A stretch of 64,000 nucleotides of DNA, taken from assembly GCF_008831285.2 (NCBI RefSeq), contig NC_045138.2, positions 15,533,934-15,597,933 on the forward strand. The letters are read 5' to 3'. Made by a program: the position numbers and the translations under genes. Positions 1 to 64,000 of this stretch are shown one piece after another. Every line of letters starts with the position of its first letter. Position 1 is the first letter of the stretch. This DNA comes from Nymphaea colorata (taxonomy: Eukaryota; Streptophyta; Magnoliopsida; Nymphaeales; Nymphaeaceae). The notes under the pieces are model-generated. The model was not told the DNA's origin. It saw nothing but the letters and a program-made list of their open reading frames with translations, and ran no database searches.

Positions 1-3000
1 AAGCGGCACCAGAATCCACCGCTTCCCAAAAACCTTGATTTGATGCTTTAGTCCCGGTCTTTTTCACCACGAGTGATGGCCTAGAAAATTTTTTATGGAA
101 AGTTAATGATGAGTGCAGAAGCAAGGCCTTAGGAATAGATGTTCAAGATTAAAAGGCAGATCTCTTTGAGATGAATTGTAGCTGCTCGTAGGTGATCATT
201 TACATTTCATTTGGAGTATGATCAGATGGCTGTCTAGTGTCAGACTTGGTCAATTGAAGATATATGTTCAAAATTTCAACTTCTAGATCTGATCTGGATT
301 CTCAGAAGATCCTACAAGAAGACTGAAGCATGAAACTTATCTTGGTCAAGTGTTGTTACGAAGAGCAAATTCTTTAGTGTGCCGTTGAAACTCCTTTCTT
401 ATTCTTTTGACAGGAAAAATCAGGGTTTGACAGATCCCTGCCGGATTATGCCAACAATGAATCCAAGGCATCACACTGAACATGCGACCTCTTTTCATCC
501 ACTCCTATATGCGAATGGTGCATGCTGCTTATCTCAGCTGATCAGGTTTCAGATGCAAATGGGTGAGATCCAGGATGTTCCAACCTTTCTTACTTTTCAG
601 AATTTGATGCTCTTGCATCCCTAAATTTATAGAAGACAATGCACCTATAGAAGACAATGCACCATGACATTTCACAGTAGACATTGGTAAGATCCTTGCA
701 TTTAGCATCACAGGCAGATGGCATAGCCTCCATACAATTTTTCTCCATGATCAGAATTTGAAGTCGCATTTATTTTACCATGGTTCTTAAGAAAGCCGGT
801 TTACATCCTTACTAATAAAATAATCGTTATACCCAAGAGGATGTTATTACAGGTCAATCTCATTAGACGAAGTAGGGAGATTCATCTAACCCTGATAGTG
901 CCGAACCCAGATGCTATTTACATTCATCAATTATCAGACCTCTTTCTTTGTGGGCAGTGCAGAAACTTAGATTTTGTTAAACTTTTCCACACCAAATCAG
1001 GTTAAAAGTTTGATCAATCATGTCTCCAAGAAAGTGCAGAGAATGTCTCTCTCTCTCTTTCTCTTTCTCTTTCTCTTTCTCTCTCTCTCATGAATGCTAT
1101 GCCATGAATGATTGTAGGGCTCTACCTCAGCAGAGATTAAACATGTGATAGCAACAGTTGGAACCTTACCAAGGAGTGGGATCAAGCTAAAGCGAGGGAC
1201 CTACACTGACAAGGAATAGGCCTGCGATAACATCACTGTGCGTGTGGAGCCTTGCCGAAACAGTGCAACACAGCAAACATGTTAACAAACTGGGTCCATT
1301 GACAGCGCCCACACAGTGAACAGAGCGGCCATAGGTCGTAACTTGTTCATTGGCTCGGCCTTGAGCATATGACATGTTGGGGAGGGCGGACCACTAAGTT
1401 CACACTCTGCCTTTCAAGATTTTAGTGATTTGGGCCGCTGGATTCCAGACCCCACAGGCCGGAGTTACCACTTGGCTCAATATGGCCAGAAAGATAACGT
1501 TGGTCAAAAAGGGCAAAGGAAATGCAGAGGGAAAAGATTTTCCTTTTTGGGCTCCTGATTGTTCATTCTAATCTGAGAAAGAGCCTCAAGTTTCTCGCCT
1601 TTCTTTTATATTCAGCTCTGTTTTGTCGGCGATTATCAAAATGACCACCTTATGATAAATCCAGCCTAATTAGGCTAGCTTCTGAGTTTTATATATCATC
1701 TTCTTCTTTGGGTAGTTTTACTGTCATTAGTATCTCTTGCTGATCGGCCTGTACTGGCTACTACGCATCAAAATCATGCAGGAGCCAATGCCTGGGCAGC
1801 AAAAAAATTAGATTATGGGTGGCTGGAATCCATCTTTGTAATAAAATAAGAACATTATGTTTTTCTTGAATCTTAATTCTTAAGTAATGACCTGTTTTAG
1901 TTTACACTGATTAAATATGACCATTGACCAATCAAGAATCTTTATATCTTTTAATAAAATGATTCGACTCTGATTGGGTGGATCATAGATGGGGATGTCA
2001 ATGAATCGGATTCAGATATCAAATTGTTTCGAAAAGATCAGACGTGAAAAAACTTTTAACATCATATTAAGAAATTTGATCGGATTGGGGTTTAAGAAAT
2101 GACATTCAATCAGGCTAGGACTCGATCAAATTCAAATTTGCATATGGATCCATATTCAGATTATATCCAATGTCCATATATTTTGAAAATCGGTTGCTAA
2201 CATATCATCATGCAGTTCCGATTCGGTTGTATATTTAAAAGTCAAATTCATATTCAGAGGTTTAAAAAAAGAAAATCTGTTTCAGAGCAGATTCAGATTG
2301 TAAATCTGAAAATCATATTTGCATATAGTGTAGACTTTTTTTCATTCATATTGGAACCCAAATATGTAAAAATATGATAAATCAAATGTGTTCTTAACAT
2401 ACCAAATCAGAAAGATGCTTCCCCCCTTTCAAGGTCAAGGCAGGAAGCTTCCAACGAAACTAGTTAATTCTCTACTAGCTGACAAAACTTTAAGTACTAG
2501 AGCTCTATATTTAAGAATTGTTGCAAAAGCTGTGAACTTTATAAGGAAATTAGAGCAAACCAGGGGCTTTTTGTATTAAAAGCAAAAGAAGCACTCTCTA
2601 AACAACTAAAAAACACACAAAAGAAAACAAGAGAAAGAAAAGAAAAAGCAAAGTTGATCACATTTTAGAAGTGAAAAATGGAGCTTTCCATGCACCAACT
2701 TATCAAGTGGGGGAGAAGTTTTGTTTTTGCTATGTAAAGCGTCCAAAGGGATCATGTTAACGGATACGTGGATGATCCACGACGACACGATTACAAATAA
2801 AATCGAGAAAGGAATTCCAAAAGGTCGATAACTAATGCTTGGAAAGATCCAAGTCCCTAACAAGTAAACCCATCATGCTTTTCAAAAGCAACCAAAGTCG
2901 ATGGATGATCTTGCCGGAACAAGCAAAATCTAGAACGGCAGAATCTTATTGAAAAGCCAAGGCATGATATGATTGCCACCGTTTTGCATTCATTTTTAAA

Positions 3001-4160
3001 AAGTAATCACAAGGCAACATCAGCAATCAGCAATTGAGCAACCGCAATTTTTTTCTATAAACAATAGCTGGTAATTAGATTTTGGCTTGAAGAAAGTCGA
3101 GAGTTCAAATATAGTTACAAATATATGTAAATCTTGAAATAAAACTGTCAAGAATTTTTATAAATAGCTGAACAGTTGGCAGTGTTGAATTGATTCAGGA
3201 GTCCAACTGTGTGTATATATATATATATAATTAAAGTCAGACGACTACCACTATGGCCGGATGGTCATTTTTTGTTTTGTGCCACTAAACCATTACAAAA
3301 AAATGTATCCTATCACTAAAAACCGGCAGTTGGGCATCAAAAAATACACCTTTTGTGACAGTTTTTAGCAACATAAAATAAATAAATAAATAAAAACTAT
3401 TCAAGCATACAGGTTGCCGGCTGATTTTTCGGATTTTTGAGACATCGGATGTTGCTGGACACTAAAGCACGGTTGCCAGTACATGAGCAATAGCAACAGT
3501 TTATTGTGCTTTAACCCCCGAGGAAAGTGAAAAGAGCTTTTGTCGATGCACAAGTTAATATTAAATTACTTATGTTTGACATTGTGTAAGTTTAATTAAA
3601 TGTAAAGGTAATTGATCAAAGCATGTTGGGTGCGCATTTAAAATGGAAAAGTGAGAATGAACGGCAGTGTTTAAAAAGATGACAATATCTAAAACTTTTA
3701 GGTTACTGCAGTTCTCATTAATATGATTTCATGCCTATCGTCTTAAAACATTTTGTTCCCATGCACTTTCCATGCCACACGCGAAATCATATAACTTTTT
3801 TCCCACATTCTGACAAAAGTAGATCCACATTCTTTTTTCCAAGCATTTTCAAATGCTCCATGTCGTGAACTTTTCGAAATGTGGTCAACATGAAACTCTA
3901 CTTTAATTTTTTTGTGACCAAAATTTTAAAGTTTTGTTTTAGAAAAGTGCTGAGTTTTGCTATGATCATGACAAAGAATGTACATACGCCATTGTCTTTG
4001 GCACTATGGCTACAGTTGAGAGAGACAGAATTCTCTATCGGCAAAAGCCTCCTATCTGTTTTCAGATCATGCATGATTCCCTTGTTTTGTCTGAATTCCA
4101 GTAAGAATTTACCTGACACCAGCTTCTAGTAAGAAAGAAGAAACAAGAACGCAGTGGCGT
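1..4160. other. Left-edge non-genic stretch
   Basis: I find no supportable gene. Frame 1 is open from base 1 to a TAG at 49-51, which could be the last few codons of a gene lying to the left, but 16 codons cannot be recognised. A CT-rich microsatellite lies at about 1045-1090. About 1985-2345 is low-complexity, with many degenerate words of the 'ggatt/catatt/cagatt' kind, resembling diverged non-autonomous hAT sequence. A short TA run lies at about 3211-3230. Around 3240-3530 there are words such as cactaaaaacc and gttgcc spread on both strands, which hints at a decayed CACTA-type element, but no termini can be defined. Confidence 0.4.
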
Positions 4161-4332
4161 CTAGTGGCGGAGCTACGGTGTTGTTGGTGTCCGCACCAGC
4201 CTATAAAATTTGCTTTATTTACATATATAAACTTCATTAATTTTTAGTTTTTTTTATATATGACTGCTCTTTCAAATTTGTAATTTAAACTTAAAGAGTG
4301 CCCTTAGCTACAAAGTTCAAGCTCTGCTATTG
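4161..4332. mobile_element. hAT-like MITE remnant (CAGTGGCGGAGCC family)
   Basis: The left end reads tagtggcggagct and the right end is its imperfect inverse (agctctgctattg). The 172-bp length matches the two better preserved copies at 40582-40755 and 47294-47476. The interior is AT-rich with no open frame. No convincing target duplication remains, so this is called a family member from its ends and size only. Confidence 0.45.
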
Positions 4333-4717
4333 GTGGATCTCATCATGGGCCGGAACTAAGCCGGAAAATGGTGTTGTCTCCACATTTCCCGTCGACGCCA
4401 TGCCGTTCACACTAGTCTGTAAGCCAAAGTCGGGTATACCACTTGAATAAGGATCAAGTCCTCTTCAGTTTGCATCTCATATGTCGCTTCATTACAAAAG
4501 TCTTTCATCTCAACGCATATGTGGTTCTGAATAAGTTACAGGGCGACACACAACTCCGGTATCGATTCGTTTATCTCTGCCGTAGAATATTGTCGGCTCT
4601 ATTTTCCTCGTCCACACCAGAAAGTTATACTTGCGTACAAGCCAATGCTATGTTAGAATACCTTGACAGCTATGCTATTGGGCTTGTGAGTGACGAATTT
4701 AGTTTCTCTCTCTTGCC

Positions 4718-4759
<42 letters not shown>

Positions 4760-6733
4760 TCTTTTGTAAATATCTGGCTTTGTTAAAACTCGGTTTTTTA
4801 ATCAGTTTTTGAAAGTTGACACACCCAAAATGTCCTTTTCCGTGAAAAAAGTAGGTGGGTAACTGGCTCCTCTTTGAAAATGACTTTTTGTTTCGAGTGA
4901 GCAGGAGGACGTCTGACCAGTCGAGTGAAGACTGAAGCTTTCCTCCATCCCCTCAAGGTCTAGGGCTGTTTTCGGTGTCGTGAAGTGACATCAAGCTGTG
5001 CTTGAACTTATGTATTAGTGGCCCCCATTTTGCAGCACAGAGAGTTGACACTACGAAAAGTAATGTTTTATTGAAAAGTTTGGTCGGTCACTCAAAAGAT
5101 TCCTTAAAACTGCATTTTAGAGGCAAAGCGACATTATGCCTTCAAAACCAAAACATTTGTTTAAGCGTGTCATCAAATACAAGGAGGAGGGTTTTAATTT
5201 GTCATTTTTTCCATCTTCTATTTACTGTTGGTGAAGAAAACTTTAGTGATTATCATGACAAACATTTTTAGGGCTGTCCTGCACCAAATTCTATTTGCAG
5301 GCTCTGGAGCACCACCATTTTTGGTCACCTCATGGGCCAATAAGTACAAACTGACCAAATGTGGGCTCACCCCCACCAAATGAGAGGCCTCTCAGAGTTG
5401 GGTAGTAGGTGGCTTTCACGGTTTCACCCAAAAAAGGGCCAAACTATAAAAGCCTACAAAAGGAACATCCTCTACTTTCTGGTCTCTGTTCATCCTCCTG
5501 GTTCAATAAGCCCTAAACTAACTGTCAATGAAATAAATGAAGCACAACCAATCTTTCCACCTTGATTAGTTAGATGCTTTAGCTTAAAATAAGACTTGTT
5601 GAATGCATCCTTCCTTCTTTGTCTTCTTCTTCATGGTGGAAAGCCCAGCCATTTCATAAAATTAACTTGACAGTGATTTTTTTTTTTTCTTTTTGGGTTT
5701 CAATGAAGAGCCCTTCAACACTTATTGAACCATACTTGCCCTAAATGTGATACCAGGGCAACTTCATGAGAAATCTCAGGCTGCGGAACGACCAACTCCA
5801 TTGAAAATTTGATCCCCAAGGTCTTCATCTTCACGCCTTTCACAGTCATTTTCTTCTCACAGGTTCTTCATTAATGGCTTCCAACCTTGATGACTCTTTA
5901 GTGGCAGAGACCAAAGTTGTTGGGTTAAGGCCACCTGTCCCAATTTCTGTGGCTTTTAATCCGTCTCTCCACATCATCTAAGAATATGTGGTCATAGTGG
6001 GCCAAGATAGTAGGGATTTTATGTCCCCGGATCATTAATTCCGTGGAAATTATTGGCTCCAAATGTTCAAATTTTTTGACTTGCTTAGATAAAGAAATCA
6101 TAGTTAGAACCTCGTCATTGATTGATTTCATATCATTCCCTTGCGTGCCGAAAGAAACGATACTTTTTCACCCATCGGAAAAGTATAGCTCAATGGATTG
6201 CTAGGCCAAGTTGATATTCTGTCCAGCACAAAACGAAGGGATATACTCGCATATTCACGTCATCAAACATATCTCCACACTCGCCCGATCCTTTTCTTGA
6301 GAATGATTGTTCATCCAGAACCTCAAAAAGTGCAGCCTAAGGCCCTCCTCCCCATTAATCTATATCACCTATTCCACATGCCCCACAAGTTGAGAATCTC
6401 AATTCCGAAGTATCGGAAAGCTTTGTGCTTCATACAAGATGAGAGTTAAATCTTGATCTTTAAGTGCTCTTATCTAAACTAACTGATTGTTAGAAGATCA
6501 GGGGATCAATTCATAAAAGTGGGAAAAAGAAAGAGAAAATTTATGCACCATTTTGCTTTCTTTCTCCGAACTTGCCTTTACAAAATATGCTATAAAAATG
6601 GAACAAGATTATGTAACACAATCCTGTATCCTGTTCGTCTTCCTTTTTCGTTTTCTTTGTTGCTGTTTGCTCACTATTTGTGTATCACAATTTGCCAACA
6701 TCGGGCGAAACTTATCCATCACCATTAGACTCA
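4333..6733. other. Intergenic stretch left of the transporter gene
   Basis: No gene is recognised. A TA microsatellite lies at 4724-4758. A minus-strand open stretch at 5925-6131 and its flanks read like fragments of an old protein-coding element, but no domain can be named and the frame is broken on both sides. The part nearest 6733 should include the 3' untranslated region of the minus-strand transporter gene. Confidence 0.4.
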
Positions 6734-9546
6734 CTAGACTTTAGCTTCATCATTATCACGACCCTTGTCGGCCGCATGCTGGGCCGCAGTGGCCGAGCCC
6801 TTTTGGAGCTCGACGTCCGCCTCCTCCTCGGCGTCCCAGCTCGCGTGGACGCTGTACAGCAGGTACATTGCCACCGCGAGCGCCGAGAACGCCCCGAACC
6901 GGACGTAGGAGGCGCGGTCCATCGAGCCCAGCAAGAACACGTTGAGAAACGCGGAGGTCGCCGGGATCCAGGGCATCAGCGGCACGCCCCAGAACTCCGG
7001 CTTCCGCGCCGGAGACGCGGCCGAGTGGAAAGCCTGGAGCGCGGCGACCGCGCCCAGCCCGAACCCACCCAGGAGCGCGGTCCGGACCCGGCCGGCCGGG
7101 CAGAGCTGCCAGCTCAGAGTGAAGCCGACGGAGAGGGCCGAGAAGGCCGCCAGAAAGCCGAGCGTCAGCCACCTGTCGCTCTTATCCTCCGCCACGTACC
7201 GCCGGTAGACGACCGCGTTTGCCACCATGTAGAAGACGAAGAGGGTGCCGATGGAGACCAGCTCCAGCAGCACCGCCAGATCTGTGATGACGGCGATCGC
7301 AGCCGTACAAATCCCTTCACATAAAAAGAAAAAAGAGTCAGAAACTGCCACTGTTCCGGTCAGAATTTACGGAAAAGGCCACTCCGGGAAACGTCTCTTT
7401 CGCCGTCGTTGAAGCCCAAGATTAAGAGTACAAATTGTACCGCCAGCCTAAAAATCCAGGCCAGAAGATTCAAAAGGACGATAGAGATTCCCGGAAAAAA
7501 AAAGAAAAGGCCCGCTGAATGTTTCAAGAAAAAAATTAAAACTTGAGCCCGTTTTTGTTGATTGGCAAAAAGTCAAGCACCTTTTTGAGAAAAAAATAAT
7601 TTTATTTTATTTCTCAAATATTAAGAGGTTAGAGGTCCCCCACACGGAAAAAAAAAAAAAAAAAATCGCTAATTTGGGTGCCATTTATTGTCATTTATCT
7701 GCATCTCCCACGAAGCCATGCAGCCATCAAAATCAAGGGAAGATGGCTTTACGCCGAAAAGGAAACGACGCTGGAGGGTATTTTCGTCGCTATGAAAAAA
7801 CCCAAAAAAGTCAAAGAAGAAACGGGACTCACCGAGGACGGCCGAGGCGTTGACCGGCGTGCCGGTTCTCCGGTGGATGCGGGCGAACCAGGGCGGGGCC
7901 ACGCCGGACCTACCAATGACGCACAGGTACCTGGCCTGACCCAGCATGGCCACCATCAGGGACGTGACTATGCCCAGGCTGGCGCCCACGCCCACCAGGT
8001 TCGACACCCACTCCCACCCTTCCACCCTCTTGAACGCCGACGAGAAGGGCGCATCCACCTCTATCTGAAAACCAAACACATGATACAAAACTGTCAATTT
8101 CCTTCACGATTCTTTCGCTTTTGCTCTCCCTGTCTCTGGCTCTCTAAGATAGGTTCGTGGAAGCCATGAGCTATAAAGATTGGATAAGTCCACAAGCTTT
8201 TTGCCACGTCCTGTGACCACCAGCATTAAAGGCAAAAATCTTGATAAATGAATCTCTCTAGCACAATTGGAAGGGCCCTCGATTATAAATTTATGTTCTA
8301 TCGCCCAACTTAAGTAAGATTCTAAATAATCCGATCAAAAGCTGTTCACTTTCTTAAACTGCACCCCATGATGAGCGTGCGGTGGGTCAAGGGGTTCGTA
8401 CCGCGTCGTAAGGGACCAGCATGGCGAGGGCGGCGGCCATGAGGCAGTAGAGAACCGTGACGATGGCGACGGAGCCCGAGACGCCGATGGGGATGTCCTT
8501 GGCCGGGTGCTTCACCTCCTCGGCCATGGTCGAGACGGCGTCGTACCCGATGTAGCTCAGGTAGACCATGGCCGCGCCGCTGAGCACGCCGCTCGCCCCG
8601 TACGGCAGGAAGCCGCCCGGGTGCTTCTCCGGGTTCATCGGGTGAACCAGGTTGCTGACGCGCCCCTTGGCGAACCCGATGGCGATGACGAGGACGATGA
8701 GGGAGATGTGCACCGACGTGAGGACCATGTTCAGCATCGAGCTCTCCTTCGTGCTGCCGGAGATCGAGAAGGGAAACGCTTCAATTTAGTCTGAATTTTG
8801 GAGGAGACATGGAATTCGCATCGCGAAATTGGTGGCGTCGTCGATCGGGTTTGCCTACCTGTAACATATGCAGATGGTGATCGTCAGGATGACGGCGACG
8901 GCGATGAGGTCGATATTCTGGTAATTTTTCGGGAGGCCGGAGACCGTAATCCTCCAGGCGTTCGGCGAGGAGTTGCTGAAGACGGTGGCGATGTAGGAGG
9001 TCAGGCCCCGGGCGACGGCGGCGTTGGAGACGACGTACTCCATCAGCAGATTCGCGCCGGTAACGAACGCCGCGAATTCTCCTAGACACCAAGAAACAGG
9101 GGAATGAGGAGATGGGGAGTTTCGGAATCGGAGGAAGGCGGGAAACCCAGCGATGGGCAATTACCGAAGGTGACGCGCAGGTAGCTGAAGGCACCGCCCG
9201 CCACCGGCATTTCGACGGCGAACTCGGTGTAGCAGAAGGCGGATAGGAGGGCACAGAGGCCGGAGACGGCGTAGGACAGGATGACGGCGGGACCGGCCTT
9301 GTTGCCGGCAGCGGAGCCCACTGTGACGAACACGCCGGCACCCACCATCCCGCCCATCCCTAGACCGACGAGGTCGTACCACCGGAGCTTCCTCTGCATA
9401 GACGACCCCGAGCGGGCCCTCACCCTACTCATCTCCTCCATCGTCGTCGTCACCGCCCCTGCTCGCCGGGCGAACCTCGCCGGCGTCTGCAACAACGCGG
9501 CCCCATAGCCTCGTAGGCTCGAGAAAGAGCCCTCGTTCCCAGCCAT
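6734..9546 (-). CDS. Cationic amino acid transporter (CAT6/CAT7-like), 5 exons
   Basis: Predicted plasma- or endo-membrane amino acid permease of the APC superfamily, moving cationic or large neutral amino acids. Coding exons on the minus strand are 9546-9165, 9081-8859, 8753-8402, 8064-7833 and 7314-6734. All junctions are GT-AG, the phases agree, and they join to 589 aa, close to the roughly 580 aa of Arabidopsis CAT6/7. The glycine-rich first-helix motif (GLGMGGMVGAGVFVTVG) lies at about residues 61-77. Exon 2 carries FVTGANLLMEYVVSNAAVAR and exon 3 carries YLSYIGYDAVSTMAEEV, both family hallmarks. Many hydrophobic segments follow, consistent with about 14 membrane spans. The start at 9546 is the first ATG in frame; the leader upstream is CT-rich. 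Nearly every third codon position is G or C, unlike most neighbours. Substrate specificity is not visible. Confidence 0.93.
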
Positions 9547-12500
9547 CACCCGCGCCCGCCCCCCCACACACACTCCCTTGTCCTGTGAATAAAGAAGAAG
9601 ACGACGCAGAGAGAGAGAGAGACAGAGAGTGTGTGTGACAGAGCGAGGCTGTGAATTCTCTGAGCCTTCCAGGTCGAGTGGCGTCGGCAATTTAAAGGCG
9701 GCGAGATTTTACTGAAAGGCACTGTTGCGGGTCCATAATATCTTTAATGCCCTCCACCTGTCTTGTGATCTCTCTTCGACCGAATTGCCCTCCTCCATTC
9801 TGGAAACGACAACCGCTACTCCAGTGGGTCCGGACCCGGACGTGGGCTCAGCTCGGTCTCAAAATCCTAAACTCGATCAATAAAACAATATGATTTTTTG
9901 GCTTCAAGTACGATGAGATTCTTGAGTCAAATTTAATTTCAAAGGGATAAGCTTCCTTGGTAGTATTTTATTTGTTTTCTGGCTCCGGCTTTTTAGTTGA
10001 AGGAGGTCACGAGTTCGACTCTTGTGAACGCGTCTTTTTCATACAATCTACTGAGAATCTCTGCCCAAAACCCACTTGCTATATAAAAAAAAATTATACC
10101 AAGTCAAATGTATCAGAAAACACATGAATCATTGAACAAACGTCCACCACTCAGCCCCACCTGCCAGTGGCGTTAAAGAGAGGCGTATCTCAACTTAAAC
10201 GATAAGAATATCTTATTTTATCATTCAATAATGTGATGTTATTCAATGTGGAAGTAAGTTACTTTGGCCAACGCGTTCGAACCCAGACCGAGCCGGTCGG
10301 GGGGCATGAAAGTCCTTTCTTGGTTTGACCGAAGACCACCCAAGCCGTTGTGCATCATTGTCACGGAAGCTCCGAATGTCGCAAATACCCCTGCCGATAA
10401 AATAAAAAAGAGGGGCCTTGTGATGTCACGGAAAAGGTGCGATTCTGTTTCAGTAACGCATGGGCGTTGGCGTTGCAGTTCATGAGACGTTATGGTGGAG
10501 TTTGGATCATCTCCTGGATCCACTTTTTGGATCGCTTTTGAACCCTGGACCCTCCCAATCGGATCCAGGTAAGAGTCCGGGATCTGGTCTGTCTGGAAAC
10601 TGTGGACTCATGGTGGGGCTGGTAATCCACTCACGGCTTTGGGTATAATGAGGGAGATCTTTCTCTTTTGTCCAACTCATTGAGTTTGTTTTGAACGGGC
10701 ATACGAATCAGGTTTATGGCCAAACCAGATTCGGTTTGATTGGGACGTGAGTCCAGATTTGGATGAGGCAACGGATTGTGGACCATGTGGGTGCCCTCAC
10801 ATGCAAAGATACCGAGTCCCGTCTTGTTCTTGAACTACTTCAATGGCTCCCCTCATAAAATAATGGATTTTTTTTACAATTTTGAACAATTAAAAAAAAT
10901 GAGCAGTTGTTAGACCTTTGGGAGGCATCTCCTAATAGTAACACTTCTATGAATCCATCCTAAATATGAAAAAAAACAAAATTACAAAATTGATGTATTC
11001 TACTATCTAAAATTGGTCAATTAGTATGTAGCGGTTCTTGGTTCCGAACCGGTTGCATCTAGATCCATTATGAAATTCGGGTCAAATCGAAACTTATCTG
11101 GCCCAGTTACGACCAACACGAGCAAGGGAGTCCAAGCGGGTGAAAGGGTAGTTACGTCTTTCAGCGTCTTGCGGCAGATCGCCGCAGTGGCAAAATGGTC
11201 ATCCGGCCATCTTCTATCCCTCTCGGCGTGAGCGCCAGGTAGCTCGAACAAGTGGCAGGTGATGACGTGTCTCAATCGGAGGCGTGGCGTCGCCGGGGAT
11301 CTACACGTCGGATCGTACGGCAACCCCGGCGTGGCGCTGCTGACGGTGGCGGCGATTGACGGCGGGCTTAACGGCAGCCCCTCATTCCGTTACGGATTAC
11401 GAGGCGAGCGTTTCCAACCTTTTGTGAAGCGGGTAATTCCGTGAAAATGTTGAGGGGCTGAAGGAAAATTCTGCATCTTACGCCTGGAAACCAACTGGGA
11501 ATTTCGTATTTTCTGATTTTTTCCAAAATTCGCTATCAGGCGCCTAAATGTTTTGATATTTCCAAACGACCGCCTCGACCGGCTTGCAGTTTTCCGGTCA
11601 AAAGTGTGGGCCACGTGACCCAAGCTCGTAGCTTCCTGGAAGAGGGAGAGACTATGAATTACCAATTTAATCCAAATTTTCTTTGGGTGGGCGGAGAGGT
11701 GCTTGTTCTGATGCGAAAGGTAAGAGAATTTCTTTAAAACCACCTAATGACGAGAAATGAGTAGGACCATGTAAGCATTTTAATTAGTTTATTCGACTTA
11801 AATTACAGTTAGATAGCGGAGCCAATGGGCTTGTATGGGCAGTTGCCTACACTGACCTCCATAATTTATTTGTTTATATATTGGTTCCGCCACTTAATAT
11901 AGTTTGTTACTTATTGATGCCCTTCGCATCTGAGGTTTCTTTCTTTGTGTGAGTGTTTCTCCGCCACAAATTTTTAACTTTGGCTGCGAGCAGTGGGCGT
12001 TCTTGAGATCAGCTGGTTGGATGAAGTGGGTCCTTTCGTCTGCAACTTTTTTATGCAAATCACTATAGAGAAAGCGATCTATGAGGGAGACATATAGACA
12101 CACATGCAGATGCACAAAAATTGAGTGAGAGGAGGGAAAGGGGAGCCAATGCAATGCCGCGAAAGCTCTCAAAAACACAGAGAACACGACAGTCTTGCAA
12201 TCTTTTTGGTCTTCTTCAATTCTCTGTTGTTTTCATTTAAAAAAATGAAAGCGGATCACAAAATATGATCATGTAGCAATCAAAAATAGCGCGAATTTTG
12301 TGGAAATCGATAATAACAGGATGGCAAGTGTCAGCCTTAGGCTCTTATGGGCATCTCACTTAAAGCCCTCTAGTGTTTTTATTATACTATTAATACTTAG
12401 GCGCCTTCTTATAATCTTTTTTTTTTCATGTGATTGGAGAAGGGAGGTTAGAAGGCCAGCTAAGGGAAATGAGATTTAATACTCAAAGAGCGTATTTGAG

Positions 12501-13814
12501 TATCTTTTCTCTTATAAAGTATTATGGCCCATAAGGTGAGACTTGCAGGCACATTATTGTGTTGTGATTGGAAGAAAACGTACTCAAACTACTTGGTTGG
12601 AATAAATAGCCTTTCTTCACCTCTGCGCCTCACCCTTCTCTAGTTGAATTGGATTGTAATAGGGTAATATCTTTCCACTTCCTTTTTCTTAGCCTTTCTT
12701 TTCCCAAATTGCAGCTTGCTAGTAAAGGCTGAGCTAGAAATTTTTAGCTGAGTGGTTGTTGTAGTTAACTTTAAATCATTTATGGGTATAGAGAGAGAGA
12801 GAGAGGAGCAAATGAAATAAGTGACGAGCTGTTACAATAAGTTACGAAGAAGATGCTGCAAGAGTGTGTGTGTGTCTGAGAGAGAGAGAGAGAGAGAAAG
12901 AAAGAAGAAAGAGATTATATAAAAATAGGTTAAGGATGTAAATATAGTTTCTGTTTCATTTCAATTTTAAAATACTTGCTCTATTAATGTCGATACGGGC
13001 CATAAATAAAAGTCAATACAAGCCCCACATATGATGAAATAGTAAGAAGTGGGCATTGAAGCATACTCCTATCAGTTCAGGTCAGGACCAAGAGACCAAT
13101 TAAATTACATATCTAAGCATACGGGATTTGCAATTTTAAGCTGCCCAAGATTGAATTTTGAGATTTTGCCAATCCATCTGTAACTTACAGGCATTAACCC
13201 AGCATATTTATTCAAATATTCCCAAATTAATCTAAGTTAAATTTGTGAGACAAAAGCGCCGAGTTGTGTTGTATTGTAGAAGTACTGCAGAATTGAAGAT
13301 AAGAAAGAACCGGAGTTCAACATTTATGGGCAAGAACTGCGTTGGAAGACGAGAAAGAAAGGGGACTAATCTCTGCACATATAGATCCAAAAAAGAGAGA
13401 TAAAGGGATTGGAGATCTGATAAGCTCTCAAGAACATGGGATATGCATTGGGCACTGGACTCAATTGCAGAGGGGGAGCGATGAATAGAGCATCTCCAGA
13501 GCCACCATCTTGCATCACATCCTGTGATAAAAGTTTTTGGCAACTACCGACGAGATGTCAGCATTCCATGCTTAAGGGCTAAGGCTGATAAGCCTAACCC
13601 CTAGTCCTTGACCCTAAAAAAAGGAAAAACGATTCTTCACCTTTTACTTGATTCTATGCCCTTCCATGTGCCGTGTCTGCTACACATCCAGAGCAACTTC
13701 ACCCCAGACCACAAAAAGTGTGCAGGAGCTCCTGCCATCACGCTTCTACCTTATCTGTAACTGCTGAAGGAAGGGTGATCTTTTAGGGTCAAAGTCAGTG
13801 GGGACGAAGGACAT

Positions 13815-13815
<1 letters not shown>
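9547..13815. other. Intergenic stretch upstream of the transporter gene
   Basis: The first 150 bp (about 9547-9700) hold the CT/GA-rich leader of the minus-strand transporter gene and a TTTAAA-like box, so its promoter probably lies here. About 10500-10800 is rich in 'ggatcc/gatctgg' words like decayed hAT-type repeats. About 11190-11420 is a GC-rich patch with a tgacgtgtc motif but no credible reading frame. GA runs lie at about 12789-12804 and 12878-12900. No gene is supported. Confidence 0.4.
11814..11895. mobile_element. Short hAT-like MITE relic
   Basis: An 82-bp fold-back. The left end agcggagccaat is matched by the right end attggttccgcca in inverted orientation. The ends belong to the same family as the elements at 4161, 40582 and 47294, but the interior is about half the length, so it looks internally deleted. 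The flanks do not show an exact target duplication. Confidence 0.4.
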
Positions 13816-13882
<67 letters not shown>

Positions 13883-13890
13883 CCCCCTCC

Positions 13891-13922
<32 letters not shown>
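13816..13922. repeat. Compound CT/GT microsatellite
   Basis: A CT-dinucleotide run from 13816 to about 13882 is followed after a short C/T-rich gap by a GT run at about 13896-13922. The reading frames across it are only dipeptide repeats. Confidence 0.95.
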
Positions 13923-15786
13923 TGAGAGCATTTATTCCTGTAAAACAGAGGAGAAGATTGGCAGGAGAGAAATGACCAAGTCTGATGGTTGGTTTCTTGG
14001 TTGCCAGATTAATATTCCCAAGGGAACATTGGACGGTTGTAATTGCTTGGATTAAGGTGGTGAATTAAGCGAGAAAGCCATGGATGTACAAGATGTTAAA
14101 ACCTTGCTTGCGCTCATCTAATCTGCCATATCCAGTGGTATTAACTTAGAAGTATGTACATCTAAAAGCACTGTTTACTAAGATCAATATCGTTGTATGC
14201 AAACCTAGAGCAGTGTGGGACATTTTTAAATTACAAACGCAGTTGAGCTTAAAGCGAGGCGTTCATGCTCATTTACATAAAGAACATAATTGGCTTCATG
14301 TTCACCATGTTCCAGGTGGGTCTTTTGGCGTAAGCTGGCGAGGGTTCGTCTAACTTCTGCTTGTCAATAGAAACGAAAAGGGGAAAAGAAAAATTAAACT
14401 CTTCCCACGTCAGTGTGAACCTTGAACCATACTATGAACTTGAAAGTTTGCAGATGCTGCATATCTTGGACGTACTTGACCTAATACATGATGCTTATAG
14501 AAAAGGTTATGAAAAGGTTTAACGTTCTCTTAAAGAAAAGAGAAAAGGAACTCTGTAGCGCATGTTGTTTTTTGCAAACAGCATATTTTAGGGAATAAAT
14601 TTGGATCAACTTAAAGAAGGACATGCTCACGAACTCTTGATTTTAATGGCAAGGGTTGGAGTATTGGATGCAATATCCTGTCTTTAAGATAGATACTTAG
14701 TGCTAAACGTGTCGAGTAATGCAACTACCTAAAAGTTTTGCGGTGATTACCGGACCAACTGTAAATACATGTACTGCTGAGATATAAGTCAAGATTTTAG
14801 GGAACCTTACCATGTGTTCACGGTAAGAATTATTTGCACGCTAGAAAAAGGGAGAATTATGCTCAATTTTTGCACTCGTCACATGCGCGTGTAAGAGGGA
14901 AAGAAGAGAATTTAGCAATAGTATGGAACCTCTACCCGACATGTTCAATGGCTGGTCTCAAAGTTTTTACGTAATTGTGGCTACTTTTACCAAGAACTTT
15001 CATGAACGTCACACTGTTGCAGCAGTCAAAATATGCAGAAAACACTCCATATGTGCTGTGAAAGGGCAAGCAATCAATAGAATATTCTAGAGGCAAAGTA
15101 ACTGAAGTTAGATACTTCGTGCTGTAGCAAGTGAAGACATTGCATTTCTCCTTTCTTATCATGCAACGAAGGGAGATGCTTCTTTGGTGGTAAGTAGTAG
15201 GCCATAGAGAAGAATTTCTCAATTCACGCTAATTCCTCAAATTTACTCCAAATGGTTAAAGATGGTAGGTCCTGTCCGTGTTTGTCATGTTTATTTGATT
15301 TCAAGTGTTTAGCAAATCCAAATTAATTTAGAAAAGGAGAAATCAGATCAGGTGATGCCCAAAACAGGCTAAAGAACAACAGAGGATTGCTGACTGTCAG
15401 GAAAAGATAATGCAAACCATGCATATATTCATACCAAAACATCTATGGACTGGGATAGATTCATATATCTCTTTGTTTGCATTAGAGGATTCCAACACAA
15501 ATGATCGATGCACGACTCTGTGCTTGACAGGGACCAACCGACTAAGGTCTCACGTAATGCAGAAACTTCTACTTTCACAACCCCGATTGCTTCAAGGATG
15601 CTCGCACAATCTCTCTGTTATCTGTCTCTAACTTTTCTCTACCTTTGTGTATCTGTTTCTGACTCATTTGAGTTGCTATATGGGTTTTCGATCATGCCCA
15701 TCATGGGCGGAACCAGATCTAACAGATCGTCTTGGTCTGCTAGCACTGGCATGGTAAGTCTCGTCCGATTCATTCTCAAACTTGTC
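13923..15786. other. Intergenic stretch without recognised genes
   Basis: Open frames are short and on both strands, with no recognisable domain. I see nothing else that can be supported. Confidence 0.4.
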
Positions 15787-16190
15787 ACATCCTGATGTGA
15801 TTCTCAAGGCTATCTTGTGCTTTCTAGATCATCCAAACTCCTGATTCAACGAGGTAACACATTGCTTCCCTCTCACAAGCACCATCCGTTGGTGAATTGA
15901 TACCTTAACTAGTTATCTACAGCATGATGTGACTAGACTATACCAACATGGCAACTCTCCTCATGATATAATAAGGCAGAAATTGCTCTCACAAGCACCA
16001 CTCATTAACGACATTGATACCTTAACTGGTTATCTACGTCAGGATGTGATTAGGGCATACCATGATCACAAATTTCAGTCTCCTGGTAATATGGGAAGGG
16101 ACATTGCTCTCACAAGCACCATCCATTAAGGAAATATACGTATATGCATCGTGATGTGATTAGGGCACACCGCGATTGCACTCAATATTG
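15787..16190. repeat. Minisatellite, about 3.5 copies of a 116-121 bp unit
   Basis: The word ctctcacaagcacc starts at 15870, 15986 and 16107 (spacings 116 and 121). A second word of the type gatgtgattaggg..ataccc recurs in step near 15792, 15922, 16039 and 16151. Units have drifted, with the last two most alike. The apparent 66-codon open frame across it is a by-product of the repeat. Confidence 0.8.
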
Positions 16191-18306
16191 ATTCTTTGCA
16201 CTACCGGCAGTAGGCGTTGGATTTGCACTAACCTGATTCCTTTCAAATTTGATGCCTCCGGATACTGGACGCAACCCCCACAACTGGGGCTTTTGACTTC
16301 CTAGATTTTTGTCCGCCGCAAATAATCTATGGGAAATGATATGAAAACCCCAGAGATATCGTTGCGGTTACAGCGGCAAAGAAATGTAATTGATTGACTC
16401 ATATAGAACAATAATCATATTCTTGGTTTAATCTAAGCAATTACCTGAAAATGACGTGGAATCCACCCACCCAAATTGGTCATTCTTTCAAGGTCCTAGA
16501 CTGAATCTGAACATCGGCTGAATTTCCTTTTTATTGGAAAATGCAACTAATATGAGGATTTATATGATGGTAATCTGCAGATTCCTAATTGCATTACGGT
16601 GGATAAACACCCCTTTTTTCTTGCTAACAAAACTTCCTAGGAAACACATCATAAGGTAATACAATTGCCCTAAAGCAAACTTACACGGTCCAGCAGCAAT
16701 GAAACGGTGCAAGTAGACGAGCAAATAAAAGACCAGAACCATCCCATAGAATTAATGTACACAAAACGTGGTTAGACACCTCATCCATTTCTCTGCCTTT
16801 CATGCCTGCCTATCTGGCTAGAGGCACATCCTCTTTAGCAACTAGGATAACCATTTTAGCATCTTATCTTTCAAGCTCACGTTCCACTACTACACAAGGA
16901 TATAAATGGCTTTCCTAATCCCAAAATAAATCGACAGGCAGGGATGAATGGCATCCCATGGCGAGATTCCAATGATTTCCAATTAGCAGTGCCGTAGTTA
17001 ATGTAAATGTAGCAGAATTTGCACTTTAATTTGTAAACAAGGAATAAATTAAAATATTCCTCAATGCATAAGCTTCTGAGTTGGGAAAGGAATCGCCATA
17101 TCTGTCTGATAATGTAGCCAGGCAAAGCTTCGGAAGAGAACAGCATCACATGGGCAATGGAACCTGAATAATCTCAAAAGAGTTCACGATGCTGAAAATT
17201 TCTCCATTCACCTGGTTAGAAAAAGCCCTCACGTTGAAGGTTAAGAGTTCAATGCGAAGGTGCATCTCCAAAGCCACCTGAGCCTGACTCCTGTCCCATG
17301 AGACAACCCGGCAAAGTCTGTTCCAGAACAGGGCTCCCCATAAAACCACCATCCCATTCAAAGGAACATGATTACAGAACCCTTCTGTTAGGAACATAAT
17401 CTGGCAACAAACAAGGAATACTGAATTACATAGCTAGTTTGGTCATACGTGCAATGATGAGAATTCAGTCTTGATACATCTTCTCGAAAATATATAGTGG
17501 CTGTACCTTGCCCACCTTATAAACTAACTATGATGACATCCAAAAAAGAGAAAATAGGAACAAGGGCCTACCACCTGCTCTTGCTACTGTTTACATCCCA
17601 TTAGTCAATCAAACGGTTGGCTGAAGATGCAAGAAACATAAATGTAGATTACTTCTAGATGACTGCAGTTTGCACTCACATCATTAAAAAATTCATCAAA
17701 ATCAGGGCCCCAAGTTCGACCCCTGAAAGTCAGTAAGTACATTCTAAAGGCAAAAAAATATACAGCACAGTAACCAAATTAAAAAGAAACTTGCTGAAAT
17801 CGTTTTCCTGAAATGAATTTCTTCTATTTTTTAGTGTGTAAATTTTGGATTTCATATTTGGTAGAGCATGTTTATACATGTGAATTTGCCAGCCAACAGC
17901 GTCTGATGATGAGGACAAATAAAAGGCCCCTAGACAACAATATTATGGCTGAAGTCTTCAAGAAAACAAAATTTTGTTTCTGTGTACAAGATCGGTTAAT
18001 ACAAAAGAATTTACAAAGGATGCCACATCTCATCTGACTGAGCATGGATCAACTCCAGCTGATGATAAAGTAGCAAGAGCAATTATCAGCCTCCTGAAGT
18101 CCGTGATGCTTTCCATTGGAAAACTCCATGCTCAAACTACAGCGGCAACCTACACATCCACCACCAAAAGAAAAAGCGGGACAGAAAAATATTAATAGTG
18201 ATGAGCAACTAAACAATATAAGATTGTTAAAAAATGCTCCAAATTCTGGAGAAAATGAATAATAGCATCACCATTATCTCAAACCATCCTGCGACTTTAT
18301 GGTACT
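16191..18306. other. Spacer downstream of the LETM1-like gene
   Basis: The part nearest 18306 must contain the 3' untranslated region and polyadenylation site of the minus-strand LETM1-like gene. The rest has only short open frames on both strands, and I see no gene. Confidence 0.4.
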
Positions 18307-21300
18307 TCAGTCATCAGGTGGGTCCTTTGCTAAGTTATCCATTTCAACAGTGTCATCTGCATTAAGCTCAGAGTGCTCCATTTCCTTCACCTTTTCAAGT
18401 TGCCTCAAGAGATCCAACCTATCTGGTGCATATGTAGACGGTATCTGCAGAGTACAAAACCCAGGTCAGCGAGCCAGTAATGCATTGGGTTTATGCACAT
18501 CCAGATAAAGAAAGAAAGAGTTCAAGTACCAGTGCTGGCACGTATCTTTGAATAGCAGCAAGCATTGCCGCATGCCCCACTGCTGTAACCTGAAAAAGTA
18601 ATAAATGTAATCTCCGGTACTTCGGCATGTGAAGTATTAAAAGCATGACCCAAGCACTACAACCAAAACATGAAAACACACATGCATCTTAATTGAGAAA
18701 GTTTTTCTCACATTGAACTACTAAAATGTCTGGCTTGGCTACTAGCATAAGAGCCTGGCTGTAGCTACACATGCCAAAAGTGAATAATTTTGGTATAATT
18801 TATCCTTAACCATTGATACAAGCCCTTCACATAAGCTTGCCTTATTCCTCTTTGGCCTCACTCAGTTCTGATCCACCTGCATCTAATTTCCTTTCATGAC
18901 ATGTAGGAATTTTAAGTCCCCTCCATGCAATTCTTCTCACCGCAACTAATTCCCAAGCAGCGGAAATTTATTGCCCCCATTGATTTAGATTTAGTTTCAT
19001 GGTAACATTCAGTCAATGTACCAACCGATGATAAAGGCCTGATGTTGTATATTGAATTATTGCAGTCAAAATATCAAGTTGGAGGGATGAAAGATACAAA
19101 CAAGTAATTCTAAGAAAAAATCTATAGAAGCAACACAGAGTCAACGAACATGTACACAGTACACACACACATGCATGTTTCTTCCACAAACAGAGTCATA
19201 TAAGATGTTTGTGATATTTAGATGTTATATACCAAAATTCAATAAAACTCAAACGAGAAAGTACAAGTTCTGAAAAGGAAGCCTAAATTTTACATTAACA
19301 AAGAGGACTCGAACACTTAGATTGCACCATTAGAAGTATCAATGTCAATATTTAGCATCATTGTATGATCAATGGAGAAAACTAATTGATAAAGCAACAA
19401 GGTTACTGGTTAGATTTTATCGTGTTTCATTTCACCATTCAGGTCGTTATGTGCTTCAAGTTTGGAAGTTTATTATGGCCTACCTACAATGAAAGCAAAA
19501 TTTTACACCACTGATGAACCCACCAAGGAACCTAAGTAAACAGTACATGGATATCAATGACCAGGCCATCTATAAAATAAAAGCTCCGAACTTGTATAGG
19601 AACCACTGGAGTTGACATCCTTTTCTACCATGATCGGATATGGATACAAGTAAGCTAGAAAAAACTTCCATATTATCTCTTGAATAACACATAAACTAAG
19701 AAGAGCAGCAGTTTCAACTTTTAAATGGTTAGAAAAAGGCAGAACGTTTGGTCTCTTAGTGAAGGCATCACCAAGTACAGATGAGAAAAAGTTAATGGCC
19801 ATTGTTTTCATAATGAGAACAAAGTACATAAATGAAAAGCATAAGCAATGGTTAGAAACAAGCCCCTAACGAGGCATAAATGCACTACAGGGAACACCAT
19901 ATAGTTGTATTAAGCAGTAACTCCATACATTCCATTTTCCAATACCTGGAAAAAGGAAAGAAGCATAGGAATTCTGATACTCACAGGTAGAAGCATAAGA
20001 ATGCCAATGGGTATTACAGAAGCCAAGTCTGTTACAGTTCTCTGAAGGGCCTTCTTTTCCTTTTCCGTAATTTCATCGCCAGTAATTACCCTCTTGAGTA
20101 AGACTGTTGCTGCTGCTACATCAATGGCCAACAGTTGTGTGCCCTGCCACACATCCTGCTTTTACAAAAGATACACAATTACCCTTCATATAGCCGTCTT
20201 AGACAAATACAGACTCATGGATACCTGTAGATGCACACACATACATATGATAGCAGATAAAAGAACATTATGATACAAGCATTTTACATATATATAAAAT
20301 AAAAAACGGAGTGGGCACTGGACACAACAAAGAGACGGAAAAAAAAGGACATAATCACATAAAGTTAGCAAAATCTAGATAGTATAACCAACTTAAGTGA
20401 GCCATTCATCCAACAGGAAAACAAAAATATCCAGAGTTTTTACTTCATGTAACAGTAAAACCAGTGAACAAAACCTTTCCATTTCATACTTTTTTATTAC
20501 CTGGTATATGAATGAAAGCACAAAAAGGTAAGCACAAGCTTTTTTTTTACTTTAAATTTTGACAGAACTAAACAAATGAACCTAACATTACAATATTGTC
20601 AAAAACATGCAATTTCTCGCACCCTAGGTCGAGACACATCTCCCTGAGTTCAACACTGGTTTTCTTCAACTTAAGGCCAGTTAATGAGTCAAATGACAAA
20701 ATATTTTCAAATTAGTCCTGTCTTCGTATTAGCCATAAGGTTCTCATATCTTTCTTTAGCACTTCAACTTTTGTGCCTCATAGTAATTCAACATCTCTTG
20801 CTCCATAGTCCATCTATTTTACGAATGATAAGAATTGTAAAGTTATCTTACTCTTTTTCTCTAATGAGATCATTTAGTATGATTGTGCTTTATGAGGAAA
20901 AAGGCACTTTTGTGTATTATTAGCAATATTTATCAGGAAATAACTTTTTGGGCTTTTTTATTTAACCATGAAAAAGCTTAGGTGTATTATTAGCAATATT
21001 GAAACCTAGTTCTGTTTCTTCTTATGATCACCTATATTTTGGTGAGCATAATATTGAGAGGCAGAGCAGTACCAAATTATGACAATAGAGACCCGCCTCA
21101 ATTATTAAATTCTTGAACTTCATTAACTTTTAAGCTGAACCACCCATCCAGGTGGATGGGAGCTTAGAACCAAATTTTATGGACATGTTTCAAGTGGAAA
21201 ATTACATTACCCGACAGCAGCTGAGACACTTTAATAAAGCTGCAATTGGTCTAAGGCCATAAAAGCCCTTTCAGACAGACCCGCCTGAGACCCACCTGGC

Positions 21301-24300
21301 CAGCTTCTTAGAATATCAAGCTGCACCTTGAGAAAAATAAATTGGGAAAAAGCCTTACAAGTGGGTCCAAAATTCCAAACAAATATAAAACAAGGTTAAA
21401 TCCATGTAACTAGATCTTAGTCCAATTATGTAACTGAAAAAACAAAGACAAGCACATGGTATCTATTGGGCTAGCTAGCAATAGGCAAAAAGTGAAACCA
21501 GGTCTCAGCAAACATAAGCCAGTTAACTGAAACAAGGATTCAGCTAACTTCACTTTCCCAGTGTAACATGCAACAGGAATATAATGTGATCAAGACAAGC
21601 TTTATCAAAAGAACAGGTAAATGAATAGTATAATACCGCTCCAGTTTCCTTGATCTTGCCAATTGATTTCCCGATGATGCTTTCCTTCTTCTCTGATTGT
21701 GTTGGTGCCGTGCTTGGAGCTTCTGCCACAAGTTTTTCACTAGAACTTTCATTGACAAACTCTTCATCCTGAAAGAGATTTTCTGAATGTCATTACAGGG
21801 CTAAAAGGTGGCTGAGATTCTATACCCATTCAACTCATTTTCCTCATGTACCTCCTCATTTTGGGCATCAGAGGTGCTCCTCTGCACACGCTTCTCAAGC
21901 TGAATCAGTTCATTTCTTAAAAGTTCAAAACGGAGAATATCATTGGTTTCGGCTTTAACATCTCCAGTAATAGTGGTGCCAGATACTTGTGATTCATCAA
22001 CCTAGAAAACAAAAATGTTTATGAAATATTGTAGGGGAGGCACCATGTATATGTACAATAGTTCTACTCAAATGAATGTGATCACACTGGAATTGGAACC
22101 AATTCGCAACCAGGAGCTCTGCTATCAAATTATAATTTCATGCATCTTAAGAAGTCCAAGAAAGTTCACATTGCACCAGCAATAACTAAGTTTTCATTTA
22201 CGGTGAATCAACAGTTGTAACTTCTTGTTGTCACAAGCATAACCACAAATGTCATTTTAGAGTTCTTATCGATGAAGTTTTTCTCAGGTATGTTTAGGCA
22301 AAATTTGTTTTATCCAGGAAAATCTCAAGAAAATTTCAGAGATTTCAAAAAAAATCAAAATATTAAGTGAAAATTAAAATAAATGAAAAACTAATAAGAA
22401 GATATAAAAAATATCTAGATGAAATAATAAAAATGATAAAGTGATGAGCATCATACTGCATGTAGGAGGCCGCATTAAAATACCTAAAACAAGAGGAGAT
22501 AAAACAATGAAACATGTTAGAATACCGTGTAATAGGGAACCGGGTCCGGATATGGACCCGGTACCCATGGGCACGGGAACTGAGGACGGGCTCGGTTCCC
22601 TAGGCGGGTCTCTCTTCCTCCCTCTTTTATTCTAATCACTTATTGTAATTGTTGATTAAGTGACTCCTAGGGTTGCGGTTTTGCCCCTAGGTTAGAGCTT
22701 CCCCGTGGTTTTTCACCTCGTTCCGAGGTTTTCCACGTAAATCCTGTGTTCGTTTTTTCTTTCTCTTCTTCCGCTGCGTATTTCTACAAAACAAAAGTTG
22801 AAAAAACAAACACAAATATTGAAAAAATAAATAAACGAAAAAAAATCCCAAAAAAATGTGATAAAAATGTGATAAATTGGTTTTTACGCTTTTTCAGAAT
22901 ATTGTGTATTTTTCCCATTTCTTTTTGTTTTCATTTTTTCTGTTAATATCGTGATATTTTTGAAAATATTGTAACATCTATGGCTATGGTCACAAGCAAA
23001 TACACATTTTTCTCTACATCGAGATACATGATATAGCTTGTTCACTAGCAATACTAAACTTATATATGTTCATTAAAAGAAGAATCAAAACATCCAAACA
23101 CGTGATCTGAAAACAGCATAAAAAGAAATAGGCTACTTATAACATATCCAAATGAGGGTTACACAATGTCTTACATAAAAACCATGTTATCACCTAAAGG
23201 TACCTTTGAGTTGGTGGCCTCCTATGTCCCAACTGCGCAAGCATATGCACACCAGGTGCATTATTTATGAAAGTCCAAGTTGAGACAGTTGATAGAATAG
23301 TTGATACCACAAGAAAAGAATAAAGTAAGTGCATGTACCATGTGTTTCTGTAAATTTGTACTTCAATGCTTCTTTACAACCCAAATATACTGAATACTCT
23401 ACACCAAACTACTTAAGTGCAAAAGTTTGAGAATTTCACCATCAGGTCATTCTGCAGTCTAATCCATTGTTTACCTCGTAAAGTACCCCTATGTGTCAAA
23501 ACAACTAATTTATGTACATGTTTTTGCTAAATAAGACATGACCAACATACTTTTTCATAAACACATACGTTATCATGTAATCATGGATGCATATATATGC
23601 ACACATGTACGTATGTGCCATGACAATACAAAAGGCATGTGGTTTAGCACAATGGAACTAACAAATTGAATGCATAAATCATATGTTTTCTTTGAAATTA
23701 TTTCATTAACTTCTAATGTTAAAGCCACTAAAGTCCACTCAAAAAGTTATTAGTCTTATGATATAAGAACTAATTAAATGGACAATATAGAAAGTTTGGA
23801 AAATTGACTAATAATTCTGAAAGGAACGAAAAAAAATATATATTAGCACACCAAGGGCGCACTTACAGTTGATTTTGTTGCCAATAATTCCAATCCTGTT
23901 TTCTTTGATCGTGGTGCAAAGAAGCTCCACAAACGACGAGAGTCATGAAAAGCCCTGATATTTAAGTACAAGAAAATGGCAGAAATAGAGAAAATTATGA
24001 GGAAACTGGCACAGGTGATTAAGATGATTACGACAAGAGAAAAGACAAAAGCAAATATGTTGATTTTCACATGAAGGTTTTTACATAGCAAAAATTTAAA
24101 TATGTTTGGAAGAATGACATAAGATGCAGGTGAAATGACAGTTGTACTGTACCTCTTTGTAACTTTATCTTTCTCATTATTAAGCACCATATTATCCTCT
24201 TTTGAAGCGTTTATATTTCCAAAGTGGGCTTCCTTACTGACTGAACTTCGTAAAGCATCCTCTTCTTCCTAGTTAACCACCATTACAACACAATTAAATC

Positions 24301-27300
24301 AATGCTCATAATGTAAGTAGCCGTGAACAAAGAGGCAAATGATACTCAAAGAATACATGGAAATGTATAGGCTAATGCCACATGCAGCATTTGTTACTAT
24401 GCACTCTTTCTTGAAATCTAGTTACTCCATTTCAACTACTACCTTATTATAAAGACCCATGGGCAATCTTTCCTTAACAAGTTTATCAACAGTGTTGTGA
24501 TCCGAGAAAAACCTTCCACAAATTGTGTAGGAGCTTGCCAAGCCAAGGAATGACCAATATATATATATATATATATCAAAAGAGACAGAGAGAGTAAAAA
24601 GAAAAACACAAATTTTAAAAGGAAAATGACAAAATGATATTTAAAATCTGTTATAGCCTTATAGAGGGGAAAGAGAGAGAGTCAATCTTGACTAGAAAAT
24701 ATAGTGAAGGGAGGGGAAAATAAGAAGGAAGAAAAGAAAAAGGGAAGAGAGAGAGGGGAAGGAAGAAAAGGAAAAAACAAAAGAAGTGTTATGTTTTGCA
24801 TGCTTCATATTCAAAAAGAATGACGTCCCAGGCATGTTGATGTGTGTCGATGTTAGTGTCAGTGTCAGACATGGCTATAACACTGAAATATCATGTTTTT
24901 TGAAGTGTCCATGCAGCATAGTTTGTATGTAAGATATATTAGGTCACTAAATTCTAAAATGCCCTTAAAGTAGGAGATCTGGATAATGAATCCATAATGG
25001 ATTGAGACCCAAAAACCAAATAATATGCATAAGCCAAAAAGAAGTCTAACATAACTAACAAATGGGCAAATGTGCGGCTTTAAAGCCATTTGCTGCCATT
25101 TTATTTACTAGAGATGCAAAGTTTTGGATCCAGAACAGGTGTATACACTGGACACCAGGCAAGAGTTATCATCTACAGCAAAAAAATAATAAAACCCTTA
25201 TACTCAATCTGGGAATAGTTGCAACCCCATTGCTATGAATCCAAATCATTCACAGACTAAGAACTCGTGCATGTAAAAGTAATCATCCATGTATGAGGTG
25301 TTTTACCCTGCAGTATGCAGACACACCTAAGCACAGAATTTGAACACAATTATGCAGTAAAAAATTTAAGTCGTGCTAGTATGATAAGAATCTGGGTGTT
25401 TAACACAAATAGGTAAATTATATAAGAAGAAAACCACACAGTCAAATTTAAAGTCTGGAAGATAATATTTCATAATTACAAGCTCATATGAGACACTGAG
25501 AGAAAGTAATGGTTTTAAATTTGTAAGAAACCTGTTGAAGTGATGCTGCCTTGGCTCTGAATGATGCTTCAAGAAATTCAGCCTCCTTTTTAAGTTTTCT
25601 TATCCTTTCCAGATCAGAGCAAGCAGCTTCAAGGTGTTCCTTCCCTGTCTTGGTGCTACTCACATGAAGCTCTTGAAGCAACTCCTCTAACCGCTTCAGA
25701 GCTTCCTCAACACTCTGCAATGCCTGTGGTGTTTTTATTAAACAATTAAATGTGTCAATGATCTTCAGGAAAGCAACGGTAACTTTTTTGGGTAAGAATA
25801 TCCAAAGCTTCATTAATTAATCAAGTTTTAGAATATTCAAATCTTCATTAATTGATCAAGTTTTTGGTTCGCTCCATATAAAAAGTTTATGCTTTTAAGT
25901 AGTTTGTATAACAAGACACTATCAATGGCTTCCTCTCCTGTTTTTCCTTGGAAACAGAGAGAGAAAGTGGGAGAGAGAGACATGTTTTATAAAAAATGAA
26001 AACAGAGCAAGAATTACATTTTCCAAATTAGTGGAAAACCAAGAACTTGTGCATGCCTGTTCAAATGATTCTCCATCTGGCTCAACTAATGAGTCACTTC
26101 GAAGAGCTGCACCTGAATCCCGAGTAGTGACAGTGGATGTTCTTCCCCTGCAGTCAAAGAAAGAAAGGAACCCAACAGAAGGTTAAGTGACAAGTTTGCC
26201 TAATTTCATGAAAATTATTTTTGTGCAACTCAAAAAAACAGAGGTAAAATCAATGTGGGGACCTCTTGTAACTTACTTTAAAACTCCCAGTCTTTCTTTG
26301 CATTGGTTTAGCTTTTGGTGTCTGCGAAAATAATAAATAAGCATTGCAAGTAAAAGACATATAGTCAGGCAAAAGATAAGAGAAAGTAGGTTTATAAAGT
26401 AATTGGAAACATTGCCTCTTTTGACCAAGCGTGTACCAAGATGAATTACCCCCTAGAAAGAAACCTTGCTGCTTTAACATTAGAAGGGTTCTCAAGCCAC
26501 GAGCTGTATTTAATAAAGCTCTCAAACCAATGGAAGCATGTCTCTAGGGCATTCACGATAGCCTCCTTCTTGGAACATCCTTGGCTGTGCCATTCATTTT
26601 CTTCATGCTCATGGCTTGAGGCAACCGAACTATTTGAATAGAATTGAAGCCATTCCAGTTCTTCACAAACGACCTAATAGGAGAAGAAAGACATTTGAGT
26701 TACACTGTTGCTGCAACAATGCCAGTAAGCAAACTGTAGAAACTGCTAAGAGAGCAAAAAAGATTCCATAGAGTATAGCTGACCTCGACATAAAGCTGAT
26801 AGGAACTTATGGAAGAGAGCTGAGGGTAATATAATATGCTTCCACCAATTAGATACCTAGAATGGCCATCAAAACAATATAACATAGCCCATAGGAAAAT
26901 AAGCAAAAACAAAATTGCGAATGAAAGAAAGAACCACATACTAAAGCTTCTCAAAACTGAAGAAAACCTTATGATATCTTCAACAGGATCATCCTTCACA
27001 TCAACACCACTAGTTGAAAGGTATGACTTTGTGCTCCTTCCTAGCGCAATGAAGAATCCAAATATCGCCAAATCCTTTTCCAAAACCTGCAGTTAGCACA
27101 TGCACGTTTGCCCCATCAGCTGGGAAAGAACGCACTGCTTATGCAAAAAATAAGCATAAGCTCTCTAATGAGAAAACCCAACCAAAGTTTGAAACACATA
27201 AAACAATCAAAGTCATTAAATAATTTACCCATCATAATCATGTGCAAGCAAACCAGCTCCATCAGATTGTAGAGCAGGGGCATTCTATTGTAATTATTTG

Positions 27301-30300
27301 TTACTTGATTTTCTAAAATGAAAATTCACTTATCATTTGTAACTAAAGACTTGCATTCAATTGTTTGCAATATTTCCTTTGTGTTTAATTTTTAGAGAAG
27401 TGCCTTCTTCATTGTTCACAAGGTTCTATTTTCAATGTGTTATTTCCCAAGAGATAGATTTCCCTTGTGCTTTCATGAAAAACCTTCTCCATGCACTTTA
27501 AATAGACAAAGACGGGCATCTATGGACACAAGAATGACTTCAAGCCCACTCAAAATATCATCCTAATAAAAAAAATGGTAACAACTTGTAGAAAATGCCA
27601 AGTATATGTTTTCCAATAAATACAATCAACATTGAGGGAATATGTAGAAACAAGAACAAGATTTTCCAAGAAAAATCATGATCTCCAACCTCTATACTTT
27701 CACATGTTGTGAGTCTTGACCATATTCTTTCCCTGTCAATAGCACGTTGCAGCTGTCTCTGGGCAAGATCAACCCAAAAAGCTATCTCTTTAGTGTCCTT
27801 ATCTAGATTGTCCTGGCAACCTGCTGCTCTAGGACCAAAATGAGCAAGAAACTCTCTGCGCAATCCTATTTTTCTCATAAAGCCATAAGCTTGATCTATA
27901 GGAACAAAATCAATAAGCCTCTCCATAAATCTTCCAGTAACATCTGGTATAAGAGAAAAAAATTGGGGGCAGGAAATCTTTGCTGGTCCAAGCTTTGTAA
28001 TTGCAGCAATACAACTCAGTGCAAGCATTAGGAGAGACACATCGTGAGTCGTATCACAGGATGATACACCTTTTTTGCTTCTGCATCATTGTAGAGCAAT
28101 GAAAGATAAAGAACTCATTAACAACAAAACCTTGATGACCTATATAGTTAAAAACTTAAAATTTTCCAGACACAGTATCAGTTCAGGAATGAAGCATACA
28201 CTTTTGTTGCTTCTGCAAAGCGAGGAGTTGCTTCAAAATAATTAACATAACTTGCCATAACCACTGGGTTTTGCTGTGACCAGAACCATTCACTTGCCAC
28301 TTGGTCCTTCCCAGAAAGTTCTTTTGTAATTACACTCTCCAAAGGAGCAGACTGTCTCAACAAACTGCACACAAATTCTAAGACCAATCAACCAACTGTA
28401 ACTTCTAGTTATTCTAGACTAGGGACAGATAAATGTGCAAAATGTATAACATAAAAGTATAGGCAAAGTGGCAAAAAAATCACACATACTTTACAGAATC
28501 TAGTATTATTCAGAAAAAACTGGCTCACCATACCCATAGTGTCTCTTAGGCTATGTTTGAAAGCCTCAAATCTAAGTTCCAAGGTGATTTGGGAACCATG
28601 CAGATCTAAGATCTGCGCATCTGTGGTCCAAAACATACCCCAACCACAGAGACACAGTTTCTGCATTCACCGTAGATGGGAAAACCGTAGATCAAAAATC
28701 CATTGATTGTTTGAGTTATGGATTGCACAGCAGCACGGATCTCAAATCACATTGGGTCTTATATCCAAGGATATCAAACTCAAACTTAGGGTAACAAGCA
28801 GCTCTAGAATCTGCCTCGCTGAACGAATAAAATGAAGTCACAGGGAATGAAAACAAAGCAATTCTAAAAGCCTAACATTTTCATCCTCCTCTGTTCTCGT
28901 AAGAAAAAGTATGACATATTTAGTTATACATGAGGAAGTATATAGAACAGCACAGATCAGCTCTAGATAATGCATAGGAGGAATTTCCAGTTTGACTCCC
29001 ATATTGCATTTACTGTACACATATATACATATGTGTGATTGTGTGTCTATTTCTATATATGTATATGCCACATAAATATATAATAAATGTGTGTTGCATT
29101 TGAATTTTATAATAATTGACAAATCATTGCATCCACTGCTGCATCCATCTGAAATAGTTGCAAATACATAGATAAGAATGTCAATGTATTTTGTGTTCAA
29201 GAATGTTAACCACTGCGACAGTGGAATTTGAACAACTTATAAGATATTCATGATGGAAACTAAAGAATGTTGTGAGAAGCATGCGAGTCTGGGACACTAC
29301 ATTGACAAAACAAATAAAGTATTTGTAGAGAATTTTTTAAATATCCAGGACATTCAAAAGGATCACATGTCCAACATAGAGCAAGGAATTTGTCACTATG
29401 ATCAGTAATTTCACCTTCAAGAACCAATGGCTTTAATTGGTAATACCATATTACCGGACTAAAAGGTCAGAAAAATAGTAAGTCTCAAGTTCTCAACTCC
29501 AGAAATTTGTTACAGAATAAACAACACGATGTTCAAGGGCTAACCACTTATAATCCGTGCATACCTCCTCTGAACAAACAAGTTAACATCTCTGTCCCTT
29601 CCATCTCCTCGAGACGCAATTTCACATGCTGCTTGCAGCAAAGAATGAACAGCAGCCTGGGAAAACAAGCCATCCAAATAATAAAAGAACCTTCCAGAGA
29701 TTGATATCCAATCTTTTTCTCTCAAAAAGACATTCATTTGGCGGTAGAAAATTAAAGCAACAGTTTATCAATCAGAAGCTTCAAAAAGACATTTCTCATT
29801 GTTGCCAGCCTACAGTTTCCAAACACAACTAACTAGCATCAACAAGAGGCTGAAATGAAATGTAAACTGCATCCTTTCGTTGCCTCGCATTGAAGCTTCA
29901 CATGCATAAATATGACAAGAAGCAGAAACAAAATGACATGAAAAAGTCAAAGCATGATGATCTTGTCATTAGGCTTTGTTCTTTGTTATTCCATCATTCC
30001 CTTTCAATGGGCCTAGGGGCAGGCAATCGGCAGGAATTCCAGTGGACATCCTGGGCCAAGATTTTTGGGAAGAGACAGACAGTGATTGATTTAGCCCAGC
30101 TCCATGTTTTGAGGGCAGACACGGAATGCAATCCATTTGGCAATTCAGTAATTCCCTAAAACCACATTCTCACTCTAAGAATCCAATCAGGAACAACATG
30201 GTTGAAAACCACCTCTCTTAATGTTGATGTACCAGTGAAAAGCCCTAGATACAATTAACGATCACTCTGCAGACAGTTTTTCACTAACAAGGAAAAAAAG

Positions 30301-32877
30301 GTAAAGGGTAACAATAAAATGCCTCATTTCCTCTAGCTTCACATTCTTTGGGGTCAAATGTAAATAACACATAAATATTATCTCTTAACAAGTTTAATGT
30401 TCTGACCTGATATGAAAGACTCTTGATCCATGCATTTTTGTCTACACCAATCCATGCCTTTGAAAACCAAGGAATGGTTGAGACAGGGCTATGTTCCTTA
30501 ATAGCCAACTCAAAAACCCTTGCAGCATCATATATGGACTGAACCAGACCATCGCTAGAATCTTCGCCTTGCAATGATTGATTTAACTTTATCCGCATCT
30601 CTTCCATATCATCTCTGGGGTTTGCAGCAGAGGTTCCACTAACTGCTAAACCATCATCTGAAGGAGCAGATTGGAGCCACACAGGCATCCTTCTAGCCTT
30701 GGTAACACGTGAATATCGTCTACATGGCCCAACCATGCTACCAAAAAAACTCCCTGTATCAAATATAAGTGGCCCATGCTTCAAACAGCATCTCCACCTT
30801 CTTCCGTCCTTATGGTGAAAAGGACCATTCAGATGGAACAGTTCCTTGCAGATAAAATGTAAACCTGTCACCCTTGGTGCCATTTGAGGATTTGAACTAC
30901 TGAAACCAGCAGAATGATGGAAACCAGTTAAAAAAAATGCAGATATCATCCTCATATCTAGAGACATCTAGTGATATACTAAAGTAGTGCAGTTTATGAC
31001 ATCAACATGATCTAATGTTTTAGAACAAGCCTTCACTTTCCATTAAAGATGCACCTCTATTTCTCAACTCTCAAGTTCTATACTTTATTTACAGGACATT
31101 TAGTTGTTTCTTGGAATTTTTTTTACCATGTATTGCTTTAAGATACGAAATAATGATAGCATTATCTCTCTTTACAGTAATAATGACCATGTTAAATTAT
31201 ATCAGCAAAATCTTGTCATTTAAGTTAATCCTGATATCCAATATATACTTTGGGCCAATGGTGAAACTAAGATCATCTAGACTTCACTGCAATCATTGTT
31301 GATGCTAATACCTTTTTACCTTTCCTCCCTGTGAAACATAAGAGATGCATGATCTAACCAATTGTGACAGGAGAAAGTGGTGCTGAACCTGCAATGAGAG
31401 GTTCTTCAAAAAAAAAATTTTTTTGTTTCTTTTAACATTTGAATATTTTATTTTGATTTTTTATCAATTTTTTTTAAGAACACTAGTAGAAAGATCATAA
31501 ATTCATAATGTTCTTTATTATTTCTACATAGTTTTCTATTTTCTGAATTCCAGAAATTTTTTTCAACAAAACAAGCTTTCCAATCAACTCATGAAAAAAC
31601 AAAAACAGTATTTATGACTATGTACGAAACTGAAATGAAAATTTTCTACCTGGAAAGATGGAAGATCAAGACCAGGGACCTGGTATTGTCCGTTGGTTTA
31701 TATTCCAGAAGGTAAACAGGACAGACGTGAACAGAAAGCCAATCCACAAATGACCCTTACACATGATGTCAGTTGGTTGGGAAGTCCTTCTCATCTACTG
31801 TTTCGCATGACATATATCAATCCTAGTTATCTACGGGCCTGTGACATGTAGAGAACTCTCGCAAATTTGAAATGATATCAAAAGGATTTGTGCTTAAATT
31901 GCGACCCATAACAAAGGAAACTGTGAGTTGACTCGTATTCTGGCTGACACAACCAAAAGTTCCCCACCTAAACTTGCACGCAAACTTGGAACTGTTCAGT
32001 ATCTCACTTAAAAGGCACCCTATCGAGGAAAGGATTTCAAACACACATATCATGTTTATGCTTAAGCTTGATGCTATTCCTTTATATTATTTTGTTACTC
32101 CAATTCCTAGAATGGACCTGTTGTTGTTGTTTTCTATCATCCTGACCGTAATAGTTCCTCCAAGATAATCTTGCTTGCCCAGATAGCGATGAACTCTACT
32201 GGGTGCTAGCAATACTAGTTTTCCTCCCGCCAAAGCATGAGAGGGTTGTGGTTTCATCCAAGACGATATGTGTTGTTCCCTAACTCATCCTGGAAGCCAT
32301 AGGTAATAGATCATTCTTTTTTCCGGCACAGCCGAATATCTTGTGACCATAATGTGGTGGTCTTTACAGGCAATTCCTAGCTAAAACATTAGCAGCCTCT
32401 ATTACTCCTCTCCTCCTCACTCCCGCACACTAATAAGCATCAACCCAACCACAATTAGTGTCCTTCTTCCTTTCCTACATTGCTCACAATACTCTAATCT
32501 TCTTTTCGTATGCACATCGAACACGTACCACATCCATAATTCCAGGAACCGCTTAATCACCGAATGCAGCCATTAATGTATCGGATGGACGTGAAAGAAA
32601 ACTTATACCACCGCCCCTTAAATCGAAATCCTCGTTCGCGCGCGCCTAATTTCACAGGTCAAACTTCAAAAACGAGTAGAACTCATTGCCACAGAGAAGA
32701 AGAGTCTTCGTGTGGAGCGTCGAGAGGAGAATAATCAGTATCTTCCACCACGAGATTCGACAAGAACAATGCATGAGACTATACGAGACTATACCGAAGC
32801 ATCAACTGGCAGAGAAACAGAGAGAGGATGCGTTTATCGAACGCGAACCTGGCTCCGTAGCGCAACTTTAACGCCAT
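18307..32877 (-). CDS. LETM1-like protein, about 18 exons
   Basis: LETM1-family proteins act in organelle inner membranes in ion and volume homeostasis; the function of this plant subgroup is less certain. Coding exons: 32877-32795 (inferred), 30899-30407, 29656-29565, 28364-28200, 28080-27690, 27086-26968, 26856-26784, 26673-26465, 26321-26277, 26147-26057, 25723-25532, 24268-24153, 23954-23867, 22001-21852, 21768-21637, 20155-19985, 18589-18530 and 18444-18307. They join in phase to 935 aa. A coiled-coil-like stretch (ALQSVEEALKRLEELLQELH) lies near 588-651. The LETM1 core at about 813-900 includes WQGTQLLAIDVAAATVLLKR, a hydrophobic IPIGILMLLP and the closing IPSTYAPDRLDLLRQLEKVK. All exons from 30407 down are firm. 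The first exon is a guess (ATG at 32877, donor after 32795). Otherwise translation could begin at the ATG at 30967, which has an in-frame stop just before it, giving 930 aa. Confidence 0.88.
22515..22788. mobile_element. Solo LTR (Copia-type) in an intron of the LETM1-like gene
   Basis: A 274-bp segment begins TGTTAGAATAC and ends TATTTCTACA, so it has TG...CA termini with inverted TGTTAGAA/TTCTACA ends. The five bases before it (aaaca, 22510-22514) are repeated exactly after it (22789-22793), the target-site duplication left by integrase. The interior has the usual LTR 3' part: a 'ccgtggtttttcacc' block, 'ttttccacgtaaatc' and a CT/T-rich tail. No internal polyprotein is present, so it is a solo LTR left by recombination. 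It lies between exons 23954-23867 and 22001-21852. The LTR sense direction appears to be plus, opposite to the host gene. Confidence 0.85.
24556..24576. repeat. TA microsatellite in an intron
   Basis: A short TA dinucleotide run inside an intron of the LETM1-like gene. A purine-rich (GA/GGAA) stretch follows at about 24585-24780. Confidence 0.85.
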
Positions 32878-34480
32878 TGGAATTTTCGTTCCCTCGTCTT
32901 CTTCTTGTTTTTGCTTCTTGGTTCTGTCGATTGCTTGAGCACCGAATCCTCAAGGAGGGAGAGCGACGGAGAGAAAAGAAAATGTTTTATCCGGGGTAAC
33001 GGCAAGGAGTGCGTGTGGCGGAAGGCAGAGGGCGGGTTTCTGCTTCTGCGGCGAGAAAATTATCTGCCCGCCCTTCATTGTTGTCTTATATTTCAGCAAC
33101 GCCATCACTTCAGAAAGAAGGCGGACTGTCTAGGGCCACCAAATCTAGCCTGACCCGAAACCTTTCTCCGTCGGTTTCCAGTTTTAGTCATCATTTCAAC
33201 GTCTACTACAGATTTTGCAACTTAAGATGAAATTTTTTTTTTCTATATTACTTTATGAATAAAAGGTCGGATGAGATAGTTACTTTATGAAATTCTTTTC
33301 ATATTTAAATCAATTTATGAATAATCTTAAATTTAAAATTGTGAAATTATGTTGTATTGTACTTCATGGCCTTTGTTCTTGTATGTACTGAACCGAAGCT
33401 GTTCGTGATATCGCCAGACTATTTAGTGAGTGGTCGGATCAATTCGGCTCAGTCTACATCAGATGCTCCTAATTCAAGCCCCCCCCGGTTAGAAAGTTGG
33501 ATCCAAACCAAACCCGACAGACTGAAGGTGGTGGCGACTCGGTTGGATTTGGACATGTAGGAGGGCAATTAGGCCATTGCGGAGACGATAGACGTGGCTG
33601 GGTCGATGCCTCTATCTATGGGCATGGTGGTGTTTATGTGGACGACGTGGAAAGATCTGAGATCACAAATCCGGAAACCACCCGGTGGGTTGGGTTCACC
33701 CTATCTCTTGTTCCCATTCCAACGGCTTCTTTTTTCTTTTTTCTTTTTTCTTTTTTTTTCGTCAAAGTTCGTAAACGAAACACGCTGTTGGTCTTGCATG
33801 TGTCCCCCAAACATTCCTTGAATTTTGGGATTCAGTGTCCACAATGTAATAATTTCTCGTTTTTGTGCTTGACGCTTTGAGATTTTACAAGAAACGGTCC
33901 TACCAATATAATCTTAATGGGCGTGAATCTCGAACGGAAATTTTCTTACCAAATCTGATATCAGATTCCTACCAATTCCATATAATCTGGTAATGAAGTT
34001 GAATTCAATAAAAAACTAATGCACCAAATTCATGAAACACCGTGACATTGTGTTTCACGCATATGTTTCGATCTATTTTCATAACCAAACTGCATGCTCC
34101 TTAAGCGGTTTGATAGCATCAGAGCTGTGACCTGAACTTTCTCAAATCACTATTATCTGCATTGAGACTGGGGAGAAGGATGGCTCTGCAAAAAATGGAG
34201 ACTGGAAAGAAGGATGGCTTCCCCTCGCCTTGGAGAAAGGTATCCTTCTTCGGTGTGGTCCTTTATGATTTCTGCAGATAAAAGATTGCTAATAGAAGAC
34301 AGACTTTGCAGGTTTGGTATCTGTTCTCTGCTTTTTGTACATCTGTAATTACTTCATTTCTGGATAATAAAACTCCAGTTGAGCTGCTGAAGAAAACTTT
34401 GAATTTCACAGTTGCGGGTTTCAGGTTTGCATTACGTTTTAAAATTCACGGATCTGTAGACTGAGAAGGGTGTTAGACAC
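32878..34480. other. Spacer holding the putative LETM1-like promoter
   Basis: About 32880-33200 is richer in G+C than its surroundings and lies directly upstream of the inferred first ATG of the minus-strand LETM1-like gene, so it is the best candidate for its leader and promoter. Open frames on the plus strand here (32686-33230) overlap each other in several frames and show no domain. From 33360 to 33880 there is a mixed stretch with a T-rich run at about 33727-33760. I see no gene. Confidence 0.35.
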
Positions 34481-34494
34481 TAGACAGGAATGTT

Positions 34495-34625
34495 CAGCGA
34501 GAGAGTCGAGCCTGAGCTCAGCCAGCTCGAACTCGGCTCGACTCACATAAAGCTTGGCTCAAGTTCGAACCGAGCTTTATGAGGCAAGCTCGAGCTCGGC
34601 TAGTTTAAGCTTGTCGGTGAATAGT
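34495..34625. repeat. GAGCTCGA-type repeat (hAT-derived fragment)
   Basis: Densely packed degenerate copies of gagctcgagc/agcttggctc on both strands over about 130 bp. Such sequence is typical of the terminal regions of non-autonomous plant hAT elements. No matching end or target duplication could be fixed. Confidence 0.45.
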
Positions 34626-36302
34626 TGGTCTTCTTCAGTTTATGGAGAAAAAAAAAACAGGTGCAAGATTATTCTACCGCGCTTCTATATAAAGAGTACT
34701 GAGGAAAATATTATTGCTCACATCAAAAATTGATTATACACTAATTCATATAACTTAACCTTGAAACCAAAAAATTATTACCTGATTTAGGAGGAGCAGA
34801 GCTGATGTTCATCACCTCATAAGAGGAGGGGAGGGCTTACAACACCAGTGGAAGCACTACTCCTTGGGCTTCCAACACTGCCAAAATGTCTTGGCCTGGG
34901 ATTCAATAAATTTTTAGGGAAGATGTCTGCAAGAAACCTCAACCAAGGGGAGAAAATCTTAGAAACAGAGGCATGTGATGAAGAACAAGAAGGGGAAACG
35001 AACGCCATTTCCTCCAAAGGGGAGAGAGATAGAGAAATGTTAAAGGCTTGAGAATTCTCAACCAGAAAATCGAAGCCCTAGAGAATGATGAGAAGCAGAG
35101 AAAGAAAGATTGGACTTGATGATGGCCCTTTTTTTTTTTTTCTTTAAATATGTTCATTTAGTTAAGTCCAAAATGCCAAGAGTTCAATGCCTGGAGGGCA
35201 CCTCTCTCAGCATAAACTGATAGTAGTCTCCCTAATCCAGTTTGGTATCTTAAATGAAATTTGTTCTCATATGTTAAGTTTAGTTTTTGGGTGCCTTTAT
35301 AATTATACTTATTTGTTCCTGACTTTGTAATATCACAGCTTTAATTGAACCTTCCATAAGTTTATTCTAATATGCAGATCTACCAACTGAAACATTCATT
35401 ATAAGAATGAAACAGTATGTCCTGGTATGAACTTTGAATTTGAATCCATGGCTTTCACATATTAGTGACTCGCATCTCTGTTATATATATATATATACAC
35501 ACACATAATTCACTGAATCTGCAGTCCAACAACACTGATGTAAGGGGGGTGTTTGATGGATTTAATAATGAAAGTTCCAGAAACATAATTTCTCTTCAAA
35601 CTGAAATAGAATAAAAAATTACAGGTTTCAGTTTCTTAATTCTAGAAACAAAATACCTCGTTTATTTAATAATTTCAATTTCTAAAAAATTGAGCATTTT
35701 GATTCTAAAATTCCATGATTCTTGGTATATCGAATGCCCCCTACTTAACTTCAGGGATTCAACAGAATTCAGTTCACATCCAATTGCATAAAATTCAGTT
35801 TTATATTGTGATGTGTAGTAAACACCAGAAGCCCATTAAATTTGAGCTGTTTACATCCCTACGGTCTATATCATATTTAATAAGTTGTCACATATATCTT
35901 CACCTTATTGTTAATAGCTTAATATTATTAGGTCCATTAAGTGGTCGGTGATCCCGTCAATAAAGGCATCATATAAGTATGGATGTTAGTTTAGTCTTGA
36001 TTTTTTGAAGTTGTTTAGCTAATGGAATGGTTACATACCATCTCCAAATTTATTTCAAAAATTATGACAGATTCATAAACCAATAAAACCAATAGAACTT
36101 ATGAGGTGGTCTATGAACCAAATCAAATGGCCCCTATAGTGATGGGAAGACAAATTCAACTTCACTTTCTTTTTTCATTTTTAGATTTTTTTTTAATTTG
36201 AAAAGATTTTAATGTGCATGATTTTATTTATATAGATAAATAATGGGAACCTGCTAAACGATGAACCGGTTACAACAAACAAGGAGGTGTTTGATGAATT
36301 TC

Positions 36303-36321
36303 GATATATATATATATATTG
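36303..36321. repeat. TA microsatellite
   Basis: A short TA run about 290 bp before the recognisable LINE remnant. It may be a hotspot or boundary but shows nothing further. Confidence 0.8.
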
Positions 36322-36589
36322 TAGGGGTGGTTGATGCACATTGGAGGGACTAACTCACAGACTCAGAGAGGAACTCTTTCCCGGTTTGCTTTTACCTGCT
36401 TCCTTACTGTTGCCTTTTTCCTTTCCTTCATTAAATGAACGAGGACATCTTCCCCGCTTCTTCTTCACCAACCCCTTAAAAAACAAAATCATCACAAACA
36501 CACACATCACAAACAAAATCATCACAAACACATGTTCTTGGTGGTGGTGTTTAGCAACTGAGCATTCTCTCATCACCCAATTCATTAGT

Positions 36590-37430
36590 TCCAAATTTGA
36601 CATGTCTTCCCCTAGTGTTTGGAATAGTTCTATCTCACACACCTCCCCCTCTCACTTTTGGTGCGACATGCTTTTTGTCCTTCCTCTTTTCCTCCGCCTT
36701 GCTGACCTCTCATCGTCCGCGTCCCCATCCTGGCCTCTCTCACCTACCCGTGAGTTCACGTTTTCTTCCTGCTACCTGGCCTCCTTCGGTCCTTCTGTCG
36801 CGTCGCTCCCACCCCATTACCTTTGGTATCCTGGCCCCTCTCCTCGTGTCATTGCTTTTGTCTGGCTTCTTCTTACTGGTCATATCAATACTTTTGACCA
36901 CCTCCAGCGCCTTGGCATCAGTTTGACTAACCAGTGTCTTTTCTGTCTTGTCGAGTATCGGGTTTACATTTTTACTTTTTGTTCTTTCTTCTTTAGTGTT
37001 CTTGCTTCTACATGGTCTTCTCTTGTTAGTAGTCTTTCAAACTCACCTTCTATTCGTCTCTTTTTACTCTTTTGTCATTCCCCCCACCTGTCTGTTTCCT
37101 GGGGTCGTGTTTGGAGGTCATGGCTCATTTCAGCTTGGTGGTACATTTGAGAGGAGCGCAACAACAGGGTCTCCAGGAGCACCTTCTCTTCGCCAGATTT
37201 TGTCGCTCGTCTTGTGCAAGGGGATGTCCAATTTGCCATTCGGTTAAAGCGTCGCTGCCCATCTGCGGTTGGGTGACCTTCCTCTTTCACCCCGCCTCTC
37301 TTCTTTTTTCTGGGCACTGTATTTTATATTTTTCTTCTTGTTTCTGTTTTTGCGGTTTGTTTCGGTATCTAGAGGATCTCTTGTCCCCAAATTTTGTTAT
37401 ATATTTTCATTGTATCGGCTCTCTCTCTCT
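36590..37430 (+). pseudogene. Degenerate 3' end of an L1-type LINE (zf-RVT region)
   Basis: One frame contains SPTREFTFSSCY, then SPRVIAFVWLLLTGHINTFD and LGISLTNQCLFC, the zinc-binding region that ends the reverse transcriptase protein of plant LINEs. After frame breaks, a later frame (37151-37276) reads ERNNRV, then STFSSPDFVARLVQGDV and RLKRRC up to a TGA at 37274-37276, the usual tail of the same protein. A stop codon (37148-37150) stands where the family has Trp before ERNNR. The catalytic reverse transcriptase and the endonuclease are absent, so this is a 5'-truncated, frame-broken copy. A CT then TA tract at about 37418-37450 may mark its 3' end. Confidence 0.75.
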
Positions 37431-37450
37431 CTCTTTATATATATAATATA

Positions 37451-38161
<711 letters not shown>

Positions 38162-38394
38162 CACAAAGAAAAGAAATGTCATTATTGGCTCATCAATATC
38201 AACCATTTCTTCGTTATCTTATTTGGGTGAGGAGGCGAGTGCGGATCTAAGTTATTCCGAGTCAACAAACTCTTCAAAGCTCTTGGGGCCTTTGCAGATT
38301 TTTCTAATGCACATTTATGCATACATGAGTTGTCCATTCATATGAAAAATTATGAGACATGCTAGGTAGTCCATTTAGGTGTTTGGTTGGATGT

Positions 38395-38830
38395 GAGTTC
38401 GGTCCGGCCCGTAAGGAATTCGGTCCGGCCCGGCCCGATAAGGAATCGGGCTCGGGCCGGCCGGACACTCGAAACTCAAGCTTGAGCTTGGCCCGATTAT
38501 TAAAACTCAAGACCGAGACCGGCCTATTAAATTAAAAAATATATATTTTAATATAAAACAATATGTAAATGTAATTAATTGTAATAAAATAATTTGTATA
38601 TATTAATAAAATAAATATTTCAAAAATTATCAAGCCCACCTGGGTTTATCGGCCCAACCCTTTTTCTAAGCCCACCTTTTTTTTTTGGGCTTGTGCCTGA
38701 GTCGAGCAGGGTACCCGCCAGCGGCCCAGCCAGGTGCCCAGCCTAAGTTGCACATGACCCTGCTCATGCCCGAACTCATATTGAAAGGACTAGACCTAGC
38801 CTTGCCAGAGCTAGAGCAGCCCCTAAAGAG
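38395..38830. repeat. GC-rich / AT-rich / GC-rich repeat (hAT-type non-autonomous element)
   Basis: Two GC-rich arms (about 38398-38525 and 38630-38830), made of cggcccg/gggcc/gcccga words, flank an AT-rich core of about 100 bp. This sandwich is typical of short non-autonomous hAT-type elements in plants. The outer ends cannot be set exactly and no target duplication was found. Confidence 0.45.
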
Positions 38831-40581
38831 CTAAACCAAACGAGTCTTCAGTTAGATAACTCAGCCTCGCCGCCCAATTGAGTTATTATGATGAATAAAA
38901 TACTTTATTATATTATTTTTAAAAAATTAATCAGTTTATTTAATTATACTTAATCAGAAAATTCTAGTTGAAGTAAAAAAAAAAAAAAAAGACGGATTCG
39001 ACTCGTTAGTTCAGCCTTAAAGTTGGATATATACCCTAAAGATTGAAACAAGTTCATGATAAAACTTGGTTCTTGGTGGCCTTGTGCCCGGACGTTGGTT
39101 CTTATGAGAACAATACATTCTCATAAATGTGTGTTACTGGTACCAAACACGATCTAAATGCGGGTTGCAATTGGAATTGATGATCATTCAAAGACGATGA
39201 CTCTTAGGAGTGATGGATCATCGCGGTCCTTCAATGCAGCAAGGACCATTCATTCAAACGGTGAGATCAAGGACCATTTAGAGCCAATCATGATTTAAAA
39301 ATTGGGGCCATGTTCATTGGAACTGTGCTTCTTTAATTAATTGCTGTTAGACTGAGCACAGGATGTGGGATAATTAAGACATTCAATCCACTGGCATCAT
39401 TTGTCTCGCCTTTGACAAGGGCTATTCAGAGATCACAAGTTCCCTAATGCTTAGAATTATGGTAACATGTCAAACAGGTCAAATGTCCTACAGCAAAAAT
39501 TAACTTCATCGAATATGGCATTTTCGGTCAGGTACACTATAGGCAATAAAAATGGTCCACTTAATCGCCAATCAATGTTGTTGTCTAACTTAAGCTTGTG
39601 AAAAGTGACGTTTGAATTTCAATGTGGCGTCATTAAGCGGACAAAGCAATTATTTTGATTTTTGATGGCACCCAGGTCTGGTGCGGCTGTCCTAGACCTA
39701 AATCCACATACTTTCAACCACTAATTTAATCATAAAGTGGGCTTTGTGGTGCCCCACGAACCTCCCAACTATCTATAACCACAGCTGAGTTTGTTTGACT
39801 GTTTGAATTGTTTCGACCACCGTCGAAGAGGAAGTGCGAATAAGTGGTCTTGACTGCACGTGTTTGTCCTTGAGTCTGGAAATCATGTTTAATTTGTGCA
39901 TAAATATTTTATGGTTCAAATTTGCCATCTCCTGCAACCATTCATTTTTTTCGTGGTTTGATAAACCCATAATTCAAACTCGAATCGGTGGAAGACTGGG
40001 ACCCTGGGTCGGAGAATCGATCACAAATTTTAATAGTACCTTTTTTTCTATAAATAGATGAAAAGGATAAGTCTGTTGATATTATGAGTATTTATATGTA
40101 CTTAATAAAGTTTGTGATATTTCACAAATCAAAAAATAACAAACTTTAGTATTCAACAACACACGATTAAAAAAAAAATCACATGTAATTAGTTAAAGAT
40201 CTCAGCTAACTCGGCGAACCCTGACTGGTGAACTATTAAATGATATTCCTAGCGGACTCGGGCAGCTCGAGACTTGGATCAATGAGTTTGCCAACTATGG
40301 TTTGTAGAGAGAGAGAGAGAGAGAGAGAGATTCTTGATATTTTTAATTAGATATTTCATTTTTTCCATTTTTTAATATTTCTATACAATCACATATACGA
40401 AAAAAGTAAAACAAGATAAAGGTCCATATGAAACATTAATTTGACTCATCTCATGAAAAATTTTTGTTCCTTTCCTGCAACCAATGGCCTGTAAAACATG
40501 TATTTCAGTCTATATGATAATTGATTCTCAAAGTATGAAAATGACTCATATAATAAGTACTAGAGAACGACTTGTGATCAC
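38831..40581. other. Spacer without recognised genes
   Basis: Contains an A-run near 38977-38992 and a GA microsatellite at 40306-40330. No domain-bearing frame is visible on either strand. Confidence 0.4.
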
Positions 40582-40755
40582 CAAGGGCGGAGGGGGGGCA
40601 CCTAGGTCATAGCCCCACTCCAGCAAACTGAAAAAAAAAATACATTGAAAAAATTGAAATGTTTTTAGTTGTTCATTGTTTGAATTCGTGTTCAGTTTTG
40701 TTCCACCCGAATCCTCTTTAGTCGCCCATGAAAAAAATCTTGGCTTCGCTCCTTC
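40582..40755. mobile_element. hAT-like MITE with 8-bp target duplication
   Basis: A 174-bp AT-rich element whose imperfect inverted ends read caagggcggagg and ggcttcgctccttc. It is flanked on both sides by gtgatcac (40574-40581 and 40756-40763), an 8-bp target duplication as expected for hAT transposition. The caveat is that this octamer is itself a palindrome. Size and ends group it with 47294-47476 and 4161-4332. Confidence 0.65.
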
Positions 40756-40763
40756 GTGATCAC

Positions 40764-43353
40764 ATGATATTCAGCTTTTCACATATTGTTTTGACTTTCT
40801 CTCTCTAGACACACATATCTAGACATTTAAAATGAGCTTTTAGGAGAGTCAACCTCAACTTGTTCAGCCTCTTTATATCTTGTGTCATTTATGCGTCAGC
40901 TTCCCGTTGTAGGGTCACATGGTCACAACAAGAGTCCATATAAAACTTCTCACAAAAATGACAAAATGGCGTTGTAAGGTTCTTGTGTGGTCCATTGAGA
41001 AAAAAGACAATAAATCATAATTGATAACCATGCTTTTTCTTCTATTGCGTAACTTCTGTGAACTCTTTGCGTGCTGCAAGTTTGGATGGATTGCTCTTCC
41101 CTTGAACAATTAATATCAGAAAAGACGTTTAAAAAAGTCTTCAAGATGGATGGTTCTCATGGTATTGAAGATTTCGGACACGATTATTTTTTACATCTGA
41201 AGTTACACACAGACTGCAGCCTAAAGTTTAATCGACTTTTTATATCGTGTTTGGTTGGGAGCGTTGATGCGTTAACTAATCTATTACTTATATAAGTTCC
41301 GTTTCTCGGTATGCCCGCTTGTGATTTGCGCGACGCTCAGTGCAGGGATGAACATGACTTCCGTGGGTCCGCACGTCCACTTCTTGTCGCGCGTTATTTT
41401 GGCGTTTTTTTCGGCCTATCGTTTTCAAACGTGACATTACAACTGCCTTTTCTTTTTTGTTTCTTTCTTATCCTTTTGGCGTTCCGTAAATCTTTAAAAA
41501 TATAATTTAGTAATAAAAGGGTAGTTTAGGCTTTATATAATTGCTGGTAAAATATATATATATATATAGTTCAGTTCAAGCCTTCATTTAATAGCTTTCA
41601 TGAAAGGACATACTTTTTACAAAGGGATTTTGCTTTTCCAAAATTATCAACAAAAGGTAAACTCAAAGAATAGATGAATTCGAAAACTTGGTTTTATTAA
41701 AACTAAGTTTTTCAATGAGTTTTGAAAACTTAGTCATTTGTTTAGGCGACATACGCATGAACAAACTAAGAAGGATCAGGTTTTTCACTCTCTTTTACAA
41801 AACCATGTCTTCTCAAGACAGATTTTTCCGCGAATCCAATTTTGATTTTAGAAGCAAAATATAAAGTTTTGTGTTCGGAATCTGGTTTTGAGTTGTCATC
41901 CAAAGCCTCTTTTTTTTTTTTTGTAGAAATTGGACTTTGTTTCAAATTTGAATTTTTAATCAATTTTTCAAACTTGGTGTGTGGGTTCCGGTGATACATC
42001 CAAAACAACGTTCTTTTGTGAAAAAAAAAAAATTGCGTCAATCTGGATTTTTTGACCGCCATCAAACACGACTAAAGCGGTCTCTTAAGACTTCAGAGGT
42101 TCCTTTTCTAAATTAAAAAAAAAAATAAGCCCTTAAATGAAAATTTTCAAAATTATGATAGAAAATAAATATTGCCTTTAATTTGCTGATGCACCATGCC
42201 AAGACTGCCAACGAAGATGCCTTTTTGACCTAATGCTTCCAACAAATGCTTTCATTGAAGAGAACCCATGCAGCCAGCAACTTGCATGGCTCCATTCCCT
42301 AATCCATTGAATTATTGTCTCCAAATTCAAAGGACCAAATTCAACTTCCCATGCTCAAACGGGTCAGTTTGGGGCACATTATGAGGCGCATCTCTAGTTC
42401 GACTCCCAGATAACTATGTTTTTGTTTCTTAAGAAAGGTGTGTTTTACGTGCAAGTTGATGCTCGCGAAGATCTCGTCGCTATTTGTTACCAACACAACT
42501 TTGGATCTTGGCAAAAGAGGAAGGATGAAGCTTTGGCTCTCGCCTCAGTGGTGGTATGGTATTAATCGTTTTGCTTCACTATACATAGCAATCTATGAGC
42601 TCGATCCGAATGACTTCATTCATTGCACCTACTTTTCAAGAAGGAAAGGAAAATGAAAACGAAGAACCAGTTTTGAACCGTTCTCTAGATACCACCCATC
42701 CAAATCAGCATAATTGAGCTTGTAAGCCAGTTGACACCGACCCACACCCAACCTGATTGAACTTAACAGCAACAACGGTTCAATCTTAACCAAAAATGGA
42801 GCAATCACCTTCATACAACTTGCCTATCTTCTTAATTATATCCCCAACTCAAAAGGAGAAGATAAAGCACATGACATATCTACGAAGCTTGACGTGGTAA
42901 CGTAAATAAAACTTAAAAACCTTGCACGTCCTGCACTCATCCTTTGCCTTTGAAAACGAAAAAAAGGGCTTATAGATTTATTTCTAAAATAATCTTTATA
43001 TAAATTATTTTTCACAAATAAATTAATAAATATATAAATGAATCTAGAAGAAAAACTTACACGATGGCTTCGGTTGTTGGTGCATTAATATGACTGACGG
43101 GGTAAGCATTTGACTCACGTTGTTTTCATTTCCAGTCACACGGCTAGAAAGTCAAAACAGGTAGTGGCGGTTTCGTAATTTTAGGAACACGCATTGAGGG
43201 TGTTTTCGTCACACACGGGGAGCCCCACCGTCTCCCTGCCGGAAGAGTGTTTCGGTGTTTGCATATAATATTGCTTCCGTTTGAATTCGAAGCCAAGACG
43301 CAAGAAGAGAAACGAGGAAAAGAAAGAGAAGGGGAGAGAGAGAGAGGGAGGCG
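40764..43353. other. Spacer upstream of the F-box gene
   Basis: A TA run lies at about 41551-41569. No gene is recognised. A TATA-like catataata at about 43260-43268 lies roughly 90 bp before the F-box start codon, followed by a purine-rich GAGA leader (43300-43353), so the promoter is probably in the last 200 bp. A B-box-like agttcgactccc at about 42397 suggests a SINE or tRNA-like relic, but no A box was found. Confidence 0.4.
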
Positions 43354-44382
43354 ATGGAGGTAGCGTCGACGCCGGAGAGGGAGGCGGCGGTCACAATTTC
43401 CGGCCTTCATCCTGACCTTCTCAAGCACATCCTCCACCTACTGGACGGCGCAGCCCTGGCCGCCATCGGCTCCACGGCCACCGAGTTCCGCGACGCGTCC
43501 GGCGACCAGATGCTCTGGCGGCGGCTCGTCAACGAATCGTGGCCGGCGACATCAGAGACGGAGCTTCACCGCCTAATCGCATCCACTCCTGGCGGTTTCC
43601 GCGCGTTTTACGCCGACTCATGCCCGCTCGTCTCCGCTGACTCTGTGCTTCCGGCGCCGGAAGGTCCGCAGCCGTCGCCGGTCGACCTGGTCTCCATCGT
43701 AGACGTTCGCCATCGCGGACGGATAATCTTCTCCAAGGTGCTTTACGGCGTCCCGCTCCCGGAGTCGGGGGAGGACCCGCAGCGAGTGGAGGATTGGTTT
43801 CTGGACTCGCCGTTCCGGATAGACGCCCTGGACACAAAGGACGACCCGCCCGTGATTTCCGTCGCCGGCGGCGACTGCACCGGCGACGAAGTGCGACGGC
43901 GACTCGCGGAGGACGTCCAGATGAGCTGGATCGTTTTGGACTTGACACGTGGCAGGGCGGTTAACTTGACGAGCTGGACGCCCCTGGAGGTGGAGCGCTA
44001 CTGGTATTCGGACCTGGAGTACCAGATAAAATTCGGGACGGTTTTACCCCTGGAAAGGGAATGTATCTACTGCGCGGTGTCGGTCAGGTGCGGCGGGTGC
44101 GAGGAAGGGGAGCTGAAGGTGAGGGAGATCGCGATGACGATGGAGGACGTTGAGGGAAGGAATTTGCTGGGAAGGGAGAGTATGGACATTTTCGGGAGGG
44201 CCCTGGGGAGCGTGAGGCGGAAAGGCGAAGAGGTGCTCAAAAGAAAATACGCGGAGTTCCTGAGGACAAGATCGGAAAACAAGGAGAGGAAAGCCAAGCG
44301 GGACAAGCGGATCGACATGGCGTGCGTGCTCTCGGGCGTTTCCGCTTTCGTCGCCTTCTGCGCCTTTATGATCATCCGATGA
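43354..44382 (+). CDS. F-box protein (At2g27310/At2g36090-like), intronless
   Basis: Expected to be the substrate-recognition subunit of an SCF ubiquitin ligase, binding SKP1 through its F-box. The F-box is at about residues 18-60 (LHPDLLKHILHLLDGAALAA, then TEFRDASGDQMLWRRLV). Downstream blocks match the plant family that includes At2g27310 and At2g36090: TPGGFRAFYADSCPL, VDVRHRGRIIFSKVLYG and MSWIVLDLTRGRAVNL. The protein ends in a hydrophobic stretch (CVLSGVSAFVAFCAFMIIR) just after a lysine/arginine-rich segment, so it may be tail-anchored to a membrane. At 342 aa, length and single exon fit the family. Codons are strongly G/C-ending. The ATG follows a GAGA-rich leader and is the first of a clean open frame. 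The target protein cannot be inferred. Confidence 0.9.
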   Translation: MEVASTPEREAAVTISGLHPDLLKHILHLLDGAALAAIGSTATEFRDASGDQMLWRRLVNESWPATSETELHRLIASTPGGFRAFYADSCPLVSADSVLPAPEGPQPSPVDLVSIVDVRHRGRIIFSKVLYGVPLPESGEDPQRVEDWFLDSPFRIDALDTKDDPPVISVAGGDCTGDEVRRRLAEDVQMSWIVLDLTRGRAVNLTSWTPLEVERYWYSDLEYQIKFGTVLPLERECIYCAVSVRCGGCEEGELKVREIAMTMEDVEGRNLLGRESMDIFGRALGSVRRKGEEVLKRKYAEFLRTRSENKERKAKRDKRIDMACVLSGVSAFVAFCAFMIIR

Positions 44383-44387
44383 CTGTA

Positions 44388-44411
44388 ATTCCCCCACCCC
44401 CCCCCCCCCCA
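44388..44411. repeat. Poly-C tract just after the F-box stop
   Basis: An almost pure run of C, interrupted by an A, begins about 6 bp beyond the stop codon and would lie in the 3' untranslated region of the F-box transcript. Confidence 0.9.
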
Positions 44412-45038
44412 TAAACTTTTCATCTTTTAGATTCTTTTAGAACAAGATATTTATCACGAATTATTGCATTATACAAGGTGATAATTAAATGTATAGAATT
44501 CATGTTACTGCAATTCATACGAGGGCATTAATGGGAATTGTTATCCTGGCTTATCCTTCCTTCTTTCTTCCCCAGCTACTTTTCTGAGCGGGACCTGCCA
44601 CCTGATTCCGCTGGTTTTACGAGTTCTAAGTTCACCAGTTTAATCCTAAATTTCCGACGAACCTACCTTGCCCATAACCACTTCTTAATGAAGGTGAGAG
44701 AGACATTAAGTGTTTCACCAACCAGAAATCTACCGATATGTAGTCGGTAATTGCGGGTTCCTCCTCCACCTAAACAGAACCCATCATCGGCCAATGGTGA
44801 TTTGTGAAAGAAAAAAGATCATGAATGAGGTGTCACTGCATGCCCTTGGTTGAATAAGATAGCCGAACCGATGCATATGTATCATCTGCGTTTTATATTT
44901 CCGTTGCGGAATCAAGTCAGACGGAGTTGGTAGCTGATCAAAAGCAAAGTAGGACGGCAGGCATGTTTCCGACTCGGTTAGTAGGTCATATTCAATATTT
45001 TGTAGCTACGCTGCAATTGATGACGACGGGGTTCACTC
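44412..45038. other. Downstream flank of the F-box gene
   Basis: It should hold the polyadenylation region of the F-box gene. No other content is recognised. Confidence 0.4.
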
Positions 45039-45053
45039 ATATATATATATATA

Positions 45054-45129
<76 letters not shown>
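45039..45129. repeat. Compound TA/CT microsatellite
   Basis: A short AT run (45039-45052) precedes about 36 CT units (45057-45129). Confidence 0.97.
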
Positions 45130-45130
<1 letters not shown>

Positions 45131-46962
45131 GATGGAATAATTTCTTAGACGCATTATTATGCCCCAAAGTATTATATAATTTGTATTGGGGCACTTCTTT
45201 AAAATTTGATCATATGCATCGACATTTTTAAGTTTTTGATCATCTAAAAGCGTGTTGATCACAAACGACGCACATGGAGACGGATCTTAGAATGAAATAA
45301 ATATCCGCAGTTCTTTCAAAATTCGAACTTTACCTGATAAACTTTTGATAAAGTGGGTTGTGAAAGGGTTTCCGCAACACATGCGTACTGACATTTAATT
45401 TTCAGAAACAAACAGATATGCTCGGCAATGGCCTTGGGAAGGGGAATAGTTTTTTGTTCTCGACGTAGAGAACAGCTGACGCCTCTATTAGGTCATTTCA
45501 TGTCTTTTCGAAAATTTATCATACCGTATAAACGAAAACCATTAAATTTTATTTTTAAAATATTATAAGAAAGTGGATCTAATTGTTCTAGGATCTCAAA
45601 AGAAGAGTTGGTACATATATATTGTGTTTTCGAAATTTTGAAGCAGTTCATCTGGATGCGCGAACAACATAAATCTGAAAAAAAAAAAAAAATCCCACGC
45701 ATCCCAATGAACCGGTAAAAAAAAAAATAGTTCCATTGGTTTTATACTATCGGATCGCGTACGGTTAAAAATTTGAAAAAAGAAAGGCACTTGAGATGAA
45801 GATGAATTTTAAAATGAAATGCATCCAATTAATTAGTTAGATGAAAGGTCGCCATTTAAATGGGACCAGACTTGCATGGAGTGAGATGCAATTCCGAGTT
45901 CAACTTTAATTGTAATCCATTTTATTATTGACTTGGAACAGTGAACAGTAATAATGTACATAAGAAGTTTAAGATATATATTATACATGTGTAAGCCACA
46001 TAAATAAGTCTTTATATGCATCATTGTCATCTCCAAGATAAGGATTGAGATGCCACCCAAATATCATATTGATTTTTATTTCTTGTCGGTGCGGTTTGTG
46101 GAATATATATATATATATTTTTAAATAAAAAATTATGCCAAAACAACTATTAGTTATATGGACCACAAACTATGCAGGAATACGTGGATCATTATCAAGT
46201 AAATCAAGCCCATGTATTTGACTTCATTTAATTCTTAAGATATTTTTCGATGTATTTTACAGTCTCATGTATCAAACCATATATTTTTATATATGTTAAT
46301 AAACTTTTTCAATAAGGTGCTAGATTTAAACATTCAATTCAGATATTTATCATGTTTCTATTTACACAAGATTTAATTTGGATTTGGATATCTGATGAAT
46401 TTGGTATGAAATATCCTATTTCAACATGGGTGTGTGGTCCATGAGGCGTCCGCCTTATTGGCTGGTCAAAGCCATTGTTGGCAAACTGACCAAGTCAACG
46501 CGCATTCATTGGCTCAGATTGCGCACACTTCCCGAACTTATATAAACAAGTAGTCCAGTAAGTTGCACGGAACCAAACCCAGCCGAGTCAACGGTTTTCA
46601 CTCTGAAGAAGTCAGCCCACTAGCTCAAGTCGCTGTTGTTTTTTCATTGGCACGATCTGGGTTAAGCTAATTGCCTATCAGTTGCATGGTCAGCTTTAAT
46701 TTCTTCTTACACTTTCTATATATAATATGTTCATAGTGCAGAGAACACTAATTCCGATGCTGCATAACTAGATCCAGATTCGGGTTGGGGATCTAAAAAC
46801 TGTATCCGGCCCATCGAATAAGTCATCCGAACCATTGTCATTCAAATTCCATCAAAAATTTAATCAGCTTTTTATTTACTAATTACTCTTATTGCTTCCA
46901 TTTTTCCTTCTAGTGAATCAAATTAATGTCATTGGTGCTTTTAGCAATAGTTTTCATAAACC

Positions 46963-47001
<39 letters not shown>

Positions 47002-47293
47002 ACAATATATCCAAAACCGAAAGTTTTGTACCTGATCTTCAAGGCCTATACCTGTCGAGATTGGCACCTACAGGAATCAAACTGACAACTGACTAATTAC
47101 CGGTTGGTTTGACTGACAGTCTAAAACCCTAAAGCTAGTACCTTCGCCGGCACAACCTACACTTGCTTTGACATACGAGAGGTTGATGTGCCAACAGAAA
47201 TCAAACCAGCAGCTGACCTCTTACCAGCCACTGACTCAGACCAATTATGGTTAAACATTTTAGAGTAAACTTTAATATTTACAACGTTATGAC
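45130..47293. other. Spacer with an orphan promoter-like patch
   Basis: No gene is supported. At about 46430-46560 there is a cluster of promoter-like words: ggtcaaag and aagtcaac (W-box type), attggc (CCAAT-like, twice) and ttatataaac at 46538-46547. No coding exon follows that I can recognise. A TA microsatellite lies at 46966-46998. Confidence 0.3.
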
Positions 47294-47476
47294 CAGTGGC
47301 TGAGCCACATATAAGCTGGTCTGGGCAGTTGCCCACACCAGCTTCTCAAAATTTTTTTTTTCAGTTTTACATCAAGATTGTTTAATATTTAATTTGCTAT
47401 ACATATAAATACTCCTTTTAAGTATAAAAACCTCTGAATCAGTGCCCTTTTAAAAAAAAAAACTGGCTTCGCGCTG
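47294..47476. mobile_element. hAT-like MITE with perfect 8-bp target duplication
   Basis: A 183-bp element starting CAGTGGCTGAGCCAC and ending CTGGCTTCGCGCTG, so the ends are imperfect inverted repeats in the CAGTGGCGGAGCC class. Directly outside, gttatgac occurs on both sides (47286-47293 and 47477-47484), an exact 8-bp target-site duplication as made by hAT transposases. The interior is AT-rich and has no open frame. It needs a transposase from elsewhere; none is in this window. Confidence 0.8.
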
Positions 47477-47818
47477 GTTATGACATGCTTAGCAAAAGCT
47501 GTGGTCTTAAGCAGAAAAGAAAAAAACATGCTGGTAGTATTGAGCTAAATTCATGGAGCCATGCTGTTCTCGAGAGCGCGTAGTTCTCGGAGGCAACCTT
47601 GAGACTGTTCTACAAACACGGCATATGAATGGGCCTGGAATTGAAGCAAACTCTTTGTGGGGTCTTCTTTTTCTGGACATATGATAGAAACCATTATTAT
47701 CAAAAATTAAACTCTTACATTTATGATATGGTCCTATAAACTTACTTTTTTTCCTTTTTCTTCCTTTTCAATTAAGAAAATTTGCAATTAAGGACATGTT
47801 TTTTTAGTATAATTTTGA

Positions 47819-48231
47819 AATGGTGTAACTTTTTTGTGGCAAGACACACTTCTTTTGTTCTTTGATCTTAACAGCAGAACTTTAAATCACAAAAAGTATC
47901 TCTTTTCTAACACGTTATCGTGTCCTTTCGATACAAAATGATTTGTTTTCGTTGGGAATCATGCGTCCCCAGAATCATGCAAAAATTGTATACAGTTCTT
48001 CAGGAGCTCTTTGCGTCGGCTTAACAAACAGAACTTTGAATCATAAAGAGTGTATCTTCTCTAGCCGTTTTCATGTCTTTTCCATATGGAAAATGTTTTT
48101 ATTTTTCTTACAAAATATACCTTTCTAGAATTGTAAAACTGTATACAGTTCGTCAAATAACTTGAAAAACCAACCTGGCAATTTCGTGAATGGGCTTGGT
48201 TGAGGAGGGATTAGGTGCTGACAGGAAGGCA
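47819..48231 (+). repeat. Segment P, copy A (inverted duplicate of RRM-gene intron 1)
   Basis: About 98-99% identical to the reverse complement of 51115-51540, which lies in intron 1 of the RRM gene. Differences noted are about five substitutions, a 2-bp indel and a roughly 10-bp indel near the right end. Segment P is itself two diverged tandem units: cagaacttt recurs at 47875 and 48029, and gtatacagttc at 47988 and 48141, a period of 153-154 bp. Confidence 0.9.
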
Positions 48232-48280
48232 AAAACCAATATCGCAGGTACATCAGTGAGAGCGCCCTTCCTCATCCAGT

Positions 48281-48535
48281 CAATACCAACGACGCTGTCC
48301 AATCGAAGCACACGCCAATGGCGGCGGTACTGCGAACAGTCGGACGTCTCCTTCGAAACCCATCTCCGTTTAATGCTGCCCATCGTCGCCAACTGCCTCT
48401 GCGGCTCAGTTTCGACAGAGGGGTTGCCTCCAAGGTATTCGTTGGAGGTATTCCATTCTCCTGTTCGTTATTTTTCATTTGCTTTACAGGCACGCTGTGG
48501 TCGATCTGCTTTCGTTTACATGGAATATGCTGTTT
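48281..48535 (+). pseudogene. Segment E, copy A: duplicated exon 1 of the RRM gene
   Basis: A 255-bp near-copy (6 differences, all transitions) of the reverse complement of 51894-52148. It carries 37 bp of leader, the start codon at 48318, all of exon 1 (48318-48447) with its GT donor, and the beginning of intron 1. The encoded leader keeps the Arg-rich targeting character but has Ala7 to Thr and Gln to Arg changes. Exons 2-4 are missing. Splicing to the acceptor at 48551-48552 would put a stop after two codons, so no RRM protein can result. Only 37 bp of upstream sequence was copied, so it probably lacks the parental promoter. Confidence 0.85.
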
Positions 48536-48552
48536 TTCCCTTCTTGCTGCAG

Positions 48553-48676
48553 CTTGGTAACGAAAGCTCAAAGCTATGGCAAGAAAATTCTGATGCTAAT
48601 TAACGATGAGGAGTGGAGGCATGAGATGGAGGAGTTCTTTTTCATCAAACTTCGCACCAATGCTGATCATCACGAG
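48553..48676 (+). pseudogene. Exon-like fragment of an unrecognised gene
   Basis: A 124-bp stretch bounded by a good acceptor (ttcttgctgcag) and a GT donor after GAG (gtcagg), open in one frame for 41 codons, including YGKKILMLINDEEWRHEMEE followed by a phenylalanine-rich FFFIKLR. The composition looks coding, but I do not recognise the family. It needs two bases from a preceding exon, whereas the duplicated RRM exon supplies one, so it is out of phase with its neighbour. It could be a captured exon or chance. Confidence 0.35.
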
Positions 48677-48995
48677 GTCAGGATACGAGCTTATAATTTC
48701 CAGATATCAAAAAGGTGGCCTGTGGCTGAGGCTGTCCATCTTTTTGTATAGATTATCCGAGAAATCGTTCTGTAAATTTTGGGACATCCCGGAAGGCGAT
48801 TGGGACCCTTTCAATGAACCAGTGGGGATGGATTAGGGACCTTTCGGGTCCCAATTTTTGTCTGTGTATCCTTTGTCCCCGTCTCATGTCTTGTGAAACA
48901 CGAGGTGCAGATGGCAAAGGATAGGTAACTTCTCTGCCACCTATTAACAACTGAAGGTCCACGCGATTATCTATGGCCAACTTCAGAGCATGTGC

Positions 48996-49017
48996 AGAGA
49001 GAGAGAGAGAGAGAGAC
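48996..49017. repeat. GA microsatellite
   Basis: A short GA run in the 3' flank of the RRM gene. Confidence 0.85.
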
Positions 49018-49204
49018 ATATCCAAAGCCCTATAATTCCTGCTACATATGAAAGACGAGCTTTGCTCAAAGCTCTTTTTCCCGGTAACAAGGAGAACCTC
49101 TAAGAACTGCGCCCAAATTATGAAACAATTCTAGTGGTAACAAAATCTAAGTTTTACAGTGCTATGAAAGGTTAACATCATTATGTCTCGATCTGAGGCC
49201 CACA

Positions 49205-52111
49205 TCAGTTGTTCCTCGTAGGTGGTCCTCGAGCTCTTGGCACAGAATCCTGAAACTGTGTCCTGGGTTTTGCATTATCTACAAATATCACTCTACCGTT
49301 CAAGATCTGTAAACAGAAAGACATCCAATCAGGTCCGTTTAATATCAGTAAGAATATATAATGAAGACTGAATTAGTCCTGCCTGGGTATTTTTATTCAA
49401 TGACAATGAAGCCTACTGAATTTTTTAAATTAGTAGAATTGGTGGCCCGGAAGGTATCATACTAGTTGTTTTGTGGTTGTCCCCTCATGTAAACCCACAA
49501 GGTATCCCTCATCCACCACTAAAAGGGTTTTCCTACTGTTCAGCATTAAGGCAAAGCACATGCGCAGGTATTGGGTCGCAGACCTCTTGAGGCCATGCAA
49601 TTAACAGTTGAGTCTTCCTCTTGAGCACGCAAAGCAAGCTCATTAATAGGCAGGCCACAAAATAACACCTTCTAAAGATCTTTTCAAAGACCGAACTGCT
49701 TAATCTGCAGATAAACCCCAGGTAAGCCGCCACTTTATGAGGGCAACACCATGAGAAAGCTCATAATGTAGAGTGGCAGTTAGACCTGGACAACCGCTCT
49801 ATCTCCAGCACAATGTCACAATCTGTCAAGCTTAGGCCTATGTTTGGGTGGGCTGGGCCAAGAGCAGCTGCAGGCAAGGGAGAAAGGTGCTAGAGCAGGC
49901 ATTTACCTTGCCATTCATTTCTTTTATGGCCTTTTCGGCTTCCTCTTCTGATGCAAATGTCACGAACCCGAAGCCTTTAGATCTTTCAGACACCTTGTCC
50001 ATAATTATAGAGGCTGCAATCAAACATGTTAGCTATGTAAAATCTGATAGTTTCAGAAGAACTTAATGAAGACAAGCACGACCTATGGGATATGAAAGTT
50101 CAGAGTTCCAATTGGGAAAAATTGATGAAAGCAAGCACCTTCTATAACCTGACCAAACGGTGCAAAAGCTCCAGCTAACAATTCCTCTGTTGTGTAAAAA
50201 GATAGTCCTGCAAAATATTCCAAGGGAGAAGACTAGAAACTGTAATGGCTTCTTAACTTCACTTAATTGAAGGGCGAAAAAACAGAAAAGCCTTGATTGC
50301 TGGCTTTCAACTGAAAACTCAAAGAAAAGTATCCCTAAACCATGACTGTCTTTGTGTTAATTCAAGAAGTCGGATGAACTTCGACAATGCTCGAACAGAG
50401 TAAGTCTTTTTAGTTGACATCACAAAGGCCTCATTGCAGTATTTTCAGGATAACTCATCCAAATGCAACGGTTTTTCAGGCAAACATGTGAATGGAAAAT
50501 ACACAACTTAAAAGAATCGGGATGGACTAAGTTACTAACTATCACAAAATGAGTAAAAAAAGTTGATTATCTTCGTCTCAACATTTTTGCATCCAGAAAA
50601 ACTTCATCTTCACCCTTATCTGCTCAATGTAACCACCTCTCCAGGAGAACCAACAGATTCCATCATACGCCCTATCAATGACCTGTCCTATCCCTCCAGT
50701 GTTGCGCTGCTCTAGAATTCACAATGCCTTCACAATGTCATTCAGAATCTATATGACACCTGCCTAGGCAAAATTGGGACATTAAGCTACTTTACTGTCT
50801 AGCATGCCAGGCCCCGTTTCTACTCATTTATGCACCGTTGCTAACAGTCGCTCAGGCCTCTATGAAGTCTCATCTTTAACGCCCTAGACTTCCTTAGAAA
50901 GCCCTGTAGCAGCATTAACATGTCCATTCACCTAAAGGAAGGAAACCCATAGAAGACCAGATAACCCGTGGCTTCATCAATTCCCTGTAGTAAAAGCACT
51001 AATTATATGTAAAAGGCCCCATACACGGGATGACTTAATCTCCACACAAACCACCAACATGCTAATACAATGCATCTTAACTGTTAGCTGGCCTAAGTAG
51101 TTGAACCAAGGCAGTGCCTTCCTGACAAGATCTTTCAGCACCTAATCCCTCCTCAACCAAGCCCATTCACGAAATTGCCAGGTTGGTTTTTCAAGTCATT
51201 TGACGAACTGTATACAGTTTTACAATTCTAGAAAGGTATATTTTGTAAGAAAAATAAAAACATTTTCCATATGGAAAAGACATGAAAACGGCTAGAGAAG
51301 ATACACTCTTTATGATTCAAAGTTCTGTTTGTTAAGCTGACGCAAAGAGCTCCTGAAGAACTGTATACAATTTTTGCATAATTCTGGGGACGTATGATTC
51401 CCAACGAAAACAAATCATTTTGTATCGAAAGGACACGATAACGTGTTAGAAAAGAGATACTTTTTGTTATTTAAAGTTCTGCTGTTAAGATCAAAGAACA
51501 AAAGAAGTGTGTCTTGCCACACAAAAAAAGTTACACCATTAACGGCCGGAATAAAGCTACAATCTTCACGCATTCTACATCAACCAACAAGAGCAACGTT
51601 GCCAAGATTGGAGACTTTAACTAAAGAAAGTACCAAGAACTAAAAGTGCCAAGAACTAACACTAGAAGTTCTGAAATTAACCATGTAGAAGACTTTTAAG
51701 AGATGACCACCTAAGAATTTCGAGAAAAAACACTCGTATTACTGGCTACGGACCGGAAAGAGAAGATGCTAGTGTGGATCAGGTAACTATCATTCTGTCG
51801 TGGAGAACCGATATCCTTCACCTTTTTAATCACCTCAACGGCTCAACCAGAAACCGAAGCTCATCGTTGGCACACTTAAAAATTCAAGTTAACAAACAGC
51901 ATACTCCATGTAAACGAAAGCAGATCGGCCACAGCGTGCCTGTAAAGCAAATGAAAAATAACGAACAGGAGAACGGAATACCTCCAACGAATACCTTGGA
52001 GGCAACCCCTCTGTCGAAACTGAGCTGCAGAGGCAGTTGGCGACGATGGGCAGCATTAAACGGAGATGGGTTTCGAAGGAGACGCCCGACTGCTCGCAGT
52101 ACCGCCGCCAT
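49205..52111 (-). CDS. Small organellar RRM RNA-binding protein, 4 exons
   Basis: Binds RNA through one RNA recognition motif; related plant proteins act in mitochondria or plastids in transcript editing or stability. Exons on the minus strand are 52111-51982, 50207-50139, 50013-49907 and 49306-49205, all GT-AG and in phase, giving 135 aa. Residues 1-38 are Arg-rich and nearly free of acid, like an organellar targeting leader (MAAVLRAVGRLLRNPSPF...). RNP2 is VFVGGL at about 40-45 and is split by intron 1. RNP1 is KGFGFVTF in exon 3. The RRM closes with LNGRVIFVDNAKPR in exon 4, and only about 17 residues follow, so there is no glycine-rich tail. It resembles the S-RBP11 group (At5g06210) from memory. 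Intron 1 contains segment P, and exon 1 is duplicated at 48281-48535. Confidence 0.9.
51115..51540 (-). repeat. Segment P, copy B (in intron 1 of the RRM gene)
   Basis: The partner of 47819-48231 in reverse orientation, with the same two-unit (about 154 bp) internal structure. It lies between exon 1 and exon 2, about 440 bp downstream of exon 1 in the direction of transcription. Confidence 0.9.
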
Positions 52112-52148
52112 TGGCGTGTGCTTCGATTGGACAGCGTCGTTGGTATTG
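51894..52148 (-). repeat. Segment E, copy B (leader, exon 1 and donor of the RRM gene)
   Basis: The partner of 48281-48535. It spans 37 bp upstream of the start codon, exon 1 and the first 88 bp of intron 1 of the intact gene. Homology stops abruptly at both ends. Confidence 0.9.
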
Positions 52149-52573
52149 CTCGGCCGAGTAGGGGAAGAGGAGGGTCGAGGTCCCGAGGGGCTTCAAAATT
52201 GGGATCGATTGAAGTTGAACTTCATCCGGACCAAGTGTAGCGGTAGCCTGATCAAACGTAGTCAATGTCACCAGGGTACGCCATTTTTGGCCTCGCACCC
52301 GCGTCGACCGATGCGGGTGCAAGTGACACCCAAACCAGTCGAAGAAGAATCGGGTGCGGTCAGCAGCACCCGATTAAAATCCTCTTTACTCGCAGCGGTC
52401 AAATGAGAGTGAGTCTAATATGGTCTAATTTTTAGGGTTTATTTTATTTTATTTTTTTACTGTTTCTCTCCTCTCGCCTGCGATCTTTCTCTTCCACCGG
52501 CAGGCGGCACCTTCCTCTCCAATCTCCACCGGCAGGCGGCATCATCTCCGTCCGGCTCCGGCGGCATCAGGTT

Positions 52574-52605
<32 letters not shown>

Positions 52606-53840
52606 GCACGCGACACACTCTCACATCTCTTGAAAGGAATCGAGGTTTTCTGTTTTTGGATAGGCAAGTTAGGGTTAGCCGTAGCTTTTACCAGGTTACG
52701 CGCACGGCTATGAACCTGGGAACCTGTTTTGGCTTCCCTTCGACAGAATCGCTGTGAAGCACTAATTATCGTCCATTCTTGGCAATAACATCCATATGTA
52801 TGAGAAAGTTCGTATCCACATCCCTGTACTCAATAGCAATCCTCCCATTTTTCAACACTTGACAAAATATTTTGTTTCCAAGCTCCATGAAGCGTTTGAA
52901 TTTCAACGGTGGGCCACATTCGGATTGCTAGGCATCATTTTGTTCATTTCCTCCATCAGAACATAGCCTACAAAAGGGACTAACCAAAAGTTAGTACATA
53001 ATGAAAAAATCAGACTGTGACTTGGCCTTGTATTCAAGCAATAAATCATAGAAAGCTCACAATGTGGAAGACAAGCGAATGATCCACTTCTGTTTATGCG
53101 TGAACATCGCATATGATACAGATTCATTTCCCAACCAAGAATAATATAGTATCAAGAGGGGAAGGGAAAATTGATCCATCGTCTCCAACGAACAGAGGAG
53201 ACACTACAGCAAAATACACTATCCTGTCTCGAAAATAGAAAACGTAGAAGCTCTTGGTCACAGTTAAATGAAATGAAACTGAAAATTTGAAAAATGACAA
53301 AAATTGTTTGTGGAAGTCAATATCTGGAAAAAAAAATACCATGCTTTTGTTTCAAGAAACGTGATATCGTTTATCTATGGTCTCACCATTTTTTCTACAA
53401 CAAGAATATGGTTTTCTAAAATTTGTATTTTATCGACACACGGTTCAAAACTGCAATGCTGATTTTATCAAATGCCATTTAAAGCCAAAGGGAGTCTTAA
53501 CTTGTATGAACTATGGAGTATGATTGTGTGAACTATGATTATGTGAACTTAAAATTAGAGTATATTTCTTGTTGAATGTTGAACTCATGATTGATAATGA
53601 ATCAATGATATCATGATTAGCATGTTACGTTTTTTATCTTGTTATTTAATAATTTTGTGCCTTTGTGGTTTATAGACAACTTTTTGTCATATATATTATT
53701 ATTATTATAAATTATTAATAATAATAATAATAATGAAATACTCTCGCCGCACCGCTACACCTAAATTTTTTGAGATGTGCCGCGCCGGCATCCACACCCG
53801 CACTCAGGTGACATAGAATCCAAACCAATAAGAGAAACAT
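52149..53840. repeat. Upstream flank of the RRM gene with CGCACCCG-type repeats
   Basis: About 52220-52400 has repeated cgcacccg/gatgcgggtg/gtgacaccc words. Near 53745-53815 there is a related block (ccgcaccgctacacctaaat..., ccgcgccggcat, caggtgacatag). Both look like parts of a GC-rich dispersed plant repeat. A CT/CA microsatellite lies at 52573-52606, and a TAA/ATT run at about 53694-53734. The promoter of the minus-strand RRM gene must lie in the first few hundred bases but has no clear TATA box. Confidence 0.4.
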
Positions 53841-56800
53841 TAAAAGCACATTCGAAGTGGTATTGATAACTGGTAGATAGAGAAACAAGCAATACTCCAA
53901 GATAAGTGGCTAAAATGACAGCCACAGTTAAACTTCTAGGAAGCAGTAAATTGAAGAGTGAAGACATTTGAAAAGTTTAGGTTTCAACACCTTTGGAAAG
54001 AGGAACTTCAAGGAAAAAAGAGAAAGGAACCTCAAAAGGAGGGTTTAGCCTTGCATCAAATGAAACATCAACCATCATGAGTACAAACTTGTGTAAGACC
54101 CTCCTAGAGCCAAATTGGTGGGTCTTGAGCATACCGATTATGTTATGGAAAACAAGCATCAAACCACCAATCTGTATATGAATTTTCTTCATAAATGACT
54201 CCATAAATTTTAAAAAGAGAAAGTATAGACACAATAATAAAATACCAAGGATCGTGTTCACTAAGTTTTGGAAAACTAAAGCACCAAAACCTAAGATTTT
54301 TGTCCCTCCACAAAGTCAGCAAGAGATTCAAACAACCAAATGCAATTACCATTTGAGCCATAGTACCAGTATATCACTGCCAAAAAGTTTAAGATGAAAA
54401 ATGCACCCACTTTTCCAAGCCTAAAAAGAATTGAGCCATACATTTCATGAAAAAAGGGGATAACTACATAGGAAGGTTTAGACCCATCGAGTACCCAATA
54501 AAAACCTTTTCATAGTTTGTAGGTATCAGCCAAACTTGAGCCACACTCAAATTGAATGACAATTTCCTTCATATATAAGCGAGCTTAAATTAAGCAATTT
54601 CTCTCTTCCTCTCTCTCTAATGTCTTTACCGTACTTTAGATGAGTTCAAATATTCAGTTTTAAATTAGTTTTAAATTTTAAAATTTTTAAAACCCTCTAA
54701 ATTGCTATATCTCATGTCATATTAATGAGTCTTATCAATCCAGCAATGAGTTGTTTATTTGTCTTGCAAGCTAAGATAACAAGTCAAGAAATAATGACGC
54801 GTTTTTACCTCTCCTTTTTACTCGAGCAAACAATTCTTTTTCTTTTCCTTAACTACTTATACAAACAGTTGGCGAAGCTATAAAATTTTAACGGAGATGT
54901 TCTAACTTTAGCTGAGGAAAGTTGAGTAGGCAGTAGCAGCACCTTGGCGTGTTGCAAGCCCGGAATGAAACGGACTCAAAACCTGATCGCTCGTGTGAGC
55001 AATTGCCCACACAAACCTAGATGCGGCTTACAGTTTATTGTTATGTCAAATCGGATGTTCTAATCAATAGCCGCAGGAAATTTTACAAGAGAGAGATAAT
55101 GGCAGCTGGGGAAGATCCAATTCACGACAGTTCCAATGTAGTTTGACACGATTTTATGTTTCACAATAAAGTCTAACCTTTAACGCATTTATAATTGACA
55201 TGGTTCTATAACAAATTAAGTCTATGATTTGTGACGTTCATTTGCATCAAGATTAATGTTCCGGGAAGTTGAAGTTCCCAGTGAAATAGGTAGCAAAGAT
55301 ACTTTGCCAGGACACTCTTAACAACTTGATTTCAATGATAAGTATATTCATCCTACCACCAAACAAACAAGAACAAGAGGGCCGAAGCTTTTACCGTTTT
55401 CTCCATCTTCCGATTCCGATTACACTTAAAATTTTGGTGCAGTTGGCTTTAAATCAACCTCTATGTCTAATCGCCCTCCGATTAATACGTTAACAGGATA
55501 TGATAACAATTACTTCTGCTCTAAAAATCCCATTCGTAGTCTCCTTAACCATGCCTTAGGAGGACAATTACTTCTGCTTCACATATCACCTAAAAAAAAT
55601 AAAATTAATGATGCAATTTCATGTAACTGGTCAACGTAGTTTGCCAACAAGCATACTGGTGTTCTTCCAGGGCGCGCGAATTTTTTTTAATCATAAACAC
55701 TAAATCTATTTTGGAAGAACCCAGTGCTAGAGACACTTTAGAAAACCCTGCTTTCACATCACATAACGTCATCTAAGGACATGTTTTCAACTAACAAATC
55801 ATAGGGTCAGACACATTTTATATTATATTATATTATATATTATATATATATAATAAAAAGTGAGAGAGCGAGAGTAAATGGTTAATACCTGATCACTGGG
55901 GTAAGTGACAAAAATAAGATCTCTTTAATTTGTTTTAAAAGGTATTTCAAACAAAATTTGAACTTCCTGAAGAGCCGTATGTTTTTTTTATTAAAAAATA
56001 CCATTAAAATAAAAAATTACTAACTTAACATATGTTTCTCGCTAAACCATTTTTAAAATCATATATATAAGGTTAGATTGCAAAATAATAATTAATTTTA
56101 TGTATATTGTGTTTGTGCGGGCCAATTCTCTTGCATGGAGGCGTTTGACTGCCCTGGATTTAAAATCCACAGATTGATGTGACATGTTTTTGTTGACATG
56201 GTAAAAGTTTTATGGTAAAATACATGGTTTGTCAAACTAAAGATCTCAAGTCAGACCTAGGATCCATATTTAAAACCTTTATTTTACTTATTTGCATTGA
56301 GAAAATGTCATGTTTAAGATCGAAGGAGGAGTGTTTGATCTTAAATCCACAATTCTCAATTCCTGAGAATTTCACATCCCTTACTATCAAACGCCCTCCA
56401 TATCATTTGGCAATCATAATTATAAGTGTAGTTCAGCAAAGCCAGTCTTAGAAATATGACTTCCACGGTTTGAAACATATCAAGAACTAAGTTTTCGGGA
56501 ACATATAAAAAAACTATAGCTATTGATTTTTCTTTTAAATCTACGATCAGTTTCCCCCCATGACATGACCCTGTGATACGAAAAAAGTTAAAAAAAAAAA
56601 AATCAATTATTATATTCTTTATGGAGTTTTATATCTTTCGGTCTCCTTGTAAGAAAAATGTGTGGATCGAACTGAATTGGCTTATTCAAATCAGATCAGA
56701 CCCTTTATTATTTAATACATCTTCCGTTGAGTGGGGGACGCCGGTCATACTTTTAATATTCTCAACATTTTCCGGTAAGAGGATACGGAGGCCGTTTTGT

Positions 56801-57143
56801 GCGGGAGTCCGCGAGACACTCCATTTCTTGATTTTTTTTATTCTTTTTCCGGTGGGGTGCGCTCGGTCCGGTCCTTGTTTTCGAGCCGACCATGAGCTCA
56901 GCTCCGGTCCCCATTCTCTCTCTCTTTTTCCATCTCAATCGTTTCCCCCTCTAAGGAGCTAAAAATGGGGAACAGCAGATCGATCCCGAATCTATCTCCG
57001 CCCTCTTTCTCTAGGTCGGATTAGCAGAGCAGTGAAAGTGAAAGTAAGGGCGTTGGAGGCTTGCGACTTGTGAGCTACCAATCGCATGAGAAGGGTTTGG
57101 GGGTTCTTCTAGTTCTAGGGCTTTTGAGGGAACGAGAGGGAAG
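53841..57143. other. Spacer upstream of DCP1
   Basis: A minus-strand region at about 53960-54400 has several open frames rich in hydrophobic residues, but none can be linked into a recognised protein. A TA/TTA run lies at about 55817-55853. About 56730-57143 is richer in G+C and C/T, and is the probable promoter and leader of DCP1; no TATA box is evident. Confidence 0.4.
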
Positions 57144-60100
57144 ATGTCCCAGAACGGGAAATTGATGCCCAACCTGGATCAGGAGAGCACAAAGGTTCTC
57201 AATTTGACGGTTCTCAGGAGGATCGATCCCTTCGTCGAGGAGATTCTCACCACGGCCGCGCATGTTACTTTTTACGAGTTCAACATAGAGCAAAGCCGAT
57301 GGGTACGAACCCTCTTTCTCTTTATCTCTCTCGCTTTTTTTGTAGATTGTGGGTATCTATGTGTATTTTGTGGCTTTTGGGTATGTCGTGGATTTTCATT
57401 TTGATTCGTTTGCGACCTTCCAGAGCCGAAAGGACGTAGAAGGATCGTTGTTCGTTGTAAAGAGGTAAATTCTACACCCTGTCATTTGCTATGTGGGATT
57501 TGGGCATTGATAGATTTATGGTGATCGATTGTTTTTCTTTTTCTGTTGAATCGACTGCATTCGTTTCATATAGTTCAGGATAATAGTTTATGTTCTGTTG
57601 CATGTTGGATCTTTTTTTCCATATTATCTTCTTGAGGCCTGGCTGTCAACTATCACGCTTGAAACGGGTACTTGATTTGAATCCTGACTTTTCGGTCAAG
57701 CAAGAGTTGGAGTGTGTTGCTAGTTGGTATTTCATTTCAATATATCATCGAGATGGTGTATTTTTTGCCTTGTGTTTTATGTACTCCTACAAAATTCTAT
57801 GACCTGTGGTCTCAAGTTTAAAAGAAACGTAGGCTACATGAATGAGAATTGCGTAAACGTGTTTGTTTAAATATTATTTATGAAAATGGAGGACCTTTGT
57901 ACTTGTACCCTTGTTGGTGAAGTGACATAGATAATAGGCTGAGGGATGACAACTTTTTATGACGTTAACCGTGCGTCGGTTATCTTCTTCAGCCTGTGAT
58001 TGTCTGTCTGACCAAAACTGGCATGCCGTGAATGTTTTTTTCATGTCGAAAACAAGTACTGTATTGATGCTCGTTGAGTTGCCTTTTCTTTTTCCGCAGT
58101 TGTTTTTTTTTTTGGTTACTTAGGGAATTTCAGGTTGTGCTGCTCTGTTTTTTATTAACAAACTTTTAACTAACTTGATATTTTGTAATAATCTCTGTAG
58201 GAATACTCAACCGAGATTCCAGTTTATTGTAATGAATCGAAGGAACACAGGTTTGAATTTTTTCATATTTCTGAGTTATTCCTTTGCACTGATTCGTAAC
58301 CTTCTTATTAAGGACTTAGTGAAGGAACCAAATACGGACTGTGAGGTGTTGTTACGGCTAATCACATATCTGGAAGTATATCCTACATTTGGGTTGAGCA
58401 TTTTAAAATGCCTGCTGTTCTGGATGGTGGAAGTTCTAGATTTGAAAACTAATACTAATCACCTAGTCTCACTCACATTTGTACGATCATTAGCTTCATC
58501 CTGTTGATCCAAGAAGCTACTTAAGGACTGCTGGCCCGGAGCTACTGGTACCTTTATAACTCATCAGGAAGGTCTATGAACATACTTTCATCATTCATGT
58601 AAAAAATTAATGTGAGACTGCACAGTCCAAACAGCATAGGTAGTCTTTCAGTTCAATCAGAGTGTAAGTTGGGAGCATCTCTGAAAAGCTATACTCAATT
58701 GCATGCTTTCCAGTCAAAAACAACACCACAAGAAAGGTCCGTTCTGGTTGGCCATGGATTGGATTGTGAAATCCAATCCAATATTTCCGCTTCTACCTGC
58801 CATAGCAATGAGTTGTGCCATTGTTGCAAGGGATGCCTTTCTGGTGTTCCATGTTCCTATTTCCAATAATCGTTGGATGTTATTCCTTTTCTTGAAGACT
58901 ATGTTGTTGGTACTTGCCTGCCCAATGTGTCCGCATGCAGTGCTCATGCCTTTGTTGGTGCATACATGGTCCTGTTTGTGCATACGTGGTAACCAGAAGA
59001 AGTACTTTAGGTCTTTAAATTATTTTTTCTACGTTTGGCTTTTTAATTTGATGAAATCGGTTGCCTTTCAAAGTTGCATGTGTTAATTATTAGATTAGGT
59101 TTCTGGGTGGATATGTGACAATTATGTTTCCTCAAACAGATAATTTGGTGGAGAATCTTCTTGGCGATTTTGAGTATGAAGTTCAAGGTCCATACTTGTT
59201 ATATAAAAATGCTTCCCAAGAGGTTAATGGCATATGGTTTTATAATGCACGTGAATGTGAGGAGGTTGGAAATCTCTTCAACAGGTATGGTTGCTTGCAT
59301 TTCTCTCTTCTCCATCATAGTTATTCTTTGTGCTCAACATTCACTTTTTCCTATCTTAATTTGTTGGCAGTTTTTATATATATTTTGAGCACAAAAAGGT
59401 TGATGCTATGATGGCCTAAATTGCAAGTCTAGGGCCAATAACGAAGTCATTGTTGAGATTATGATACACTGATATGAGTGGGCAATCAATTGCATTAAAA
59501 TTGCTGATTATGGCCTAAATTCCTAGTCTGGTGCCAACAAAGAATTCGTTTTGGAAAATATGTTATAATATTATTCAGAAAATTGAACAATCAATTTTCA
59601 TTAAAATTGCTCCTCAAGAGTCTGACTGCCCTTTATCTACTAACAACAGCTTCAAATAGTTTAGTCCTGATAGGGCCAATAGATTTTGCATTTCTTGAGA
59701 AAGTTTAACTTTTTCGTTTTGCTATTTTGCACAATAGAACTAATTATCATTTCTTTCGTTTCGCTTTAATTTGAGGTACATGTAGTTCCTAGCAATATGC
59801 ATCACTTGCAAGGGTAGACAGGATGTTAATTTGTTTTATACTTTAGGGTGCATTTTTAAGCATCTGATTGTATTTTGGTCTGTTAAATTCTCTTTCCTTG
59901 TGGTGTTGCTTAAGAAACACAAGCAGCTTTTCTGATGTGCTAGTACTGTTGGTTGGCATACTCCTAGCTAATATTACCTACCTTTTTACTATGTAGGATT
60001 TTATGTGATCAAAAAGCACTCATTTTTATTTTTCTTTACATTTCTAATGGGAGATTATTTTTCCAACCATTCATATGCTGGTTTTATGATGCCTCATGAG

Positions 60101-63100
60101 GGATGCTCGTAAGAGTGAACCACAAGCTATTGAATGAAAATGAAGCGGGATTGGAGATTTTATCTCTATTCTATTCTCATGTTTTAAAGGCTACTTGTCT
60201 GATCAAATTAGTGACTTCTGGAAAATCACATATATTTAATGTTTGCTTTGATAACCACTTAGCCTAGGGCTTTTAGACTTCTGCTGCGAAGTTCAGTTTC
60301 CTGTCACAGTGGTGCACCATTAAATAGAGCTTCATAATTGTCAAAAATGAAGTGCTTTCTCCCAGATGAATTTGTTCATATCTGTCTTTTGTCTTAAAAT
60401 TTTTAATTATGCATATAGATTCGCAAATGAAGTTGTTGGTTGATTTAGGCTGAGCCACTGTTAGGAGAGTTTAAGCATTCTCATGATTTATGCCCATAGT
60501 GGAATACATTTGGTTAAATGTCGTATGTAATCCAGAAATTGGTGGCAAGAATACCATTTTTTCTTGATGCCCTGTGTAAGCCAGAAATTCATGATAATCA
60601 ATTAGGTATCAATCCACATGTCGATGTAGTGCCCAACATGAGATCAACTGATCAGGACTAATGTAATTGTCTTGACTTGGTGATTTTCTTCATGTTTGGT
60701 GTTTGATAGGAGTTTGATCTGGGCATCTATTTGCCATGTGGATCAATTGGACTAACATAGGTCATGTTTATGTGTCTTATTAAATATTAAGTAGCCATAC
60801 TAGTGATGGTGCTATAAGTTTCTAGTCATAATTTATAAAAATATGGACTTTTGTGATTTATGATCGAGAAACAGGTGCTTGGTTTAGTGATAATCTCTGT
60901 TGCAAAAATAGTTTGTTGCATCCATATGAATTCCTGGCAATTCCTTCTTGTTATATTTGACATGTTAAAACACTTTGAGCCCTACATTATACTACCTTAG
61001 TACATTTCTTGGTTGCCCGTTGTTTAGCTGTCTACATTTCCTGCACTCTTATGCTTTCATGCTTGTTTTTTTCTTTCTTTTTCTCTAGTTTCTGCTATTT
61101 GTATTTCTATGATTCTGCCCCATGCATTGGATGTCCTTTTTTTGAATCTGTAACTGATGTGCAATGCAAAAGTTACAAAATTTCTTGTTGTTCTTCATTT
61201 TCTCACTTTCTGTCTTGTGGTTCCTTTTGATTTGATTGGATTACTTGTTAATGTGTTGGTACAGGATATTGAATGCTTATTCAAAAGTTCCTCCAAAGCC
61301 AAAAGCTGCATCTAAAAGGTATGGATAAACTATTTTTTTTTTCTGATCAAATTCAGCTATATTAGAATAAATTGCAAAAGGTTCTGATTTCTCCAGTCAA
61401 TTGAAGGCTGGCATAAATTCTTGTTATAAATATTACTTCTAGGTTCCAGCTTTATGTTCACCATGTTCTGTCAGAAAAGAACATTTAATCTGCTGTTTTG
61501 GCTTTGCGACAAGGCAGATCTGGGTCAGATATCAGCCAAATGTTATCCTTTCAGGAGGATTCTTTGCAGGAAAAGAAAACCTGGGTAAAGCCGTGGTGCA
61601 TTGGCGGAGTTGGCTGGATGTGGACCCAGCTTTCAATGCTGTAGAATACAGTTGGAAGTGGAACATATCATGTATCTGAGTTGATTTGGCTCAAATGCTT
61701 TGGTCATTAGGCAAAGCAGTTGAATATTATGGTAGTTTTAGCTTGTTAGTATGTGGTGATAGGAGAGTACCTACTTCATGTATTCTAGATGGCCCTTGGT
61801 TGGGATCTACATTATCTTGGTGGAAGCAGATGAAAAGCAGAACTATAATAAGAAAAGAGTTATCCATATTTGTGGTTATTTTCTTGATAAAATTTGCAGA
61901 CCTTAGAATTTGACCACTTGTTTTTAATGTTTCTTAATTTTGTGCCTGCATGTTGCAATTTGGTACTGTTTTTTTTTTATACGGCTTCATTTGTTAAAAT
62001 TCTGTTTTATCAAGAAATGTATTGAAGGATCCTACAAGTTTCAGTGATTATTTGTTTGTCAGTCTTCCTGGGACCCTTTCTGTGTATACCGTTCTTCTCA
62101 ATTTGGGAGTGTGCTTGGCAAGACTAGTAAATTCATAATGAGATTGATAACGGATTGACATCTTGAGAGTTGAGAGGGGTTTTGTGTTCCTAGAGTCCTC
62201 TTTCCTATATTAAGTGGATTTGTTCACATTCCGAATAAGACCCATGTGGTTTTCTAATATGCACATTTCAGTTTTTTATGTTTATCTCCAATTGAATCCC
62301 CAAGGATGCTTAAATGTTTTTGTCTTGTATAGTGTTGTTTATTGTAAAAATTTGCATTGTCAATATTTTGTAAAAATAGTCTGGAATATCTGGGACTGGA
62401 CCTGCCTCTCCTAAATTTATTCTCTCTGTTATTTGCAACAGTGAGTTTGAGGAACTTGAAGCTGTTCCAACTTCAGCTGTCATTGAAGGCCCATTGGAGC
62501 CACTGTCCTCATCTGCCTCAGCTATTGCAGATGTGCCAGATGATTCTTTTGTGAACTATTTCAGTGTATGTGTTTACATGTGCTTTATGGAGGACAACCT
62601 TTGAATGCTGAGCAGTTTTTCCTGTTTCCTTGCATGCTGAACTTTAGGTCATGTGTCTGAAGCTTTCATTAATGATGACATTTCATGGGGATGAAGCAGT
62701 TATGCATTGCTTTTCCTAATCTATGTTTGCAGTATTTAATTTGGTAGGGCATTTGTATTTTCATCAATTATTTCCATCTTTGTCTTTTCAAAAGAAGGGG
62801 GCATGATCTTTGTCAAGAGAATTTATAAGTTAAAAATGCAACACAGGATCCTTTTTTTAGATATGTGGCACCTGAAATCCCTGATGCATGTATTTAATTT
62901 TGAGAATTTCAGTATACATGTTTTCATCATCTCGTCTACCTTTCTTTTTTTAAGGACAAACCTTTCCTGAGCAAAATATTCCACTGCATCAGCAAGCAAG
63001 TTTCCTCTGTTACAATGGAAAATTGTTGACCATGGAACCTGCATTGTGTGATTGAGTTTGTGTCGTTCCTTTGTTTTGCTTATAGATGTTAGCAGTTGTA

Positions 63101-63865
63101 GGTGGCATTTGGCGGACTGTCTGTATTGACATGCGTATGAAACCTACATCTTGATTGTCTAAAAATGCAAATCTGGGAAGCATAGAGAAATATAGAATAG
63201 ATAATGAATAATTTACTCCTAATCTACAAAAATACATATAAAAATGGGAACATTTAAATTGTGTTGCATTTTTTTGTCTGCTTTCCACCATTGCATGTTG
63301 ACATTTTTGTAAGGTTTTTATTAGTAGGAAAAGGTCTTCACTTGGTTTTGGCAGTAGAGCTCAGGTACTGTTTAACTTACGAGTCACTTGTACATGTGTG
63401 CTGCAGGCAGCCATGAATGTAGGCACTGCTTCTAATGCTGCAATTTCTTCACCGTCTCACCAGGCTTTGCTGGTTCCTTCATCTTCTCATCCAGCAAGTG
63501 TTCCGACAGGACCATCACTAATACCTACTCCTACAATACCATCTCCTCCCCTGCCAACTTCTTCAGCTCCTCTGGTTCCTGCTATTCTGGATGCTTCCGA
63601 TTCCAGTACAGGTCGGGTCACTAATCTTGTGAAGCCTTCAACGTTTTTTGGGCCATCTTCATCATCCGCATTCATGGTACCAACCATCTCATTGTCCACG
63701 CCAACCGCTCCTCCCCTTCAGCCACCAGTTAACCTGCAGCGTCCTTATGGTGCTCCTATACTTCAGCCCCTTCCACCACCTATACCACCTCCATCGCTTA
63801 CTCCAAGTTATGGGCCAGTAATTACCAGGGAGAAGGTTCGTGATGCTCTTATGAGACTTTCACAG
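57144..63865 (+). CDS. mRNA-decapping enzyme subunit DCP1, partial at the 3' end
   Basis: DCP1 is the activating partner of DCP2 in cytoplasmic processing bodies, promoting removal of the 5' cap before 5'-3' decay. Visible coding exons are 57144-57302, 57424-57464, 58201-58250, 59140-59284, 61265-61318, 62442-62565 and 63407-63865, all GT-AG and in phase, 344 aa so far. The N-terminal EVH1-like domain covers exons 1-5 (LRRIDPFVEEILTTAAHVTF, then RFQFIVMNRRNT, DNLVENLLGDFEYEVQGPYL and NGIWFYNARECEEV). A Ser/Pro-rich linker follows with PLPPPIPPP. Exon 7 ends in REKVRDALMRLSQ, the start of the C-terminal trimerisation helix. The remaining short C-terminus must be encoded beyond 64000. The start ATG follows aag and matches the usual plant N-terminus MSQNGK. 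Confidence 0.95.
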
Positions 63866-64000
63866 GTATGCTTCATAACTGACCATATTGTTGCCGTCAT
63901 TGGTTGGAGGGTGCAGATTTAGTGATCTCTGATCCGAAGGAATTGTTTTGCATTGTTCATAGATGGCTATCTGCTTCAATTTCATAATGCATGTAAATCG

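Follow-up and report, generated by a model that had tools for sequence, protein, structure and literature searches.

Pack-MULEs and Helitrons capture gene fragments from the genome, including introns, and the 'patching' of gaps by SDSA, as described by Wicker et al. 2010, is said to move gene fragments as well. Fillers in maize are described as often being copied from DNA near the break and as sometimes being mosaics, with lengths of 1–131 bp in the cases quoted (PMC2686159). For rice, the excision breaks quoted are often filled with foreign segments, for which SDSA is given as one pathway; these fillers measure 1–123 bp (PMC4423477). In the Arabidopsis work quoted here, repair by polymerase theta proceeds in iterative rounds of priming, and unrelated donor molecules are included among the templates (PMC10923293).

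The locus examined here lies in a window of 64 kb, i.e. the whole stretch of DNA that was analysed; gene content suggests that the genome is a plant's. It comprises an intact gene for a protein with an RRM and, ~0.7 kb past the stop codon of this gene, a 717-bp rearranged copy of two of its segments (copy A; 47819–48535, plus strand). Copy A is most likely the trace of a single untidy DNA repair in the past few million years, and is probably a non-functional gene fragment.

The donor gene and its permuted copy

The intact RRM gene is encoded on the minus strand. Its CDS (52111–49205) has four exons, namely 52111–51982, 50207–50139, 50013–49907 and 49306–49205; this model is predicted from in-frame exon joins and GT/AG splice sites. 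The product has 135 aa with a single RRM (Pfam RRM_1, E 8e-24), and its basic N-terminal extension looks like a possible organelle-targeting peptide. Self-BLAST of the window delimits two donor segments, both on the minus strand: E (51894–52148), which comprises exon 1 plus flanks, and P (51115–51540), which lies inside intron 1. Within the gene, E and P are separated by 353 bp (51541–51893). P contains an old internal tandem duplication (~73%), which is present in both of its copies.

In copy A, both segments recur on the plus strand. The copied intron-1 segment, P′ (47819–48231, in gene sense), matches the inverted donor at 97.8% (47819–48224 against 51540–51132; 400 of 409 columns, with one 3-bp gap). 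Its tail, 48222–48231, is an exact 10-bp match to 51124–51115, and P′ skips 10 bp of the donor (51125–51134) close to its 3′ end. The copy of exon 1 with its flanks, E′ (48281–48535), matches 52148–51894, again inverted, at 97.6% (249 of 255 positions identical). E′ contains 37 bp before the ATG (at 48318), exon 1, the 5′ splice site with its GT donor at 48448, and the start of intron 1; the exon-1 frame remains open, with two amino-acid differences from the gene. The bit scores of 696 (P) and 434 (E) compare with a best score of 31 when the same query was run against 200 two-base-block shuffles of 51001–52200. The paired arms are separated by 2907 nt (P) and 3358 nt (E), which would place the template close to the break.

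The preliminary description of this locus had reported that P and E each occur twice, in opposite orientations and at about 98% identity, that the plus strand reads P then E at both places, and that the two segments lie 49 bp apart in copy A (48232–48280) and 353 bp apart in the gene. The self-BLAST of the window bears out the identities, the permuted order and the spacing; the outer limits given for P are also reproduced once the exact 10-bp extension to 48231/51115 is added.

Which of the two places is the donor follows from anatomy, since the coding sequence and splice sites are intact in the RRM gene. When the 408-Mb genome (783 contigs) was searched with copy A as the query, five places were returned: copy A itself, donor P, donor E, and two matches to the spacer only. 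P and E were each found at two places only in this search, which skips very common words and scores the best candidates only, so that copy counts are lower bounds. Because of this restriction to two places, the adjacent gene appears as the only donor seen, with support that is strong but not absolute, and P is unlike a dispersed element. The proposal that P is a transposable element that inserted twice independently was rejected, as P has only two places in the genome and P and E are similarly diverged.

Of the 661 aligned sites in P′ and E′ combined, 12 do not agree with the donors (6/406 and 6/255, respectively; ~1.8%), and the divergences of P and E give a Fisher p of 0.55. Of the six P′ differences, the one at 48222 sits at the alignment end next to the 10-bp skip and is probably an artefact, which would leave five for P. 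Assumed rates of 7e-9 to 1.5e-9 per site per year translate into point estimates of 1.3–6.1 My for the age, and into 0.7–10.7 My when the 95% limits on the count are taken. The earlier view that the high identity makes the event recent is therefore sustained, at roughly 1.3–6 My as point estimates.

The spacer and the flanks

Going beyond the preliminary description, 46 of the 49 bases in the spacer are a fragment of a NARROW LEAF 1 (NAL1)-like gene. This piece (48232–48277, coding sense on the minus strand) corresponds to part of an N-terminal exon, and matches a NAL1-like exon on another contig (C2, at 3.54 Mb) at 44 of 46 positions, in antisense. The NAL1 match stops at 48277 and E starts at 48281; the intervening AGT (48278–48280) at the NAL1/E junction fits neither template.

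On C2, a longer alignment of 48224–48277 to 3542556–3542609 (opposite strand) has 49 of 54 positions identical, and 48232–48276 matches C1:17741826–17741870 (opposite strand) at 41 of 45. When 48222–48283 alone served as the query, with E up to 10, the search returned itself and the same C2 and C1 places only. A protein search added further, weaker DNA matches to the spacer, of which that at C1:16.14 Mb is the best (47 of 53). The identity of the C2 locus is indicated by its open stretch of 185 aa, which hits Pfam NAL1_N at 2.8e-31 and whose 59-aa core matches NARROW LEAF 1 structures in the PDB at 2.9e-21; the window's own minus-strand ORF reaches only 0.023 against NAL1_N, below the cut-off.

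The divergence of the spacer had raised the objection that the NAL1 piece is much older DNA, with 9% over 54 bp (p 0.003). This objection falls because the first 8 of these 54 bases belong to P; they match P's donor exactly, and C2 at 5 of 8 positions. The divergence then drops to 2 of 46, and at the P/E rate the probability of at least two differences in a 46-bp piece is 0.20. As judged from these counts, the divergences of P, E and NAL1 are mutually compatible and fit one event.

Copy A has three template segments and four junctions, i.e. left flank/P, P/NAL1, NAL1/E and E/right flank. The last of these shows a weak CTGT(T/A)TTT alignment, which is equalled by 36 of 1000 shuffles. The left flank (47560–47830) gave no second match in the genome search; farther to the left, ~47280–47573 is the remnant of a diverged repeat. 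The right flank (48530–49140) has a single other match in the genome, starting 29 bp right of E′. The matched part, 48564–48825 on the plus strand, is old low-copy sequence with 72% identity (191/264) to C6:24152727–24152987, the only other place found. Because this divergence far predates the patch, the right flank is taken as resident DNA that lies outside it. Homology of the 35 bases beside E to the C6 relative was also considered, but is weak (36 of 1000 shuffles match it) and is not relied on. A 41-aa open stretch in the right flank has no Pfam match; its resemblance to Urm1, with an E-value of 0.7 only, was judged to be chance. Rfam at gathering scores gave no matches in the window.

Origin of the copy

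Copy A is probably a multi-template repair patch, i.e. complex filler DNA. We infer a double-strand break or a collapsed fork ~0.7 kb beyond the RRM stop codon. Repair synthesis would then have copied three templates in turn, namely the intron-1 segment P, 46 bp of a NAL1-like exon and the exon-1 segment E, all three pieces arriving in this single event, before the new end was finally joined to the old flanking DNA. As each template would have been entered independently, the RRM pieces could come to be both inverted and in swapped order. The pathway, we infer, was SDSA or template switching of the polymerase-theta type; the pieces are longer than the fillers quoted above, which favours SDSA-type synthesis. 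On this sequence alone, break repair is indistinguishable from template switching during replication.

The composition of copy A fits such a patch: P and E come from the RRM gene, and for the 46 bp between them the best match is a NAL1-like exon on a different contig. The spacer thus appears to derive from a third locus, as iterated template use predicts. The preliminary description had proposed two separate template switches. Switching as such holds, but the count was too low, because the NAL1 piece adds a third template segment and brings the junctions to four. Speaking against a patch, the pieces of ~410 and 255 bp exceed the quoted fillers, and microhomology at the junctions is weak.

The preliminary description had also put forward circularisation followed by reinsertion. 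For this, 51115–52148 would have been closed by joining the 3′ end of P to the 5′ end of E, and the circle would have opened between E and P and reinserted inverted, with NAL1 as filler at the joint. A single circle joint would account for the P-then-E order, the orientation of insertion would be free, and template switching would need at least as many junctions. The opened ends should, however, retain spacer. In the donor, the outer ends of copy A are not continuous but have 353 bp between them, and no trace of this stretch is detected at either end of copy A; trimming would be required. Moreover, the sole P–E joint holds a fragment of an unrelated gene, and NAL1-derived filler at this joint would amount to template switching anyway. 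On these grounds, a circular intermediate is unlikely. Gradual assembly of copy A would require that the 5′ part of the gene was first duplicated, in tandem or inverted, that deletions then left P–E, and that the NAL1 fragment was acquired separately. Although trimming a tandem E-P-E-P at both ends would indeed leave P–E, more events are required, and no upstream promoter, spacer or sequence downstream of P is detected between P and E; such a history is highly improbable.

Capture of gene fragments by a transposable element (a Pack-type TIR element or a Helitron), followed by insertion beside the donor gene, would agree with the gene-fragment mosaics that such elements carry. It would also agree with the presence, on the window's contig and from ~0.2 Mb away, of a repeat family with a related NAL1 exon. 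Copy A, however, matches none of the other sequence of this family, and the genome search showed no high-identity copies of its flanks. The search for element ends adds to the case against capture. A scan of 46200–47840 against 48520–50600 for exact TSDs of 5–11 bp with 14-base ends found no TIR/TSD pair with fewer than four mismatches, a raw count with no shuffled control from which shorter TSDs or short degenerate ends could escape. The only exact 12-mers repeated or inverted across the flanks belong to a CT microsatellite. No Helitron 3′ end, defined as CTRRT plus a hairpin with a stem of at least 7, was found in 48501–50500 (plus strand) or 45501–47850 (minus strand), although weaker hairpins could escape this definition. 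Capture by an element is accordingly quite doubtful. Finally, an assembly artefact, in the form of a chimeric contig or a misplaced haplotig, is barely conceivable: it would not be expected to yield two short, permuted and inverted pieces that diverge by ~2%, together with 46 bp from a third locus, and the contig spans 44 Mb.

Consequences and relation to known systems

Since E′ carries a start codon and a splice donor, a chimeric gene that continues into the right flank was considered, with splicing judged by reading the sequence. Joining the donor at 48448 to the acceptor-like AG at 48551–48552 is out of frame with the 41-aa stretch and meets a stop within three codons, and this candidate was rejected. 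An effect at the level of RNA can also be envisaged. In an RNA that reads through from the RRM gene, E could form a helix with E′ (255 bp), or P with P′ (~410 bp). Due to the swapped order, these two helices would cross, and a single RNA cannot hold both in nested form; as a result, spliced and unspliced transcripts would form different double-stranded RNAs. If this reading were true, the gene would have a source of small RNAs directed against itself that depends on splicing. That the permuted inverted repeat functions in this way is very improbable.

Copy A is of value as an unusually legible record: each of its pieces still has a candidate donor in the genome, and the length of each copy, its direction and the order of templates can therefore be read off. 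It also illustrates that a start codon, an exon and a splice donor can land beside new DNA without a visible transposon.

Among systems in which gene fragments are moved, capture by DNA transposons, as described for Ds elements (PMC3260210), resembles copy A in that genomic gene fragments with introns are involved; unlike the captures quoted, copy A has no element ends found around it. With the inverted copy-number variants attributed to FoSTeS/MMBIR (PMC10766186), copy A shares inverted, non-collinear copies of one locus, but differs from the cases quoted in its scale of <1 kb. Gap patching by SDSA, in the form quoted for rice (PMC4423477), is similar in that foreign segments, here gene fragments, are copied into an intergenic break; in contrast to that work, copy A draws on the gene next to it, with two segments of this donor rearranged about a fragment of a third gene. 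Complex filler DNA, as quoted for maize p2/p1 (PMC2686159) and for polymerase theta (PMC10923293), likewise draws on several templates, often nearby and in either orientation. Compared with those fillers, the pieces in copy A are much longer (~410 and 255 bp), and include an entire exon with its start codon and splice donor. The type of event is thus already known and existing knowledge of its mechanism is unchanged; copy A is a clear example of it.

An old duplication within the intron segment

The first-intron segment of the RRM gene carries a tandem duplication in both of its copies: in the donor, units 51489-51354 and 51336-51201 match one another, and in the patch copy, units 47867-48002 and 48020-48155. 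The units are about 73% identical, at an offset of about 153 bp. Since it is found in both copies of the segment, this duplication is old and predates the patch.

The right flank and other sequence in the window

To the right of the patch lies low-copy sequence (48564-48865) that matches a place at 24.15 Mb on another contig, C6 (L008/L009), with 72% identity. Reading both by eye, a coding-like stretch, NDEEWRHEM, is conserved between them; the window's coding-like stretch in 48564-48865 matched no Pfam family. The C6 relative seems, again by eye, to adjoin retrotransposon-like sequence. An open stretch on the plus strand (36335-37150) contains a zf-RVT domain (Pfam PF13966, 1.1e-07) and is probably a trace of a non-LTR retrotransposon. 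Three diverged stretches (47280-47573, 4148-4412 and 11814-11875) match partially, sharing a motif followed by T-rich sequence; these are possibly old transposon ends. Two simple repeats, at 38049-38133 and 4705-4758, are AT-type as judged from translation; each aligns with itself and with the other, on either strand.

A probable repeat family bearing a NAL1-like exon

A NAL1-like (NARROW LEAF 1) exon fragment is present at seven places on the window's own contig, C1, between 15.80 and 18.43 Mb (L015-L022), beginning about 0.2 Mb past the window. Four of the seven fragments contain internal stop codons, and two others are merely partial. At all seven, common non-NAL1 sequence abuts the fragment at approximately the same junction point. 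Wider flanks were extracted for six (L023-L028); compared within 3.1-kb stretches, the places have about 1.5-2.3 kb in common at 82-89% identity, with one pair reaching 96%. The pattern suggests a family of repeats that picked up a NAL1 exon and has spread along one contig.
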